64,000 nucleotides of DNA from contig NZ_CP042862.1 of the NCBI RefSeq assembly GCF_008001015.1, positions 3,100,001 through 3,164,000 on the forward strand, read 5' to 3'. Shown one piece after another: positions 1 through 64,000 of this stretch. The number at the start of each line of letters is the position of its first letter. The first letter of the stretch is position 1. The stretch comes from Serinicoccus profundi. Its GTDB lineage: Bacteria > Actinomycetota > Actinomycetes > Actinomycetales > Dermatophilaceae. The notes beneath the pieces are model-generated. The model saw only the letters and a list, made by a program, of their open reading frames with translations. It did not search any database and was not told the origin of the DNA. A program made the translations under genes and the position numbers.

Positions 1-737
1 ACGGCGAAGGTGATGAGCAGCGTGGACCAGAAGTAGAGCGACCAGTGCTGCATGAGGTCCAGCGCGGTGGCGACGACGATCATGAAGGTCGCCGAGACGG
101 TCGAGAAGCCGGTCGCGATGACCATCGCCTCGCGCCGCGTGTACTTCCCCTCGAGGTAGACCCGGTTGGTGATGAGAAGGGCCAGCGAGTAGGACCCGAC
201 GAAGCTCGCGACCGCGTCGATCGCCGACCGTCCGGGCGTGCGGAACAGCGGCCGCATGACCGGCCGGGCGAGCACCCCGACGAACTCCATCAGCCCGTAG
301 CCGGTGAGCAGCGCCAGGAAGATCGCGCCGATCGGCACGAGCAGCCCGACCGGGATGACCAGGGCGTTGAGCAGGAAGGGGCCCATCCCGTCGGCGAAGA
401 GCCAGGCCGGTCCGATGCCGAGCACGAGCATGACGCCGACGACCAGCCCGACGACGCGGGCGACGGCGAAGACGAGGTCGGTCGTGCTGCGGCGCCACTG
501 CCCGGTGACCCAGGGGTATGCCGCGCCGGCGACGATGAGCGCGAGGGCATACCAGGGCAGGACGCCGGGGATCGCCTCACGCACCCAGGAGACGATGTGG
601 TCCAGCGGGATCGTGCTCCTGCCCCCGATCGTGACGGGCACGAAGAACATGAGGACGCCGATCGCGGAGAAGGCGAAGAACTTCCACATGGGGGCGGAGG
701 TGGCCGGCACGTCGGTGGGCCGGGTCTGGGTGCTCAT
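1..737 (-). CDS. YjiH-like membrane protein with nucleoside-recognition (Gate) domain, partial
   Basis: The gene runs off the left edge of the window; about 245 N-terminal residues are visible. Its ATG overlaps the hutU stop as ATGA, so it is translationally coupled to hutU and is the third gene of the hut operon. After a short polar N-terminus (MSTQTRPTD) come several hydrophobic segments, then a stretch containing [17 protein letters not shown] that resembles the Gate domain of YjiH-type proteins. Family function is poorly defined. Coupling to hutH and hutU suggests transport of histidine or a degradation intermediate, which is inference from context. A generic nucleoside-gate transporter is the alternative. 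Confidence 0.75.
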
Positions 738-2398
738 GCCTGCTCGCCCTCCCGCATCGGGATCCGCACGTCGCGCTCCGCGGCGACCTCGTCGGCCCGG
801 TCGTAGCCGGCGTCGACGTGCCGGATGACACCCATGCCGGGGTCGTTGGTGAGCACGCGCTCCAGCTTCTGTCGCGCGAGGTCGGTGCCGTCCGCGACGG
901 AGACCTGCCCGGCGTGCAGCGAGCGGCCGATGCCGACGCCGCCGCCGTGGTGGATCGAGACCCAGGAGGCGCCGGAGGCGGTGTTGACCAGGGCGTTGAG
1001 CAGCGGCCAGTCGGCGATGGCGTCGGACCCGTCGGCCATCGCCTCGGTCTCGCGGTAGGGGCTGGCGACCGACCCGCAGTCGAGGTGGTCCCGCCCGATG
1101 ACGATCGGGGCCGACACCTCGCCGCTGGCGACCATGTCGTTGAAGCGCAGCCCGGCCTTGTCCCGCTCGCCGAGGCCGAGCCAGCAGATCCGGGCCGGCA
1201 GCCCCTCGAAGGCAACCCGGTCCTGCGCGCCGCGGATCCACTTGTGCAGGTGGTCGTTGTCGGGGAAGAGGTCGAGGACGGCCTTGTCGGTGGCCGCGAT
1301 GTCCTTCTCGTCGCCGGAGAGCGCGGCCCACCGGAACGGACCCTTGCCCTCGCAGAAGAGCGGCCGGATGTAGGCCGGGACGAAGCCGGGGAACTCGAAG
1401 GCCCGGTCGAACCCGCCCTGCCGGGCCTCGTCGCGGATGCTGTTGCCGTAGTCGAACACCTCGGCGCCGGCGTCCATGAAGCCGACCATCGCCTCGACGT
1501 GCCGTGCCATCGACTCCTGCGCCCGGTCGGTGAACTCCTCCGGCTTCTTCTCGGCGTAGTCGTGCCAGTCCGAGAGGTCGATGCCCGTCGGCAGGTAGGA
1601 GAGCGGGTCGTGCGCGGAGGTCTGGTCGGTCACGACGTCGATCTCGACGCCCCGGCGCAGCAGCTCGGGGAAGACCTCGGCCGCGTTGCCGACGACCCCG
1701 ATGGAGACCGCCTCACGGGTGCCCTTCGCCGCGAGCGCGCGCTCGATGCCGGCGTCGAGGGAGTCGGCGACCTCATCGAGGTAGCGGCTCTTCACCCGGC
1801 GCCGCAGGCGCGACTCGTCGACGTCGACGACGAGGCATACCCCGCCGTTGAGGGTGACTGCGAGCGGCTGCGCCCCGCCCATCCCGCCGCAGCCGCCGGT
1901 GAGGGTGAGCGTGCCGGCCAGGGTGCCGCCGAACTTCTTGGCGGCGACGGCCGCGAAGGTCTCGTAGGTCCCCTGCAGGATCCCCTGGGTCCCGATGTAG
2001 ATCCAGGACCCGGCGGTCATCTGGCCGTACATCGTCAGGCCGAGTTGCTCGAGCCGGCGGAACTCGGGCCACGTCGCCCAGTCACCGACGAGGTTGGAGT
2101 TGGCGATGAGCACGCGCGGCGCCCACTCGTGGGTGCGCATGACCCCGACGGGGCGGCCGGACTGGACCAGCATGGTCTCGTCCTCGCGCAGGTCGGTGAG
2201 CGTGCGCACCATGGCGTCGAAGCTCTTCCAGTCGCGCGCGGCGCGGCCGGTGCCGCCGTAGACCACCAGGTCGTCCGGGCGCTCGGCGACCTCAGGGTCG
2301 AGGTTGTTCATGAGCATCCGCAGCGGAGCCTCGGTGGCCCAGGAGCGAGCGGTCAGGGTGGTGCCGCGCGCGGCGCGGACGGGGCGAGCGCCCTCCAT
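734..2398 (-). CDS. hutU: Urocanate hydratase (urocanase)
   Basis: Cytosolic NAD-dependent enzyme that hydrates urocanate to imidazolone propionate, the second step of histidine degradation. The 554 residues match the usual 550-560. The N-terminal family block [13 protein letters not shown] lies near residue 45 and the glycine-rich NAD-binding stretch [15 protein letters not shown] near residue 170; the tail runs PMREGEQA. It lies 71 nt downstream of hutH on the same strand and its stop overlaps the next start. No hutI or formimidoylglutamase gene is inside the window; they may lie beyond the left edge. Confidence 0.97.
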
Positions 2399-2469
2399 GG
2401 TGTCTCCTTCGACGTGGGTGTGGTCCCGACCGGAGGCGCGACGTGCGTCGCCCGGTCGCAGGTATGCGG

Positions 2470-4086
2470 TTAGTTAAGCAGTCCGGTGACGCGCTCGGCG
2501 GCGGCGCGGACGCGACCGTCGGCGACGAGGTCGACGACCGCCTCGATCTCAGGGGTGAGGTAGCGGTCGGGCCCGGGACCCTCGACCCCGGCGTCGCGGA
2601 GCAGGGCGACGACGGCTGCGGTGGCGGGTGCGGGCGTGAGCGGCGCGCGCAGGTCGAGAGCGCGGGCGGCGGTCAGCACCTCGATCGCGACCACTCGACC
2701 CAGCCCGTCGACGGCGCGTCGCAGCTTGCGCGCGGCGCCCCACCCCATACTCACGTGGTCCTCCTGCATGGCGGAGGAGGGTATGGAGTCCACGCTCGCC
2801 GGGGCGGCCAGCCGCTTGAGCTCGCTGACGACCGCGGCCTGGGTGTACTGCGCGATCATCAGTCCGCTGTCGGTGCCGGGGTCGTCGGCGAGGAAGGGCG
2901 GGAGGCCGTGGTTGCGGGCGACGTCGAGGAAGCGGTCGGTGCGCCGCTCGCTGATGCCGGCCACGTCGGCCGCGACGATGGCGAGGAAGTCGAGGACGTG
3001 CGCGACCGGGGCTCCGTGGAAGTTGCCGTTGCTCTCGACCCGCTCGTCGAGGGTGACGACGGGGTTGTCGACGGCGGCGGCCAGCTCGCGTCCGGCGACG
3101 GTCAAGGCATACCCGCAGGTGTCGCGGGCCGAGCCGTGCACCTGCGGCGAGCAGCGCAGGGAGTACGCGTCCTGCACACGGGTGCAGGCCTCGGTCCGGT
3201 GTGATTCGCGGATCTCGCTGTCGCGCAGCAGGTTCCGCAGGTTCTCGGCCGAGCGTCCCTGGCCGGGGTGGGGGCGCAGCGCCTGGAGGTCGGCGGCGAA
3301 GACGTCGTCGGTGCCGAGCTGGCCCTCGACGCTCATGGCGGCCGCGATGTCGGCAGTCGTGAGCAGGGTGTCGAGGTCGTGCAGTGCCAGGACGAGCATG
3401 CCGAGCATGCCGTCGGTGCCGTTGATGAGGGCCAGGCCCTCCTTCTCCGCCAGCTCCACCGGGGCGATGTCGGCGCGGGCCAGTGCCTCACCGGCCGGGA
3501 GCAGCTCCTGCGGGGTGTCGACCCAGGCGGCGCGGTCGGCGCCCGCGGCGGGCCCGACGCGGACCATCCCCTCCCCCATGACGGCCAGGGCGCAGTGAGC
3601 CAACGGCGCGAGGTCGCCGGAGCAGCCGAGCGAGCCGTGCTCGCGCACCACCGGGGTGATGCCGGCGTTGAGCAGCGCGGCGTAGGCCTGCGCGGTCTCG
3701 ACCCGGACCCCCGTGCGGCCGGTGGCCAGGGTCGAGAGGCGCAGCAGCATGAGGGCACGGGTGACCTCGCGCTCGACCTCGGCGCCGGAGCCCGCGGCGT
3801 GGCTGCGGACCAGGCTGCGCTGCAGCTGCGCGCGCTTCTCCGGCGGGATGCTCGTGGTGGCCAGCGCCCCGAAGCCGGTGGAGATGCCGTAGTGCGGCTG
3901 GGTGTCGTTGGCGAGGTCCTCGATGATGCGGCGGGTGGCCGCGATGCCCTCGACGGCCTCCTCCGCCAGCGTCACGGTCGCTCCGTGCCGGGCAACGGCG
4001 ACGACCTCGGCGGGCGACAGCGGGCCCACACCGACCACCACCTCGGTCGGGCTGTCCTGCTCGGGAAGACGACTCATACCGACCAT
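2470..4086 (-). CDS. hutH: Histidine ammonia-lyase
   Basis: Converts histidine to urocanate and ammonia, the first step of the hut pathway. The MIO prosthetic group normally forms from Ala-Ser-Gly; here the motif reads [14 protein letters not shown] with Cys-Ser-Gly at about residues 155-157 (counting from MVGMSRL), so Cys replaces the usual Ala. Other family blocks are [10 protein letters not shown] near residue 66 and QEDHVSMGW in the C-terminal half. I chose the ATG at 4086 (MVGMSRL); the ATG at 4077 is equally plausible. The open frame extends upstream to 4152, but that extension overlaps the promoter region of the divergent gene. First gene of the hut operon. Confidence 0.96.
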
Positions 4087-4180
4087 TGGACCGGTCGGCA
4101 GGCCCGCCGTCACCCCCCGCAGGCGCCCTCGTGTCTCGGATCCCGGACACACTAGGATTGCGAGGTCGGAAGGTGAGTCG

Positions 4181-5440
4181 ATGTCACGGGTCCTGATCTG
4201 CGTCCAGCCCGCCCGGGGCCACGTCGGTCCGACCGCCCCGCTCGCCCGAGCGCTGGTCGCGGCCGGTCACGAGGTCAGCGTCATCACCGGCGCCCGCTAC
4301 CTCGACACCTTCGCCGATCTCGGCGCCCGCACCCTGCCGTTGCCTCCCGAGGTCGACTTCGACGACACCGACCTCGACGGATCAGTCCCCGGACGTGCCG
4401 GACTGTCGGGGATGAGGCTCGCGCGCTTCGACCTCACCCGGTTCGTCGAGGCGATGCCGCACCAGCTCAGGGTCGTCGACCAGGAGATCGCCCGAGGTAT
4501 CGACGTCGTGCTCTGCGACCCCCTCTTCCTGGCCGGTATGCAGTTGGTTCTGCGCCCCCGCGCCTCGCGTCCCTGCGTGCTGGCGCTCGGCTTCCTGCCG
4601 CTCATGGCGCTGCTCCCTGCCTTCCCTCCTACCTCCTCCCCCATCACCCGGGCCCGCAACGCGACCATCCGAGCCCTGGCGCACCGCTTCCTGCGGCCGA
4701 TCACGCGGCGTGCCCAGGACGAGGTCCGCACGCAGACCGGCGTGACCACCGACCTCATCCCTTTCGACTGGCCGGCCCGCAGCGATGGGGTCCTGCAGTT
4801 CACCGCCCCCGGGTTCGAGTATCCCCGCGACCCTGCCGATGTCCCCGCCCCGATCCACCTCATCGGCCCCCTGACGTCCAGCACCACGAGCGAGCACGCT
4901 CTGCCGCCGTGGTGGGACGACCTGGACGGCACCCGTCCGGTCGTGCACGTGACCCAGGGCACCATCGCCAACGCCGACCTCGGCCAGCTCCTCGCACCGA
5001 CGATCACCGGCCTCGCCGAGGTCGACGTGCTGGTGGTCGCCACGACCTGCGGCGGCCCCCTCGGCCTGGACCGGCTGCCGCCCAACGTCCGGGTCGCCGA
5101 CTTCCTCCCCTACGACGAGCTGCTCCCGGTGTGTGACGTCATGGTCACCAACGGCGGCTACGGCGGAGTCAATCATGCGCTGCGGCATGGCGTGCCCCTG
5201 GTCTGCGTCGGCGCGAGCGAGGACAAGCGCGACGTCGCGGCGAGGGTCAGCTGGTCAGGGGTGGGCGTCGGCATCGCCCGGCCGACCCTCTCCCCACGCG
5301 CCGCGCGAGCAGCGGTCCAGCGCGTTCTCGGGGATGCGGCATACACGCGACGTGCCCAGGAGCTGGCCGCTCAGATCGCCACGGGCCCCACCGTAGAGGA
5401 GGTCGTCGCGCTCATCTGCCCGACCACCGACCCGACCTGA
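4181..5440 (+). CDS. MGT/UGT-type glycosyltransferase (GT1)
   Basis: A 419-residue glycosyltransferase of the macrolide/UDP-glycosyltransferase superfamily. The N-terminal acceptor domain begins MSRVLICVQPARGHVGP, with the GHVGP nucleotide-sugar family signature, followed by a Rossmann-like DVVLCDPLF. The C-terminal donor-binding domain carries TNGGYGGVNHALRHGVPLV, the family signature around residue 325. The start is supported by a GGAAGGTG ribosome site just upstream; a longer open frame exists but overlaps hutH. It stands alone, divergent from hutH. The natural acceptor cannot be read from sequence; such enzymes glycosylate lipids, antibiotics or secondary metabolites. Confidence 0.88.
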   Translation: MSRVLICVQPARGHVGPTAPLARALVAAGHEVSVITGARYLDTFADLGARTLPLPPEVDFDDTDLDGSVPGRAGLSGMRLARFDLTRFVEAMPHQLRVVDQEIARGIDVVLCDPLFLAGMQLVLRPRASRPCVLALGFLPLMALLPAFPPTSSPITRARNATIRALAHRFLRPITRRAQDEVRTQTGVTTDLIPFDWPARSDGVLQFTAPGFEYPRDPADVPAPIHLIGPLTSSTTSEHALPPWWDDLDGTRPVVHVTQGTIANADLGQLLAPTITGLAEVDVLVVATTCGGPLGLDRLPPNVRVADFLPYDELLPVCDVMVTNGGYGGVNHALRHGVPLVCVGASEDKRDVAARVSWSGVGVGIARPTLSPRAARAAVQRVLGDAAYTRRAQELAAQIATGPTVEEVVALICPTTDPT

Positions 5441-5501
5441 GCGCCTGCCGTCACAGGATCAGCTGGGCCAGGGAGTCACTGCCGCCGCACGCGCACCACA
5501 G

Positions 5502-5560
5502 TGCCAGGCAATCAGGATCTGCCGGGGGGCATGACCTGCGCAGATCCTGATGTCCTGGCA
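5502..5560. terminator. Hairpin between convergent genes
   Basis: Two 21-nt arms (5502-5522 and 5540-5560) are inverted copies with two mismatches, separated by a 17-nt loop. The element lies between the stop of the glycosyltransferase gene and the stop of the convergent amidotransferase gene, so it is placed to terminate both. There is no T-tract, as is common for actinobacterial hairpins. Confidence 0.6.
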
Positions 5561-5609
5561 GGAGGTGACGGATGGGGCTCGTGTGCCCACCGTCGCGGCT
5601 CCCCGACGA

Positions 5610-6338
5610 TCAGATGACGCCGTACCGGCGCACGAAGGTCCTCAGCACCGTGCGCACGTGGTCGAGGTCGACCGCCCGCGCCTGCGCCACGATCGGGGCG
5701 ACCTCCTCGGGCTCGCAGTAGCCGTGCCCGGCGTAGATGCTGAGCCGGTGCTCGAGGGAGTCCGCGTCGAGCTCGGGGTGGAACTGCGTGGCGTAGACGT
5801 GGCGCCCGATCCGGAACATCTGCGTCGGGCACGCGGGCGACGAGGCCAGCAGCACCGCCCCTCGGGGCAGCACGGCGCACGCCTCCTTGTGCCCGACGAT
5901 CGCGTGGAACGTCTCGGGCATCCCGGCCAGCAGCGGGTCGACCCGACCCTGATCGGTCAGCGAGATCTGCACCGCACCGGGCGCCTCGCCATACCGTCGG
6001 TCGACGGTGCCGCCGCAGACCAGCCCGAGCACCCCGACGCCGTAGCAGGCGCCGAGGAACGGGCTGTCCGAAGCGACCACGCGCCCGACCAGCTCAGTGA
6101 GGTCGCGCTCGACCCGCTGCTGGACCGGCGACTTGCGCTCGTCCGAGGCGTTGAACGGGCTGCCGCCCAGGATGATCCCGCTGTATGCCGTGAGGTCGAG
6201 CGCGGCGAGCGGCGCCGCCTCCAGGCGCACCCGGCGCAGCTGCGACTCCTCGAGCCCGCCGTAGCGCAGGAAGCCGGCGTACTCGTCGTCGGCGGCGTCG
6301 TCCTCGGCACGGGTGCCGAGCAGCAGGAAGGGCTTCAC
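5610..6338 (-). CDS. Class I glutamine amidotransferase-like protein
   Basis: A 242-residue protein with the triad glutaminase fold: the nucleophile elbow is FLGACYGVGVLGL (Cys) and the downstream His-Pro-Glu is in ATQFHPELD. It resembles the GMP-synthase-type amidotransferases encoded as free-standing proteins in actinobacteria. The GTG start (VKPFLLLGTRAED) was chosen because residues before it are encoded by the palindromic repeat at 6375-6432 and look non-coding. No synthetase partner is adjacent, so the ammonia acceptor is unknown; it could instead hydrolyse a gamma-glutamyl compound. Confidence 0.85.
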   Translation of the reverse strand: MKPFLLLGTRAEDDAADDEYAGFLRYGGLEESQLRRVRLEAAPLAALDLTAYSGIILGGSPFNASDERKSPVQQRVERDLTELVGRVVASDSPFLGACYGVGVLGLVCGGTVDRRYGEAPGAVQISLTDQGRVDPLLAGMPETFHAIVGHKEACAVLPRGAVLLASSPACPTQMFRIGRHVYATQFHPELDADSLEHRLSIYAGHGYCEPEEVAPIVAQARAVDLDHVRTVLRTFVRRYGVI

Positions 6339-6374
6339 GGGGTCAGAGCCTATGAGGCACCGACGCCGACCTGA

Positions 6375-6432
6375 GCACGCGGAGTCCGCACGATGCACCA
6401 TGGCTGTGGTGCATCGTGCGGACTCGTCGTGC
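6375..6432. repeat. Long palindrome with 26-nt arms, copy 1
   Basis: Arms 6375-6400 and 6407-6432 are inverted copies with two mismatches around a 6-nt loop. The arm core GAGTCCGCACGATGCA is shared with the palindrome at 19653-19716 (GAGTCC..ACGCTGCA), so the two belong to one repeat family. This copy lies between two divergent genes, which argues against a terminator role. Confidence 0.75.
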
Positions 6433-6471
6433 CCAGGTGGGTCCGGTCGGGCTGCCCGTAGGGTGGGTGGG

Positions 6472-7116
6472 GTGAGCGAGCCAGCAGACCAGCCAGAGCA
6501 CGCCCGCCAGGCCCGGCACGACCAGGCCGTCGCCGCCTTCTGGGCCGACGCCCGGATCCGCGGCAAGCTCAACCGCATCGAGGTGTATGCCGGCGCCCAG
6601 GTCAGCGACACCCTCCCGCCCCCGGCGTGGAGCTTCGGTGGGGAGGACGACCCGCAGACCGCCGACCGCCTGCTCGGGCTGGTCCTCGCCGGTCGCAAGA
6701 CGGCCACGGCCAGCGCCTACCGGGAGTACGAGGAGGAGGCGCGCTCACGGGCCGGTGCCGACACGCCCGACACGCGCTCCAGTGACACCCTGACCCGTAC
6801 CGAGGTCGACCTCGACCTGGCCCTCCCCGAGCCCGGCCTGCTCTCGATCATCCTCGACGGCTCCGGCCACCCCCGCGCCCTCGTGCGCATCACCGACGTG
6901 GAGGTCTGCCGCTTCGCGGACGTCCCGGCCGAGCACGCCCGGCTCGAGGGAGAGGGCGACGGCTCACTGCAGCACTGGCGGGCCGTCCACCGCGAGGCGT
7001 TCGCCGCCAACGCACCGCACGGCGAGCCCGTCACCGACGACTCCCTGGTCGTGCTCGAACGCTTCGAGGTGCTCGTCCCGGCCTCCGCCCGGCGCGCGGC
7101 GCGGGCGCATACCTGA
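6472..7116 (+). CDS. ASCH-domain protein
   Basis: A 214-residue soluble protein. The middle carries the ASCH-type pattern: LLGLVLAGRKTATASA (about residues 65-80), then a strand block LSIILDGSGHPRALVRITDVEV, and a C-terminal helix region rich in acidic and aromatic residues (EGDGSLQHWRAVHREAF). ASCH domains are RNA-binding or nucleotide-hydrolysing in relatives; the substrate here is unknown. The GTG at 6472 follows a GGGTGGGTGG purine stretch and starts VSEPADQPEH; an upstream open frame crosses the palindrome and was not used. Likely monocistronic. Confidence 0.85.
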   Translation: MSEPADQPEHARQARHDQAVAAFWADARIRGKLNRIEVYAGAQVSDTLPPPAWSFGGEDDPQTADRLLGLVLAGRKTATASAYREYEEEARSRAGADTPDTRSSDTLTRTEVDLDLALPEPGLLSIILDGSGHPRALVRITDVEVCRFADVPAEHARLEGEGDGSLQHWRAVHREAFAANAPHGEPVTDDSLVVLERFEVLVPASARRAARAHT

Positions 7117-7148
7117 GCAGTGGGCACGCCCACCCGCCCTCAGGCTCT

Positions 7149-7203
7149 ACGCTACGTATCCGGGCAACGGCGCCTGCCGACGCGCGTCTGCTTGACGTAG
7201 CGT
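7149..7203. promoter_or_regulatory. Inverted repeat upstream of glycogen phosphorylase
   Basis: A perfect 9-nt inverted pair, ACGCTACGT (7149-7157) and ACGTAGCGT (7195-7203), is centred about 46 bp apart in the leader of the phosphorylase gene. The second arm sits just before the furthest upstream possible start (7209). It could be a regulator site or part of a leader RNA stem; which one is not shown. Confidence 0.35.
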
Positions 7204-7265
7204 CGGACGTGACCATCCATCCACCTGCGCGAGCCTGCTCGACCGATCGCATCTGCGAGGCCTCA

Positions 7266-9821
7266 GTGACCCAGACGCACCACCACCCCGTCATCACCGA
7301 CGAGAGCCCCTCGGCCGACGCCAACCGGCGCGGCCCGAGCTTCGAGCCCTCCCACGACCTGGCGACCGGGCCGGTCACCTCACCGCCGGCGACCGTCGAC
7401 GGCTTCGTGCGCGAGTTCCTGGACCAGCTGAACTTCGGGCAGGGGGTCAAGCTGTCCCAGTCGACCATCAACGACCAGTACCTCGCGCTGGCGCGCACGG
7501 TGCGCTCCTACCTCATGGCCTCCTGGCTGGAGACCGGGCACCGCCGCCGCAAGAACCCCACGCGGATGGTCGGCTACCTCTCGGCCGAGTATCTCCTCGG
7601 CCGTCAGCTGGGCAACAACCTGCTGGCCAGCGACCTGCAGGACATCGCTGACGGGGCGATGGAGCAGTGCGGCATCGACATGGCCGCGCTGCGCGGCCAG
7701 GAGGTCGAGCCGGGCCTGGGCAACGGCGGCCTGGGACGCCTCGCCGCCTGCTTCGTCGACTCGCTCGCGACCATGGACGTGCCGTGCATCGGCTACGGCA
7801 TCCGCTACGAGTACGGCATCTTCCGCCAGACCTTCGTCGACAACCGCCAGGTCGAGGAGCCGGACAGCTGGCTGCGGCTGGGCAGCCCGTGGGAGTTCCC
7901 GCACCCCGAGCGCGCGGTCCAGGTCGGCTTCGGCGGGTATACCGAGACGTCCGCCGCCGAGGACGACGAGACCGACGCGCGCACCACGTGGACCCCTGCC
8001 TGGCAGGTCCGCGGCGTCCCCTACCACTACATGGTCCCCGGCTTCCGCAACGGCGTCGTCAACACGCTGCGGCTCTGGAGCGCCGAGGCCAACCAGGCCT
8101 TCGACCTGCAGACCTTCAACCGCGGCGACTACGCGCAGGCCTCGCGCGCCGAGATCTTCGCCGAGAACATCTCCAAGGTGCTCTACCCCGACGACTCGAC
8201 CCCGCAGGGCAAGGAGCTGCGACTCCAGCAGCAGTACTTCTTCGTCGCCTGCTCGCTGCGCGACTTCATCGAGAACACCCTCCCCCGCGACTTCGACCTG
8301 CACCGCCTGCCCGAGCGGATCATCTTCCAGCTCAACGACACCCACCCGGTCATCGCCGTCCCCGAGCTCATGCGGATCCTCGTGGACGAGAAGGGCTTCG
8401 ACTGGGACGAGGCGTGGGGCATCACCCGGCAGTGCTTCGCCTACACCTGCCACACCCTCCTCCCGGAGGCCCTGGAGGTCTGGCCGACCGAGCTGCTGGG
8501 CCGGCTGCTGCCGCGCCACCTGGAGATCATCTACCGCATCAACGAGGAGTTCCTGCTCGAGGTCCGGGAGGCCTTCCCCGGCGACGAGGGTCGGGTCCGT
8601 CGGATGTCGATCATCGCCGAGCAGCCGCAGCGTGCGGTGCGCATGGCCTACCTCGCGACCGTCGCCGGCGCCAAGGTCAACGGCGTCGCCGAGCTGCACA
8701 GCCAGCTGCTGCGCGACAACGTGCTGCCCGACTTCAACGCCATGTGGCCCGAGAAGTTCACCAACGTCACCAACGGCATCACCCCGCGCCGCTTCCTCCG
8801 CCTCGCCAACCGCAAGCTCTCCGGCCTCATCACCGAGACGATCGGCGACGGCTGGGTGACCGACCTGGAGCGGCTGCGCGAGCTCGAGCCGTATGCCGAC
8901 GACCCCGAGTTCCGTCGGCGGTTCCGGGAGGTCAAGGCCGCCAACAAGGAGCGGCTCGGCCAGCTGCTGCGGGTCCGCGACGGCGTCGAGCTGCGGCAGG
9001 ATCACCTGCTCGACGTCATGGTCAAGCGGCTGCACGAGTACAAGAGGCAGTCCCTCAAGCTCCTGCACGTGGTCTCGGTCTACGAGGGTGTCCTGTCCGG
9101 CCGCACACGGGTCGAGGACGTCACGCCGCGGACCGTGCTCTTCGGCGCCAAGGCCGCACCGGGCTACCACATGGCCAAGGAGATCATCTTCCTCATCAAC
9201 TCGGTGGCGGAGAAGGTCAACGCCGACCCGATCATGGACGGCCGCCTGCAGGTGCTCTTCCCGGCCAACTACAACGTCACGCTGGCCGAGAAGGTCATCC
9301 CCGCGGCGGACCTGTCCGAGCAGATCTCGCTCGCCGGCAAGGAGGCCTCGGGCACGGGCAACATGAAGTTCGCGCTCAACGGCGCACTGACGATCGGCAC
9401 CCTGGACGGCGCCAACGTCGAGATCCTCGACCTCGTCGGCGAGGACAACTTCTTCCTCTTCGGGATGACCGAGCCGGAGGTCGAGGCACTGCGTCAGCGT
9501 GGCTACGCCCCCAGCTCCTACTACGAGGGCGACCCCACGCTCAAGGCGACGATCGACCTCATCGGCAGCGGCCACTTCACCGGTGGCGACCCGGGCGCGG
9601 TGTCGGCGGTGCTCGACAACCTGCTCAACCACGACCCGTTCATGGCGCTCGCCGGATTCGAGTCCTACCTCGAGGCGCAGGCGCGGGTGGAGCAGTCCTA
9701 CGCCGACCCCGAGGCGTGGAGCCGCTCCACGATCCTCAACGTCGCGCGCTGCGGTTTCTTCTCCTCCGACCGCTCGATGCGTGACTACCTCGACCGCATC
9801 TGGCTGCCCGGGAGCGAGTGA
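7266..9821 (+). CDS. glgP: Glycogen/maltodextrin phosphorylase
   Basis: PLP-dependent enzyme that releases glucose-1-phosphate from alpha-1,4-glucans; cytosolic. The 851 residues are close to the family norm of about 800-850. Family blocks include YLSAEYLLGRQLGNNL, GLGNGGLGRLAACFVDSL, and the PLP-lysine region EASGTGNMKFALNGALTIGT with Lys near residue 700. The upstream GTG at 7209 would add 19 residues without a visible ribosome site; I prefer GTG 7266 (VTQTHHH), preceded by GCGAGG. The first 45 residues look disordered. It stands apart from other glycogen genes here. Confidence 0.96.
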   Translation: MTQTHHHPVITDESPSADANRRGPSFEPSHDLATGPVTSPPATVDGFVREFLDQLNFGQGVKLSQSTINDQYLALARTVRSYLMASWLETGHRRRKNPTRMVGYLSAEYLLGRQLGNNLLASDLQDIADGAMEQCGIDMAALRGQEVEPGLGNGGLGRLAACFVDSLATMDVPCIGYGIRYEYGIFRQTFVDNRQVEEPDSWLRLGSPWEFPHPERAVQVGFGGYTETSAAEDDETDARTTWTPAWQVRGVPYHYMVPGFRNGVVNTLRLWSAEANQAFDLQTFNRGDYAQASRAEIFAENISKVLYPDDSTPQGKELRLQQQYFFVACSLRDFIENTLPRDFDLHRLPERIIFQLNDTHPVIAVPELMRILVDEKGFDWDEAWGITRQCFAYTCHTLLPEALEVWPTELLGRLLPRHLEIIYRINEEFLLEVREAFPGDEGRVRRMSIIAEQPQRAVRMAYLATVAGAKVNGVAELHSQLLRDNVLPDFNAMWPEKFTNVTNGITPRRFLRLANRKLSGLITETIGDGWVTDLERLRELEPYADDPEFRRRFREVKAANKERLGQLLRVRDGVELRQDHLLDVMVKRLHEYKRQSLKLLHVVSVYEGVLSGRTRVEDVTPRTVLFGAKAAPGYHMAKEIIFLINSVAEKVNADPIMDGRLQVLFPANYNVTLAEKVIPAADLSEQISLAGKEASGTGNMKFALNGALTIGTLDGANVEILDLVGEDNFFLFGMTEPEVEALRQRGYAPSSYYEGDPTLKATIDLIGSGHFTGGDPGAVSAVLDNLLNHDPFMALAGFESYLEAQARVEQSYADPEAWSRSTILNVARCGFFSSDRSMRDYLDRIWLPGSE

Positions 9822-9852
9822 CATCGCTGCCCGTCACCACCAGCAACGAGGT

Positions 9853-11154
9853 ATGCCGGCGCGCACCTGTGGCATCGCCGCGTCACGGCGCATCGGCTCG
9901 TCGCGGCGCGGCATAGCCGCAGCGGTCGTGGCGGCCGGGGCGCTGGCTGTCGGCGCGTGCAGCGACGTGGAGCGCGCCCCGGAGACGTCGCCCGCGCAGC
10001 CGATCACCACGCAGAGGGAGGACTCGGCCACGGCCACCTCCTCCGCGCCGACCGCGGTGCCCATGCCGACCCCGAGCGGTCCCGCGCCCGGCTCGTGCCT
10101 CGCCCTGGCGCAGGAGCTGGACCCGGCCGAGCAGGTGGGGCAGCTCTTCATGCTGGGGGTGAGCACCGAGTCTGGCCTCACCCCGCAGGTCGCCGAGGTG
10201 CTGGCCACGACCTCGACCGGGCAGGTCCTGCTCCTCGGTGACACCCAGGCCGGGGTCGAGGGCGTCCGCGCCCTGACCGACGACCTGCGCACCGCCGACG
10301 ACCAGCCCAAGGGCCTGGGGCTGCTCGTCGCGGTCGACCAGGAGGGCGGCCAGGTCCAGCGGCTGCGCGGCCCCGGCTTCGACCGCATACCGGCGGCGAT
10401 CGAGCAGGCCCAGCTCGCCGATGACGAGCTGCGCGCGGCCGCCGAGGTCTGGGGTGAGCAGCTACGGGCTGCGGGTGTCGACCTCGACCTGGCACCGGTC
10501 GCCGGGGTGGTCCCGCCGGAGTTCGCGGGCCGCAACGAGCCGATCGGCGTGCTGGGACGCCACTACGGCCCGGACGCGGCGACCGCCGCGCCGAAGGCGG
10601 TCGCGGTGGCCGAGGGTCTGCAGCGGGCCGGCCTGGGCACCAGCGCCAAGCACTTCCCTGGCCTGGGCCGGGTGGAGGGCAACACCGACTTCGCCGCCGA
10701 CGTCGTCGACACCGACACCACCCGCGACGACCCAGAGCTGGTCGCGTTCGCCGAGGTGATCGAGGCAGGGGTGTCCTCGGTCATGGTGGGCACGGCGGTC
10801 TACGACCTCATCGACCCCGGGGTACCAGCGGCCTTCTCACCCGTGGTCATCGAGGAGATGCTGCGCGGTGACCTCGACTTCGACGGCGTCGTGATCTCCG
10901 ACGACCTGGGCGCCGCGGCGCAGGTCCAGTCGGTCGCCCCAGGTGAGCGCGCCACCGGCTTCCTGCGCGCCGGCGGTGACGTGGTCATCAACGGCGACCC
11001 CACGATCCATACCGCGATGGTCGAAGCAACCGTGGCGCTGGTCGAGGAGGACCCCGACATCGCTGACGAGGTCGAGGCGAAGACCGCGCGGGTGCTCGAC
11101 CTCAAGGCGAGCGTCGGCGACGGACTCGCGGACTGCGATCCCGCCCGCCGCTGA
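9853..11154 (+). CDS. GH3-family lipoprotein (NagZ-like N-terminal domain)
   Basis: A 433-residue secreted lipoprotein: a basic N-terminus, hydrophobic stretch and lipobox LAVGAC with Cys36, then a Ser/Thr/Pro-rich linker and a GH3 TIM-barrel. VAVDQEGGQVQRLRGPGF and SAKHFPGLG (about residue 264) mark the family; VISDDLGAAA (about residue 349) contains the expected nucleophile Asp. In NagZ enzymes the segment after KHFPGHG carries an Asp-Ser-His acid/base motif; here it reads GRVEGNTDF with no His, so N-acetylglucosaminidase activity is uncertain. The start ATG lies 28 nt after the phosphorylase stop and could share its transcript. Confidence 0.87.
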   Translation: MPARTCGIAASRRIGSSRRGIAAAVVAAGALAVGACSDVERAPETSPAQPITTQREDSATATSSAPTAVPMPTPSGPAPGSCLALAQELDPAEQVGQLFMLGVSTESGLTPQVAEVLATTSTGQVLLLGDTQAGVEGVRALTDDLRTADDQPKGLGLLVAVDQEGGQVQRLRGPGFDRIPAAIEQAQLADDELRAAAEVWGEQLRAAGVDLDLAPVAGVVPPEFAGRNEPIGVLGRHYGPDAATAAPKAVAVAEGLQRAGLGTSAKHFPGLGRVEGNTDFAADVVDTDTTRDDPELVAFAEVIEAGVSSVMVGTAVYDLIDPGVPAAFSPVVIEEMLRGDLDFDGVVISDDLGAAAQVQSVAPGERATGFLRAGGDVVINGDPTIHTAMVEATVALVEEDPDIADEVEAKTARVLDLKASVGDGLADCDPARR

Positions 11155-11256
11155 CCTCACTCGGCGAGGTCTGCCGACTCGACGGTCGCAGCCCGCCGCC
11201 GACCTGCGTCGGATCGACGCGGAGACGCGGTGACACGCACGACATAGGCTCCCCCC

Positions 11257-12039
11257 ATGGCGACCGGCAACGCACCCGCGGCGGGTCATGCGCTGGCCAT
11301 CCTCACCCTGCTCGCCCGGCACGCGACGCCGGTGGCGGCGGCGACGATCGCGCGGGAGCTGGGGCTGCCTCGCTCCTCCACCTACCACCTGCTCACGGTC
11401 CTCGTCGAGCAGGGGTATGCCGTGCACCTGCCCGAGGACCGGCGCTACGGCCTCGGTGTCGCCGCCTTCGAGCTGGGGTCGGCCTACACCCGTCAGGCGC
11501 CGCTGCAGCGCCTGGCCCGGCCGCGCCTGACCCGCCTCGCGGACGCGACCGGCCACAACGCCCACCTGGCGGTGCTGCACGGGCCGGATGTCCTCTACGT
11601 CGTGGAGGAACGGGTCGCCGGGCGACCCTCCCTGGTCACCGATGTGGGCGTGCGGCTGCCGGCGACCCTCACGGCCAGCGGCCTGGCGATCCTCGCGGCG
11701 TTACCCCCGGCGCAGGTGCGGGCGCTCTTCCCCGGTCGCGAGTCCTTCGTGCAGCGTCACGGGACCGGGGTGAGCTCACTGGTCGAGCTGCGGCGCGAGC
11801 TCTCGGCGACCCGGGCCAGGGGGTATGCCGTCGAGGACGGGCTCGTCACCCCCGGCCTGGCCTCCGTCGCCTCCGCGGTGCTCGACCACTCCGGCCACCC
11901 GGCCGCGGGCGTCGCGGTGACCTACCCGACGCAGGAGGATCTTGACGTCACCTCCCTCGTGAAGGCGGTCCGGGCCTCGGCCCGTGACCTGTCCGAACGC
12001 CTCGGTCACCGCGGCCACGGCCGCTCGCCGGTCGGCTGA
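11257..12039 (+). CDS. IclR-family transcriptional regulator
   Basis: A 260-residue regulator with an N-terminal winged helix (residues about 10-65: ALAILTLLARHATPV then ARELGLPRSSTYHLLTVL) and a C-terminal IclR effector domain (VTDVGVRLPATLTASGLAILAALP and the SVASAVLDHSGHPAAGVAVTYP block). IclR proteins usually control neighbouring catabolic genes, but no obvious target adjoins this one; the hut operon 7 kb away is a guess. Its 3' end overlaps the convergent gene at 12006 by 34 nt. Confidence 0.93.
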   Translation: MATGNAPAAGHALAILTLLARHATPVAAATIARELGLPRSSTYHLLTVLVEQGYAVHLPEDRRYGLGVAAFELGSAYTRQAPLQRLARPRLTRLADATGHNAHLAVLHGPDVLYVVEERVAGRPSLVTDVGVRLPATLTASGLAILAALPPAQVRALFPGRESFVQRHGTGVSSLVELRRELSATRARGYAVEDGLVTPGLASVASAVLDHSGHPAAGVAVTYPTQEDLDVTSLVKAVRASARDLSERLGHRGHGRSPVG

Positions 12040-12584
12040 AGCCGGATCCGTCGATCCTCGGCGACGACCACCGTGGAGGAGCGGATGGTCGGTGTGCTGC
12101 CGATGTGGTCGGTCCAGCTGAACAGGCTGGTATTCGACTCGTAGCGGACGATCCAGGCGTGGTCGACGGCGTTCTCCAGCCAGCAGTGATCGGTCAAGGA
12201 CCCGAAGAAGAGCGCGCTGATCCGATCCGCAGACACAGGCAGCTCGCACCGCCACGGGTGCTCCCGGCGGAGGTTCTCCCGATTGTCGAACACCAGCCAA
12301 TTCGCCGACACCTCCCGCTGGGCGCCATCGACATCGCTGAACCTCATGACCTCAGAGGCGGACCATCGGTCGGGCAGGATGGCACCGGCGGGTTCGTGAA
12401 GGACGAGACCGGTGAGGTGCGGGTGCCAGGACTTGACGAACTGGCCTCTCGAGAGCACCTCGAGGGTGACGACGCCCCGCCGGTCCTGGGTCATCGTCCA
12501 GGTCAGCGCGCCGTCCGTAGCACTGGCCACCGAGGAGGACCGACCGACGACCTTCGATCCCGTGAGCCAGCCCGGAAGATCCAT
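12006..12584 (-). CDS. Hypothetical protein at the end of the toxin locus
   Basis: A 192-residue soluble protein I do not recognise. It is rich in Trp and His (WTMTQD, SWHPHL, HCWLENAVDHAWIVRYES) with no signal or membrane segment. The ATG at 12584 has a strong GGGGGAGG ribosome site. It lies 28 nt after the first immunity-type gene on the same strand, so it is probably the last gene of the polymorphic-toxin operon; an accessory or second immunity role is inference. Its 3' end overlaps the convergent iclR-type gene by 34 nt. The whole locus from about 12 to 16 kb nearly lacks the GTATGC word common elsewhere. Confidence 0.7.
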   Translation of the reverse strand: MDLPGWLTGSKVVGRSSSVASATDGALTWTMTQDRRGVVTLEVLSRGQFVKSWHPHLTGLVLHEPAGAILPDRWSASEVMRFSDVDGAQREVSANWLVFDNRENLRREHPWRCELPVSADRISALFFGSLTDHCWLENAVDHAWIVRYESNTSLFSWTDHIGSTPTIRSSTVVVAEDRRIRLQPTGERPWPR

Positions 12585-12612
12585 GCTCAGGCCTCCCCCG
12601 CTCTTGGCGACA

Positions 12613-13107
12613 TCATTCCGACCTGAACCAGTTCCACCGACGGCGCGGCTGCTCCTCCGCCGTGCTTCTCGTGGCCGGTCCGCTCACCTGCTCGAGCTCC
12701 TCACAGTGCCGCTCGAGGTAATGGTGAACCTCATCCGCCCACGGGTCCTGGAGCGATGTCTCCGCCCGGACGAGGGTGTCGTGGTCGAACTCCACGCGCG
12801 GCTCGGGATCGTCGGCGTCGATCTCGACCCGCATGACGAGCCAACTGGTGTCGGCCTGATCCAGAGCCTCCAGCTGGAGCAGGTCTTGCAGCGGCTCGCT
12901 GGTCGGCTCGATGGACTCCTGCACCAAAGCTCCGCTGCGATCCCGAAAGACCACGACAGCTGGCGTCATAGTCGCGTCGAGAGACGCCTCCTCTGCCGAG
13001 TCGCCCAACTTGGCCCACCAGGTGACGATGCGCACCCAGCCTGTCGGCGCTGCATCGCGATACCGCTGAGCGAACTTGGTGAGCAGCGCGGCTGTCTCAT
13101 GGGTCAT
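12613..13107 (-). CDS. Immunity-type protein, paralog of the gene at 15451
   Basis: A 164-residue acidic protein whose ATG overlaps the toxin stop (ATGA), the classic position for a cognate immunity gene. It shares a pattern with the protein at 15451-15873: AQR(Y/F)xxxAPxGWxR, then a D-rich strand, then (E/D)PLxDLxxLE, WxVMxxE(I/V)DAD and a C-terminal helix. The pattern loosely recalls YezG/DUF600-type immunity proteins; this is a resemblance, not an identification. The C-terminus (EEQPRRRWNWFRSE) is basic and probably flexible. Expected role: bind and block the nuclease domain of the adjacent toxin in the producing cell. Confidence 0.75.
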   Translation of the reverse strand: MTHETAALLTKFAQRYRDAAPTGWVRIVTWWAKLGDSAEEASLDATMTPAVVVFRDRSGALVQESIEPTSEPLQDLLQLEALDQADTSWLVMRVEIDADDPEPRVEFDHDTLVRAETSLQDPWADEVHHYLERHCEELEQVSGPATRSTAEEQPRRRWNWFRSE

Positions 13108-15101
13108 GGGTTCTTCCTGTTCATGAAGCGGTAGGTGTTCTTGATGACGGTGCCATCTTTGTTCACAGTTTCCGTCACTACTCGGAAGACATCTGGCCGA
13201 ACCGACGTGTTGCCGTCGAAGTACACCGGCTCCATCCTGACCTTGACGTCTGCCACATCAGGATCACGTATCGCATCACGCAGCGACCGTTCCATCTTGG
13301 CGTAGCCGCTGTTGTTGAGGTTCTTCGTGCCGTCCGCGAGCGGTTTGCCGTTCCCGGGTACCACGTTGAGGCGGTTCGTCGGTCCGCCGAACCAGTGTCC
13401 GAGCAGGTGGAAGCCCACGTCGGTGTCGGCCGCCACTCCTGGTGTGTTGCCGATGTCCGTCTGCAGCTTGCTCCGGGTCGCCGAGCCCTCGGTGAGGGAA
13501 CCCTCGATCGCCTTCGTGCGTCCGAACTCGTCCGTCCTCCAGGTGATCCCGTTGTACTCGTAGCTGGCGTTGGGATGCGCCTTGTTCGCCGCGGCGTTGA
13601 AGCTCGCCTCATCGGTAAACTTCATCGAGGGCACATCGACCTTGCCGGCAAGCCCGTCCGCCTTCGCGACGCTCGGCATGGGGGCCCCGCCGATCGCGTC
13701 GTCGAGAACCTTCCCTCCGACCTCGTCGACGAACTTCGCCGCGTCACTGCCCTTGAAGACCTTCGTCCCCCATTTGGCCCCGGTGCCTCCCCAGCCGGCG
13801 AGAGGCACCATCGCGACAACCGTGAGGCTGCCGTTGACCACGTCGCCCTCGGCGTAGTACCACGCAGCGTTGATGCCGTCGATGGGCTCTCCGATGACGG
13901 GGACCAGGCCCAGCACGTCGAGGAAGAGGTGCCCTGCATCCGACCACCAGGGCTTGTCCTCGGTGCGCGCGAGGACCTCCTCCTCGAACGCCGTCGAGAC
14001 GAGTCTGACGTCCTCCCCCACAGTCAGGGAGTAGGTGCTACCCCCCTCGTAGGGAGTGATGGAACTGGCGAGCATGTCACCGGCGGCGGCACCGTCATCG
14101 ACCGGCCACTTTCGTTGAGTGAGGAGGTAGTCCACGAAGGAGGAGACCTCGTGCGACTCCCCATCCACCTCGACGGTCGTGCGGTCCGCCTCCTTCACCA
14201 GCCGCATCCCCGCCTCGGGGTCCTGGGCCACGGCCTGCAGCACGAGCGCCATCGGGTCGTAGGCCTCGGTGCCGTCCGGCAGTCGCGCCCCGAGGTAGCT
14301 GCCCATGGGATATGCACTCTGGTTCCACATCCCCTCGTGGCCGTCCTCCCCGGTCTCGTAGTCGTAGAGCGCCTGGGTCAGCTCGACGGTGAAGTCGCTC
14401 GACCACCGCCCCCGGGAGACCACCGCCGCGAGCCTGGACGCCTGACCGGGCGGGTCGGTCGTTGTGATGGCGTCGATCCACTGCTGGTTCCACCCCTCGG
14501 GCGGAGCGACGTCCCCCGTGCCCCGGGAGGCAAGGCCCATCGTCTCGCCCAACCCGCCCAGGAGGGCGTCATAGTCCTGCCGCCATTGCTCCAGGTCTTC
14601 CTGATAGTCCGGGTCCATCCCCGAGGCAGGGGGCGGGTGCCCCACCGTCATGATGGTGTTGGACAGATCCTCCAGGTCGGCCCGCTCGGCCAGTGCCTGC
14701 GCGAAGTAGGGGTCGTTCTTGCCCTCCGCGAGCAGGTCAAGGACCTCCTGCGGAATCTCCCCGCCCTCCTCGAGGTAGTCCGCGACCTTCTGCGCATCCG
14801 CCTCGACCTGCGCCTGGCTCTTGGTCGACACGTCGTCCTCGTCGAACTGCGCATACACCTGCACACCGGGGGTCGAGGCCTCGATCTGTTGCGCCAAAGC
14901 CAATCTCCGGCGCAGACCCCGGATCTCGTCGTCGGCCCAACTGAGCACGTCGTCCACCCGCGAGAGCGAGCCCGTGCCAAGCATCACCCCACTCAGGTTG
15001 CCGGAGACCGTGGACCGGTCCCCCGGAACGTCCGAGCGGACCTTCTCCACCCCCGCCACCAGATCGGTGAAGCCGGGGATGTGAATCGAACACACCGCCA
15101 T
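13104..15101 (-). CDS. Polymorphic toxin with C-terminal DNA/RNA non-specific endonuclease domain
   Basis: A 665-residue toxin. Residues 1-370 are a helical, acidic actinobacterial N-terminal region (MAVCSIHIPGFTDL; later SRGRWSSDFTVELTQAL). A pre-toxin linker with GHLFLDVLGLVPVIGEPIDG and a hydrophobic stretch follows at about 400-450. The C-terminal 140 residues match the Endonuclea_NS_2-type fold: YEYNGITWRTDEFGRTK, GFHLLGHWFGGPTNRLNVVPG and LNNSGYAKMERSL; the His of GFHLLG is the likely general base. The ATG at 15101 overlaps the upstream small gene's stop (TGATG), so an in-frame ORF start further upstream was not used. No signal peptide is seen; export with the WXG-like partner is inferred. 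Confidence 0.85.
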   Translation of the reverse strand: MAVCSIHIPGFTDLVAGVEKVRSDVPGDRSTVSGNLSGVMLGTGSLSRVDDVLSWADDEIRGLRRRLALAQQIEASTPGVQVYAQFDEDDVSTKSQAQVEADAQKVADYLEEGGEIPQEVLDLLAEGKNDPYFAQALAERADLEDLSNTIMTVGHPPPASGMDPDYQEDLEQWRQDYDALLGGLGETMGLASRGTGDVAPPEGWNQQWIDAITTTDPPGQASRLAAVVSRGRWSSDFTVELTQALYDYETGEDGHEGMWNQSAYPMGSYLGARLPDGTEAYDPMALVLQAVAQDPEAGMRLVKEADRTTVEVDGESHEVSSFVDYLLTQRKWPVDDGAAAGDMLASSITPYEGGSTYSLTVGEDVRLVSTAFEEEVLARTEDKPWWSDAGHLFLDVLGLVPVIGEPIDGINAAWYYAEGDVVNGSLTVVAMVPLAGWGGTGAKWGTKVFKGSDAAKFVDEVGGKVLDDAIGGAPMPSVAKADGLAGKVDVPSMKFTDEASFNAAANKAHPNASYEYNGITWRTDEFGRTKAIEGSLTEGSATRSKLQTDIGNTPGVAADTDVGFHLLGHWFGGPTNRLNVVPGNGKPLADGTKNLNNSGYAKMERSLRDAIRDPDVADVKVRMEPVYFDGNTSVRPDVFRVVTETVNKDGTVIKNTYRFMNRKNP

Positions 15102-15418
15102 CAGCGCATCCCCGCCATCTTCTGCCACCGGGTCTGCCACGCCGTCGACTCGACCCGCTCGGGTTGGCCGGCGATCGCGTCGTCGAAGTCCTCGATCACC
15201 TTGTCGCGCACTGTGCCCAGCGTCCGCTTGTGCTCGCTCAGCGCGCTGCCGAAGTCGTCCGCAGTCGTGCTCACCCAGCAGCCAGCCGACATCGCCCGGT
15301 CAGCCTTGTCCAAGGCCTCCTTGATGTCGTCCGCCGGGCTCACCGATCTGCTGCGAGCGGACTCCAACGCGTCCTTGTAGGCGTTGGGCACCATCGTGAC
15401 CTCGTCCTCACCCGCCAT
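15101..15418 (-). CDS. Small WXG100-like partner protein of the toxin
   Basis: A 105-residue helical protein (MAGEDEVTMVP) with a central CWVSTTADDFGSAL that sits where WXG100 proteins have their turn between two helices, and a C-terminal TAWQTRWQKMAGM. It directly precedes and is coupled to the toxin gene, as ESX/T7SS-type chaperone or co-secreted partners usually are. The ATG at 15418 is preferred over 15427 because the AGAGGGG ribosome site is then about 9 nt away. No ESX secretion genes are in the window, so the route is not demonstrated. Confidence 0.75.
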   Translation of the reverse strand: MAGEDEVTMVPNAYKDALESARSRSVSPADDIKEALDKADRAMSAGCWVSTTADDFGSALSEHKRTLGTVRDKVIEDFDDAIAGQPERVESTAWQTRWQKMAGMR

Positions 15419-15450
15419 GCTCCCCATACCCCTCTGTCAGTTTCGTGCGG

Positions 15451-15873
15451 TCAGTGCTGCGGACGTTCGCCGTGCTCGGCGACCCAGGTCGCCAGGTAGT
15501 TCTCGAAGCGGCCCATCGACTCCTCGTCGTGGATGCCCTGGCTCCGCTTGGCGGGGCCGTAGCCGAAGTGCGTCCGGAACGCGCCGTCCGCGTCGACCTC
15601 CAGGTCCATCACGCTCCACCGCTCCCCGCTCGCCGCCATGGCCTCGTTGAGCTCGGCGACCAGATCGTAGAGGGGCTCGTCGAAGTCGAACTGACCGACA
15701 CCCCAGCGGTCCTGGAGGTCGACGACCCCCAGGGTGACGTAGTTGAGGTGGACCGCACCGTCGACCTGGGTCGCCTCCCAGTTGCCGACGAGCCGGGCCC
15801 ACCCGGCCGGCGCGATCTCGACGAAGCGCTGCGCGATGGCGCGCACCGCCTCCTGCTGCTGGCTGGCCTCCAC
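15451..15873 (-). CDS. Immunity-type protein, second paralog upstream of the toxin
   Basis: A 140-residue acidic protein beginning VEASQQQEAVRAIAQRF from GTG 15873, which has an excellent GGGAGGGG ribosome site; the open frame continues upstream but into the promoter of the divergent transporter. It shares with the protein at 12613 the pattern AQRFxxxAPAGWxRLV, DEPLYDLVAELNE, WSVMDLEVDADG and a C-terminal helix. It is the first gene of the toxin operon (33 nt before the WXG-like gene). Two related immunity genes around one toxin suggest gene duplication, or an orphan immunity from a displaced toxin. Confidence 0.75.
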   Translation of the reverse strand: MEASQQQEAVRAIAQRFVEIAPAGWARLVGNWEATQVDGAVHLNYVTLGVVDLQDRWGVGQFDFDEPLYDLVAELNEAMAASGERWSVMDLEVDADGAFRTHFGYGPAKRSQGIHDEESMGRFENYLATWVAEHGERPQH

Positions 15874-15985
15874 GACCCACCCCTCCCGGTTGTCTGTGGC
15901 TCCACGATAACCATTCGTCCCGACATTCGCCCGGACGCGATACCGTCGCCCCACACCAGCGACGACGCAGACCAGGAGGTCCACC

Positions 15986-17284
15986 ATGGACGTGCTGTGG
16001 GGCATCGGCGGCATGGTCCTGCTCATCGGGCTGGGACTGGCGCTGTCCACCAACCGCAAGGCGGTGAACTGGCGCACCGTGCTCGCCGCGCTGGGGATTC
16101 AGGTCGCCTTCGGCATCATCGTCCTCTACTGGTCCTGGGGGCAGCAGGCCCTGGGGGCGGTGAGCCAGGGCGTCCAGGCCGTCATCAACACCTCCAACGC
16201 GGGCATCAGCTTCCTCTTCGGCCCCGTGCTGCCGCAGGGCGAGAACGCCGGGGTCGTCTTCGCCTTCCAGGTGCTCCCGGTCATCATCTTCTTCGCCTCG
16301 CTGACCGCCGTGCTCTACCACTTCAAGATCCTGCAGTTCGTGGTGGAGAACCTCGGGCGTGCGCTCGGCGCGGTCCTCGGCACCCGCAAGGCGGAGTCGG
16401 TCAACGCGGCCGCCAACATCTTCGTCGGCCAGACCGAGGCACCCCTGGTCATCCGGCCCTATCTGCGCGGCCTGAGCCGCTCCGGTCTCTTCGCCGTCAT
16501 GGTCGGTGGCCTCTCGACCGTCGCCGGCTCGGTGCTCGTCGGCTACTCCCTGCTCGGCGCCCCGCTGGAGTACCTCATCGCCGCGTCGTTCATGGCGGCA
16601 CCGGGGGCGCTGATGATGGCGAAGCTGGTGCTCCCAGAGGACGCTGAGGAGCCGCCGGAGGAGCGTCGCCGCCCGGATCGCATGGTCGCTGACCGGCCCG
16701 GGGAGGCCGACGCCGACAGCGACGCGGACGGCATACCTGATGAGGACGACGACCTCGACGGTATGGAGTACCGCAACGTCGTCGACGCCGCCGCCTCGGG
16801 CGCGGCGGACGGGCTCAAGCTCGCGCTCAACATCGGCGCCATGCTGCTCGCCTTCATCTCCCTCATCGCGCTCATCAACCTGCTCATCGGGACGGTCGGA
16901 GGGTGGTTCGGGGCGCCGGACGTCACCTTCGAGCAGCTCCTCGGCTACCTCTTCGCGCCGCTCATGACCGCGATCGGGGTGCCGTGGGCGGAGGCGACCG
17001 GCGCGGGCAGCTTCGTCGGGCAGAAGATCGTGGTCAACGAGTTCGTCGCCTTCTCCAACTTCGCGCCCACCATCGACGACTTCAGCCCCAAGACGGCCGC
17101 GATCGTGACCTTCGCCCTCACCGGCTTCGCCAACCTCGGCTCGCTGGGCATCCTGCTGGGCGGACTGGGGTCGCTGGTCAAGGACCGGCGGAGCGAGATC
17201 GCCGAGCTCGGCCTGCGCGCCGTCCTCGCCGCGACCCTGGCCAACCTCATGAGCGCGGCGATCGCCGGCATCCTCATCGGTTAG
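15986..17284 (+). CDS. nupC: Concentrative nucleoside transporter (CNT/NupC family)
   Basis: A 432-residue inner-membrane symporter. The CNT signature [13 protein letters not shown] lies at about residue 150, preceded by a run of hydrophobic segments, and the second half carries [13 protein letters not shown] and [21 protein letters not shown]. Between the halves, residues about 215-265 form a long acidic loop containing [18 protein letters not shown], which resembles a thrombospondin type 3 calcium-binding repeat and is unusual for the family. The ATG at 15986 follows CAGGAGG. Divergent from the toxin operon. Confidence 0.93.
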
Positions 17285-17392
17285 CGACCCGGCGACGGTG
17301 CGCGCCCCTGCCTCCACCGACGTCTACAGTGGACCGGTTGGGGTGAGGCCCTGACGCCGGAGATCCCGAACCGCCAGCGAGGAGTGCACGCG

Positions 17393-18505
17393 ATGGTCAA
17401 CGTCATGCTCGCGGGCGGCATCTCGATGGTCCTCGCGCTCCTGTGCACCCCGCTGTTCATCCGCTTCCTCGTCCGCCGTCGCTACGGGCAGTTCATCCGC
17501 GACGACCTGACCCACCACCACGTGAAGCGGGGCAAGCCGACGATGGGCGGCGCGGTGATCATCGGCGCCTCCCTCCTGGGCTACTTCGGCTCCCACGGCG
17601 TCGTGCTGCTGCTCGCCCTCACGGGTCTGCTCGACGTCACGGCCAGCCGCTTCTCCATCAATGCGCTGCTCGTGCTCTTCCTGCTCACCGGCCTGGGCGT
17701 CATCGGTTTCTTCGACGACTACACCAAGATCCGCAAGGAGCGAAGCCTCGGCCTCACGTCCGGCCAGAAGCTCGTCGGGCAGACCCTCATCACGGTCGTC
17801 TTCGCGCTCGCCGCGCTGCTCGTCACCGACGAGGAGGGTCGCTCACCGGCCTCGACCGCGATCTCGTTCGTGCGCGACACCCCGCTGGACCTGGCCTTCG
17901 CGGGGCCGGTGGTGGGGCTGCTCCTCTTCCTGCTGTGGTCCAACCTGCTCATCACGGGCGCGTCCAACGGGGTCAACATCACCGACGGTCTCGACGGGCT
18001 GGCGACCGGGGCCTGCACGATGGTGTTCGGCGCCTACACCGTCATCGCGATGTGGCAGCACAACCAGAGCTGTGGCATCGCCCCGGGGTCGAACTGCTAC
18101 TCGATCAGCAACGCCATCGACCTGGCCGTCGTCGCCGCCGCGATCTCGGGCGCCTGCGCCGGGTTCCTATGGTGGAACGCCTCGCCTGCGTCGATCATCA
18201 TGGGCGACACCGGCTCGCTCTCGCTGGGAGCGGCGCTGGCAGGTATGGCGATCCTCACGCATACCCAGCTGCTCCTGGTCATCCTCGGCGGGCTCTTCGT
18301 CATCATCACGGCCTCGGTGATCATCCAGGTCATCAGCTTCAAGCTCACGCGCAAGCGGGTCTTCCGGATGGCTCCGCTGCACCACCACTTCGAGCTGCTG
18401 GGATGGGCCGAGATCACCATCGTCATCCGCTTCTGGATCGTCGCCGGCATCTGCGTGGCGGCCGGGCTGGGCCTGTTCTACGCCGAGTGGGTCGTCAGCC
18501 TCTGA
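17393..18505 (+). CDS. mraY: MraY-type phospho-N-acetylmuramoyl-pentapeptide transferase
   Basis: A 370-residue multi-pass membrane enzyme (about ten hydrophobic segments) that transfers phospho-MurNAc-pentapeptide to undecaprenyl phosphate. All family motifs are present: HHVKRGKPTMGG near residue 43, IGFFDDYTKI (catalytic Asp pair) near residue 105, SNGVNITDGLDGLATG near residue 190, MGDTGSLSLGA, and the cytosolic PLHHHFELLGW. The ATG at 17393 has GAGGAG eight nt upstream; GTG 17384 would add three residues. The neighbours are not murF, murD or ftsW, so this copy is outside a dcw cluster and may be a second MraY. Confidence 0.93.
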   Translation: MVNVMLAGGISMVLALLCTPLFIRFLVRRRYGQFIRDDLTHHHVKRGKPTMGGAVIIGASLLGYFGSHGVVLLLALTGLLDVTASRFSINALLVLFLLTGLGVIGFFDDYTKIRKERSLGLTSGQKLVGQTLITVVFALAALLVTDEEGRSPASTAISFVRDTPLDLAFAGPVVGLLLFLLWSNLLITGASNGVNITDGLDGLATGACTMVFGAYTVIAMWQHNQSCGIAPGSNCYSISNAIDLAVVAAAISGACAGFLWWNASPASIIMGDTGSLSLGAALAGMAILTHTQLLLVILGGLFVIITASVIIQVISFKLTRKRVFRMAPLHHHFELLGWAEITIVIRFWIVAGICVAAGLGLFYAEWVVSL

Positions 18506-18556
18506 TCCGGCGGCTCGCCTGCTGCCCTGTCGGTGGGGCGCGTTAGGTTGAGTCGC

Positions 18557-19547
18557 ATGCGAGCGATCACGATCCCCGAGCCCGGTGAAGCCGACGCCCT
18601 CGTCGCCGCCGACGTGCCCACCCCTGCTGCCGCCGCGGGCGAGGTGCTCGTCGACGTCGTCGCCGCGGGAGTCAACCGGGCCGACGTCATGCAGCGCAAG
18701 GGCGCCTACCCGCCCCCGCCCGGAGCCTCCGAGCTGCCCCGGGCTGGAGGTCAGCGGCCGCATCAGCGCCCTCGGCGAGGGCACGCAGGACTCGAGCTGG
18801 TCGGTCGGTGACGAGGTCTGCGCGCTGCTCGCCGGCGGAGGGTATGCCGAGACCGTCGCCGTCCCGGTCGGCCAGCTCCTACCCGTGCCCGACGGCATAC
18901 CCCTCGAGGACGCCGCCGCGCTGCCGGAGGTCGCCTGCACGGTCTGGAGCAACCTCGTCATGGAGGCCGGGCTGAGCCAGGGCGAGACGGTGCTGCTCCA
19001 CGGCGGCTCGAGCGGGATCGGCACGATGGCGATCCAGGTCGCCAGGGCGCTCGGCGCCCGGGTGGCGGTCACGGCCGGGTCGGCGGACAAGCTGGAGGCC
19101 TGCCGCGAGCTCGGCGCCGAGATCCTCATCAACTACCGCGAGCAGGACTTCGTGGAGGAGCTGCGCGCGGCGACCAACGGCGGCGGCGCCGACGTCATCC
19201 TCGACGTCGTCGGCGCGAAGTACCTCACCGACAACGTGCGCGCCCTGGCCGACGACGGGCGGCTCGTGGTGATCGGGCTGCTCGGTGGTCGCACCGGCGA
19301 GCTCGACCTGGGGGCGCTGCTGCGCAAGCGCGGCCGGGTGCAGGCGACCTCGCTGCGCTCCCGGTCCCTGACGGGCAAGGCCGAGATCGTCGCCCAGGTC
19401 CGTGAGCACGTCTGGCCCTGGGTCGCCGAGGGCCGGGTGCGGCCCCTCATCCAGTCCCGCCACCCGCTCGAGGACGCCGCGGCGGCGCACCGTGAGATGG
19501 AGGCCAGCCAGCACATCGGCAAGATCCTGCTCACCGTGCAGGCGTAG
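18557..19547 (+). pseudogene. NADPH:quinone oxidoreductase-like gene with a single-base frameshift
   Basis: Zinc-free MDR-family reductase of about 330 residues. The first frame reads MRAITIPEPGEADALVAADV to GASELP; the frame then breaks at the C-run 18737-18740 (GCCCCGGG) and the second frame continues GLEVSGRISALGEG, LLHGGSSGIGTMAIQVARALGA (NADPH-binding), and the C-terminal QHIGKILLTVQA. Removing one C restores the whole protein. The remainder is intact with no other stop, so this is a very recent loss, a sequencing or assembly error in a homopolymer, or rarely a recoded gene. It starts 51 nt after mraY. Confidence 0.85.
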
Positions 19548-19605
19548 GAGCGCCGGCAGCTCACCGTGCAGGCGGAGGGGGCGCCGGCCGCTCACCGTGC
19601 GCGCC
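19548..19605 (+). repeat. Short tandem duplication of the preceding gene's 3' end
   Basis: The last bases of the oxidoreductase gene (GCTCACCGTGCAGGCG) recur twice more downstream with a spacing of about 31 nt, each followed by a GCGCCGGC-like stretch, the third copy degenerate. It looks like slippage or unequal recombination at the gene end. Confidence 0.6.
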
Positions 19606-19652
19606 GATCGCGGGGGCCTTCCTGAGCAAGCCGGCGTTGCCCTGAGGCGACC

Positions 19653-19716
19653 TGAGCAAGCTGAGTCCCTACGCTGCACCACTGCATTGCTGCAGCGTGC
19701 GGACTCACCTTGCTCA
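19653..19716. repeat. Long palindrome with 26-nt arms, copy 2
   Basis: Arms 19653-19678 and 19691-19716 are inverted copies with three mismatches around a 12-nt loop. The arm core matches the palindrome at 6375-6432. Here it lies between convergent genes and could also terminate transcription; a partial extra copy of the outer arm (CCTGAGCAAG) is at 19621. Confidence 0.75.
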
Positions 19717-19837
19717 TGGTGCTGCGGGGCCGGCCCACAGACCGGCGGAGTCGGCGCCGGGGGTGGCCGACGCCGGGCGTCGGCCGCCGCCGGCCGCTCG
19801 CGCCGTCGACACCTCGGTCCCGGCGGCGCGCCGGCGG

Positions 19838-20914
<1,077 letters not shown>

Positions 20915-20918
20915 CCCC

Positions 20919-21431
20919 CTACTGTCCCAGGTGGAGAAGCCTTCCCGGCCGGGGCTCGCGGCGTACGTCTTCCAGAGCCGCGAGGATGCCGCGGGTGTCG
21001 CGGTCGGCCGGTCCCAGCTCGGAGCGCCTGGTCCACCGGGCCTTGCGGGCCTCGGTCGCCAGCTCCAGGTCGGGACGCTCGTCGAGCACCACCCGGAAGA
21101 CGACATCCACCCCCTGCTCGACCGCGTCCACCCGCACCGTCACCGGGTCGCCCGGGTCGATGTCGAGCCCGACCTCCTCGGCCACCTCGCGACGCACTGC
21201 CTCAGCCGGCTCCTCGCCACGGCCGAGCAACCCCCCGGGCAGGCTCCACCCTCGACGGTGCGGCTGCCACAGCACGAGGAACTCCCCGTCGTGCTCGATC
21301 ACGCACACGGCGCCGACGGTGTAGCTCGGGGCGACCGTCCGCACGGCCAGGCGCTTGAGCGGGCCCGGCGCCACCCGGAAGCCGACCAGCGCCGCGGTGC
21401 CGGCCTTGCGGCGCAGCGTCGAGAGATCCAT
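20919..21431 (-). CDS. Nudix hydrolase
   Basis: A 170-residue cytosolic hydrolase of nucleoside diphosphate-linked substrates. The Nudix box is complete at about residues 65-87: a Gly, five residues, Glu, seven residues, then REVAEEVGL. The N-terminus MDLSTLRRKAG to LKRLAVRTVAPSYTVGAVCVIE leads into the first strand. Substrate cannot be told. First gene of a two-gene operon with the lipoprotein; divergent from the metallophosphatase gene with 57 nt between starts. Confidence 0.92.
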   Translation of the reverse strand: MDLSTLRRKAGTAALVGFRVAPGPLKRLAVRTVAPSYTVGAVCVIEHDGEFLVLWQPHRRGWSLPGGLLGRGEEPAEAVRREVAEEVGLDIDPGDPVTVRVDAVEQGVDVVFRVVLDERPDLELATEARKARWTRRSELGPADRDTRGILAALEDVRREPRPGRLLHLGQ

Positions 21432-21488
21432 CCGGTCAGCCAACCACACCCCGTGGTCGCGGGAGACCTGGCCGCTACCCTCGTGCCG

Positions 21489-23231
21489 ATGGGCATTCGT
21501 GAGCGCATCGCGACAGTGGTCCCGGGGCTGCGACGCATCGGCGTCGTGGCCCTGCTGCTGGTGCTCGCCTACACCGGCGGCGTCGCCACCACCCACCTGT
21601 GGCCGGTGCATACCCAGACCCGCTACTTCTCCGCCGACATCTCGGTCCAGCCGCGCCTCAGCTCCACCGTGCTGCTGCCGACCGTCGTCGGCGACATGAC
21701 CGTGTCCTTCACCCGGCAGGTGCTGCCGGCCCCTGGCCTCGAGGCCCAGGTGCAGGTGCGCGAGGAGGTCACCGACCTGCTGCGGCGCGGCCAGCTGCGC
21801 AGCTCCGACCTCGAGCCCACCCCGGGCGAGCTGCGCGACGCCATCGACGCCGGCGTCGCCGAGCTCGCGTGGAAGTTCGCCGCCGGCGCCCTGCTCACCA
21901 CCGCGCTCGTCATGCTCGCGTATGCCGCCGCCCGCCCCACGCACCTCGCGCGCGGTCTCATCGCCTCGGTCGTCGCGACGGCGCTGGCGATGATCGTGCC
22001 GGGAGCTGCGGCATACCTCACCTATCGGACCGACCGCGTCGCGGAGTTCCGCACCACCAGCCTGCTCTCGTTGGCCACCGACAACAGTGACCTGCTTGCC
22101 GGGCTCGACCGCAAGGCCGACCAGGGTGCCGTCTACGTCACCAACCTGCTGGCGCTGTCCACGGCGATGCGCCAGGAGTTCAGCCCGGACGCGACCGAGC
22201 AACCTGCCGCCGCGCGGTTCCTGCTGGTGAGCGACATCCACGGGATGAACCAGTACCCCCTCATGCGCGAGATCGTGCAGACCCAGGACATCGACGCGGT
22301 CATCGACGCCGGCGACCTGCTGAACTTCGGGCGTGAGGACGAGGGCGACCTCACCGGCATCTACGAGGGCATCGAGAGCCTCGGCGTGCCCTACATCTAC
22401 GTCCGCGGCAACCACGACGGCGCGCAGGCGCGGGACGAGGGCGTGCTGGAGCGGATGGCGCAGGTGACCAACGTGCTGCTCGTCGAGCCGACCGAGGGCG
22501 AGCTGCAGCAGATCAGCGTCAACGGGGTGACGATCACCGGCTTCAACGACACCCGCTACTTCAACCAGCGCAGCGGCGACTACGGCGGCGACCAGACCGC
22601 GCTCGCCCAGCGGTTCCGGGAGGCGACGGCCGGGCTGCCGCTCAGCGACATCGTCCTGACCCACCAGCCGTATGCCGCGGACCGGGTGAGCGCCCGCGCC
22701 GTGACGATCAACGGGCACATGCACTCCCGGGACCTCACCGGGCAGCACCTGCAGGTCGGGTCGTTCACCGGTGGCGGTCTGGTCAACCAGTTCCGGCTGC
22801 CGCCGCTGACCGAGCAGGCCCAGGAGGCGGCCGAGGAGGACCCCGAGACCGCCGGTGAGCTGGAGGGTCACCCCTACAGCTTCGACATCCTCAGTTTCGG
22901 CGAGGACTGCGCGATCAGCAGCCTGACCCGCTACAGCTACCGCAACCTCGTGTCCGGTCGGCCGCAGTTCGACGACGTCAGCCTCATCAACGGCCGCTCG
23001 ATCCAGCCGCAGGTGCCGCAGGACCGGTCCTGCTCGACCGACCTCGGGGTCAGCGTGCAGGCGGTCGAGCAGCTCCTGCAGGACGCCGAGGCCGACCCCA
23101 CCGAGGTGGAGGTCACCCCGCCCGACGACGCCGTCGTCACGACGCTGCCGCCGCTGGACCTGCCGGAGATCGAGGACGGGCCGGGAGCGGTGGGGTCGAC
23201 GGACGGCGCGGGAGTGACCGAGGAGCCGTGA
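21489..23231 (+). CDS. Membrane-anchored calcineurin-type metallophosphatase
   Basis: A 580-residue protein. Residues about 12-32 form a signal anchor (GVVALLLVLAYTGGVATTHLW); two further hydrophobic segments lie at about 135-190 (FAAGALLTTALVMLAY; GLIASVVATALAMIVPGAAAYL). From about residue 245 the metallophosphatase motifs appear in order: LLVSDIHGMNQ, AVIDAGDLLNFG, YVRGNHDG, VLTHQPY and INGHMHSRDL. The C-terminal 60 residues are an acidic, Pro/Thr-rich tail. The topology places the catalytic domain outside the membrane. Substrate unknown; phosphoesters of lipid or nucleotide type are possible. Confidence 0.9.
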   Translation: MGIRERIATVVPGLRRIGVVALLLVLAYTGGVATTHLWPVHTQTRYFSADISVQPRLSSTVLLPTVVGDMTVSFTRQVLPAPGLEAQVQVREEVTDLLRRGQLRSSDLEPTPGELRDAIDAGVAELAWKFAAGALLTTALVMLAYAAARPTHLARGLIASVVATALAMIVPGAAAYLTYRTDRVAEFRTTSLLSLATDNSDLLAGLDRKADQGAVYVTNLLALSTAMRQEFSPDATEQPAAARFLLVSDIHGMNQYPLMREIVQTQDIDAVIDAGDLLNFGREDEGDLTGIYEGIESLGVPYIYVRGNHDGAQARDEGVLERMAQVTNVLLVEPTEGELQQISVNGVTITGFNDTRYFNQRSGDYGGDQTALAQRFREATAGLPLSDIVLTHQPYAADRVSARAVTINGHMHSRDLTGQHLQVGSFTGGGLVNQFRLPPLTEQAQEAAEEDPETAGELEGHPYSFDILSFGEDCAISSLTRYSYRNLVSGRPQFDDVSLINGRSIQPQVPQDRSCSTDLGVSVQAVEQLLQDAEADPTEVEVTPPDDAVVTTLPPLDLPEIEDGPGAVGSTDGAGVTEEP

Positions 23232-23336
23232 CGAGCCCCGTGCGGAGGCGTGTGACCAAGCCGTGGCCAGGGGCACGCGTGGGTCACGAAGAAGCGCACG
23301 ACCCGACGCACGAGCGTGCGGTGGCGCGGGGTGAGG

Positions 23337-23909
23337 TCAGGAAAGAGACCAGGTGTGGCGGACGGTATACCGAGGGGTGCCGCCGGGTCCCTGGCCGAGC
23401 TCGGAGCGGATGAGGCAGACCTCCTCGGCCCGCCACGTCGAGGTATGCAGGGTGTCCAGCGCCTGCAGCAGGTGGCCGGCAGCCTGGGGTCGGCCGATGG
23501 AGCGGGCGAGGGTGAGGTGCGGGGTGAACCGCGTGCCGTCGACGCGAACGCCGCTGCGGCTCGCCAGCGAGCGCAGCGCCATGGCCCAGCTCGCCAGGGA
23601 CCCGGGGTCGGGCTCGGCCACCGCGGCCCAGAGGACCCGCGCCTCACCAGGGTCGGGGAAGGCACCCGCCCCGCGGAGGGCCAGCTGCACCGGGCGTGAG
23701 CGCTCGGCCCAGGCCTCCCCAGCGGCGATGAGCTCCTCCTCGCGCCACTCCTCGAGCTCGGGCAAGAAGGCGAGCGTCAGGTGCCGCTGCTCGCTGCGGG
23801 TCCAGCGCCACTGAGCACGGTCGGCGAGCGCCTCCTGGCGGGGCTCGAGGAAGCCGTCGAGCTCCTCGGTGATCGCGGCGGGTGGCAGCAGGGCGATGAA
23901 GGCGCGCAT
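23337..23909 (-). CDS. thpR: RNA 2',3'-cyclic phosphodiesterase (2'-5' RNA ligase family)
   Basis: A 190-residue 2H-phosphoesterase. The two HxT motifs are visible: EQRHLTLAFLPE near residue 42 and FTPHLTLARSIG near residue 137, with MRAFIALLPP at the N-terminus typical of ThpR/LigT. It opens 2',3'-cyclic phosphates in RNA ends; the ligase activity of relatives is a weak reverse reaction. It stands alone, divergent from the DsbA-like gene. Confidence 0.93.
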   Translation of the reverse strand: MRAFIALLPPAAITEELDGFLEPRQEALADRAQWRWTRSEQRHLTLAFLPELEEWREEELIAAGEAWAERSRPVQLALRGAGAFPDPGEARVLWAAVAEPDPGSLASWAMALRSLASRSGVRVDGTRFTPHLTLARSIGRPQAAGHLLQALDTLHTSTWRAEEVCLIRSELGQGPGGTPRYTVRHTWSLS

Positions 23910-23956
23910 CAGGCCATCGTCTCAGGGCCACTGGGGCGGTGTGCGAGGCTGGGAGC

Positions 23957-24823
23957 GTGAGCACGTCGAGCCAGCAGCCCCGCAGCGACCGCACCGTCAT
24001 CGCGGTCGCCTGGGCCGCTGCGGCCATCGTGGTCGCGCTCGTCGCGGCCTTCATCGCCTGGCTGGCGCTGGGCCAGCGCGACGCGGACCCGAGCGCGGCG
24101 CCCGCCTCGTCGGCCAGCAGCGACGCGACGCCCAGCGCTGATCCGAGCGAGGACGCCGATCAGCCGCCGTCAGCCTCTTCCGCCGACGACGGCTCGGATG
24201 CCGGGGAGGCACCCGCCGACCCGGGCGCGGCCGAGCAGACTCCCCCGCCTGAGGTCGCCCAGATGATGCTCGACCTGCAGCGCCGCGACCCCGACGACCC
24301 GCTGGCGGTCGGCGACGTCGACGCACCGGTCGTCATGATCGAGTACGCCGACTACCGCTGCCCCTACTGCGCGCAGTTCCACCTCGACATCCGCCCCGAC
24401 CTCATGCCGCTCGTCGAGGACGGGACGTTGCGCATCGAGTTCCGCGACTTCGTCATCTTCGAGGAGACCTCCCAGCTGGCTGCGGTGGCCGCCCGCGCCG
24501 CCGCCGAGCAGGACCGGCTGGAGGAGTTCCAGGACGCCGTCTTCGCGCTGTCCACCGAGGGTCACGGCGAGTATGCCGAGGCCGAGCTCCTCGCCATCGC
24601 CGAGCAGGTGGGGGTGGCGGACCTCGAGGAGTTCGAGGCCGACCTCACCGACGAGGAGCTCCTCGCCGCCGTGGAGGCGGACACCGCCGAGGCCCGCACC
24701 ATCGGGGTCGCCTCCACCCCGACCTTCCTCATCAACACCCAGGTGCTGCAGGGCGCCTACCCGGCGGACCGGGTCATCGAGATCATCGAGGAGCAGCAGC
24801 AGGTCGCGTCGCAGCAGTCGTGA
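23957..24823 (+). CDS. Membrane-anchored DsbA-like thioredoxin-fold protein
   Basis: A 288-residue protein from GTG 23957 (VSTSSQQPRS, GGGAG upstream). A single membrane anchor (VIAVAWAAAAIVVALVAAFIAWLAL) at about residues 14-38 is followed by a Ser/Ala/Asp-rich linker to about residue 95. The thioredoxin fold starts at VGDVDAPVVMIEYADYRCPYC with the active-site CPYC, and contains cis-Pro in GVASTPTFLINTQ. The role is extracytoplasmic disulfide formation or exchange. Its 3' end overlaps the convergent membrane-protein gene by 41 nt. Confidence 0.92.
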   Translation: MSTSSQQPRSDRTVIAVAWAAAAIVVALVAAFIAWLALGQRDADPSAAPASSASSDATPSADPSEDADQPPSASSADDGSDAGEAPADPGAAEQTPPPEVAQMMLDLQRRDPDDPLAVGDVDAPVVMIEYADYRCPYCAQFHLDIRPDLMPLVEDGTLRIEFRDFVIFEETSQLAAVAARAAAEQDRLEEFQDAVFALSTEGHGEYAEAELLAIAEQVGVADLEEFEADLTDEELLAAVEADTAEARTIGVASTPTFLINTQVLQGAYPADRVIEIIEEQQQVASQQS

Positions 24824-25334
24824 CCTCGCCCTCGCGCTGCCGCCGGCGACGGACGGCATACCACCGGTGCCCCAGCGCGACGACCAGCGCGAGCAGCACG
24901 GCCGCGCCCACGACGAGCCACGGCCCGCCCGCGAGCGCCGCCTCGAAGGCCACCGCCCAGATCGCGAAGCCGACCGTCGCATAGATCACCGCCCACGCGA
25001 GGGCGCCCATCGACTGGGCGAGGGTGAAGGCCCACCACCGCATCCGCAGCACGCCGGCCGAGGCGAGGACGACGGTCTGCAGGCCCACGGTGAGGTAGCA
25101 CAGCGGCACCGCGCCGATCCCGCACCGCTGCACCGCGCCGCGCCCGCGGTCGAGAGCCTCGCTGCGCAACCACCGGTGCACCGAGGCGCGCCAGCCGGTG
25201 AGGGGGTGGGTGTGCCGCAGGGTCTGCTCGGTGACCGTGCGGGCGATCCAGTAGGTCACCTGGCCGCGCAGCATGGCAACGCCCCAGAGGAAGGCGAGGG
25301 CGAGGCCGAGCGGGAAGGACTGCCAGACGTCCAC
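24783..25334 (-). CDS. Small DedA/VTT-like membrane protein
   Basis: A 183-residue protein with four or five hydrophobic segments (FPLGLALAFLWGVAML, VPLCYLTVGLQTVVLASAGVL, GALAWAVIYATVGFAIWAV, WLVVGAAVLLALVVAL) and a basic C-terminal tail. The order of segments and a Gly/Arg-rich loop (LTGWRASVHRWL) recall a DedA-type domain, but no diagnostic motif is clear. The start is a GTG (VDVWQSF). It faces the carbamate kinase gene with 63 nt between starts. Confidence 0.6.
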   Translation of the reverse strand: MDVWQSFPLGLALAFLWGVAMLRGQVTYWIARTVTEQTLRHTHPLTGWRASVHRWLRSEALDRGRGAVQRCGIGAVPLCYLTVGLQTVVLASAGVLRMRWWAFTLAQSMGALAWAVIYATVGFAIWAVAFEAALAGGPWLVVGAAVLLALVVALGHRWYAVRRRRQREGEVTTAATRPAAAPR

Positions 25335-25397
25335 CCGACCAGCATCCCACGCGCGGCGCACCGGGTCGGGGGCGGTGGGGCACGGCATACTCCGGCC

Positions 25398-26333
25398 ATG
25401 AGGATCGTCGTCGCCCTCGGGGGAAACGCGCTGCTGGAGCGCGGCCAGGTGCCCGACGCGGGCGCGCAGGTCGCCAACATCCGGCGCGCGATGCACGCGC
25501 TGGCGCCGCTCACCGACGACCACCAGGTGGTCATCACGCACGGCAACGGGCCACAGGTCGGCATCCTCGCGATGGAGAGCGCCGACGACGCGCGACTGAG
25601 CCAGCCCTACCCCTTCGACGCGCTCGGGGCGATGACGCAGGGGCTCATCGGCTACTGGATCCTGCAGGCGATCGGCAACGAACGGCCCTACCGGCAGTTC
25701 GCCGCCGTGCTCAACCAGACGCTCGTGGACGCCGACGACCCCGCCTTCGGGGATCCGAGCAAGTTCGTCGGGGAGGTCTATGCCGAGGCCGAGGCCCGGC
25801 AGCTCGCCGAGAAGCACGGCTGGCAGGTCAGGGCGGACGGGACCCACTGGCGGCGGGTCGTGCCCTCGCCCCGGCCGCGGGAGATCATCGAGACCCGGCT
25901 CATCGACCACCTGCTGGACGAGTCGGTCATCGTCGTCTGCGCGGGTGGCGGCGGGGTGCCGGTCGTGCGGACGGAGACCGGTGACCTGCGCGGGGTCGAG
26001 GCGGTCATCGACAAGGACCTGTCGGCCGCGCTGCTCGCGCACCGGCTCGGCGCCGACCGGCTGCTCGTGCTCACCGACGTGCCCGCGGTCATGGAGGGCT
26101 ACGGCACCGATGACCAGCGGGAGATCCGGCACACCACGCCAGAGGAGCTGCGGGCGCTCGACCTGCCGGCCGGGTCGATGGGGCCCAAGGTCGAGGCGGT
26201 ATGCCGTTTCGTCGAGGTCTCCGGGTCACGCTCCGGCGGCGTCGAGGTGGCTGCCGCGATCGGCAGTCTCGACGAGGCGGTGGCCCTCGTGGACGGCTCG
26301 GCGGGGACCTACGTCACCGCCCGCCGGGGCTGA
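25398..26333 (+). CDS. arcC: Carbamate kinase
   Basis: A 311-residue amino-acid-kinase-fold enzyme that makes ATP from ADP and carbamoyl phosphate, yielding carbamate. MRIVVALGGNALLERG and the VVITHGNGPQVGIL block give nucleotide and carbamate binding; VVCAGGGGVPVV and AVIDKDLSAALLA follow, with GSMGPKVEAVCRFV near the C-terminus, all at family positions. No arcA or arcB is next to it, so it may serve agmatine, purine or ureide degradation rather than an arginine deiminase operon. Confidence 0.96.
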   Translation: MRIVVALGGNALLERGQVPDAGAQVANIRRAMHALAPLTDDHQVVITHGNGPQVGILAMESADDARLSQPYPFDALGAMTQGLIGYWILQAIGNERPYRQFAAVLNQTLVDADDPAFGDPSKFVGEVYAEAEARQLAEKHGWQVRADGTHWRRVVPSPRPREIIETRLIDHLLDESVIVVCAGGGGVPVVRTETGDLRGVEAVIDKDLSAALLAHRLGADRLLVLTDVPAVMEGYGTDDQREIRHTTPEELRALDLPAGSMGPKVEAVCRFVEVSGSRSGGVEVAAAIGSLDEAVALVDGSAGTYVTARRG

Positions 26334-26550
26334 GAGGGCAGGGGCTGTCCCAGGGCCGCCCGACGTCTGGTTGCGCAGGAGACGTCGTCCCGGCGACACG
26401 CCCGTCCCGAGCGGCTCATCCGCGCACGTGCGTAGCTGAGCCGATGTCGACCGGCGTGGCGGCGGGACGACCGGCCCCGGGGCTCACGTCAACGACTGCC
26501 GGTGCGGCCCGGTGCTGATCGCTCACCTCAGGAAGCTCGGCGACGTGGCC

Positions 26551-26865
26551 TCAGAGCTCGTCGGCGAGGGCCCCGTCGAACCACGCGCCCAGCACCGGGC
26601 TCCACTCGCGGATCGCGACCTGCTCGACCAGGCCCTGCTGCTGGAAGGGGTCCTCACGCAGCAGCTCGGCCAGGTCGGCAGCGCTCTCACCACGCAGGAT
26701 GAGCAGCGCGGCATCAGGCGCCTCGTCGATGGTCGCGTAGGGACCGGTCAGCAGGGCGGTGCCGTCAGCGGCGAGCGCGCCGAGGAAGTCGCGGTGCGCA
26801 GGACGGTGCTCGTCCCGCGCCGCGGTGTCGTCGGAGTAGGTGTAGTGCACGACGAAGAGGCTCAT
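26551..26865 (-). CDS. YCII-domain protein
   Basis: A 104-residue protein (MSLFVVHYTYSDDTAARDEHRPAH) with the ferredoxin-like YCII pattern: His and Arg in the first helix, FLGALAADGTALLTGPY, then ALLILRGESAADLAELLREDPF. Such small proteins are possible enzymes or binding proteins without an assigned substrate. ATG 26874 would add three residues. The longer upstream frame reads through the 32-bp repeats and is not real. Confidence 0.85.
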   Translation of the reverse strand: MSLFVVHYTYSDDTAARDEHRPAHRDFLGALAADGTALLTGPYATIDEAPDAALLILRGESAADLAELLREDPFQQQGLVEQVAIREWSPVLGAWFDGALADEL

Positions 26866-26935
26866 GCCGCTCATCCTAGGGACCCGCCGCCCCTCCCAGT
26901 CGACCTCGGCCCGCCCGGCCCCCTCTCCCGACTGA

Positions 26936-27030
26936 CCACATCGCCCCACCGAGCGCCGCAGATGGTTGCTGAGGCGCCCACCGAACGCCGCAGATGGCTC
27001 CCCAGACCCCCACCGAACGCCGCACATGGC
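26936..27030 (-). repeat. 32-bp intergenic repeat, three copies, minus orientation
   Basis: Read on the minus strand, three copies of CCATCTGCGGCGYTCGGTGG begin at 27030, 26998 and 26966, exactly 32 bp apart. It is the same family as at 29349, 43605 and 58158. It lies between the YCII gene and the RHH-VOC-MFS operon. Confidence 0.85.
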
Positions 27031-27065
27031 TGCATGGCTCGCTCTAGGTTGCTAGCATCATAGCC

Positions 27066-27218
27066 ATGATCGAGAAGGCGCAGTTCAACGTCTACCTGCC
27101 CAAGGACCTGATCACCGAGATCAAGCACCGCGGCATCGACGAAGCCATCAGCCTGTCCGCCCTCGTCGAGAAGGCGCTGCGGGCATACCTCAACGAGCAC
27201 CGAGGAGACCAGCCGTGA
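27066..27218 (+). CDS. Small ribbon-helix-helix protein
   Basis: A 50-residue protein: [20 protein letters not shown] gives the DNA-contacting strand and first helix, and [19 protein letters not shown] the second helix of a CopG/Arc-type RHH fold. Its TGA overlaps the GTG of the next gene (GTGA), so the pair is coupled. An RHH protein leading a VOC-MFS operon points to an autoregulator or an antitoxin-like repressor; no toxin fold is evident downstream. Confidence 0.75.
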
Positions 27219-27946
27219 TCGCCAACCTGACCGCGCAGCCCATCCGGTTCACCGCCGACATCCCGGCCTGGCAGCGCATCGCCCAGACTCTCGGCGGCCA
27301 CCTGATCCTCGAGCGGCCCGGCTGGCTCGTGTATGCCCTCGGCTCCGGCCGGCTCGCCCTGCACCACGCGAGCGCGGAGCAGCCGGCGTCGATGACCAGA
27401 CTGGCCTTCTCGACCAGCACGCCGATCCCCGAGGCGGTCGCGGAGGCCGCTGTCGCCGGGGTGCCCATCGCGCTCGGCCACCCCGATCACGGCGAGGCGG
27501 GCCTGGTCACGGCCGCAGACGGCACCGAGCTCACTCTCGACTCCCCCACCCCGGTCGAGCTCCCCGGAGCCGTGCGCGATGCTCGGCTGAGCGTGATGCC
27601 CATCTGGTACGCCCCCGACACCGGCATGATCCGCGGCGTCGTCGAGGGCCTCGGAGCAACGCCGCGCCTCATGGCCGACGACGGCGGCTGGACCGACCTG
27701 ACGTGCGCTGGCGGCGGACTCGTCGCCGCCCACCGGGCGGACCATGGCGGCATCGAGCTCGCCTTCGAGTGGGACGGCGACGTGGAGGACGCCCTGACCC
27801 TCATGACCGAGGCAGGCATCCAGGCGGTCCTCATCGACGAGACCTACAGCCGCACCGTCCAGGTCACCGACCCCGACGGCGGCAAGGAGATCTGGGTCAA
27901 CGAACGCCAGACCGACCATTACGGCTACACCCGCGTCAGCGCCTGA
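27215..27946 (+). CDS. VOC/glyoxalase-fold protein
   Basis: A 243-residue protein from GTG 27215. Two alpha/beta halves can be seen: [23 protein letters not shown] to GRLALHHAS, and a second with [20 protein letters not shown] and [22 protein letters not shown], typical of vicinal-oxygen-chelate proteins such as glyoxalase or bleomycin-resistance types. Metal ligands cannot be assigned with confidence. It is coupled to the RHH gene before and lies 4 nt before the MFS gene, suggesting a detoxification or resistance unit. Confidence 0.7.
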
Positions 27947-27950
27947 GCTC

Positions 27951-29336
27951 GTGCCCGCGCCACGCACGGAGGGGCGCCGGGCCGTGCTGCTGGCCCTCGC
28001 CCTGCTCACGGTCGAGTTCCTCGCGGGCATGCAGCGCTACCTCTCCCAGACCGTGCTCCCGCTCCTCGCGCGGGACCTGGACGGGGCGCATCTCTACGGT
28101 CCCCTCGACGCCGCCGCCCAGGCGCCGCTCTTCCTCACGCTCCCCGCGGGCGCGTGGCTCCTCTCGCGGGTGCCGGTGCGCACGCTCGTGCTCGCCTTCA
28201 CGTTGATCACGGTCCTCGGTTCGGTCATCTGCGCCCTCGCGCCGACCATGCCGGCCTTCATCGCGGGCACCGCGGTGCGAGCGCTGGCCGCAGGCGCCCT
28301 CGCGACGATCAGCCTGGGTGCGATCAGCCGGGGCCTGCCGAGCCGGCATCGCCAGCTGGTGCTCGCCGGTATGTCTGGCGTCTGGCTGCTCTCCTCCACC
28401 CTCGGCCCGGTGTATGCCGCGACCACGGCCTCCCTCCTGGGGTGGCGCTGGGCGATGGTCGCCTACCTGCCCCTGCTGGTCCTCGCACGCTGGGCGGTGG
28501 CCCGTCAGTTCCCGCCCGAGGCGGAGCAGGGGCCGACCGGTGAGACCGTCCCGTGGCGGTGGGCCGTCGTCCTCGCCGCGGGGTCCGCCATCCTGGCGCT
28601 GCCGGTCGACGGGGCGTCGATGTTGGCGGTGGCGCTGGGGGCGGGGGCGATGCTCTGGGCGACGGCTCGGCTGCTCCCGCCGGGCACTGCTCGCGCGCAC
28701 GGTGGTCGGCGCGCCGGACTCATGGCGCTCGGGGTGACGGCGGCGGCATACTTCGGCGCCACGATGGTGCTCTCGGTCGTCGCGCACGACGGCCTCGGCC
28801 TCAGCACCGCCTCCTTCGCCGTGGTCATCGCGGCACCGGGCGTGGCTTGGGCGCTCACCGGGCTGTGGACGGGAGCCCACCCGGCCCTGTCAGACGCGCC
28901 CTTCGCGCGCCGGTCGGGGCGGGCCGGTGCCGTGCTGACGGGCGGGATCGTGGTTCTGCTTGCCACCACGACGCTGGCGCCCAGCTCATCGGTGGCCTTC
29001 GTCGGCCTGCTTGTCGGCGCCACGCTGGCCGGCCTGGGCATGGGAGCGTTGTACCCCGACCTCCTCGGTCGCTGCCTGACGCCGCCGGAGCACGACGACG
29101 GCATCACCTCCGACCGCATCGCCGGTGCCGCGGTGCTCGTGGAGTCGGTCGGCATGGCGGTCGCCACGACCGCGGGGTATGCCTTCCTCGGCACCGGATT
29201 CGGGCTCGGCTCGGGCGTCGCGGACCGATCCCCCTGGCTCTACCTCGCGCTGACAGTCGTCGCACTTCTCATGCTGCACCGGCTCCGGGCGGCGGCCCGG
29301 CCAGCCTCTGCGCAGCCCCTCGCCTCCACCGGGTGA
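27951..29336 (+). CDS. MFS transporter
   Basis: A 461-residue transporter with about 12 to 14 hydrophobic segments (LLALALLTVEFLAGMQRYLSQ at the start; ALATISLGAISRGLPSRHR with the basic loop; LLVGATLAGLGMGALYPDLLGRC). It begins from GTG 27951 four nt after the VOC stop. Drug/H+ antiport is likely by general form; substrate unknown. Last gene of the RHH-VOC-MFS operon. Confidence 0.88.
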   Translation: MPAPRTEGRRAVLLALALLTVEFLAGMQRYLSQTVLPLLARDLDGAHLYGPLDAAAQAPLFLTLPAGAWLLSRVPVRTLVLAFTLITVLGSVICALAPTMPAFIAGTAVRALAAGALATISLGAISRGLPSRHRQLVLAGMSGVWLLSSTLGPVYAATTASLLGWRWAMVAYLPLLVLARWAVARQFPPEAEQGPTGETVPWRWAVVLAAGSAILALPVDGASMLAVALGAGAMLWATARLLPPGTARAHGGRRAGLMALGVTAAAYFGATMVLSVVAHDGLGLSTASFAVVIAAPGVAWALTGLWTGAHPALSDAPFARRSGRAGAVLTGGIVVLLATTTLAPSSSVAFVGLLVGATLAGLGMGALYPDLLGRCLTPPEHDDGITSDRIAGAAVLVESVGMAVATTAGYAFLGTGFGLGSGVADRSPWLYLALTVVALLMLHRLRAAARPASAQPLASTG

Positions 29337-29348
29337 TCTGAGATCGGC

Positions 29349-29433
29349 GACCATCTGCGACGCCCGGTCGGGCCAGGGGCGACCATCTGCGACGCCCGGT
29401 GGGGCCAGGGGCGACCATCTGCGGCGCTCGGTC
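29349..29433 (+). repeat. 32-bp intergenic repeat, three copies
   Basis: GACCATCTGCGACGCCCGGT begins at 29349 and 29381 and a variant (GACCATCTGCGGCGCTCGGT) at 29413, spaced exactly 32 bp. It lies between convergent genes (MFS and the trans-sulfuration enzyme). The last copy has the GCGGCGCTCGGT variant that also closes the array at 43605. Confidence 0.85.
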
Positions 29434-29529
29434 GAAGAAGGGAAGGAAAAGGAAAGAGAGGAGCAGGAGGGGTGGACGGGTGGGGTGGGTGGGACGGGTG
29501 GGGTGCATGGGGAGGGTGCGGTCGGCGGA

Positions 29530-30612
29530 TCAGGTGAGGGCCCGGTCGAGGTCGCGCCAGAGGTCCTCGACGTCCTCGACCCCGACCGACAGGCGCAGGA
29601 GGTTCTCCGGCACGGTCTCCACCTCGAGCGGGTGGCGGCGGCGGCGCTCGATCTGGCTCTCCACCCCGCCGAGGCTGGTCGAGTGGGTCCACAGGCGGGT
29701 GGCACGGCAGACCCGCTCGGCGCCCTCGACACCGCCAGCGACCTCGATCGACAGCATCCCGCCGAAGCCCGGGTAGCGCAGCCGCTCGACCGCCGGGTGG
29801 TCCACCAGCCGACCAGCGAGGACCTGCGCGCTCGCCTCGGCGCGCTCCAGCCGCAGGTGCAGCGTCCGGATCCCGCGCAGCACCAGCCACGCCTCCATGG
29901 GCCCGGGGATGGCGCCGCGCAACGACCGGTAGGTATGCAGTCGCTCCAGCAGGTCGGGCCGCTCCGGTGAGACGACGGCGGCCCCGAGCAGCACATCGGA
30001 GTGGCCGGCGAGGTACTTCGTCGCCGAGTGGATGACGACGTCGACGCCCCAGGTGAGCGGCTGCTGACCCAGCGGGGTCGCGAAGGTGTTGTCGGCGGCG
30101 ACGACCGGGCGGGCCTCGGCATACCGCTCGCGCAGGCCGCGCACCACGGCCGGCACGTCGGCGAGCTCCATCATCGGGTTGCTGGGCGACTCGATGAGGA
30201 GCAGGTCGGCGCCCTCGCACGCGGCGAGGGTGCCGGAGACGTCCTCGGCCTCGACGCGGCGCACGCTCAGCGCCCCGGCGGCCCGGAGCTCGTCGAGCAG
30301 CCCGGTCGTCCCGTTGTAGACGTGCCGCGGCGCGACGACCACGCCACCGACGGGCACCAGGCCGACGACGGCCGCGACCGCACCCATGCCCGAGGCGAAG
30401 GCCAGCGCCCGGCCGCCCTCGAGCGAGCCGAGCACCTCCTCCACCGCCTCCCACGTGGGGTTGGAGGTCCGGGCATAGCTCACCTCGCCGTCCGCGACGT
30501 AGGTCGAGCTGAAGGTCACCGGCACATTGACCGGCGCGCCGGGGTGGCGTTCGGGTCGCCCGAGCGCCACCGCGCGCGTGGCGGGGGCATACAGCCCGTC
30601 GTCGTGGCTCAC
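29530..30612 (-). CDS. PLP-dependent trans-sulfuration enzyme (cystathionine gamma-synthase/lyase family)
   Basis: A 360-residue Cys/Met-metabolism PLP enzyme. SYARTSNPTWEAVEEVLGSLEGG, then LLIESPSNPMMELADV, and the PLP-lysine block VIHSATKYLAGHSDV are in family order, with NLLRLSVGVEDVEDL near the C-terminus. The GTG start (VSHDDG) has a strong GCAGGAGG site six nt upstream. It starts 1 nt after the CGNR gene stop, so the two are co-transcribed. Whether it acts as synthase, gamma-lyase or beta-lyase is not decided by these motifs. Confidence 0.93.
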   Translation of the reverse strand: MSHDDGLYAPATRAVALGRPERHPGAPVNVPVTFSSTYVADGEVSYARTSNPTWEAVEEVLGSLEGGRALAFASGMGAVAAVVGLVPVGGVVVAPRHVYNGTTGLLDELRAAGALSVRRVEAEDVSGTLAACEGADLLLIESPSNPMMELADVPAVVRGLRERYAEARPVVAADNTFATPLGQQPLTWGVDVVIHSATKYLAGHSDVLLGAAVVSPERPDLLERLHTYRSLRGAIPGPMEAWLVLRGIRTLHLRLERAEASAQVLAGRLVDHPAVERLRYPGFGGMLSIEVAGGVEGAERVCRATRLWTHSTSLGGVESQIERRRRHPLEVETVPENLLRLSVGVEDVEDLWRDLDRALT

Positions 30613-30613
30613 G

Positions 30614-31216
30614 TCATACCTCCTGCTGGGACTGGCGCTCACGATAGGCGGCCGCCGCGACCCGGTTGCCGCAGGACGTGCTGCAGAAACGCTTCGAGCG
30701 GTTGCGGGAGAGGTCCACGAGGACACCTTCGCACCCGTCGGCCTCGCAGCGCCGCAACCGCCCGAGCTCGCCGGCCCTGACCACGTCGACCATCGCCATC
30801 GCGGCCTCCACCACCATCCTGGTCGCGAAGGGTGCGTCGTCGTCGGTCGCGTGCAGGTGCCACCCCCACCCGTCGTGGTCGACCAGGCGGGGGACGGCGC
30901 GCTCCTCGGCCAGCAGGACGTTGACGAGATCGACGACCCCGGCCTCGTCGAGCTCCCACAGCTGGGCCAGGCGGGGCCGCACGAGCCGCACCCGCTGGAC
31001 CTCGGCGAAGCGCCGGTCGGGCGTGCCCGACCACCGCCAGTGCCGCACGAAGGCCTCGAGATCCGCCACGGTCGTCAGGGTGTCGACCCCCTCCGCACGA
31101 GCCTGCGCCGCTCGCTCCGGCGTCAGGTGATCGCTCCCGCTCCCGGCCCCCGTGCGGGTGTTGACGAGCCCCGCCGCACCCTGCAGCGCCTCGACCGTGT
31201 CATGAGTGAACTGCAA
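30614..31216 (-). CDS. CGNR zinc-finger (ABATE-domain) regulator
   Basis: A 200-residue protein with an N-terminal ABATE-type domain (MQFTHDTVEALQGAAGLVNT) and a C-terminal treble-clef zinc finger, RRCEADGCEG then RFCSTSCGNRVAAAAYRERQ, which contains the CGNR signature and four Cys ligands. It is the first gene of the operon with the trans-sulfuration enzyme and is divergent from the EamA exporter, a common arrangement in which this regulator controls the exporter. Confidence 0.92.
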   Translation of the reverse strand: MQFTHDTVEALQGAAGLVNTRTGAGSGSDHLTPERAAQARAEGVDTLTTVADLEAFVRHWRWSGTPDRRFAEVQRVRLVRPRLAQLWELDEAGVVDLVNVLLAEERAVPRLVDHDGWGWHLHATDDDAPFATRMVVEAAMAMVDVVRAGELGRLRRCEADGCEGVLVDLSRNRSKRFCSTSCGNRVAAAAYRERQSQQEV

Positions 31217-31240
31217 CTTGACTCCTGATGACAGACGTCC

Positions 31241-31265
31241 CTATCGTCATTAGTGTCATCGATAG
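31241..31265. promoter_or_regulatory. Candidate operator between the CGNR regulator and EamA exporter
   Basis: CTATCG (31241-31246) and CGATAG (31260-31265) form an inverted pair around a TCATTAGTGTCAT centre that itself holds two TCAT copies. The area is AT-richer than its surroundings and lies in the only 87-bp gap between the divergent genes. Assignment to the CGNR protein is inference. Confidence 0.4.
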
Positions 31266-31303
31266 ATGCTCCTGACGCCAACCCACGAGAGGGGGCCCGC
31301 CCC

Positions 31304-32356
31304 ATGACCGCGACCCAGACCACCGTGAACCCCCGACCGGCCGGTATGCCGGGTCGGCACCCCCGCGCGCGGGTCCTGCTGCTCGGCCTGGCGGTGGCCA
31401 TGCTGTCCGCCTCGATGTTCGGCACCGCCGGAGCCGTGGGCAAGAGCCTGCTGCTCCAGGGGTGGACTCCCGGCGCCGCCGTGACCGCACGGGTCGCCCT
31501 CGGCGCGCTCGTCCTCGCCGCGCCCGCCGCCGTCGCGATGCGCGGCCGGTGGCACCTCCTGCGCCGACCCGTCACCTGGATCCACACCGGCCTCTTCGGC
31601 CTGGTCGCGGTGGCCGGATGCCAGCTGTTCTACTTCCTCGCCGTCGAGCGGCTCTCGGTCGGCGTGGCCCTCATGCTGGAGTACCTCGGGCCGATCCTCG
31701 TCGTCGGCTGGCTGTGGGCACGGCGCGGTCAGCGCCCGCGCCCGCTGACGATCGGTGGGGTCGCGCTGGCCGTGGTCGGCCTGCTGCTCGTCCTCGACGT
31801 CCTCGGTGAGGTCCAGCTGAGCGCCGCCGGAGTCATGTGGGGCCTGCTCGCTGCCGTGGGCCTGGCCGTCTTTTTCGTCATCGGCGCGGACGACGCGAGC
31901 GGGCTCCCGCCGACCGCCTTCGCCGCGATGGGTATGACGATCGGCGCCGTCGCCCTGGCGCTCGCCGGGCTCCTCGGCGTGGTGCCGATGGCCGTCAGCA
32001 CGAGCGACGTGCTGCTCGCCGGGGTCGACGCACCGTGGTGGGTCCCGGTGCTGTGGCTCGGCCTGGTCGCGGCCGCGGGGGCATACCTCACCGGCATCGT
32101 GGCCGCCCGGATGCTCGGCGCCAAGGTCTCGTCCTTCGTGGGGCTGGCCGAGGTGATGTTCGCCGTGCTCTTCGCCTGGCTCCTGCTCGGCGAGATGCCG
32201 GCCGCGATCCAGCTGCTCGGCGGCGTGCTCATCGTGGCCGGGGTGGCCGCGATCAAGGCCGACGAGCGCGACGACGAGCTGCCGGCCGCCACCTACGAGG
32301 TCGAGCCGCTGCCCGAGGTGGACGCGCGGTCAACTCTCAGCCGCGATGTCATCTGA
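31304..32356 (+). CDS. EamA-family (DMT) exporter
   Basis: A 350-residue membrane protein with ten hydrophobic segments in two EamA repeats (VLLLGLAVAMLSASMFGTAGAVGK near residue 25; ALMLEYLGPILVVGWLWARR near 125; SSFVGLAEVMFAVLFAWLLLGEMP near 285). The ATG at 31304 has GAGAGGGGG just upstream. It is likely a metabolite or amino-acid exporter; its divergent pairing with a CGNR regulator and a sulfur amino-acid enzyme hints at a related substrate. Confidence 0.93.
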   Translation: MTATQTTVNPRPAGMPGRHPRARVLLLGLAVAMLSASMFGTAGAVGKSLLLQGWTPGAAVTARVALGALVLAAPAAVAMRGRWHLLRRPVTWIHTGLFGLVAVAGCQLFYFLAVERLSVGVALMLEYLGPILVVGWLWARRGQRPRPLTIGGVALAVVGLLLVLDVLGEVQLSAAGVMWGLLAAVGLAVFFVIGADDASGLPPTAFAAMGMTIGAVALALAGLLGVVPMAVSTSDVLLAGVDAPWWVPVLWLGLVAAAGAYLTGIVAARMLGAKVSSFVGLAEVMFAVLFAWLLLGEMPAAIQLLGGVLIVAGVAAIKADERDDELPAATYEVEPLPEVDARSTLSRDVI

Positions 32357-32385
32357 CAGCCTCCCCGAGCAGGCTGTCAGATGAC
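32348..32385. terminator. Bidirectional hairpin terminator
   Basis: A perfect 15-nt inverted repeat (32348-32362 and 32371-32385) with an 8-nt loop lies between the convergent EamA and S10 peptidase genes. The EamA stop codon is inside the left arm. Confidence 0.75.
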
Positions 32386-32426
32386 CTACCGGCTGACAGT
32401 CGCACCGCAGCGGCGCACCCGGCCCG

Positions 32427-33941
32427 TCAACGCGCGCTCGCGCGCCGCACGAAGTCGGTGATGCCCTCGGCCTCCTCGACCCGCGAGGACTCCCCGACGT
32501 AGGGCATGTGCCCGGTCTCGAACCACGCGTGCTCGATGCGGTCGAGCGCGGCGTCGGGCAGCCGCAGGTGCGCGACGGTGTCCTCGGCGGCGGAGTAGGG
32601 CGTGGCCAGGTCGTAGTAGCCGTACTCGAAGCGCACCCGCAGGTGCGGGTTGGCGCGCATGACCCGCTCGAGCTTGTCGACGACGTTGATGGGCTTGGCC
32701 TCGAACTCCTTGTAGGACCAGTGCTCGATGGCGTCGGAGAACACGGCGTAGGGCAGGTCCAGCTCGGATCTCAGCTCGGACCGCAGGTAGTGGTGGATCG
32801 CCGCGGCATACGGGCCCATGATCGCGTCGATGCTCGGGTCGGCGTCCATGCCCTCGGCGATGCCGGAGTGCAGGACCCCACGGATGCGCCCGTCGATCCG
32901 CCCGACCGTCTCGCCCTGATCACGCAGCAGCTCGGTGCAGAAGCGCCAGTGCTCCGGCCGCAGGTCGCAGCGGCGGACGTAGTCCTCCGACAGACCGGTC
33001 AGCCGCGCCAGCCGGGTCACCACGTCGGCGCGCTCGTCCTCGGTGAGCCGGTTGCCGCGCGCCAGCGCCCAGCGGTAGGTGCCCGCGGCGAACTCCTCGG
33101 CCTCCCCGAGCACCTCGGCGAGCTCCCGACCCTCGTGCTTGCCGTGGTAGTGCGCGATGGCGGCATACGTCGGCACGTAGGACAGGCACGCCTCGTCGAA
33201 GCGCAGGTAGCGGAAGTCCTGGGTGCCGAAGTCGAGCACGCTGGAGATCAGGACGAGCCCGTTGAGCTGCAGCCCGAAGCTCGTGAAGAGGTGCTCGGCG
33301 ACCGACACCGCGCGCGTCGTGCCGTAGGACTCCCCGGCAAGGAACTTCGGGCTCATCCACCGGTCCTCGCGGGTGCACCAGAGCCGGATGAGCTCGGCGA
33401 CCTGCTCGACGTCCTTCTTCCACCCGTGGAAGTCCTTGGCCTTGCCGCCCTCGACCGCCCGCGACCACCCGGTCGACATCGGGTCGATGAAGACCAGGTC
33501 GGAGGCCCGCAGCAGCGTCTCCGGGTTGTCCTTGAGCGCGTACGGCGGCGGCGTGGGGTCGTTGGGCTCGCCCGCGTCCGCGATCCGTGGCCCGAGCACG
33601 CCCAGGTGCAGCCAGACCGAGCTCGACCCCGGGCCACCGTTGAAGACGAAGGTGATGGGCCGGTCGCGGTCGGGCGCGCCGTCCTCGTCGGTCAGGGTGT
33701 ATGCCGTGACCGCCAGCTCGCCGCGGGCCGTCCACCCCTGGAAGACGTCGTCCTTGACCTCTTCCTCCCGGATGACGATCCGCCCCGTCGTGGCGGTGTA
33801 GGTCAGGTCACCGTCGCTGGTGCCGATGGTGTGCTGGGTCTCGACCAGCTGGTCGCGCGGCTCCGGGCGCTTGGCCGCGCCGCCGGTGTCGCCGCCGCTG
33901 GTGTCGACCGTGCTCGTGCCTGTCGAAGCCTCATCGCTCAT
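32427..33941 (-). CDS. S10-family serine carboxypeptidase-like protein
   Basis: A 504-residue protein. ITFVFNGGPGSSSVWLHLG near residue 95 gives the oxyanion region, FLAGESYGTTRA the catalytic Ser, YGYYDLATPYS the Asp, and WFETGHMPYV the His, in correct order for the S10 alpha/beta-hydrolase. There is no signal peptide, only a Thr/Ser/Gly-rich N-terminal 35 residues, so it is predicted cytosolic, unlike eukaryotic relatives. The role in peptide turnover is presumed from the family. Confidence 0.9.
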   Translation of the reverse strand: MSDEASTGTSTVDTSGGDTGGAAKRPEPRDQLVETQHTIGTSDGDLTYTATTGRIVIREEEVKDDVFQGWTARGELAVTAYTLTDEDGAPDRDRPITFVFNGGPGSSSVWLHLGVLGPRIADAGEPNDPTPPPYALKDNPETLLRASDLVFIDPMSTGWSRAVEGGKAKDFHGWKKDVEQVAELIRLWCTREDRWMSPKFLAGESYGTTRAVSVAEHLFTSFGLQLNGLVLISSVLDFGTQDFRYLRFDEACLSYVPTYAAIAHYHGKHEGRELAEVLGEAEEFAAGTYRWALARGNRLTEDERADVVTRLARLTGLSEDYVRRCDLRPEHWRFCTELLRDQGETVGRIDGRIRGVLHSGIAEGMDADPSIDAIMGPYAAAIHHYLRSELRSELDLPYAVFSDAIEHWSYKEFEAKPINVVDKLERVMRANPHLRVRFEYGYYDLATPYSAAEDTVAHLRLPDAALDRIEHAWFETGHMPYVGESSRVEEAEGITDFVRRASAR

Positions 33942-34049
33942 GGTGCCCCACCCTAGACAACGCTCACCCCGGGTCCAGGGCGTGGGTTCGTGGGGCACGG
34001 CCCCCCGGAACCCCCGCCCAGGACGGCGAGGAGGCGCGGACCGAGAGGG

Positions 34050-34172
34050 TCATCCCTGCCGCGCCTTGAAGCGCGGGTTCTGCTTGTTGATGACGTAGAG
34101 CGTGCCGCGGCGCCGGACGACCTGGCTACCCGGGGCTTGCCTGAGCGAGCGCAGGGACTTGCGCACCTTCAT
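34050..34172 (-). CDS. rpmJ: Zinc-independent ribosomal protein L36 (bL36) paralog
   Basis: A 40-residue protein, [19 protein letters not shown] to [13 protein letters not shown]. The ordinary bL36 has a zinc ribbon with Cys and His; this copy has no Cys at all. Its ATG overlaps the L32 stop (ATGA). Such cysteine-free paralogs replace the zinc forms on the ribosome during zinc limitation and are normally repressed by Zur. Confidence 0.93.
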
Positions 34173-34336
34173 CGGCTCACCGCCAGACCGCGCTGGGCGG
34201 CCCGCGCGAGCCGCCGCGGCACCTGGACGACCTGACCGTCGACGGTCACCGGCACGAGGTCGGCCGGGGCCGCCTTCCACTGGGACCGGCGGTGCCGGGT
34301 GTTGGAGCGCGACATCCTGCGCTTGGGAACGGCCAT
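34169..34336 (-). CDS. rpmF: Zinc-independent ribosomal protein L32 (bL32) paralog
   Basis: A 55-residue protein beginning [20 protein letters not shown], the universal L32 N-terminus, but the C-terminal half ([19 protein letters not shown]) lacks the four Cys of the zinc form. A GGAGAAAAA ribosome site precedes the ATG. It is coupled to L36 and lies 85 nt after the COG0523-like gene on the same strand. Confidence 0.94.
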
Positions 34337-34421
34337 GGGTTTTTCTCCTTCGGTCGGCCCGTCGCCACGGTGACGACAGGCAGGGGGTGCAGGCGCACGC
34401 CAGGACGGCGCGCGCGTCGAG

Positions 34422-35507
34422 TCAGGCGGCGCCGCGGATGGGCCCGAGCCACGGCTCGAGGCCGTCCTGGTGCTGCTCCCACAGGCTGCCGAGACGGGTG
34501 AGCTCGGTGTCGTTAAGCAGGCAGTCGCGGAACGCCCCACGGATCGACGCGCGCCGGTCGTCGTCGTGACGCCCCGTGACGAAGACGCGCGACATCGGCC
34601 CGGTGGCCGCGCTCCACGTGGCGACCGCGCCGAGGCGGTGCTGACCGCCGGCGCCGTCCCAGCCGATGACGTCGCCCGGGCGCGTGGCCACCCACAGGCA
34701 GCCGCGCGCGCGGTGGGAGCCAACGCCGAGATCCTCGAAACGCTGCTCGAGCCGGCGAGGGTGCATGGGTCGGTCGGCGGTCAGCTCCATGGTCCACACC
34801 TGCTCGGTCTGCGGGGTCGGGACCGGACCGCGCCGCACGTCGCTGACCCACGCCTCGGTGGAACCGTGGTGGTGGACCCCCTGCTGCAGGATGCGGGCGT
34901 CGATCTCGCTGCCGTCCCGGAGCACGAGGGCGCCGGGCCTGGCCAGGGCACGGACGGCGTCGTGCCCCACCGGGTCGCGGCTGCCGCGCACGACGACGAG
35001 ATCGGCATACTCCAGGATCGGCACGGCGACCTCGGCGAGCCCGCGGTCCTCCGACGGCAGGGTCGGCACGTCGGTGTCGGCCAGGAGCTCGTCGCCGAGG
35101 AGCACATCACCCAGCCCGGCGCCCTCGAAGGTCGCGACCACCGAGGCGACGTGGAAGGACCACGACTCGGCGGCATACCCGGCGACGCGGCAGACCTGCG
35201 AGGCCTCCGCGCCGGCCGCGAGGTGGGCCACGACGTCGGACCACCGGCCGAGCTGCCCGAGCCGGTCGAGGGTGGGCACCATGTCCTCACGGATGGCGCA
35301 GCTGACGCACGCGTGCTCGAGGTCGACGACCTCCTCCTCCAGCTTGCCGGTGCGGTCGCTGACGATCCGGACCAGGCGCTGGCGGTCGGGGTCGATGCGG
35401 TGCTCGACGACGACCGCATCGGGCAGGTCCCACTGCAGACCGACGGTGGTCGCGGCCATCGCCTCGGGGTGGATACCGGTGACCAGGTGGACGGGGATGG
35501 TGCTCAC
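34422..35507 (-). CDS. COG0523/CobW-like protein with degenerate P-loop
   Basis: A 361-residue protein. Its N-terminal strand IPVHLVTGI corresponds to the start of CobW-type GTPases, but the following residues are [11 protein letters not shown] rather than GxxGxGKTT, so a recognisable Walker A is missing. The metal-binding Cys motif survives in part as [16 protein letters not shown], and the C-terminal domain ([14 protein letters not shown] to [14 protein letters not shown]) is of CobW C-terminal type. It leads the L32-L36 operon beside a Zur-type box. Related proteins sit next to zinc-free ribosomal genes in mycobacteria. A role in zinc allocation is inferred; GTPase activity is doubtful. 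Confidence 0.82.
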
Positions 35508-35588
35508 CGCAACTGCTCCCGTCCGCCGGAGGAGGCGGGGTAGGGCGGGTGGATGCCGTTCTTCACGATGTCCTCTCTGAGGTATGGT

Positions 35589-35603
35589 TGAGAATCGTTC
35601 TCA
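35589..35603. promoter_or_regulatory. Zur-type operator
   Basis: TGAGAATCGTTCTCA is a 15-bp palindrome (arms TGAGAA and TTCTCA) in the divergent gap between the COG0523-like gene and rpmB. Its form, AT-rich composition and position match actinobacterial Zur boxes upstream of cysteine-free ribosomal genes. Binding would silence both directions when zinc is sufficient. Confidence 0.75.
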
Positions 35604-35628
35604 TTCTTACACAGCTTGTGGAGGCCTC

Positions 35629-35865
35629 ATGTCCCGCACCTGCCAGGTGACCGGAGCCCGGCCAGGCTTCGGCCACGCCATCTCGCACTCGCACCGGCGC
35701 ACGAAGCGCCGCTTCGACGTCAACATCCAGCGCAAGCGCTACTGGGTGCCCAGCCTCGGCCGCCACGTGACGCTGACGCTCAGCGCCAAGGGCATCAAGA
35801 CCATCGACCGCTGCGGGATCGACGCGGTCGTGGCGGAGATGCTGGCCCGGGGAGAGCGGTTCTGA
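35629..35865 (+). CDS. rpmB: Zinc-independent ribosomal protein L28 (bL28) paralog
   Basis: A 78-residue protein, [20 protein letters not shown] then [20 protein letters not shown]. One Cys remains in the N-terminus and one near the C-terminus (DRCGID), but the zinc CxxC pairs of the ordinary form are absent. The ATG at 35629 is 26 nt after the Zur-type box, with GGAGG before it. First gene of rpmB-rpmG-rpsN. Confidence 0.94.
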
Positions 35866-36035
35866 TGGCCGGGAAGAGCAAGGACATCCGCCCCAAGGTC
35901 ACCCTGCGGTCCACCGCAGGGACGGGCACGACCTACATCACCGAGAAGAACCGGCGCAACTCCCCCGACCGTCTGGTGATGCGCAAGTACGACAAGGCGA
36001 TCCGCCAGCACGTCGAGTTCAAGGAGTCACGCTGA
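35865..36035 (+). CDS. rpmG: Zinc-independent ribosomal protein L33 (bL33) paralog
   Basis: A 56-residue protein, [20 protein letters not shown] then [20 protein letters not shown]. It lacks the CxxC pairs of zinc-binding L33. Its ATG shares one base with the L28 stop (TGATG), so the genes are coupled. Part of the zinc-limitation ribosome set. Confidence 0.95.
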
Positions 36036-36036
36036 C

Positions 36037-36336
36037 ATGGCCAAGAAGAGCAAGATCGCGGCGCAGCGCCGCCGGGAGCAGGTCGTCGCGCGGTATGCCG
36101 AGCGACGGGCCGAGCTCAAGGAGCTCCTCCGGGTCGGCTCTCCGCAGGAGCGCGCCCAGGCCCAGCGCGACCTGCAGCGGCTGCCTCGCGATGCCAGCCC
36201 CACCCGCCTGCGGCACCGCGACGCCGTGGACGGACGCCCACGGGGTTACATCGGCAAGGTCGGGCTGTCCCGTGTGCGTTTCCGGGCCCTGGCCCACCGC
36301 GGCGAGCTGCCCGGCATCACGAAGTCCAGCTGGTAG
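36037..36336 (+). CDS. rpsN: Zinc-independent ribosomal protein S14 (uS14) paralog
   Basis: A 99-residue protein, [20 protein letters not shown], with the C-terminal [22 protein letters not shown] block. It is the long Cys-free type of S14 (about 100 residues) rather than the short zinc type (61 residues). It starts 1 nt after the L33 stop and closes the operon before the hairpin at 36346. Confidence 0.96.
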
Positions 36337-36345
36337 CGCGCCCCT

Positions 36346-36393
36346 TCTGGACATCGGTTGTCCGGGCCCGCTCCCCGGAGACCGATGTCCAGA
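36346..36393 (+). terminator. Nested hairpin terminator after rpsN
   Basis: Perfect 13-nt outer arms (36346-36358 and 36381-36393) enclose a second 6-nt stem (TCCGGG/CCCGGA). No T-tract. The position directly after the three-gene ribosomal operon and before the M3 peptidase supports a terminator. Confidence 0.7.
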
Positions 36394-36420
36394 CGGAGGG
36401 GCGGGTGGGCCTGTGATGGG

Positions 36421-38502
36421 ATGAGAGATATGACGAACCCGCTCCTGTCGCCCTCCGTCCTGCCCTTCTCCCTGCCCGACTACGCCACGTTGACGGATGC
36501 TCACGTCCGCGAGGCGATGGAGACCGGGATGGCTGAGCAGCTCTCCGCCCTGCGGATGCTGGCCGAGGACACCGAGCCCGCGACGGTGGCCAACGTCCTG
36601 CACGCCTGGGAGACCTCCGGCGCGACCCTCGACCGGACGCTGTCGGCGTTCTGGGTGGCCAAGTCGGCGGACACCAACGACGAGCGGGACGCGATCATGG
36701 CCGAGTTCGCGCCGCGGCTGGCCGCGCACAGCGACACGATCATGCTCGACACCGGCCTCTACGCCCGCCTCACCGCCCTGCGCGAGCGGGCGGACGCCGG
36801 CGAGGTGGAGCTGGACGAGCAGGACGAGTTCGTCCTCGACGAGCGGCTCCGGGCCTACGAGCGCGGCGGCATCACCCTCGACGAGCCCGGGCAGGCCCGC
36901 CTGCGCGAGCTCAACGGCGAGCTGGCCACCCTCTCCACGGAGTTCGACCGGCTGCTCGTCACCGGGCGGGCCGCGGCCGCGGTGCACGTCACCGACGAGG
37001 CCGAGCTGGCCGGGCTGGGCGAGGACGACAAGGCCGGTCTGCGTGGCGCCGCCGAGGCCAAGGGCCTGGACGGCTGGCTCATCACCCTCACCAACACGAC
37101 CGGTCAGCCGATCCTCGACAGCCTGGAGCACCGCGGCCTGCGCGAGCGCGTCTACCGCGCGTCGGTCGACCGTGGCCTCGGCAGGGACGGCGCAGGGGCC
37201 GAGCACGACACCCGCGAGATCCTCGTGCGCATCGCCCGGCTGCGCGCCGAGCGTGCCTCGCTGCTGGGCTACGAGCACCACGCCTCCTACGTGCACCAGG
37301 TCGGGTGCGCCCGGACCACAGACGCGGTCAACGACCTCCTCGGCCGGCTCGCCCCCGGAGCCGTGCAGATCGCGCAGCGGGAGGTCGACGCGCTGGGCGA
37401 GCTGCTGCATACCCTCGAGCCGGGCGCGACCCTGGAGGGGTGGGACTGGCAGTTCCTCGCCTCCCGCAGCGCCGGCGAGAGCTTCGACACCGGTCAGCTG
37501 ACGCCCTACCTCGAGTTCGAGCGGGTGCTGCACGACGGCGTCTTCGCCGCGGCCACGGCGCTCTACGGCATCACCTTCCACGAGCGCGAGGAGCTCGTGG
37601 GCTACACCCAGGAGGCGCGGGTCTTCGAGGTGCGCGAGGAGGACGGCTCGGCCCTCGGCCTCGTCGTCCTCGACCCCTACACCCGCCCGACCAAGAAGGG
37701 CGGGGCGTGGATGACGAGCATCGTCGACCAGTCGCACCTGCTCGGCGACCTGCCGGTGGTGACCAACACCTGCAACGTGCCGCCGCCCGCGCCCGGCTCC
37801 CCCAGCCTCATGACGTGGACCAACGTCGTCACCCTCTTCCACGAGTTCGGCCACGACCTGCACGGCCTGCTCTCCGACGTGCGCTACCCCTCGCGGGCGG
37901 GCACGTCGGTGCCCCGCGACTTCGTCGAGTTCCCCAGCCAGGTCAACGAGATCTGGGCCTGGGAGCCCGCCCTGCTGGCGCGGTATGCCCGTCACCACGG
38001 GACGGGTGAGCCGGTGCCCGCGGAGTGGATCGACCAGCTCGTCGACAGCCGCACCGAGACGGGATACCACACGCTCGAGCTGCTCAAGGCGATGATCCTG
38101 GACCAGGCCTGGCACCAGACCCCGCTGACCGAGCTCCCCCAGGACGGCTCGGGCGTCGAGGCCTTCGAGGCGGCCGCGCTGGAGGCGGCCGGGGTCGCCT
38201 TCCCGCTCATCCCGCCGCGCTACCGCAGCGCCTACTTCCACCACATCTTCGGCGGCGGCTACTCGGCCGGCTACTACTCCTACCTCTGGTCGGAGGTCAT
38301 GGACGCCGACACGGTCGCGTGGTTCCGCGAGCAGGGCGATGAGGACAACCCCGGCGGTATGACCCGCTCGGCCGGCGACACCTTCCGCCGCGAGCTGCTC
38401 GGCCGGGGCGGCTCGATCGAGGCCCTGGAGACCTACCGGCGCTTCCGCGGCCGCGACCCCGAGGTCGCCCCGCTGCTCGAGCGCCTCGGCCTCACCGGCT
38501 GA
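36421..38502 (+). CDS. M3-family zinc metallopeptidase (peptidyl-dipeptidase Dcp type)
   Basis: A 693-residue cytosolic oligopeptidase of thimet/Dcp type. The catalytic motif VTLFHEFGHDLHGLL lies near residue 475, followed by RDFVEFPSQVNEIWAWE with the third zinc ligand, and the substrate-binding tyrosines in FGGGYSAGYYSYLWSEV. The N-terminal 400 residues are helical as in the family. ATG 36421 (MRDMTNPLL) or 36430 could be the start. It probably degrades peptides released by other proteases. It is a zinc enzyme directly downstream of the zinc-limitation operon, but a hairpin separates them. Confidence 0.94.
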   Translation: MRDMTNPLLSPSVLPFSLPDYATLTDAHVREAMETGMAEQLSALRMLAEDTEPATVANVLHAWETSGATLDRTLSAFWVAKSADTNDERDAIMAEFAPRLAAHSDTIMLDTGLYARLTALRERADAGEVELDEQDEFVLDERLRAYERGGITLDEPGQARLRELNGELATLSTEFDRLLVTGRAAAAVHVTDEAELAGLGEDDKAGLRGAAEAKGLDGWLITLTNTTGQPILDSLEHRGLRERVYRASVDRGLGRDGAGAEHDTREILVRIARLRAERASLLGYEHHASYVHQVGCARTTDAVNDLLGRLAPGAVQIAQREVDALGELLHTLEPGATLEGWDWQFLASRSAGESFDTGQLTPYLEFERVLHDGVFAAATALYGITFHEREELVGYTQEARVFEVREEDGSALGLVVLDPYTRPTKKGGAWMTSIVDQSHLLGDLPVVTNTCNVPPPAPGSPSLMTWTNVVTLFHEFGHDLHGLLSDVRYPSRAGTSVPRDFVEFPSQVNEIWAWEPALLARYARHHGTGEPVPAEWIDQLVDSRTETGYHTLELLKAMILDQAWHQTPLTELPQDGSGVEAFEAAALEAAGVAFPLIPPRYRSAYFHHIFGGGYSAGYYSYLWSEVMDADTVAWFREQGDEDNPGGMTRSAGDTFRRELLGRGGSIEALETYRRFRGRDPEVAPLLERLGLTG

Positions 38503-38543
38503 GGCGGGCGTCGGGCTGCCCGGACCGAGCTGGTCCGGGCGGC

Positions 38544-40049
38544 TCAGGCCCTGCTGCGGGCCCGCTTGCGGACGGCGTTGCGGACCGCCAGCCCGACGAC
38601 CACCACGAGCAGGGCGTAGATCACGATCGTGATGGGGCTCGAGACGAGGATCCGCGGGTCGCCGACCGAGGCGAGCAGCGCGTCGCGCAACGATCCTTCG
38701 GCGAGCGGGCCGAGCACCATACCGATCATGAGCGGGGCCAGCGGGTAGTCGAAGCGGCGCATGAAGAAGCCGAGGACGCCGATGCCGAGCAGGAGGAGCA
38801 GGTCGAAGACGGCCCCGGACGTGGCGTAGGTGCCCAACCCGCAGAAGACCGCGATGCCGGCGTAGAGCTGCGGCTTGGGGATGAGCAGCAGCTTGGACCA
38901 GAGCCGCGCGAACGGCATGTTGATGGCCAGCAGGACGATCATCGCCAGGAAGAAGCTCGCCAGCAGCGCCCACACCAGGTCGGCGTTGCGCTCGAAGAGC
39001 AGCGGACCGGGCTGCATGCCGTACTGCCGGAAGGCGACGAGCATGATGGCGGCGGTCGCGGACACCGGCAGACCCAGCGCCAGCAGCGAGCCCATCGCCA
39101 TGCCGGTCGTCGCGTTGCCCGCAGCCTCCGGCGCCGCGAGACCCCGGATCGCCCCCGTGCCGAACTTCGGCTTCGCGGAGCGGGCGTCGAGCCGGCGCTC
39201 CGCCTCGTAGGCCAGGAACGTCGGCACCTCCGCCCCACCGGCGGGGATGACGCCGAACGGCAGCCCGATGACGGTGCCGCGGGCCCACGCCGGGGCGGCC
39301 TCCTTGAGCTCGGCCCTGCTGAGGAAGGGGCGCCCGGTGGCCCGGACGCCGAGGTCCTCACGCTCGTGCCGTGCGCGGGAGGCGACGTAGAACACCTCGC
39401 CCAGCGCGAGGATGCCGACCGTCACGGTGACCAGGGAGATGCCGTCGAAGAGCTGGGTAGCGCCGAGGGTGAAGCGCTCCATGCCGGAGATGCCGTCGAT
39501 CCCCACGAGGGTGATCCCGATCCCGAGGACGAGGGAGGCCAGCCCCTTGGCGATGTTGTCCGACACCACCGAGCTGGTGGCGATGAAGGCGAAGAGGGCG
39601 AGCGCGAAGAACTCCTCCGGGCCGAATGCCGCGGACAGCTCCACGAGCGCGGGCGCGATGAACACCACGAGGATCGAGGCCACCATGCCACCGATGAAGG
39701 CCCCGATGGCTGCCGTGGCCAGCGCCTGCGGGGCGCGGCCGTCCTTGGCCATCCGGTGCCCCTCGAAGGTCGAGGCGATGGCCGAGGCCTGACCAGGGGT
39801 GTTGAGCAGGATCGCCATGGTCGAGTCGCCGAAGAGCCCGCCGAAGTAGACGCCCGCGAAGAGGATGAAGGCGGCGGTCGGGTCGAGGGCGAAGGTCATC
39901 GGGAGCAGCAGCGCGACCGCCATCGACGAGCCGAGCCCCGGCAGGACGCCCACGGCCGTGCCGAGCAGGCAGCCGATGACGACCCACAGGAGGTTCATCG
40001 GGGTGAACACGCCGGCGAAGCCGTCGGCGAGGAGTCCGAGCTGCTCCAT
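38544..40049 (-). CDS. tctA: Tripartite tricarboxylate transporter, large membrane subunit
   Basis: A 501-residue protein with about 12 hydrophobic segments. The family blocks CLLGTAVGVLPGLGSSMAVALLLP near residue 30, LFGDSTMAILLNTPGQASA near residue 75 and IPAGGAEVPTFLAYEAERR near residue 255 are present. Its ATG shares a base with the tctB stop (TGATG). It imports di- or tricarboxylates using the extracytoplasmic TctC protein; the exact substrate cannot be told. Confidence 0.95.
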   Translation of the reverse strand: MEQLGLLADGFAGVFTPMNLLWVVIGCLLGTAVGVLPGLGSSMAVALLLPMTFALDPTAAFILFAGVYFGGLFGDSTMAILLNTPGQASAIASTFEGHRMAKDGRAPQALATAAIGAFIGGMVASILVVFIAPALVELSAAFGPEEFFALALFAFIATSSVVSDNIAKGLASLVLGIGITLVGIDGISGMERFTLGATQLFDGISLVTVTVGILALGEVFYVASRARHEREDLGVRATGRPFLSRAELKEAAPAWARGTVIGLPFGVIPAGGAEVPTFLAYEAERRLDARSAKPKFGTGAIRGLAAPEAAGNATTGMAMGSLLALGLPVSATAAIMLVAFRQYGMQPGPLLFERNADLVWALLASFFLAMIVLLAINMPFARLWSKLLLIPKPQLYAGIAVFCGLGTYATSGAVFDLLLLLGIGVLGFFMRRFDYPLAPLMIGMVLGPLAEGSLRDALLASVGDPRILVSSPITIVIYALLVVVVGLAVRNAVRKRARSRA

Positions 40050-40609
40050 CAGAAGCCACCTCCCAGGATGCCGGAGGGCAGGACGAGCCCGAGTCCGGTT
40101 GAGAAGATCAGGTAGATCGCCGAGCTGAGGAAGAGGGCGATGAGTGCGTCGAGGCCCGGCCGGCGGGAGCCGAAGCCGCGCGAGGAGCACCAGAAGAGCA
40201 GCGCCGCCGCGAGGATCCAGCCGAGCCAGGGCAGCAGCACCGCGAAGGCGGCGAAGCCTCCGACCACCCAGCCCACGGCGACCCAGTCCGTGCGGTGCTC
40301 CGGCTCGCCGGTGTCCTCGTCTCTGGCGACCTCGCGCGCCGCCCTGGACTCCCGGAGCACGCCGATGGCGAGGATGACCGAGAGCGCGAGCCCGACCGAG
40401 CCGACGATGAGCGGGACGAACCGGGGGCCGGGGAACTCCGCCGCGTCGGCGTCGAGCAGCAGCGCGCCGACGAGCAGGAAGAGGCTGAAGGCCCCGACCA
40501 CGGCCGGCATGACGATCGCGAACCGGCCACCGGAGCGCTCGGGCACCGACGGGCCGACGGGCGCCTGCCCGCTCTGCCCCGTGGGCGTGGTCGTGTCCAT
40601 GTCGCTCAT
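40049..40609 (-). CDS. tctB: Tripartite tricarboxylate transporter, small membrane subunit
   Basis: A 186-residue protein: a Thr/Pro/Gly-rich cytosolic N-terminus (MSDMDTTTPTGQSG) then four hydrophobic segments (FAIVMPAVVGAFSLFLLVGALLL; RFVPLIVGSVGLALSVILAIGVL; VGWVVGGFAAFAVLLPWLGWILAAALLFW; LIALFLSSAIYLIFSTGLGLVLP). Both ends overlap the neighbouring genes (ATGA before, TGATG after), so the three subunits are translationally coupled. Confidence 0.9.
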   Translation of the reverse strand: MSDMDTTTPTGQSGQAPVGPSVPERSGGRFAIVMPAVVGAFSLFLLVGALLLDADAAEFPGPRFVPLIVGSVGLALSVILAIGVLRESRAAREVARDEDTGEPEHRTDWVAVGWVVGGFAAFAVLLPWLGWILAAALLFWCSSRGFGSRRPGLDALIALFLSSAIYLIFSTGLGLVLPSGILGGGF

Positions 40610-41625
40610 CCCTCGATCTCCGCGAAGAGGCCCGAGATCCGCTCGATCTCGGAGTCGATGTAGTCGCGCAGCTCCTCGCCCTGCAGCGGCACCTCGACCC
40701 AGTTGTTGCGCTGCACCGCCTCCTGCCACTCCGGCGTGGCGAAGGACTCCTCGAGCAGCACCTCATACTCCGCGACCTGCTCCTGCGTCACCACCGGCGG
40801 CGCGAAGAGCGCCCGCCAGTTGGTGAGCGTGACGTCGTATCCGAGGTCGGGCAGCGTCGGGAGGTCGACGCCCTCCAGCGGTTGCGGCGCGACGAGACCC
40901 AGAGCGCGTAGGCGGCCAGACTCGACCTGGGGGTAGATGTCGGCGAAGCCACCGGCCGTCGCCTGCGCCGTGCCGTTGAGCAGCGCCTGGATCGCCTCGC
41001 CGCCGCCGTCGGAGGGGATGTAGGTGATGTCACCCGTCGGGACGTCGGCGTTGAGGGCCAGGTCGGTCGCGACCAGCTGGTCGAAGGACCCGCCGCCGGT
41101 CCACGCCACGTTGGGGGTGTCCTCGCGCCAGGCGGTGATGAGGGAGTCGAGGTCGTCGTAGGGCCCGTCGGCGGGGACGGCGATGAGGTCGTACTCCTCG
41201 ATGACCCGCGCGATCGGGGTGACGTCGTGGATCTGCGAGGGGGTGCCGAACTGGATCTGCGCGGCGATCTGCCCGGTGCCGCCGACCATGAGGGTGGTGG
41301 GACGGTTCAGCCGGGACACGCTGCCGATGGCGATGGTCCCGCCCGCCCCGGGGATGTTGAGGACCTGCACGTTGCCCACGAGCTGGTTGGCGCGCATCGC
41401 CTGCTGCAGCTCGCGCTGGAAGGCGTCCCACCCGCCACCGGCGGCCGCCGGGGCGACCAGGGTGAGGTTGGCGCGGATGTTGGTGCCGCCGGAGGCTGCC
41501 CGGACCGACTGGTAGCCCGCGGCACCGATGACGGGCACGGCCAGCGCGGCGAAGCCCAGCGTCAGGGCGCGTCGCCGGGTCGGCGTTGAGGCGGGCTCTG
41601 CGGACCCCGCTGCAGCGTCGCTCAT
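40606..41625 (-). CDS. tctC: Tripartite tricarboxylate transporter substrate-binding protein
   Basis: A 339-residue extracytoplasmic binding protein. MSDAAAGSAEP leads to a twin-arginine-like TRRRALTLGFAALAVPVIGAA signal, so Tat export is likely. The mature part has NLTLVAPAAAGGGWDAFQRELQ, VLNIPGAGGTIAIGSV and TYIPSDGGGEAIQALLNG as in the family. GGAG precedes ATG 41625. First gene of tctCBA. No two-component regulator (tctDE) is adjacent. Confidence 0.95.
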   Translation of the reverse strand: MSDAAAGSAEPASTPTRRRALTLGFAALAVPVIGAAGYQSVRAASGGTNIRANLTLVAPAAAGGGWDAFQRELQQAMRANQLVGNVQVLNIPGAGGTIAIGSVSRLNRPTTLMVGGTGQIAAQIQFGTPSQIHDVTPIARVIEEYDLIAVPADGPYDDLDSLITAWREDTPNVAWTGGGSFDQLVATDLALNADVPTGDITYIPSDGGGEAIQALLNGTAQATAGGFADIYPQVESGRLRALGLVAPQPLEGVDLPTLPDLGYDVTLTNWRALFAPPVVTQEQVAEYEVLLEESFATPEWQEAVQRNNWVEVPLQGEELRDYIDSEIERISGLFAEIEG

Positions 41626-41690
41626 GTGCAGTCTCCTTCGTCCGGCACACGCGGCGATACTCCCCCGCCGCAGTCCTTCGCCCCACATCC

Positions 41691-41732
41691 TCACACAGCG
41701 GCGTCGCAGCGCGCTGCGACGCCGCTGTGTGA
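41691..41732. repeat. Perfect 42-bp palindrome
   Basis: The left 21 nt (TCACACAGCGGCGTCGCAGCG) and the right 21 nt are exact inverted copies with no spacer. It lies 66 bp upstream of tctC and about 60 bp after the arsM stop. It could be a terminator for the ars operon or a binding site; perfect palindromes of this length without a loop are uncommon. Confidence 0.85.
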
Positions 41733-41774
41733 CTGAGATCGGTGCGGCGACGACTGATCGGTGGTCCGGCAGAG

Positions 41775-41796
41775 CGGCATACCTCGGGGTATGCCG
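41775..41796 (-). terminator. Hairpin built from GGCATACC/GGTATGCC directly after arsM
   Basis: CGGCATACC (41775-41783) and GGTATGCCG (41788-41796) form a perfect 9-bp stem with a 4-nt loop that abuts the arsM stop codon. The two arms are opposite copies of the over-represented word of this genome. Confidence 0.65.
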
Positions 41797-42606
41797 TCAC
41801 TCAGGTCGGCGGGCGCGGATCACTGCGGCGGCGGCTAGATCGTGCACCTGGTGCGTGCGCTCGATGTCGACCTCGACGAACCCGGCTGCCGCAAGAGCGG
41901 TGCGGTAGTCGTCCTCGAGAAGGGCTCCCGAGATGCAGCCGGTCCACTGCTCCACCTCGTCCCGGCGATCCTGGGGCCAGGGGGCGAGCGCGACGACGTC
42001 GCTGATCGCGAGGCGGCCCCCGGGACGCAACACCCGGAAGGCCTGCGCGAGGACGAGGCTCTTGTCGGCGGCGAGGTTGATGACGCAGTTGGAGATGACG
42101 ACGTCGACGCTGGCGTCCGGCAGCGGGATCTGCTCGAGGTAGCCCTCGATGAACTCGACATTGTCCACCTCCGCCTCAGCAGCGTTGCGGCGGGCCAGGT
42201 CGAGCATCTCCGGCGTCATGTCGAGGCCGATGGCGCGTCCAGTGGGGCCGACGCGGCGGGCGGAGATGAGCACGTCGGCACCGGCGCCCGAGCCGAGGTC
42301 CAGGACAGTCTCGCCCTCGTGCAGATCCGCGACCGCGGTCGGGACCCCGCAGCCCAAGGACGCCGCGAGCGCGGCGGCCGATGCCGGGTCGGCGTCGCCC
42401 TCGACATAGAGGGTGCGGCCGAAGATGCCGTCCGGCGTGAGCAGGTCGACGGAGTTCGACGTGCCGCAGCGCGACCCGGTCGGGTCGGCCGAGGAGCCGG
42501 ACGGCGTGGCGAGGTCGCGCGCGGCGGCGGCGTAGCGGGCCTGGACGGCGTCGCGGATCAGGCCGGAGGTGACGTCGTCGGCAGAGTCGGTCAGCGGGTC
42601 GGTCAT
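41797..42606 (-). CDS. arsM: Arsenite methyltransferase
   Basis: A 269-residue SAM-dependent methyltransferase that methylates As(III). [24 protein letters not shown] gives SAM motif I near residue 97. Cys residues at family positions are visible in [21 protein letters not shown] and WTGCISG, as expected for As(III) binding. The start overlaps the arsR stop (ATGA), so both genes are one transcript controlled by ArsR. No arsenite pump or arsenate reductase is nearby. Confidence 0.94.
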
Positions 42607-42971
42607 GGGGTGTCCTCAGTGGGTGGGATTCGGAGATGGGCGGGGAGATCCTCGATGCAGCAGGCCCCGCCGCGCACGACCAGTGCCGCGACATCGGGAA
42701 ACTCCTGCAGGCAGGCGGGGTTGACGGCGTACCGGTTGCTGGCGCCGTGCGCCGTCGCGGTGAGGAAGCGGGCGGCCACGAGGGCCGAGAGGTGGTGGCT
42801 CACCGTGGACTGTGCCAGCGGGAAGGCCGCGACGATGTCGCGGACCGCCACCGGCTCTCGGTGCTGCGCGAGAAAGGCGAGCAGCTGAACCCGGGTGGCG
42901 TCGGACAGGGTCCGGAACCACTCGGCATACCTCTCCGCGGCGTCGCGGTCGAGCTGGACGATGTCATTCAT
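42603..42971 (-). CDS. arsR: ArsR-family metalloregulator
   Basis: A 122-residue winged-helix repressor: WFRTLSDATRVQLLAFLAQH then VRDIVAAFPLAQSTVSHHLSALVAARFL gives helix-turn-helix and wing. Three Cys lie in the C-terminal part (NPACLQEF and GGACCIED), a different arrangement from the ELCVCDL motif of classic ArsR and resembling C-terminal As(III) sites of actinobacterial homologs. First gene of arsR-arsM. Confidence 0.94.
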   Translation of the reverse strand: MNDIVQLDRDAAERYAEWFRTLSDATRVQLLAFLAQHREPVAVRDIVAAFPLAQSTVSHHLSALVAARFLTATAHGASNRYAVNPACLQEFPDVAALVVRGGACCIEDLPAHLRIPPTEDTP

Positions 42972-42996
42972 CGATCATCGACGATAGTCGATCGAC
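42968..42996. promoter_or_regulatory. Candidate ArsR operator
   Basis: Directly upstream of and touching the arsR start is a dense cluster of ATCGA/TCGAT half-sites over 29 bp, locally AT-richer than the surroundings. This fits autoregulation by ArsR, although the exact pairing of half-sites is not clear. Confidence 0.45.
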
Positions 42997-43081
42997 GCTG
43001 CCAGGGCAAGGGGTAGGTCGGCGGACCGGAAGGGTGGACGAGCCGCGTCGCCACGCGAGGGAGCGCCCTGGCGCCGCGTTC

Positions 43082-43558
43082 TCAGGAAGAGGAGGACCGC
43101 TCGGCGTCCACCTCGACGGCGACGTCGCGCATCCGCTCCATGAGGCGGGCCAGGTCGGCGAGCTCGTCGTCGCCGAGTCGGTCCAGCACCATCGCACGGG
43201 CGCGCATGGTGGGGCCTTCGAGGCCCATGAGGACCTCCTCGCCGGCGGCCGTGATGCGCATGAGGACGCGGCGTCGGTCGGCCGGGTCGGGCTGCCGGTC
43301 CAGCCAGCCCTTGGCGGCGATCCGGTCGATGATCCCGCTGGTCGTGGGCGTGGAGACCCGCAGCAGGGCGGCGAGCTCCTGGCCGGTGAGATCCGCATTG
43401 GCCCGGAGCAGGGCGAGCACCTGCACCTGGCGGAGCGTGAGGTCGGCCGGCACGGGCAACGGGTCCAGCCAGCGCATCGCGGTGGCGTGCAACTGAGCCT
43501 CCGCCTCGGCGATCTGCGCCAGTCGGCAACGCCGGGAGTCCTGGCCGTCCACGCTCAT
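43082..43558 (-). CDS. MarR-family regulator, divergent from the RND pump
   Basis: A 158-residue winged-helix regulator. LTLRQVQVLALLRANADLTGQELAALLRVSTPTTSGIIDRIAAKGWLDRQPDPADRR contains the recognition helix and the basic wing with DRR. GGAAGGAG precedes ATG 43558. It is divergent from the RND transporter gene, with the five-copy 32-bp repeat array between, so the pump is its probable target. Ligand unknown. Confidence 0.92.
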   Translation of the reverse strand: MSVDGQDSRRCRLAQIAEAEAQLHATAMRWLDPLPVPADLTLRQVQVLALLRANADLTGQELAALLRVSTPTTSGIIDRIAAKGWLDRQPDPADRRRVLMRITAAGEEVLMGLEGPTMRARAMVLDRLGDDELADLARLMERMRDVAVEVDAERSSSS

Positions 43559-43604
43559 ACCTCTGCTCCTTCCTGTTGCTGTCCGGGCACGACCCTCAAC
43601 CCCA

Positions 43605-43757
43605 ACCATGTGCGACGCCCGGTCGGCGCTGGGGCGACCATCTGCGACGCCCGGTCGGCGCTGGGGCGACCATCTGCGACGCCCGGTCGGCGCTGGGGCG
43701 ACCCTCTGCGACGCCCGGTGGGAGCTGGGACGACCATGTGCGGCGCTCGGTCGATTG
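43605..43757 (+). repeat. 32-bp intergenic repeat, five copies
   Basis: ACCATSTGCGACGCCCGGT begins at 43605, 43637, 43669, 43701 (ACCCTCTG) and 43733 (ending GCGGCGCTCGGT), all exactly 32 bp apart. The intervening 13 bp is CGGCGCTGGGGCG or a close variant. This is the largest of four loci of the family in the window, and it lies in the divergent marR/RND promoter region. Confidence 0.9.
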
Positions 43758-43798
43758 ATTCGGCTCAGGGTAACTATTGGCTCTAGGCTAGGCATCCT

Positions 43799-46700
43799 AT
43801 GTCACGCCTCACGCTCTTCAGCGTCCGCAACCGAGCTCTCATCGCGCTGGCCACCCTCTTCAGCATCCTGGCGGGGCTGTGGTCGGCGAGCAGCCTGCCG
43901 CGCGAGCTCTTCCCGTCGCTGCAGTTCCCGGTGCTCGTCGTCGCGACGTCGACCCCGGGGTCGAGCGCCTCGGTCGTCGAGGAGCAGGTGACCGAGCCGG
44001 TCGAGGTCGCGGCGCAGGGGCTCAACAACGTCGTCGAGGTGACCTCGACGAGCACCGACGGCTTCTCCTCCGTCATCGTCGAGCTCGACTACGGCACCCA
44101 GATGGGCGCCGCGCAGACCGACCTGCAGCGCGCCGTGCTGGCCCTGCCCGACCTGCCGGACACCGCGACGCCGCAGATCTTCGCCGGCAACCTCGACGAC
44201 TTCCCGATCATCCAGCTCGCCGCGAGCGGCGGTTCGGACGCCCAGGACCTCGTCGACCGGCTCGAGCGCCTCGTCGTGCCCCAGATCGAGGACATCGACG
44301 GCGTCCGCTCCGTCACCCTCTCCGGCGTCGCCGACCGCGTCGTCACCATCGACCTGGACGAGGAGGCCGCGGCCGAGGCCGGTGTCACCACGAGCGCGGT
44401 CAGCCAGGTGCTGCAGGCCAACGGTGTCGTCCTGCCCGGTGGCCAGGTGCTCGACGGCGAGACCGACCTTCCCGTGCAGGTCGGCTCGCGGCTGACCTCC
44501 GCCGAGCAGATCGCCAACCTCCCGCTGCTCACCCAGCAGACGATCGGCGCCCAGCAGGCCGCCACCCAGGCGCAGGCTCAGGTCGGCGAGACCCAGCAGG
44601 CTGCGGACGACGCGGCCGAGGCCGCTGCTGCCGCGCCGCAGGACCCCGAGCTGGCGGCCCAGGCCGCTGCTGCGGCCGCCGCTGCCGAGCAGGCCGCCGC
44701 GGCGGCGGAGCAGGCGGGCGAGGTCGAGATCCCCCTCCTGGCCGACGTCGCCACCGTGACGCTGGAGGAGCGGGACGCGACGGCATACACGCGGACCAAC
44801 GGAGAGCCCAGCGTCGGCCTGGCGATCACCAAGACGCCCGACGGCAACGCGGTCGAGATCTCCCACGAGCTGGAGGCGTTGGAGACCGAGATCGGGACCG
44901 CGCTGGACGGTGGCGAGCTGGTGACGATCTACGACGGCGCGCCGTTCATCGAGAAGTCCATCGAGGACCTCGCGACCGAGGGGCTGCTCGGCCTCGGCTT
45001 CGCCATCCTCGTCGTGCTCGTCTTCCTGCTGTCGGTGCGGCTCACCCTGGTCACAGCGCTGTCGATCCCGCTGTCGCTGCTCATCGCGCTGGTCGGGCTG
45101 CAGGTGGCCGGCTACAGCCTCAACATCCTCACCCTCGGCGCGCTGACCATCGCCGTCGGTCGCGTCGTCGACGACTCCATCGTGGTCATCGAGAACATCA
45201 AGCGGCACATCGCCCGGGGTGACGACCGGCGGACCGCGGTGGTCGAGGCGACCCGTGAGGTGGCCGGCGCGATCACCTCGGCGACCATCGCCACCGTCGC
45301 GGTCTTCCTGCCGCTGGGCTTCGTCGGCGGGCAGGTGGGTGAACTGTTCCGGCCGTTCGCCGTCACCGTGTCGCTGGCGATGCTCGCCTCGCTGCTCGTC
45401 GCGCTGACGATCATCCCGGTGCTGGGCTACTGGTTCCTCGGCAACCGTGGGCGGGTCGGCCGGCACGAGGAGGAGTCCCCGCTCACCGAGGCGGACGACT
45501 CCCCCGACCGGTTGCAGCGCGCATACCTGCCCGTCCTGCGCACCGCGCTCGCCCGCCCCTGGCTGACCGTGCTGCTCGCGCTGCTCGTCCTCGGCGGCAC
45601 GGGGTATGCCGCGACCCTGCTCAAGACCGACTTCATCGGCAGCTCCGGCGAGAACAGCCTGCAGGCGACCCTCTCCATGCCCACCGGGACGACGCTGGAC
45701 GACACCGACGCGCAGGCCGCCGAGGTCGAGGAGTGGCTGGCCGAGCAGGACGAGGTCGAGACCTACCAGGTGACCGCCGGGAGCCCGGGCGGCATCGAGG
45801 CGGTCTTCCTCGGCAGCGGGACCAACACGGCGACCTTCGCCCTCACCCTCGCCGACGGCGTCGACGGGGAGAGCTTCGGGGCCGAGCTGACCAGCGCCGT
45901 CGAGCTCCCGGAGGAGGCGACCTTCACCGCGCAGGCCGGCCAGCAGATGGGTGGCGCGAGCAGCCTGGAGGTCCAGGTGCAGGGCCAAGAGGTCGAGGAC
46001 CTGCGCACGGCGGCCGACGAGGTCACCGAGCTCATGACCGACGCCGGCGCGCTGGACGTCACCAACAACCTCACCGATACCGTGCCCGCCCTCAAGGTGG
46101 AGGTCGACCGTGAGGCGGCCGCGGCGGCCGGGCTGGCGGAGGCCCAGCTCGGGCAGGTCGTCCAGGCCGCGACCGACGGCGCGACCGTCGGGCAGGTGGA
46201 GATCGACGCCTCCCGCGTCGACGTCGTCGTCCAGCAGGGCGAGGCCCAGGACCTGGAGGCGCTGCGCGAGTTGGAGGTCAGCACCGACACCGCCGGTGAG
46301 CCGGTGCTGCTCGACGATGTCGCCGACCTGCGGACGGTCGAGGAGGCGGTCAGCGTCACCCGGGTCGACGGGCTGCGTGCGGCCACCGTCACCGGCCGGT
46401 CCACGAGCGACGACCTCGGGGCGCTCACCGCCGACCTGCAGCAGCGCATCGACGGTCTGGACACCCCCGAGGGTGTGGAGGTCAGCCTCGGCGGCGTCAG
46501 CTCCGACCAGCAGGCCGCCTTCCAGGCGCTCGGCCTGGCGCTGCTCGCCGCCATCGCGATCGTCTACCTCGTCATGGTGGCGACCTTCAACTCCCTCGTG
46601 CAGCCGCTCATCCTGCTCGTGTCGGTGCCCTTCGCGGCGACCGGCTCGATCGGGTTGCTGCTGCTCACGGACACCCCGCTCGACGTGGCCTCCATGGTCG

Positions 46701-47071
46701 GCATGCTCATGCTCATCGGCATCGTCGTGACCAACGCGATCGTGCTCATCGACCTCGTCAACCAGTACCGCGACCGCGGGCTCGGCCGCACCGAGGCCGT
46801 GCTCGAGGGGTCGCGCCACCGCTTCCGGCCGATCGTCATGACCGCGCTCGCGACGATCCTCGCGCTGACGCCCATGGCCTTCGCGATCACCGGGGGCGGG
46901 GCCTTCATCTCCCAGCCGCTCGCGATCGTCGTCATCGGCGGCCTCATCAGCTCCACGCTGCTGACGCTCATCCTCGTGCCGGTGCTCTACGAGCTCGTCG
47001 GCCGCGGGTCGGCCTGGGCGAGCGGGCTGCGCGGGCGGCGCGGGGAGCGGCGGGAGCGTCGGGCTGCCTGA
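43799..47071 (+). CDS. RND-superfamily efflux transporter
   Basis: A 1090-residue HAE-type RND permease with 12 membrane segments: one at the N-terminus (ALIALATLFSILAGLWSASSLP), six after residue 390, and a second set after residue 900. The proton-relay region includes GRVVDDSIVVIENIKRHI, and LMLIGIVVTNAIVLIDLVNQYRDRG marks the second half. Residues about 247-308 form an Ala/Gln/Glu-rich, probably coiled-coil insert (QAQAQVGETQQAADDAAEA) within the porter domain. No adaptor or outer-membrane channel gene is nearby, as expected for a monoderm. Confidence 0.92.
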   Translation: MSRLTLFSVRNRALIALATLFSILAGLWSASSLPRELFPSLQFPVLVVATSTPGSSASVVEEQVTEPVEVAAQGLNNVVEVTSTSTDGFSSVIVELDYGTQMGAAQTDLQRAVLALPDLPDTATPQIFAGNLDDFPIIQLAASGGSDAQDLVDRLERLVVPQIEDIDGVRSVTLSGVADRVVTIDLDEEAAAEAGVTTSAVSQVLQANGVVLPGGQVLDGETDLPVQVGSRLTSAEQIANLPLLTQQTIGAQQAATQAQAQVGETQQAADDAAEAAAAAPQDPELAAQAAAAAAAAEQAAAAAEQAGEVEIPLLADVATVTLEERDATAYTRTNGEPSVGLAITKTPDGNAVEISHELEALETEIGTALDGGELVTIYDGAPFIEKSIEDLATEGLLGLGFAILVVLVFLLSVRLTLVTALSIPLSLLIALVGLQVAGYSLNILTLGALTIAVGRVVDDSIVVIENIKRHIARGDDRRTAVVEATREVAGAITSATIATVAVFLPLGFVGGQVGELFRPFAVTVSLAMLASLLVALTIIPVLGYWFLGNRGRVGRHEEESPLTEADDSPDRLQRAYLPVLRTALARPWLTVLLALLVLGGTGYAATLLKTDFIGSSGENSLQATLSMPTGTTLDDTDAQAAEVEEWLAEQDEVETYQVTAGSPGGIEAVFLGSGTNTATFALTLADGVDGESFGAELTSAVELPEEATFTAQAGQQMGGASSLEVQVQGQEVEDLRTAADEVTELMTDAGALDVTNNLTDTVPALKVEVDREAAAAAGLAEAQLGQVVQAATDGATVGQVEIDASRVDVVVQQGEAQDLEALRELEVSTDTAGEPVLLDDVADLRTVEEAVSVTRVDGLRAATVTGRSTSDDLGALTADLQQRIDGLDTPEGVEVSLGGVSSDQQAAFQALGLALLAAIAIVYLVMVATFNSLVQPLILLVSVPFAATGSIGLLLLTDTPLDVASMVGMLMLIGIVVTNAIVLIDLVNQYRDRGLGRTEAVLEGSRHRFRPIVMTALATILALTPMAFAITGGGAFISQPLAIVVIGGLISSTLLTLILVPVLYELVGRGSAWASGLRGRRGERRERRAA

Positions 47072-47094
47072 CGCTGGCGGCAGGCGTGGACCGG

Positions 47095-47635
47095 CCCGCC
47101 GGCGGTGAGGATCCCTGCGCGTGCACCGATCCTCCCCGGATGCGCCACCCCCGGCGGTGAGGATCCCTACGTGTGCACCGATCCTCCCCGGATAAGCGGC
47201 CCCCGGCGGAGAGGATCCCTTCGCGTGCACCGATCCTCCCCGAACGGACGGTCGAGCGCGCGTCCGGCGTCTCGGTCAGTCGGTGAGGCGGGGCTGCGGT
47301 ATGCCGGCCCGGCGCCTGTCCCTGTCGCGCGGCCTGCCGCGGACGGCGTCCGGTGGGGAGGATGCCTGCGCGCGAACCGAACCTCCCCGGATGCGCCACC
47401 CCCGGCGGCGAGGATGCCTGCGTGTGTACCGATCCTCCCCGGATCGGCGGCGTCCGGTGGGGAGGATGCCTGCGCGTGCACCGATCCTCCCCGGATGCGC
47501 CACCCCCGGCGGCGAGGATCCCTGCGTGTGCACCGATCCTCCCCGGATGAGCGGGCTCCGGCGGGGAGGATCCCTGCGCGTGCACCGATCCTCCCCAGGG
47601 CGCCGCTTCGGGCTGACGGGCGTCGGGCGTGTCGG
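47095..47635. repeat. 52-bp tandem repeats with embedded hairpins and a copied gene end
   Basis: GAGGAT starts of the unit lie at 47107, 47159, 47211 and then 47358, 47410, 47462, 47514, 47566, exactly 52 bp apart inside each group. Each unit contains GGGGAGGATC and GATCCTCCCC arms (or close) around a 14-nt loop with GTGCAC. Between the groups, 47265-47335 is a near copy of 47625-47696, which is the 3' end and stop of the downstream minus-strand gene. The region thus looks like repeated unequal recombination. No spacer diversity, so not CRISPR. Confidence 0.9.
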
Positions 47636-50272
47636 TCAGTCGGTGAGGCGGGGGCTGCGGTATGCCGCCCCGGCGCCTGTCCCCGTCGCGGCGGCGGCGC
47701 GGCCGCAGCGCCACACGGCATACACCTGGGCGGGGTGGCCGAGCACCGCACCGACGTGGGTCTGCAGGGCGCTCGCCGAGGTCGGTGAGTCCAGCAGCTC
47801 GCTGAGCGGGTGGGCCGACCAGCCGGCGCGCTCGGCGGCGAGCCAGACGCCGAGCAGCCCGCCGCCGAGGGGGCCCAGCTCGTCGAGGCCCAATCCGGGC
47901 GGGCCCCAGAGCGCGACGACCGCACCGCGCGGCCGGACCTCGCTGACCCGAGCCACCAACCGATCCAGACGGGTGGCGCCCAGGACACGACGGGCGAGGC
48001 CGGAGCCGGTGAGCAGACCCAGCCCGCGCGCCTCCACCGGGCTCAGCCGCATCGCTGCCGCGCTCAGGCCGTCCAGGTCGTGGCGCGGGTGCGCTGGCGT
48101 CAGCCGCAGCCACTCCCGCAGCTCGCTGGCCGCCGGGCCGGTGAGCGTGCGAGCGGTGGCGCCGGGGAGCAGGTCGTCGACGAGGGCGTCCGGCAGGACC
48201 AGCAGACCCGTGCCAGCCGGCAGCTGCGCCAGGTCCGCGAGCGACGAGACTTCCTCAGGGGTGGGCTGCTGCTCGTAGGCGGCGCGGACGGTCGAGCGGG
48301 CGTGCAGCTCGGCCACCGACCAGGCGAGCCTGGGGCCCTGCCCATCACTGAGCCGGATCACCGCTGCCTGCCGGGCCCCGACAGCGACACCCCATTCGAC
48401 CTCGGCCATCAGCCCGAGCTCCGCGGCAACGACCTGCAGGCTCAACGCCACGGCGCCCAGGGACAGCAGGAGGTCGCGATGAGTCGGGTCGGCGACCGGG
48501 AGCGCACGCTCGGCGTGCCAGCCGAGCCGCAGGGTCACGTCGTCGAGGGCGCGGACGTCCCACGGCTGGGTGTTGTGCGCACTGGGCGCCCTCCCCCAGT
48601 CGGCCGCGCGGGCGAGCAGGCGACTCGCCGGCGAGGCATCGGCCGTCGCGGCCCCGTGACCCTCGGCTGAGCCGGTCTCATCACGCACGTCCACCGCCCG
48701 CGTGTAGAAGCACGTCCCGTGCAGGGGACGCCCGCCCATCGCCACGAACTGCGACTGCGAGCCCGCGTTGTCGTGCTCGACGAAGGTGACGCGCAGCGCG
48801 GCATACCCTCCGGCCTGCAGCCCCTCGAGCAGCTCCCGGGACAGGTGCCGCATGAGCCCCTGCCCGCGCGCACCCGGCACCGTCCCCTTGATGATGAGCA
48901 CGGCGTCGCGGCGGTAACGGCCCTTGGTGACCAGCAGCCGCGCCAGGTCGACCGGCCCGAGCCGCCCCCCGGTCGAGCGGACGAAAGCGGTGAGGTCTGG
49001 CACGACCAGGACGAAGGCCACCGGCTCCCCGTCCCGCTCCAGCCAGAGCAGCAGGCGCTCGTCGAGCAGGTGCGCCAGCCCGTCGGTCGCCGCCGCGAGC
49101 TCGTCGGCCTCGATCTGGGTGAAGTAGCCGAGCTCGGCGAAGGCGGCGTTGAGCATCTGGCGCAGCACCGGCAGCTGTTCGTCGAGGCGTCTGCGGTCGG
49201 CCTGACGCAGGACTACGCCCTCGGGCAGCGCGCCGACCGGGAAGATCGTGGTCGGGTCGAGTGAGCCGAGGTCGGGGCAGACCCATGTGGAGCCCTCCCA
49301 GATCCGCTCGAAGCCCAGCGCCTCCCAGTCGCGGTGGTAGTGGGAGGGGGTCCACGGACCGTCGAGGAAGCCCGGCTCCTCCCAGCCCGAGGTCACGACG
49401 CCGCCGACCTGGTTGGGCAGGAGCGACACCGGGCCGAGCAACCGGGTGCGGCCACGCTCGCGCGCGACGGCCTCGGCGTGCTCCACCAGCGCAGCGAGTG
49501 CCGGAGCGCCGGCGAACTCGGTGGCGCCCATGAGCAGGACGCGCTCGCCGAGCTTGGCGTCCATCCGCTCGTCGGTATGCAGTGTCGTGCGCCCTGCCAC
49601 GCCACCCCAGGGGTCCCGGACGAGGTAGAGCTCGACCGCCCCGTGCCGGCGGTGCGGCCCCTTGCCCCTCCACCAGGACCGGATGGTGCTGTGCCACAGC
49701 GGGACTCCGTGGGTCTCCCGCGGGGTGCCCCAGGGCTGCACCCTGAGGAAGGCCCGCAGGTCGTGGCGGATGCGGACCGGCACCACCAGGAAGCCGGGCG
49801 ACGCCGTCGTGGTTGCTGTCGGTGTCGTGGCAGCTCGACCCCGGTCAGCGGTCGACCTCGCGGCATCCGTCGTCGATCTGGGCTGTCGAGCCACCGTCGG
49901 CCCGACACCCTCCGCCCCGATCGGGCTGAACCGTTCGATGTGCGCCATCACCCCGTCCTCGGCACGCCACACCCCGTTGCTGTAGCCGTCCGGCTCCGCG
50001 TCGTGCACCTGGACGAGACCCCCCGGACCCACCTGCACCCGCCGGATCGCGGCCTGCGCGGCGGCCTGATCGGCATACCAGGCGATGACGCCGACCCGGC
50101 GCACCCCGGCACGCAGCCACTCCCGGCGGACGAGGCCGTCGCCCTGCACCGCCTCGACCGCCCGCCTGCGCCAGCGCGGGGTCGATCGGCCGTCCCGTGG
50201 CTCGACGGTGATCATGACCTTTGCCCGGGCCAGCGGTGGCGCGGCGGAGAAGTCACGAGTGCGCATCGTCAC
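47636..50272 (-). CDS. Fusion of GNAT-type acyltransferase and nitroreductase-like domains
   Basis: An 878-residue protein. Residues 1-125 are a small alpha/beta domain (AKVMITVEPRDGRS to GVMAHIERFSPIG) of monooxygenase/ABM character; a Thr/Ala linker follows. Residues about 160-520 form a double-GNAT-like region: FLVVPVRIRHDLRAFLRVQP, RTRLLGPVSLLPNQVG, and the CoA-binding VPGARGQGLMRHLSRELLEG. Residues about 545-860 resemble an Acg/nitroreductase fold starting WGRAPSAHNTQPWDVR. The start could be 50266 (MRTRDF). It overlaps the upstream small gene by about 20 nt. The catalytic reaction is unknown. Confidence 0.78.
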   Translation of the reverse strand: MTMRTRDFSAAPPLARAKVMITVEPRDGRSTPRWRRRAVEAVQGDGLVRREWLRAGVRRVGVIAWYADQAAAQAAIRRVQVGPGGLVQVHDAEPDGYSNGVWRAEDGVMAHIERFSPIGAEGVGPTVARQPRSTTDAARSTADRGRAATTPTATTTASPGFLVVPVRIRHDLRAFLRVQPWGTPRETHGVPLWHSTIRSWWRGKGPHRRHGAVELYLVRDPWGGVAGRTTLHTDERMDAKLGERVLLMGATEFAGAPALAALVEHAEAVARERGRTRLLGPVSLLPNQVGGVVTSGWEEPGFLDGPWTPSHYHRDWEALGFERIWEGSTWVCPDLGSLDPTTIFPVGALPEGVVLRQADRRRLDEQLPVLRQMLNAAFAELGYFTQIEADELAAATDGLAHLLDERLLLWLERDGEPVAFVLVVPDLTAFVRSTGGRLGPVDLARLLVTKGRYRRDAVLIIKGTVPGARGQGLMRHLSRELLEGLQAGGYAALRVTFVEHDNAGSQSQFVAMGGRPLHGTCFYTRAVDVRDETGSAEGHGAATADASPASRLLARAADWGRAPSAHNTQPWDVRALDDVTLRLGWHAERALPVADPTHRDLLLSLGAVALSLQVVAAELGLMAEVEWGVAVGARQAAVIRLSDGQGPRLAWSVAELHARSTVRAAYEQQPTPEEVSSLADLAQLPAGTGLLVLPDALVDDLLPGATARTLTGPAASELREWLRLTPAHPRHDLDGLSAAAMRLSPVEARGLGLLTGSGLARRVLGATRLDRLVARVSEVRPRGAVVALWGPPGLGLDELGPLGGGLLGVWLAAERAGWSAHPLSELLDSPTSASALQTHVGAVLGHPAQVYAVWRCGRAAAATGTGAGAAYRSPRLTD

Positions 50273-50591
50273 CGCCAGGGGTATGCCGCCCGCTCGCCTG
50301 CTCGTAGACGCGGATGTAGCCGCCGGTCGCGTTGTTGGTGCCGTCGGTCACCCACTGCATGAGCTCGCGGTGCACCCCGCTGCGGGCGAAGCGCAGCAGG
50401 TCCTCGCGGGTGGCGAAGTAGCCGACGGTGCCGAGGGTGAACGGCGGGTCGTAGTAGACCTGATGGTGGACGTAGCCGGGCATCCGTTTCATCTGGTCGA
50501 CCATCGCCCGCCAGCGCGGGGCGAGGCGCAGCCAGGCGGCCGGCGAGGCATACCGCGTCGCCCCGACGAAGACCGCCCCCGCTAGCTCCAT
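50253..50591 (-). CDS. Small ABM/DUF4188-like protein
   Basis: A 112-residue protein (MELAGAVFVGATRYASPAAW) with a ferredoxin-like pattern: MVDQMKRMPGYVHHQVYYDPPFTLGTVGYFATREDLLRFA. It resembles antibiotic-biosynthesis-monooxygenase-type or DUF4188 proteins. Its ATG shares a base with the stop of the PaaK-like gene (TGATG) and its end overlaps the fusion gene, so the three are tightly coupled. The N-terminal domain of the fusion protein appears related in type. Confidence 0.7.
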   Translation of the reverse strand: MELAGAVFVGATRYASPAAWLRLAPRWRAMVDQMKRMPGYVHHQVYYDPPFTLGTVGYFATREDLLRFARSGVHRELMQWVTDGTNNATGGYIRVYEQASGRHTPGGDDAHS

Positions 50592-52186
50592 CAGGCCCCG
50601 GTGCCCTTGGAGAGGTAGACCCGCTTGAGCTTGTCCGGGAGCGCGGCGAACGGCCCGGCGCCGGCGTCGTGCACCCGGACCTCGATGTCGTCGCTGCGGT
50701 CGGACTCCTCCAGTGACTGGGCGAAGTCGCGGCTGGTTCGCGCGAGGTAGTCAACCACCCCGTCGCCCACCTCGGCCGCCATCGTCACCCGCTCGTCGTC
50801 GGTGAGCGCGACGTCTTCGCGCAGCTCGAGGTGGATCGTCGGCTGCTGCCGGGTCGCGTCGCCGTCCACGTCCTCGAGGGTGAGGGTGAAGGAGCCGATC
50901 TGGGCGGCGCGCTGCTGGTCGGTGTAGAGGCCGTTCTCGACGTCCTGGGGGTAGATGTTGGCCCCCATGAAGGAGATCGTGGCGTCGGCGCGGCCGAAGA
51001 GCAGCAGCAGCGGCAGCTTCATCCCCTGCCGCTCGAAGGCCTCCCGGGCCGGCGCCTGCCACTGCGGCTGGCTGCGCAGGACGGCAGCCAGGTCGTGCCA
51101 GTCCATGAGCCGCGCCTCGTCGCCGATGTTGTAGCGCAGCTTGGGCGAGAGCACGGCGGTCGAGGTGAGCGTGCAGAGCAGCTCGCCCTCGGGGGTGGTC
51201 TCGAGGTAGGTCTCGAGCGGGTTGTACTGGAAGATCATCGGCGTGCGGGCCTCCCCCGGCCCGAGCACCGCCTCGCGCAGGTCGTGGTCCTCCAGCAGCG
51301 CGCGGCGCAGCCAGACGGTGAGGTCGGTCTCGCCGCCGATGCCGATGGTCAGGTCTGATGCGCCATACCCGGAGCGGACGGTGAGGAAACGCTCCTCGCA
51401 GTAGTCGCGCAGCGCCTCGGTCATGCCCTCGCCGCCGACGAGCCCGTGCATCCGCCAGGCCGGCCAGTCCCAGCCCTCGGCGTCGAGCCGGTCGCGCAGG
51501 TCCTTGAGGAAGGGCGGGTAGGCCGCGACGAGGTAGGTGAAGCTCGGCCCGAAATGGCGCAGGGTGTCGACGATCTTGTCGAGGTCAGGGCCGGTGTTCT
51601 TGACCATGGCGATCTTGGCCATCGCGATGCCGGTGTTGGTGCCGGTCGCCCACGCGCCCATGGAGTAGGCGTTGATGACGTAGAGCCGCTCCTCGTCGCG
51701 CATCATCAACGAGGTGAAGCCGGCGACGTTGCGGTGGATGTCCTCGAGCTCGTCCTTGCCCCGGACCCAGTTGAACGGGCGGCCGGAGGAGCCGGACGAC
51801 TCGTCCACGATCGTGCCGCGCAGTTCGAGGCGACCGGTGCGCGAGCGCGCCGCCTCGTCATACCGCTGGACGTAGGACGCCTTGTCGGTCGGAGGGTAGT
51901 TCTCCAGGTCCCACCAGCGGAAACGCCAGTCGTGCTCGGCGAGGTGCTGACGGTATGCCGGCACGTGCAGCGACCCCAGCTGGCAGGTCATCCAGGCGTG
52001 CAGCCGCGCGAACTCGCCCATCCACGGCTGGTAGTGGGTCGCGGTGAAGCGCCACGTGGCCGGGTGGACCTTGTAGAGGCTGTAGGTCGTGGTGAGCGCC
52101 CGGGTGCCCGCCTTGAGCGCACTCCGCCGCGTCGCCGTCAGCGGCGCACTCGTCCACGCCTTCGTCCCGATCTCCCGCCATCCCAT
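50591..52186 (-). CDS. PaaK-like adenylate-forming enzyme (COG1541)
   Basis: A 531-residue protein of the phenylacetate-CoA ligase/capsule PaaK-like type. The ATP-binding loop is IVDESSGSSGRPFNWVRG at about residues 126-143; RSGYGASDLTIGIGGETDL and LRYNIGDEARLMDWHDL follow, then a C-terminal domain with LFGRADATISFMGANIYPQD. It should activate a carboxylic acid as the acyl-AMP, with transfer to CoA, an amine or a carrier. First gene of the coupled cluster with the ABM-like and GNAT-nitroreductase genes. Confidence 0.88.
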   Translation of the reverse strand: MGWREIGTKAWTSAPLTATRRSALKAGTRALTTTYSLYKVHPATWRFTATHYQPWMGEFARLHAWMTCQLGSLHVPAYRQHLAEHDWRFRWWDLENYPPTDKASYVQRYDEAARSRTGRLELRGTIVDESSGSSGRPFNWVRGKDELEDIHRNVAGFTSLMMRDEERLYVINAYSMGAWATGTNTGIAMAKIAMVKNTGPDLDKIVDTLRHFGPSFTYLVAAYPPFLKDLRDRLDAEGWDWPAWRMHGLVGGEGMTEALRDYCEERFLTVRSGYGASDLTIGIGGETDLTVWLRRALLEDHDLREAVLGPGEARTPMIFQYNPLETYLETTPEGELLCTLTSTAVLSPKLRYNIGDEARLMDWHDLAAVLRSQPQWQAPAREAFERQGMKLPLLLLFGRADATISFMGANIYPQDVENGLYTDQQRAAQIGSFTLTLEDVDGDATRQQPTIHLELREDVALTDDERVTMAAEVGDGVVDYLARTSRDFAQSLEESDRSDDIEVRVHDAGAGPFAALPDKLKRVYLSKGTGA

Positions 52187-52312
52187 GGCCGGACTCTAAC
52201 GCTTCGCGGTGTGGGCACCGACCGTGCGATCACCACGATGGCGGTCCGGGCAGAGTCGGCGTCATCAGCTCCCCGGGCGCAAAGTCCTCACTCTTGTAGC
52301 GGAAGACCGTGA

Positions 52313-52330
52313 GATACCAGAGTGATACCA
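52313..52330. promoter_or_regulatory. Direct repeat upstream of the RHH/Doc genes
   Basis: GATACCA occurs at 52313-52319 and 52324-52330, 11 bp apart (one helical turn), just before the antitoxin start. RHH proteins often bind such paired sites cooperatively, so it is a candidate autoregulatory operator. Confidence 0.45.
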
Positions 52331-52337
52331 TGCCTGG

Positions 52338-52541
52338 ATGGCTATGACATTGCGGCTGTCTCCAGAGGATGCGCGTGCTTTGGCGGCTCTTGCTGAGGCT
52401 GAGGGTGTGAGCAAGCAGGAGGCGACAGTTCGCGCGATCCGAGAGGCGGCGGCGCGGCGTGGGCACGAGGAGCGTGTGCGCGAGCTGTCCGCACGTGGGC
52501 GAGAGCGTTACGCCGACCTGCTCGAGCGTCTCGGACGCTGA
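52338..52541 (+). CDS. RHH antitoxin of a Doc-type module
   Basis: A 67-residue protein: MAMTLRLSPEDARALAALAE is the strand and first helix, and VSKQEATVRAIREAAARRG the second helix of a CopG-like fold; the C-terminal part (RVRELSARGRERYADLLERLG) is a helix likely to cover the toxin. It is followed 6 nt later by the Doc-type gene. ATG 52344 is an alternative start. Confidence 0.88.
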   Translation: MAMTLRLSPEDARALAALAEAEGVSKQEATVRAIREAAARRGHEERVRELSARGRERYADLLERLGR

Positions 52542-52547
52542 CCCTTG

Positions 52548-52904
52548 GTGTACCTGACCACCGAGGACCTGCTCACCCTGGCAGCAGACCTGGGCGTCGG
52601 TCCGGTCCAGGACCTTGGCCTGCTGGACTCCGCGGCCCACCGCCCCAGCGCCAGCGTCTTCGGACATGATGCCTACCCCGGCATCGACGCGAAGGCGGGG
52701 GCGCTGCTGGAGTCCATCGTCGTCAATCACGCGCTGGTTGATGGCAACAAGCGCCTGGGCTGGCTCGCGGTGGTCGTGTTCTACGGCCTCAACGGCGTCG
52801 ACTTCCAAGCACCCGACGACGACGCCTACGACCTGGTCATCGCCGTCGCCAGCGGCAAGGCCGACCACCAGGTGGCAGCCCGCCACCTGGCCCAGTGGCA
52901 CTAA
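52548..52904 (+). CDS. doc: Doc-type Fic-fold toxin
   Basis: A 118-residue protein of the Doc family, which phosphorylates EF-Tu in the characterised P1 example. The Fic motif is HALVDGNKRLGWLAV near residue 62, matching HxFx(D/N)GNKR except Leu for Phe. VYLTTEDLLTLAADLG and DLGLLDSAAHRPSASVFG are typical of the N-terminal part. GTG 52548 or TTG 52545 starts it. Bacterial module with the preceding RHH antitoxin; it marks the left edge of the accessory block. Confidence 0.93.
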   Translation: MYLTTEDLLTLAADLGVGPVQDLGLLDSAAHRPSASVFGHDAYPGIDAKAGALLESIVVNHALVDGNKRLGWLAVVVFYGLNGVDFQAPDDDAYDLVIAVASGKADHQVAARHLAQWH

Positions 52905-52939
52905 CTGAGCCAACGACTCGCGGCACGAGCGAGTCCGTT

Positions 52940-53158
52940 TTAGCCGTCCACTAGACCGAGCTCGAAGGCCATCTTCGGGCCGAGCAGAGACGCGAGCCGA
53001 TCGGAGTCTTGTGCGGCAGCCTGCTGCAGCACCGCTGAGACGTCCTCGATCGCGCGGACGTCGTCGTCATCGTTGAAAGTCTCCTCACGCGCGTCCACGT
53101 ATTCGACCAGACCTCGGAGTGCGGCGGCGAGGAGTTCCTCGAGGTGGTTCTGACTCAT
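52940..53158 (-). CDS. Small acidic hypothetical protein
   Basis: A 72-residue helical protein, MSQNHLEELLAAALRGLVEY with an acidic middle (TFNDDDDVRAIEDVSAVLQQ) and DRLASLLGPKMAFELG. I do not recognise it. Its size and acidity resemble small immunity proteins, but no toxin adjoins it. It has its own ATG without a strong ribosome site and is convergent with the doc gene. Confidence 0.6.
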   Translation of the reverse strand: MSQNHLEELLAAALRGLVEYVDAREETFNDDDDVRAIEDVSAVLQQAAAQDSDRLASLLGPKMAFELGLVDG

Positions 53159-53560
53159 GGGTGAAGTATGGCGTGAGGCTGGCCAGAGGGGCTGGTCGCT
53201 GAGGGTCAGGCGTTCGCTCTGCAGTGCGGCCGGACAGGATGGATGCACGAAGCCTCATGAGTCTTCGTCCGGGATTGCTGCACCGACGGGTGTCACCTAT
53301 GTCACCCGATGGTTGCGGTGAGGGGCGGAGACCCAGGATGCGGCAGAACAGGATGCGTCCGTCGCTCAGTGGACAGTCTGCAACCGTCGCCGACGGCAGT
53401 GGTCAGAATCCTGAGCTTCCGCGTTCATGCGCCTCAGCGATTCAGCGACGGGGAAGTGAGAGCGGGTTGAGGAGGGCGTGGCGGGCGGGCGGGATCATCG
53501 ACGAGGTTCCAGCGTGTGCGTCGCTCGCCGGCGCAGCCGGTCCGGGCGACGGGTAGTCCG
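53159..53560. other. Intergenic stretch with nothing recognised
   Basis: About 400 bp between two minus-strand genes. The only open frames lack family resemblance and natural start contexts. I see no repeat of the 32-bp or 52-bp families and no strong hairpin. Confidence 0.5.
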
Positions 53561-54016
53561 TCAACCGACTCGGCTGGCCTCGCGATCCGCGGTGACCGAG
53601 CCCCTGCGTCGCAGGGAGACCACGACCAAGGCCGCGGTGAGCAGCATGCTCAGCATGAGCGCGGGGATCGTGACGTTGGAGATCGTGACGTGTGGCCCCT
53701 GCTCCCAGATGTCGGCGGTGTCGCGGTTGACCCACCCGTCCCGGGCCAGCCGCTGGATCGCGACGGCGAGCTCGCCGACGTGGCCGAGCACTGCAATCGG
53801 AACGGTCGCAGACATGAGGCTCAGGATCCAGCGCGACGCGGCGGTGGGCGCCTCGGGACGCATCCGCCACACCAACACGGTCGCGGGGACGAGCAGCGCG
53901 AGGGCGAGGAGGTGGGACGAGATGTGCAGTGCGCTGGTGTCCCCTTGCGACGCGAACACGAAGATCGACAGGAACGGTGCCCAGCCGAGGGCCAGGAGGG
54001 TGAGCGGGCGGGACAT
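53561..54016 (-). CDS. Four-helix membrane protein beside a LuxR regulator
   Basis: A 151-residue membrane protein with four hydrophobic segments (LTLLALGWAPFLSIFVFA; LLALALLVPATVLVWRM; WILSLMSATVPIAVLGHVGEL; ALMLSMLLTAALVVVSL). A GGAG-type site precedes ATG 54016. It is 116 nt after the membrane-bound LuxR gene on the same strand, suggesting it is a target or partner. Function unknown. Confidence 0.75.
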   Translation of the reverse strand: MSRPLTLLALGWAPFLSIFVFASQGDTSALHISSHLLALALLVPATVLVWRMRPEAPTAASRWILSLMSATVPIAVLGHVGELAVAIQRLARDGWVNRDTADIWEQGPHVTISNVTIPALMLSMLLTAALVVVSLRRRGSVTADREASRVG

Positions 54017-54132
54017 GCGGGTCTCCTTCTCGAGCAGGTGGCGATGCCTCCGACCGTAGGAGTGCAGGTCCGCGGCGGCATCGGCGTTTTCGCCTATCTC
54101 TCGGCCGCGTGACCGGGATCAGGTCGGGGCCC

Positions 54133-55368
54133 TCACCGGGATGCCTCCGCCGTCGGCGCGGTCGCACGGATGCGGAACGCGTTGACCGCCTGCACCCGCC
54201 GGTTGTGCTCCGGCCCCTGGGGAAGCTCGAGCTTGACGAACACCGAGCGCAGGTGGGCGTCCACCGTCCGCTCCGAGAGGACGAGACGGGCTGCAATACC
54301 CGCGTTGGACAGCCCCTCGGCCAGGAGCTGCATGACCTCGTTCTCCCGTCGGGTGAGCACCGCGAGCCCGCCCGTCGGAGTGGCTGCGCCAGTGGAGGCG
54401 GGTGCACGGCCTGGTCTGACGGCGGTGTCACCAGCCGACCTCGTGGACGTCGGCTGCCGGTACGCGGGGGAGGGGTCCTGGACGGGCGGCCCGGCTGGCG
54501 GCAACGGCGACGTCATGATTGGCGCCGTCGCCGGGGCATGTTCGACCACGTCGGTGGCCAGGGACCGTACGCAACCAGTCACGACGACGGCGAGTGCCGC
54601 GTACATTCCCACGAGCAGCACCGTCCCCCCGAGCACGGACCCTGCGCCGACAGCGCCGCACACCATGACGAGCAAGGTGCCGGCGAGAGAGGAACCTGCG
54701 ACCATCGCCAGACGCCGTGCCGCGGCCACGTCGGCGGCGCTGCGCCACGTCGCAAGCAGAGCGACGGCAGGTCCGAGGAGAACCGTCGCCAGAAAACCGA
54801 GGTTCAGGGCCATTCCGATCCGCTCGCCGAGCGCGGACGTAACAAGCGCGTTCGCGCGGAGCGGCTCGAAGTCATCGAAGAACACCACGAACGAGGCCGC
54901 CGCGGTTGCTCCGAGCACGAGTACCGCGGTCAGGACCGAGCGGCCGGTGCGGGGACCGAGATACCGAACGCATATCAGGGGGACCATGGAGAACGCACCG
55001 ACGACCGGGAGGTGCGCTACCCCAGCAAGGACACCGGTGGCCCACGCCGCGGCAGAGTGCGGCGCCTGCACCGTCACGGTGACTGCGAGCGCCCACAGGC
55101 CCGGGTAGGCGGCCGCCACCACCGTGAGGAGCGTGAGGAGCAGGCGGAGACCGGACCAACCCCGGCCCAGAGTGCCGATCGCCGCCAACATGACTACAAC
55201 GGCCACGACCATGGATACGAGGACCGGCCACGTGGTAGGCGGCACGACCACCGGCTCGGCTGCAGACGCGATCGAGAGTGCGAGTGAAGCCAGGACCACG
55301 CAGACGACCGAAAGGGCTACGCCGTCACGCGCCAACAGCCCGCGCGTCAAGGTGGCGGTCGAGGTCAT
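54133..55368 (-). CDS. Membrane-bound LuxR-type transcriptional regulator
   Basis: A 411-residue protein. Residues about 1-265 contain seven or eight hydrophobic segments (VALSVVCVVLASLALSIASA; WPVLVSMVVAVVVMLAAIGTL; GTVLLVGMYAALAVVVTGCV). After a Pro/Thr-rich linker, residues about 340-400 form a LuxR helix-turn-helix: LTRRENEVMQLLAEGLSNAGIAARLVLSERTVDAHLRSVF. Direct coupling of a polytopic sensor to a LuxR DNA-binding domain without a receiver makes it a one-component membrane regulator. Start: ATG 55368. Confidence 0.87.
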   Translation of the reverse strand: MTSTATLTRGLLARDGVALSVVCVVLASLALSIASAAEPVVVPPTTWPVLVSMVVAVVVMLAAIGTLGRGWSGLRLLLTLLTVVAAAYPGLWALAVTVTVQAPHSAAAWATGVLAGVAHLPVVGAFSMVPLICVRYLGPRTGRSVLTAVLVLGATAAASFVVFFDDFEPLRANALVTSALGERIGMALNLGFLATVLLGPAVALLATWRSAADVAAARRLAMVAGSSLAGTLLVMVCGAVGAGSVLGGTVLLVGMYAALAVVVTGCVRSLATDVVEHAPATAPIMTSPLPPAGPPVQDPSPAYRQPTSTRSAGDTAVRPGRAPASTGAATPTGGLAVLTRRENEVMQLLAEGLSNAGIAARLVLSERTVDAHLRSVFVKLELPQGPEHNRRVQAVNAFRIRATAPTAEASR

Positions 55369-55903
55369 GACCGTGCGGCCTCCTGTGCATCCGGGCCATT
55401 CGTCCGGATGGTGGTTGTCACCGTCCCACACGAGGGGTCTCGCGTCCAGACTGTCGGACGTCCCGGCAGGGTGGACGCCTACGCGAGGGGCGCGATCAGC
55501 CGCGTCACCTCGCCCGGCCCGCGATCTGCGATCGCGACGAGCCCCCGAGACGTCCTCGTTGCAACACGGACCATTCTGGGCGATGAGTCAGGGACTCGGG
55601 ACCCCACGTCTGGGCCCAGCGTCCTGGCTCTGAAGGACGCAGCTACGGTGTCGCTAATGGGTGCCATGGGGGACACCTGCCAGCACAGGAGGACCGTCGT
55701 CGTCGGCCGGCCCGCCAAGCTCCGTGGCGCTCACGTTGTGGCAGTGGAAGCTCTGGGCTTACGGGTTCACGCGCGAGACAGACCGGACGGCCACCTAACG
55801 TGGGACCACCCTCGACGTGGACACCGCCTTGCCGACACGCACTCGCCGCGGCAAGACAGGATGTCGACGGAGCGCTCACTCGCGGTGCAGCCATACTGGC
55901 ACC
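55369..55903. other. Long intergenic stretch with no recognised gene
   Basis: About 535 bp between the divergent LuxR gene and the hypothetical at 55904. Open frames on both strands look non-coding, without family motifs or good starts. It may hold the promoter of the regulator; I see no clear repeat or palindrome. Confidence 0.45.
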
Positions 55904-56290
55904 GTGACGCGCCGTTCCCGACTTTTCGCTGAGCCGCGGCCACACGACACCCGCCTCGATCCATACCGCGACGGGGTGTTCGAACTCCGCAGCGGCGGCC
56001 AACTCATCGGGTATCTGACCACCACCGTAGGCCCTATGCGCTCGTTCCCTGCCTTCTGGATCAAGCAGGAGTGGCTCTGGGCTCAGCCGCACTGGCTTGA
56101 TGGCCACCCCCAAGAGCCGGAGGAAGACTACGGTCCTGGCTGGTCCTTGATCGAGCAGCTGCAGGCCGGTGCGTTCGAGACATTCGATGCGCAGGCAGAT
56201 GAGATGGTCACCTACGAGACGGTCCAGAAATACGGGCCTGATCGCGATCGCCTTTGGCGTCAGTACGGTTCCCCCGACGCCGCCGACTGA
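55904..56290 (+). CDS. Hypothetical protein
   Basis: A 128-residue soluble protein from GTG 55904 (VTRRSRLFAEPRPHD). LDPYRDGVFELRSGGQLIGYLT suggests a small beta domain; FWIKQEWLWAQPHWLDGHP is aromatic; the C-terminus YGPDRDRLWRQYGSP is helical. I do not recognise the family. Upstream in-frame codons up to 55817 read as Arg/Cys-rich noise. It is isolated within the accessory block. Confidence 0.6.
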   Translation: MTRRSRLFAEPRPHDTRLDPYRDGVFELRSGGQLIGYLTTTVGPMRSFPAFWIKQEWLWAQPHWLDGHPQEPEEDYGPGWSLIEQLQAGAFETFDAQADEMVTYETVQKYGPDRDRLWRQYGSPDAAD

Positions 56291-56590
56291 CCGAGCGCGG
56301 TGCGGCAGTGGAGGATGTTCGTCCGCGGGCTACTCGTTTCTAGCGGCCGGGCTGGGTACGGATGCCGCAGCCTCTCTACGCGCGTGTTAGAGCTGGCGCG
56401 AGTGCAACGGAGGCCGGAAGAGCAATCGCTGGCGCGCCGGGGGCCGTGCCTGTGCCGGGGACCGTGCCTGTGAAAACAGCGCCGATGGCGTCGGCGGTGA
56501 CAGCGACTCGCACGTAGTCAGCAGAAGGTGCGGAAGACGACTCTGTTGGGCCGTGAACACGAGCCCGCACCCCCCGCTGAACGCCACACT
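56291..56590. other. Intergenic stretch between convergent genes, nothing recognised
   Basis: About 300 bp, somewhat lower in GC, with a run of GCGCC/GTGCC-type short repeats near 56430-56470. No convincing open frame. Confidence 0.45.
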
Positions 56591-57058
56591 TTAGCCGGCA
56601 GTTGCCCTGGTGCTGGCGTCTATGAGGCGGTGCAGCACATCGCGTAAGCTCTCAAGCTCCTCCAAACTCATGCTGAGTCTGTTGAGGATTCCTTCCGGGA
56701 TCCGTTCGGCTTCGGCGCGTATCTCTTGCCCGCGGGGCGTGAGGGAGATGGCCAGAGTTCGCTCGTCTTCGGGGCGTCGTTCACGCGTGATCAGACCACG
56801 GGTTTCGAGCCTCTTGAGTAGCGGGGACAGGGTGGCCGGCTCCAGGCTGAGCCGCTGGCTGAGCCGGACCACGCTCACGGGTGCCTCCTCCCACAGCGCG
56901 AGCATGACCAGGTACTGCGGGTGAGTGATGCCTAGGGGAGCGAGGAAGGGTCGGTAGAGCGTGATGACGTTGCGTGAGGCGACAGCCAGGGCGAAGCAGA
57001 CTTGCTGATCGAGGGCAAGTAGGTCCGGAGCGCGAGGCGGATCGTGGGCAAGCGTCAT
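56591..57058 (-). CDS. OhrR-type MarR regulator
   Basis: A 155-residue winged-helix protein. ALDQQVCFALAVASRNVITLYRPFLAPLGITHPQYLVMLALWEE matches the OhrR N-terminus, with the peroxide-sensing Cys near residue 21 and the two Tyr that hydrogen-bond to it. LEPATLSPLLKRLETRGLITRERRPEDERT is the recognition helix and wing. OhrR usually represses ohr, but no ohr gene is adjacent; the divergent small gene at 57132 is the candidate target. ATG 57067 would add three residues. Confidence 0.88.
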   Translation of the reverse strand: MTLAHDPPRAPDLLALDQQVCFALAVASRNVITLYRPFLAPLGITHPQYLVMLALWEEAPVSVVRLSQRLSLEPATLSPLLKRLETRGLITRERRPEDERTLAISLTPRGQEIRAEAERIPEGILNRLSMSLEELESLRDVLHRLIDASTRATAG

Positions 57059-57095
57059 GGCTGACACGGTAATCGATGGCGACAGCTACACTATC

Positions 57096-57110
57096 CACGA
57101 ACTGTTCGTG
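57096..57110. promoter_or_regulatory. Candidate operator of the OhrR-type regulator
   Basis: CACGAACTGTTCGTG is a palindrome with arms CACGAA/TTCGTG and a 3-nt centre, within an AT-richer gap between the OhrR-type gene and the divergent small gene. Position and symmetry suit a MarR-family dimer. Confidence 0.5.
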
Positions 57111-57131
57111 CCCTAACGATATGGAGTTGAC

Positions 57132-57335
57132 GTGAGCAAGGAGCAGGAGCGTGACGGCCTGTCCCTGTGGTACCGGTTCACCTGGAGGTTGAAGTACACG
57201 TTGCTCACCTTCTTTGGGCCGCCCCGCTTGGACGCCCGGCAGGACCCGCAGACCCGGATGGAGGCACAACGAGCGGCGAGGGTCGCGGAAGCACGGGCCG
57301 CAAGGCAGAGCCAAGGATCGAGCGACACGGCGTAG
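57132..57335 (+). CDS. Small basic hypothetical protein
   Basis: A 67-residue protein from GTG 57132: VSKEQERDGLSLWYRFTWRL, an amphipathic stretch LKYTLLTFFGPPRLDAR, and an Arg/Ala-rich helix RMEAQRAARVAEARAARQ. It is likely a peripheral membrane or nucleic-acid-associated small protein. Divergent from the OhrR-type gene across a palindrome, so it may be a regulated target. Unknown family. Confidence 0.6.
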   Translation: MSKEQERDGLSLWYRFTWRLKYTLLTFFGPPRLDARQDPQTRMEAQRAARVAEARAARQSQGSSDTA

Positions 57336-57353
57336 CACGTTCTGGTTCTGTCA

Positions 57354-57837
57354 AGCGGCTATGTTGAGGTGCTGCTGCGAGGCGGTGTTCTCGTCGTAGA
57401 AGGTGCGGTAGCGCAGGTGTCGGCACCAGGAGCCGTGGAGTATCCCGATTGAGCGGTTGGCGAGCTGACGAAGAGCGGCTTGGGTGGCCCACTCCTCGTT
57501 TCCGTAGGACCTGGTAGTAGACGCGGGCGCCGGCTGAGCCGCGCATGGAGAAGAACGCCCACTGCTGGACGGCGTCGCCGAGGCGGCGGTTGCGGGCGTA
57601 CCTGGCGAGCACGACCCGCCTGGTCCCGGAGGCTCTGGTGATCGGGGCGGTGCCGGCGTAGGCCTTGCGGCCCTTGGCGTCGGCGTACCGGTGCGGGTCG
57701 TCGCCGAATTCGCCCAGGATCCGGGCGCCGAGGATCACACCAAGGCCCGGGAGGCTGGTGTAGATGTCAGCGTCCCGGTGCCGGCCAAGATGCTCGGCCA
57801 CCACATGCCCGAGCCGCTCGATCTGGGCGTTCAGCAC
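57354..57837 (-). pseudogene. IS110-family transposase remnant
   Basis: The C-terminal Transposase_20 part is recognisable: DIYTSLPGLGVILGARILGE, then GRKAYAGTAPITRASGTRRV and QWAFFSMRGSAGARVYYQ. The frame then shifts near 57510: the following frame reads NEEWATQAALRQLANRSIGILHG and ends DENTASQQHLNIAA. The N-terminal DEDD catalytic domain is missing. Inverted ends typical of an intact element are not seen (IS110 lacks them anyway). It is a truncated, inactive copy. Confidence 0.88.
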
Positions 57838-57875
57838 GGGTCGAGCAGCGCGACGACGCCCTGTTCCGGGCTGTG

Positions 57876-58127
57876 CTAGAGGATGCCGCTGCCATGGTCG
57901 GCCACCATCACGACGTCAGTCTCCCACCGTAGGCCCGCTTGCTCGGCCAGGTCGCTCTCGGCGCGATCGCCCGCACCCCCGTGGCTCTCCGCCAACCGCT
58001 CCGGGCCCTTCACGTCCGTCCAGGTCCAGTGCACCTGATACCGCACGAGCGCCCGCAACCGACGCGCGATCCTGCACAGCCACCTCGCTGGGCCGACACG
58101 ACTAGGCGACTCGAACCGACCGCTCAT
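57876..58127 (-). CDS. Questionable small open frame next to the transposase remnant
   Basis: An 83-residue frame (MSGRFESPSRVGPARWLCRI to VMVADHGSGIL), rich in Arg and Trp at the N-terminus. It has no recognised family; it may be a fragment of the gene that the insertion element interrupted, or may not be coding. Confidence 0.3.
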   Translation of the reverse strand: MSGRFESPSRVGPARWLCRIARRLRALVRYQVHWTWTDVKGPERLAESHGGAGDRAESDLAEQAGLRWETDVVMVADHGSGIL

Positions 58128-58157
58128 CGGCAGTACCGGAATGTCACGGCCCTCGAG

Positions 58158-58222
58158 TTGCGAGGCCGACGCGCGGTGGGGTCCAGGGCAACTATTCGCG
58201 ACGCCCGGTGGGGTTGGGGGGC
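58158..58222 (+). repeat. Degenerate 32-bp repeat, two copies
   Basis: GACGCGCGGTGGGG at 58168 and GACGCCCGGTGGGG at 58200 are exactly 32 bp apart and match the second half of the unit found at 29349 and 43605. The first half is eroded (ACTATTCGCG instead of ACCATCTGCG). Confidence 0.65.
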
Positions 58223-58295
58223 GGGGTTGGGGGCGGGGATGGGGTCGGTGTCGGGGTCGGGGTCGGGGGCGCGGTCGGGGATGGGTCAGGGTGGG
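58208..58295 (+). other. G-rich tract with G-quadruplex potential
   Basis: Nearly every third to seventh base begins a run of three to six G on the plus strand, including GGGG-TT-GGGGGG-C-GGGG and several GGGGTC units. This gives at least eight runs of four or more G with short loops. It lies immediately after the zwf stop, on the template strand of that gene, and begins within the degenerate 32-bp repeat. Confidence 0.8.
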
Positions 58296-59663
58296 TTAGG
58301 CCCAACCGTCGGGGCCGGCGGAGCCGGCGGGGTACTCCTCCAGCGGGACCTCGCCAGCGCGCCAGGCTGTCAGGACCGGCTCGACGATCCGCCACAGCTC
58401 CTCGGCCTCATCACCGCGGATGGTGAGCAGCGGGTTGCCGTCGAGGATGGCGCCGAGGATCTCGCCGTAGGGCAGCATCCGGGGCTTGCCGAGCTCGGCG
58501 TGCAGCGACTTCTGCTCCAGGTCGAAGGGGTCGCCCTCGGCGTTCATCGACAGCTCCAGCCCGACACTGCCCGGCTTGAGCTCGAGGATGAGCCGGTCCG
58601 GCTCGGAGGTGTCGGTCAGCCCGTCGGGCACGTGCGCGGGCGCCTTGAAGACCACGACGACCTGCTTGGCCGCCACACCCAGCGCCTTGCCCGAGCGCAG
58701 CACGAAGGGCACGCCAGCCCAGCGCGCGTTGTCCAGCTGCACCGTGAGCTGGGCGAGGGTCTCGGTCGACCGCTCCGGGTCCACGCCCTCCTCTGCCGCG
58801 TAGTCGGGGATCGAGCGCCCCTCGAGCTCGCCCGCGGCATACCGTGCCCGCTTCGAGGCGGCCACCGGGTCGTGCTGCCAGAGCTGCGTCGCGCGCAGCG
58901 CCTGCGCCTTGAGCCCGCGGATCTCCTCGGCGTGCATCGTGGCCGGCGCCTCCATCGCGAAGAACGCGAGGATCTCCAGGAGGTGGCTCTGGATCATGTC
59001 CATGAGCGCGCCGGCGTGGTCGTAGTAGCCGGCCCGCCCCTCCAGCGCGAGGGTCTCGTCGTAGGAGATCTCGACCCGCTCGATGTGCTCGGCCGACCAG
59101 ATCGGCTGCAGCAGCCGGTTGGCGAAGCGCAGCCCGATGAGGTTGAGGATCGTGTTGACGCCGAGGAAGTGGTCGATCCGGTAGATGTCGCCCTCGGGCA
59201 CCACCCGCAGCAGCTGCCGGTTGAGCGCGCGCGCCGACTCCAGGCTGTCGCCGAACGGCTTCTCCAGCGCCAGCCGCGTCCCCTCCGGCACGCCGATCTC
59301 CTCGAGCAGCGCGCACACCTTGACGGTCACCGCGGGCGGCAGCGCGAAGTAGAGCACGACAGGTGCCTCGACCTCGGCGAGCAGCGCCTGCAGCTGGTCC
59401 CGCTCCAGCAGATCCGTCTGGTGGTATGCCGCACCGCTCACCACGGGCGCGGCGACCGCATCCGGCACCTCGGCCTCGGCGAGGCTGTCGCGCACCTTGC
59501 TCTGCCAGTCCTCCTGGCTCAGCTCGACCCGGTCGGCGCCCAGGACCCGCACCGGGCGGCCCGGCTCCTCGCGCAGCAGGGTGCCCAGGCCGGGCAGCAG
59601 CAACCTCCGGGTCAGGTCGCCGGAGGCGCCGAGGATGAGCAGCGCGGTGGTCTGGTCGGCCAT
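58296..59663 (-). CDS. zwf: Glucose-6-phosphate dehydrogenase
   Basis: A 455-residue enzyme of the pentose-phosphate entry step. LLILGASGDLTRRLLLPGLG gives the NADP-binding start, LALEKPFGDSL the conserved EKP, and YRIDHFLGVNTILNLIGLRFAN the substrate-binding RIDHFLG near residue 163. Relatives are usually 480-515 residues, so it is slightly short and may be a divergent paralog rather than the main enzyme, especially as no opcA, tal or tkt gene is nearby. It lies 57 nt after the VIT gene on the same strand. Confidence 0.92.
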   Translation of the reverse strand: MADQTTALLILGASGDLTRRLLLPGLGTLLREEPGRPVRVLGADRVELSQEDWQSKVRDSLAEAEVPDAVAAPVVSGAAYHQTDLLERDQLQALLAEVEAPVVLYFALPPAVTVKVCALLEEIGVPEGTRLALEKPFGDSLESARALNRQLLRVVPEGDIYRIDHFLGVNTILNLIGLRFANRLLQPIWSAEHIERVEISYDETLALEGRAGYYDHAGALMDMIQSHLLEILAFFAMEAPATMHAEEIRGLKAQALRATQLWQHDPVAASKRARYAAGELEGRSIPDYAAEEGVDPERSTETLAQLTVQLDNARWAGVPFVLRSGKALGVAAKQVVVVFKAPAHVPDGLTDTSEPDRLILELKPGSVGLELSMNAEGDPFDLEQKSLHAELGKPRMLPYGEILGAILDGNPLLTIRGDEAEELWRIVEPVLTAWRAGEVPLEEYPAGSAGPDGWA

Positions 59664-59720
59664 GCGGGAGTCCCTCTTCCCTCGGAGATGACGGTGCGGC
59701 GCCAGTCTCGCACCTCGTGA

Positions 59721-60431
59721 CTAGAGCTGCGTGCCGACCAGGGCACCGATGGCATACGTCACGGCCATCGCGGTGAAGCCGCCGAGCACGTTGCGCCAGA
59801 CGGCGCGCGCCCTGGGCGAGTGGCCCAGGGTGGCGCTGATCCAGCCGGTCAGCACCAGCGCCAGGAGGACCGATGCCGCGGTCACGGGCACCCGCCACTG
59901 GCTGGACACGGCGGCGATCGCGACGAGCGGCAGCAGCGCGCCCAGGGTGAAGGCGATGAACGAGGCCCAGGCGGCGTGCCACGGGTTGGTCAGCTCCTGC
60001 GGGTCGATGCCGAGCTCGGCCTCGGCGTGCGCACCCAGGGCGTCGTGCTCGGTGAGCTCGACGGCGACCTGCTGCGCGAGCTCCGGTGACAGGCCCTTGG
60101 CGCGGTAGATCCCGGCCAGCTCGGCCAGCTCCTCCTCGGGCATCTGCGCGAGCTCGTGGCGCTCGAGGTCCAGCAGCGCCCGCTCGCTGTCGCGCTGGGT
60201 GCTGACCGAGACATACTCGCCCACGGCCATCGACATGGCTCCCGCGGCGAGACCGGCCAGACCAGCGGTGATGATCGCCGTGCGGTCGGTGGTGGCGGCG
60301 GCCACACCGATGACCAGGCCAGCCGTCGAGATGATGCCGTCGTTGGCCCCCAGGACGCCTGCGCGCAGCCAGTTGAGCGTGCTCGCGGTGGTGCGCGGCT
60401 CGGTGTGCTCCTCCAGCGGTGGCCTGACCAT
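59721..60431 (-). CDS. VIT/CCC1-family iron/manganese transporter
   Basis: A 236-residue membrane protein. NWLRAGVLGANDGIISTAGLVIGVAA marks the first VIT segment and GAMSMAVGEYVSVSTQRDSE the second with its Glu-rich metal region; a cytosolic acidic stretch (MPEEELAELAGIYRAKGLS) follows, then three more hydrophobic segments. It likely exports or sequesters divalent iron or manganese. First of a possible two-gene transcript with zwf. Confidence 0.92.
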   Translation of the reverse strand: MVRPPLEEHTEPRTTASTLNWLRAGVLGANDGIISTAGLVIGVAAATTDRTAIITAGLAGLAAGAMSMAVGEYVSVSTQRDSERALLDLERHELAQMPEEELAELAGIYRAKGLSPELAQQVAVELTEHDALGAHAEAELGIDPQELTNPWHAAWASFIAFTLGALLPLVAIAAVSSQWRVPVTAASVLLALVLTGWISATLGHSPRARAVWRNVLGGFTAMAVTYAIGALVGTQL

Positions 60432-60527
60432 GGACCAAGGATCGTCCGACCCCGAGCATCCCGCCAGGATGGTGAGGCTTCGCTTCCCGCGCAGGCAGCC
60501 GTGAGCCCCGGGCGCCCCACCCGGGGC

Positions 60528-61859
60528 TCAGTCGACCCGGCTGACCTCGCGAGGCTCGCTCGCCCCGGCGGTCTCGCGCCCCGCAGCGGCGACACCCCGC
60601 GGCCCGACGTCGCGGCGGTGGACGAGCAGGGAGATGCCGAGCACGAGCAGTCCGCCCACGGACAGGGCGGCGCCGACCAGAGCAGGCGCGCGATAGCCGT
60701 AGCCGGCGGTGATGACCAGGCCGCCGACCCAGGCGCCGAGCGCGTTGGCGACGTTGAGGGAGGCGTGGTTCATCGCCGCGCCGAGGGTCTTGGCCGAGCC
60801 GGCGACGTGCATGAGGCGCAGCTGCAGACCGACCACCCACGCCGAGCTGGTGAGCCCGATGGCGGCGACCGTGAGCAGCGCGGGCACGAGCGCGGAGGAG
60901 CTCCAGAAGAAGACGAGCAGCGACAGCGCGGAGCCGACGCCGGTCAGCACGAGGGTGCGCAGCACCGACCAGTCCCCGAGCCGCCCGCCGAGCCACGTCC
61001 CGACGATCGACACCACGCCGTAGACGAGCAGGAAGATCGGCACCCAGAACTCCGGCAGGCCGGTGACATCGGTGATCGTCGGCGCGATGTAGGAGTAGGT
61101 GGCGAACATCCCGCCGAAGCCGATCGCGCCGATCGCCAGGGTGAGCCAGAACTGCGTGCTCGTGAACGCGCGCAGCTCCGCCCGACGCGACTGCGTGCGG
61201 TCGCGCGGGGTGCGCGGCACCCAGAGCCGCACGAGGAGGGCCGCCACGAGACCGATGACCGCGACCGCCCAGTAGCTCACCCGCCAGCCGAAGACCTGCC
61301 CCGCCCAGGTGCCCAGCGGCACGCCGAGCAGCAGGGCGATCGGGATGCCGAGCATGACGGTGCCGACGGCGCGGCCACCGCGCCCGGGCGGCGACAGCGA
61401 GATCGCGACGAGCGAGGCCAGCCCGAAGAAGCCGGCGTGCGGCAGGCCCGCGACGAAGCGGGCGACGACGAGCGTCTCCAGCGTCGGCGCGAGCGCCGCG
61501 GCCGCGTTGGCCACGGCGAAGAGCAGCATGAAGCCGACGAGCACGGCGCGGCGGGGCGCACGAGCGGCCCCCACCGCGGCGATCGGCGCCCCGACGACGA
61601 CGCCGAGGGCGTAGGCGGAGATGGCATACCCCGCCGTGGGGATCGACACGTCCAGCCCGGTCGCGATCTGCGGCAGGACCCCCATGGTGACGAACTCGGC
61701 GATCCCGATGCCGACGCCGCCGAGGATGAGGGCGGCGAAGGCGAGGGTATGCCGCTGCGCACCGGCGCGGGGTGGCGCGGCAGACGCGGCGGGAGCGGAG
61801 GACGGTGCGGAGGGCACGGTCGGCGACGACAAGGACAGACCTCGAATCAGGAGGAGCAC
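60528..61859 (-). CDS. MFS transporter, AraJ/DHA1-type
   Basis: A 443-residue transporter with 12 hydrophobic segments. GIAEFVTMGVLPQIATGLDVSIPTAGYAISAYALGVVVGAPI is the DHA1 first two helices, with the AraJ/YdhP-like pattern, and ARFVAGLPHAGFFGLASLVAIS follows. The C-terminal 40 residues are polar. The start is uncertain: GTG 61859 gives MLLLIRGLSL; a later TTG at about 61835 gives a more usual polar N-terminus. It could export sugars, nucleosides or drugs. Confidence 0.88.
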   Translation of the reverse strand: MLLLIRGLSLSSPTVPSAPSSAPAASAAPPRAGAQRHTLAFAALILGGVGIGIAEFVTMGVLPQIATGLDVSIPTAGYAISAYALGVVVGAPIAAVGAARAPRRAVLVGFMLLFAVANAAAALAPTLETLVVARFVAGLPHAGFFGLASLVAISLSPPGRGGRAVGTVMLGIPIALLLGVPLGTWAGQVFGWRVSYWAVAVIGLVAALLVRLWVPRTPRDRTQSRRAELRAFTSTQFWLTLAIGAIGFGGMFATYSYIAPTITDVTGLPEFWVPIFLLVYGVVSIVGTWLGGRLGDWSVLRTLVLTGVGSALSLLVFFWSSSALVPALLTVAAIGLTSSAWVVGLQLRLMHVAGSAKTLGAAMNHASLNVANALGAWVGGLVITAGYGYRAPALVGAALSVGGLLVLGISLLVHRRDVGPRGVAAAGRETAGASEPREVSRVD

Positions 61860-62046
61860 GACGGTGGGGGCGCCTCGACGGGCGCCGAGTCACCGTGCCC
61901 TGGGGGTGCTGGCGATCCGAGACGCCGACGCTGGAGACACCTCTAGCCTAACCCCGCTGCCGGGCGGAGGATGCCATGCCAGCAGGCGACGACCACGTGC
62001 GCGGCGGGGCGTCAGGCCTCGATGTCGCGGGGTCCGACGGCGCGGG

Positions 62047-62060
62047 CGGACGCGCGTCCG
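62047..62060. terminator. Possible hairpin after the sortase gene
   Basis: CGGACGCGCGTCCG is a perfect 14-bp palindrome extended by imperfect GC-rich arms just downstream of the sortase stop. No T-tract. Confidence 0.35.
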
Positions 62061-62080
62061 ACCGCCGCCGACGTCGCGTG

Positions 62081-62662
62081 TCAGCCCTCGATCGCCTCGG
62101 CGATGGCGACGAAGTTGGCCTTCTGCCCCCCGTCGCTGCGGGCACCGAGCGAGGGGTCGCAGGTGATGAGAGCGATCCTGGCCGTGTCCGCCTGGTCGCC
62201 CCACACCGCGTCGCTGCGCTGCAGCCCCTCCTTGGAGATCTGCTGGGTCGAGGTGACGACGAACTCGCGGGTGCCGCCGTGGCCGTAGCCGACGGTGATG
62301 ACCTCACCCTCGCTCACCTCGGCGAGGTCGTAGAACACGTCGGGTTCGTCGTAGTAGGTGACGTGCGCCGCGATCACGGCGGTCCCGACCTGACCGGGGA
62401 CGACTCGCTCAGAACCGGCATACCAGATCGCCTCGCCCTGGTCGGGGTTGATGGTGCCCTGCGGGGTGAGCCCCTCGGGCGCGATCGGCTCCTCCTCGAG
62501 CCCGGCGGACGGGACGCTCACCCAGGTCGGCGCTCCTGCTCCGTCGGCGTGGACGGGGCGGCCGTCAGTGCCCTGGATCGCCCCCACCGCCTGGACGGCG
62601 AGCGCGCTGACCCCGAGCGTGCCCACCAGCAGGCCCGTGGGCAGCAGCAGACGGGCGTTCAC
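62081..62662 (-). CDS. Class F-like sortase
   Basis: A 193-residue transpeptidase with an N-terminal signal anchor (LLLPTGLLVGTLGVSALAVQAVGAI). The catalytic His lies in VIAAHVTYYDEP near residue 100 and Cys in RIALITCDPSLG near residue 170; the conserved Arg probably follows in the next segment (GARSDGG). The family anchors surface proteins to peptidoglycan via LPXTG-like signals. The gene is 18 nt downstream of a surface-protein gene on the same strand. The start appears to be a GTG. Confidence 0.9.
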   Translation of the reverse strand: MNARLLLPTGLLVGTLGVSALAVQAVGAIQGTDGRPVHADGAGAPTWVSVPSAGLEEEPIAPEGLTPQGTINPDQGEAIWYAGSERVVPGQVGTAVIAAHVTYYDEPDVFYDLAEVSEGEVITVGYGHGGTREFVVTSTQQISKEGLQRSDAVWGDQADTARIALITCDPSLGARSDGGQKANFVAIAEAIEG

Positions 62663-62680
62663 GACAGGGTCCTCGCGGGC

Positions 62681-63334
62681 TCAGCTCTGGTCGCGCTGCG
62701 GCTGGCGACGCAGGCCGACCGCGGCGGCGCCCGCACCGGCGACGGCCAGCACCGCACCACCGATGAGCAGCGGGGAGAGCCCGGCCTCACGCAGCGGACC
62801 GTCGGTCTCGACGGCGGGCCCGGCAGCCTGCTCCTCCTCGGCAGCGGCGTCGTCCTCGGCGGCCTCGCCGTCCTGAGCGGCCTCGTCCTCGCCGTCGGAC
62901 CCGCCCGCCTCGGTCTCCGGCGCGGCCTCCTCGTCGGCGGCGGCCTCCTCAGCGGCCTCCTCCTCCGGCGCGGGCGCCTCGGCATCAGCGGCGGCCGTGC
63001 CCTGGCAGAGGGTGATCTCGCGGATGATGGCGCCGCCCTCGCTGCCGTAGGTCTCGCCGTAGGCCGGGTCGGCGACCTCGACCGCACCCTCGTCGGAGGT
63101 GAGCGTCAGCGCGACCCACTCGTTGTCCCTGTCGAGGTATGGCCCGTGCACGGACTCGTCGAGGTACGTCGCGGTGGCGGTGCCCGGCATGGCCATGACG
63201 TCGCAGCGGACGTTGTCGTAGGTCTCGGCCAGCTGGTCCTCATCGGCGGCCAGGGCCGGGCTCGAGACGGCGAGGGCGGTGAGGGCTGCCGCACCGGCGG
63301 CGACGGTCAGCGTCCGCAGGGTCGTGGTGCTCAT
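62681..63334 (-). CDS. Secreted surface protein with C-terminal membrane anchor
   Basis: A 217-residue protein: signal peptide MSTTTLRTLTVAAGAAALTA to SSPALAA, a globular domain with two Cys (NVRCDVMAMPG; EITLCQGTAAA), a Glu/Ala-rich linker of about 60 residues, then a membrane segment SPLLIGGAVLAVAGAGAAAVGL and a basic tail. This is the shape of a sortase substrate, but the expected LPXTG is missing; LREAG is the nearest sequence. It is the first gene of the pair with the sortase. Confidence 0.82.
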   Translation of the reverse strand: MSTTTLRTLTVAAGAAALTALAVSSPALAADEDQLAETYDNVRCDVMAMPGTATATYLDESVHGPYLDRDNEWVALTLTSDEGAVEVADPAYGETYGSEGGAIIREITLCQGTAAADAEAPAPEEEAAEEAAADEEAAPETEAGGSDGEDEAAQDGEAAEDDAAAEEEQAAGPAVETDGPLREAGLSPLLIGGAVLAVAGAGAAAVGLRRQPQRDQS

Positions 63335-63509
63335 CTGGAGTCCTTTCCGCAGGAACGCGGCATGGGCCGCGGGTGGGGTGGCGAGCGCCGGTCGACACCT
63401 GACCACACAGTTCACATCAGTCACATTCGACGCATCAGCACCATATCGATCCTTGGATGCACGCTGGACGTCCTCCGGCGGCGTGTCGCCGATCTGCGGG
63501 AGCCCGCGC

Positions 63510-64000
63510 TCAGCGCGCCCGGACGAGGGCGACGAGGGTGGCGCCCTCCTGCGGCAGGTGGCTGCGCGGCGTCACGACCGTGGCCACCCCCTCCTGCACG
63601 AGGAACATCAGGACGGCGTCGGGCTCGCGCTCGCGGAAGTCGTCGAGCGTGTGCTGCGACGTGAGCTTCGTGCGGCGCACCCGCATACCCTCCCGGGTCG
63701 CGGCATCCAGCTCCGGCGCCGACATCGGCGGCGAGAAGGCGACCCGTGCGGTGAGCTTGCTCGCCGTCTGCTGCTTGGCCTTGGCCTCCGACGTGCCGCC
63801 CGAGCCGCTGGCGTTCTCCCGGTCCCGCGGGCGGGACCGCTGCGGCAGCGGCTCGCCCTGGCGACGCAGCTGGTAGGTGTTGGCCCCTCCCAGCGCGTGC
63901 CCGAACTCACGCGCTGCGGTCGAGTTGGTGTCGTCGTCGTGGGTGGCCGCGACGAGCGACCCGAGACCGGCGAGCTCCATGTCCTCGACGGCATACTCCG
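63510..64000 (-). CDS. Cation/proton antiporter C-terminal regulatory part (TrkA-type), partial
   Basis: The frame continues past the right edge; about 163 residues are visible. YAVEDMELAGLGSLVAATHDDDTNSTAAREFGH looks like a RCK/TrkA nucleotide-binding fold, followed by a disordered Arg/Ser-rich linker and a C-terminal TrkA-C-like domain (VRRTKLTSQHTLDDFRERE; MFLVQEGVATVVTPRSHL). This fits the cytosolic end of a CPA-type Na+/H+ or K+/H+ antiporter in actinobacteria. The membrane part is outside the window. Confidence 0.7.
   Translation of the reverse strand, partial: EYAVEDMELAGLGSLVAATHDDDTNSTAAREFGHALGGANTYQLRRQGEPLPQRSRPRDRENASGSGGTSEAKAKQQTASKLTARVAFSPPMSAPELDAATREGMRVRRTKLTSQHTLDDFREREPDAVLMFLVQEGVATVVTPRSHLPQEGATLVALVRAR

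Follow-up and report, generated by a model that had tools for sequence, protein, structure and literature searches.

Acyl-oxazolone lipids have been linked to genes only in recent years. The described pathways, oxzAB in Pseudoalteromonas rubra, tyzABC, and trzAS in Mycobacterium tuberculosis, combine an N-acyltransferase, an adenylating ThiF cyclase and a flavin-dependent oxidase (FDO), and the last two are fused in the OxzB and TrzS proteins (PMC10404671, PMC12856293). Genes for ThiF, nitroreductase and N-acyl amino acid synthase proteins are found in producers of N-acyl dehydrotyrosines (PMC12479983). Published searches for further clusters started from ThiF, or from FDO sequences in its vicinity. 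Outside the oxazolone systems, the adenylate formed by NatL2, a PaaK-family enzyme, is released to a non-CoA nucleophile in the course of oxazole formation (PMC7204872), and the Af470 protein of fumagillin biosynthesis carries out oxidative cleavage (PMC7020470).

The window, a stretch of 64,000 nucleotides from the 3.48-Mb genome of Serinicoccus profundi, contains three overlapping genes, all on the minus strand (47636–52186), whose products resemble parts of these systems. Our analysis points to a self-contained biosynthetic unit for a small N-acylated, lipid-like metabolite that would be formed by N-acylation, activation and flavin-dependent oxidation, a reading that we consider plausible, though short of probable.

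Gene 1 (50591–52186, ATG start, 531 aa) encodes a PaaK-like ANL adenylating enzyme, and gene 2 (50253–50591, 112 aa) encodes ABM1, a small ABM/af470-like protein without the terminal motifs MRTxDFSAAP and GYxNG. Gene 3 encodes a fusion of a second ABM domain (ABM2), a GNAT region and an FDO domain. Its open reading frame (47636–50272, 878 codons) was listed with a GTG start at 50272; the most likely start is the ATG at 50266, because relatives begin with MRTxDFSAAP, and the proposed gene spans 47636–50266. With this start, the overlap between genes 2 and 3 is 14 nt long, and the TGA stop of gene 1 and the ATG of gene 2 have one base in common in a TGATG junction. The overlaps suggest translational coupling only; the fixed stoichiometry that the sequence-only reading had derived from them is unsupported. 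A promoter scan upstream of gene 1 detected nothing, and at a guess the TAGAGT about 6 nt ahead of its ATG would suit a leaderless transcript. No tRNA was found near the locus.

Immediately upstream of the operon, on the opposite strand, lies a gene for a Doc-type (death-on-curing) toxin (52545–52904). On the other side, the gene for an AcrB-type RND transporter (43799–47071) is convergent with the cassette, with no functional tie implied, and the two convergent genes are separated by an array of about ten intergenic 52-bp repeats (47094–47596). The repeat core GGGGAGGATCGGTGCAC occurs 69 times genome-wide with up to two mismatches, in many clusters and often at a spacing of 52 bp; the reversed control gave 0 occurrences. 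The C-terminal tail of the fusion (47639–47689, residues 862–878) and the last FDO codons are inside a 70-bp stretch (47636–47705) that recurs at 89% identity within this array (47276–47345).

The coupled cluster proved to be real. A genome-neighbourhood search recovered the order PaaK–ABM–GNAT–FDO on one strand in all 37 complete relatives, so the arrangement is not a matter of chance; the number overstates the independent cases in that a few loci are the same genome reached by two routes or near-identical strains. The hosts are Micrococcales, Corynebacterium, Nonomuraea and other actinobacterial families, and one Nonomuraea record from a plasmid collection bears the entire cassette. The distribution is sporadic. 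At the family level 11 of 120 genomes gave matches, at the order level 22 of 297 and at the phylum level 12 of 396, counts that include the own genome and, for the order and phylum, also relatives with PaaK and FDO only. A larger gene cluster was considered and rejected, as no further neighbour is conserved outside close relatives.

Most loci have four separate genes, as in Kytococcus aerolatus (L063) and Ornithinimicrobium sp. F0845 (L079), with those for GNAT and FDO always adjacent. These two are fused in three lineages, Serinicoccus/Ornithinimicrobium, a Brevibacterium-like group and Nesterenkonia, so that acyl transfer and oxidation are linked as well. The occurrence of the three genes apart in relatives, named in the sequence-only reading as a sign against it, was found in part: GNAT and FDO are split in most loci but always adjacent, and distant relatives have PaaK and FDO without ABM or GNAT. 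In Auritidibacter ignavus (L080), a fragment of a second GNAT/FDO copy (18899–19679) lies about 5 kb from a full cassette.

The most constant association is that of PaaK with FDO. Among distant PaaK relatives (about 30–42% identity), an FDO gene is directly adjacent, upstream or downstream, in 16 of 16 loci. Such pairs, without ABM or this GNAT, occur in Alphaproteobacteria, Patescibacteria and other Actinomycetota, and another member of the order encodes a natural PaaK–FDO fusion protein (L051, 8459–11158). Since the distant relatives retain only these two proteins, we regard the PaaK–FDO pair as the core of the cassette. The still more distant PaaK relatives L088, L161 and L162 have no FDO in the flanking DNA examined, and L091 is a PaaK fragment only. 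Upstream of the pair, two loci of one family have a tandem GNAT of another kind, and at two loci in Sphingomonas the gene directly before the pair encodes a phospholipid O-acyltransferase/acyl-ACP synthetase; an acyltransferase neighbour is missing at most pairs, which stand alone. In both Sphingomonas loci (L086, 5407–11395; L089, 5395–11398) the genes for a PRK06814-type acyl-ACP phospholipid O-acyltransferase, FDO and PaaK overlap.

A Pfam search of the gene 1 protein gave no match, and PaaK models are matched far under their cut-offs; the NCBIfam equivalog model of PaaK phenylacetate-CoA ligase, TIGR02155, gives 29.9 bits (cut-off 646). A profile of 42 PaaK-like sequences retrieves the PDB structures of PaaK1 and PaaK2. 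The predicted structure (pLDDT 85) has the PaaK fold, C-terminal domain included, and aligns with PaaK1 (2y27) over 406 residues with a Z score of 30.5 and rmsd of 3.2. Further structural neighbours are NatL2, AjiA1 and ClxA (Z about 26–27), and EhpF (3hgv; Z 19.2, 297 residues). The sequence contains the SSGSSGRP P-loop (51776–51799, minus strand, residues 130–137), the YGxS(D/E) and GR(x)D motifs and the C-terminal Lys. Residues S130, G132, G135, Y274–L279, D356, G398, R399, D401 and K521 are invariant over the 42 sequences. The carboxylate-activating role that had been read from the P-loop is supported by this fold and by the invariant core adenylation residues.

The tandem GNAT region of the fusion (48680–49807, residues 156–531) matches tandem GNAT structures in its predicted structure (Z 20–23). 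The GNAT profile aligns with Escherichia coli YghO along its full length (104 bits, 365 positions), and the best unrelated open reading frame scores 15 bits; YghO is listed under the name Aca as a ceramide N-acyltransferase (PMC9386255). By sequence, the GNAT is assigned to the YghO/bacterial ceramide synthase (bCerS) family. Judged by this family, it would be a dedicated N-acyltransferase such as the acyl-oxazolone clusters contain, of a subfamily different from that of TyzA and OxzA. In the scored loci, ABM and the YghO-type GNAT always co-occur, and never without PaaK and FDO. Lower-scoring actinobacterial GNATs of YghO/bCerS type (L171–L174, 110–141 bits) sit in other contexts, with no PaaK, ABM or FDO nearby.

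ABM1 belongs to PF13826 (Monooxy_af470-like), with 27.1 bits at a gathering cut-off of 25. The ABM2 remnant (49898–50266, residues 3–125) is a decayed ABM body that retains MRTRDFSAAP and GYSNGVWRAE and reaches 14.8 bits with a custom ABM profile. The likeness between the start of the fusion and the separate ABM protein, already noticed in the sequence-only reading, is real though weak in the window, and intermediate sequences in relatives prove the ABM2 origin. Residues 95–155 have low pLDDT and are predicted to form a disordered linker between the ABM remnant and the tandem GNAT.

In 21 single-ABM loci, the only ABM bears MRTxDFS as well as GYxNG at its termini. In each of the 15 two-ABM loci, one copy has a full body and neither terminal motif, and the body of the motif-bearing copy ranges from intact (185 bits in L079) to almost gone (about 10–15 bits in Serinicoccus and Subtercola); the second copy of L061 was detected by BLAST alone. 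The copies are arranged either as an ABM1 gene followed by an ABM2 gene or as ABM2–ABM1 within one protein, and the second layout is confined to one clade, a pattern that suggests two or more duplication events with a like result. We infer from these sequence patterns that the functions of the body and the termini can be separated, with the termini perhaps docking to the GNAT, the fusion partner of ABM2 in the window. On this reading, duplication would have dissected a small protein naturally into two separable functions: one copy loses the motifs at both ends, and the motif-bearing copy is left free to decay.

The FDO domain (47690–48643, residues 544–861) is of the Acg/nitroreductase type and aligns in its predicted structure with MsAcg (2ymv) over 289 residues (Z 28.6). 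The FMN-binding motif APSAHNTQPW (48560–48589, residues 562–571) follows the pattern PSxHNxQP, and its residues P563, S564, H566, N567, Q569 and P570 are conserved, together with two arginines, R659 and R663. The earlier description of gene 3 as a GNAT–Acg fusion holds; loss of FMN-binding residues was looked for and not seen. The Acg/Rv3131-type model NF047509 gives 109 bits at a cut-off of 199, and the domain scores higher with the Rv3131-type FDO-B model. In a tree of limited sampling (TyzC, OxzB and Acg are absent and the L051 branch is long), a branch with support of 100/96 divides all PaaK-linked FDOs from the Rv1355c-type FDO-A4 and Rv3131-type FDO-B5 proteins. The domain agrees with A4 and not with B5 at R723 and W810, and with B5 rather than A4 at H566, R589, W721 and D734. 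R723 was considered as the equivalent of TrzS Arg540, and hence as proof of an oxazolone oxidase, and was rejected; the 111-residue spacing between R and Q indicates a different, unconserved column. The positions mapped to Arg540 and Gln651 of TrzS, by spacing only and with uncertainty, are occupied by T709 and H821. The Arg540 column is not kept here, which counts against an oxazolone oxidase. A ThiF–FDO model had a single other match in the host genome, about 40 kb from the cassette.

In the favoured pathway, the YghO/bCerS-type GNAT would use acyl-CoA to acylate the amine of a substrate that resembles an amino acid, as its family suggests. The PaaK-type enzyme, with its intact motifs and fold, would adenylate the free carboxylate of the N-acyl product, and the adenylate could undergo an oxazolone-like ring closure or be captured by another nucleophile. 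The Acg-type FDO would use FMN and O2 to oxidise (desaturate) the product in its activated or cyclised form, a role that fits its family and its obligate pairing with PaaK. ABM may add a further oxygenation or act as a scaffold tied to the GNAT. We place the GNAT first and PaaK–FDO after it because FDO is the obligate partner of PaaK.

The sequence-only reading had put acyl-AMP formation before acyl transfer. Its idea of one pathway stands insofar as carboxylate-activating, acyl-transfer and flavin domains occur in one unit; its step order is the less likely one, because PaaK is obligately paired with the flavoenzyme and not with the GNAT. An acid-first route, in which PaaK makes an acyl-CoA by thioesterification, the GNAT acylates an amine with it, and ABM and FDO oxidise the amide, would agree with the complete C-terminal domain of PaaK and the invariant K521, with the use of acyl-CoA by the GNAT family, and with the position of PaaK as the first gene in all 37 loci. 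However, none of the 16 distant loci, where PaaK is paired with FDO, has this GNAT; the GNAT has been gained and lost, so that PaaK would not be there to feed it, and we consider this route unlikely. A modification of fatty acids or phospholipids, with PaaK activating a fatty acid, FDO desaturating the activated chain and the GNAT placing it on the amine of a membrane lipid to give a ceramide- or amino-lipid-like product, appears less likely still. The YghO/bCerS family of the GNAT, the lipid context of the Sphingomonas pairs, and FDO-B-like scores in a domain whose FDO-B relatives were proposed to desaturate lipids (PMC10404671) all speak for it. Against this, the four-gene cassette has no other linked lipid gene. 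The substrates of PaaK-family enzymes, moreover, are mostly aromatic or short acids.

The EhpF structure paper reportedly proposed that EhpF and EhpG reduce an acyl-AMP to an aldehyde in D-alanylgriseoluteic acid biosynthesis. A two-protein carboxylate reduction of this kind, in which the flavoenzyme would reduce the acyl-AMP made by PaaK, is consistent with the structural similarity of EhpF to the PaaK model and with the obligate pairing of an adenylator and a redox enzyme. EhpF is reported to lack a C-terminal domain, whereas gene 1 encodes one. EhpG is annotated as an aldehyde-dehydrogenase-type enzyme (PMC11278526), for which reason this reductase was dropped as the main model; the partner of PaaK here is of the Acg/nitroreductase type, and the characterised relatives of FDO are O2-dependent desaturases (PMC10404671, PMC12856293). 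We therefore rate carboxylate reduction as very unlikely.

Under the favoured order of N-acylation, activation and oxidation, an oxazolone as the actual product is possible but doubtful, since the two indirectly mapped TrzS residues are not conserved. The FDO is also outside the sampled ThiF-linked FDO-A4 clade, and the FDO-B group is not tied to oxazolones (PMC10404671). A broader proposal, which we hold to be somewhat unlikely, is a second, independent route to acyl-oxazolone-type compounds or dehydro-N-acyl amino acids, with a PaaK-type ANL enzyme in the role of the ThiF cyclase, a core PaaK–FDO pair spread across Actinomycetota, Alphaproteobacteria and Patescibacteria, and ABM as a new accessory activity. 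If true, the pairing would extend oxazolone chemistry to many genomes missed by ThiF-seeded searches, and nitroreductase-superfamily proteins of obscure role would gain a testable partner.

The GNAT is homologous to bCerS/YghO (Aca) over the full length, and no serine palmitoyltransferase or CerR gene was recognised adjacent to the cassette. The FDO shares its domain fold and FMN motif with MsAcg and M. tuberculosis Acg/Rv3131; unlike these, it belongs to an acyl-activation cassette and is GNAT-fused in the window. Fma-ABM (Af470) and ABM1 have the PF13826 family in common, and the cassette ABM is duplicated and partly decayed. The benzoxazole AMP ligases NatL2, AjiA1 and ClxA share the PaaK fold with gene 1, but these ligases have about 17% identity to it and act on aromatic amino-hydroxybenzoates, and the partner of NatL2 is a zinc amidohydrolase and not a flavoenzyme. 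EhpF/EhpG is likewise a PaaK-like adenylator paired with a redox enzyme, and to our knowledge has no GNAT or ABM.

The closest analogues are the oxz, tyz and trz pathways, whose small clusters likewise bring together a GNAT-fold N-acyltransferase, an ATP-dependent carboxylate activator and an Acg-superfamily FDO, and also contain fusions of activator and FDO (OxzB and TrzS, compared with the PaaK–FDO protein of L051). They differ in using a ThiF/E1 cyclase in place of a PaaK-type ANL enzyme and a FeeM/AHL-synthase-like acyltransferase in place of a YghO/bCerS tandem GNAT; the ABM protein is found only in the cassette, and the cassette FDO forms a separate clade. The locus had been called undescribed-looking, and we found no description of the cassette in the open literature searched, but given these analogues the cassette is a variant of known biosynthetic logic and not a new category.
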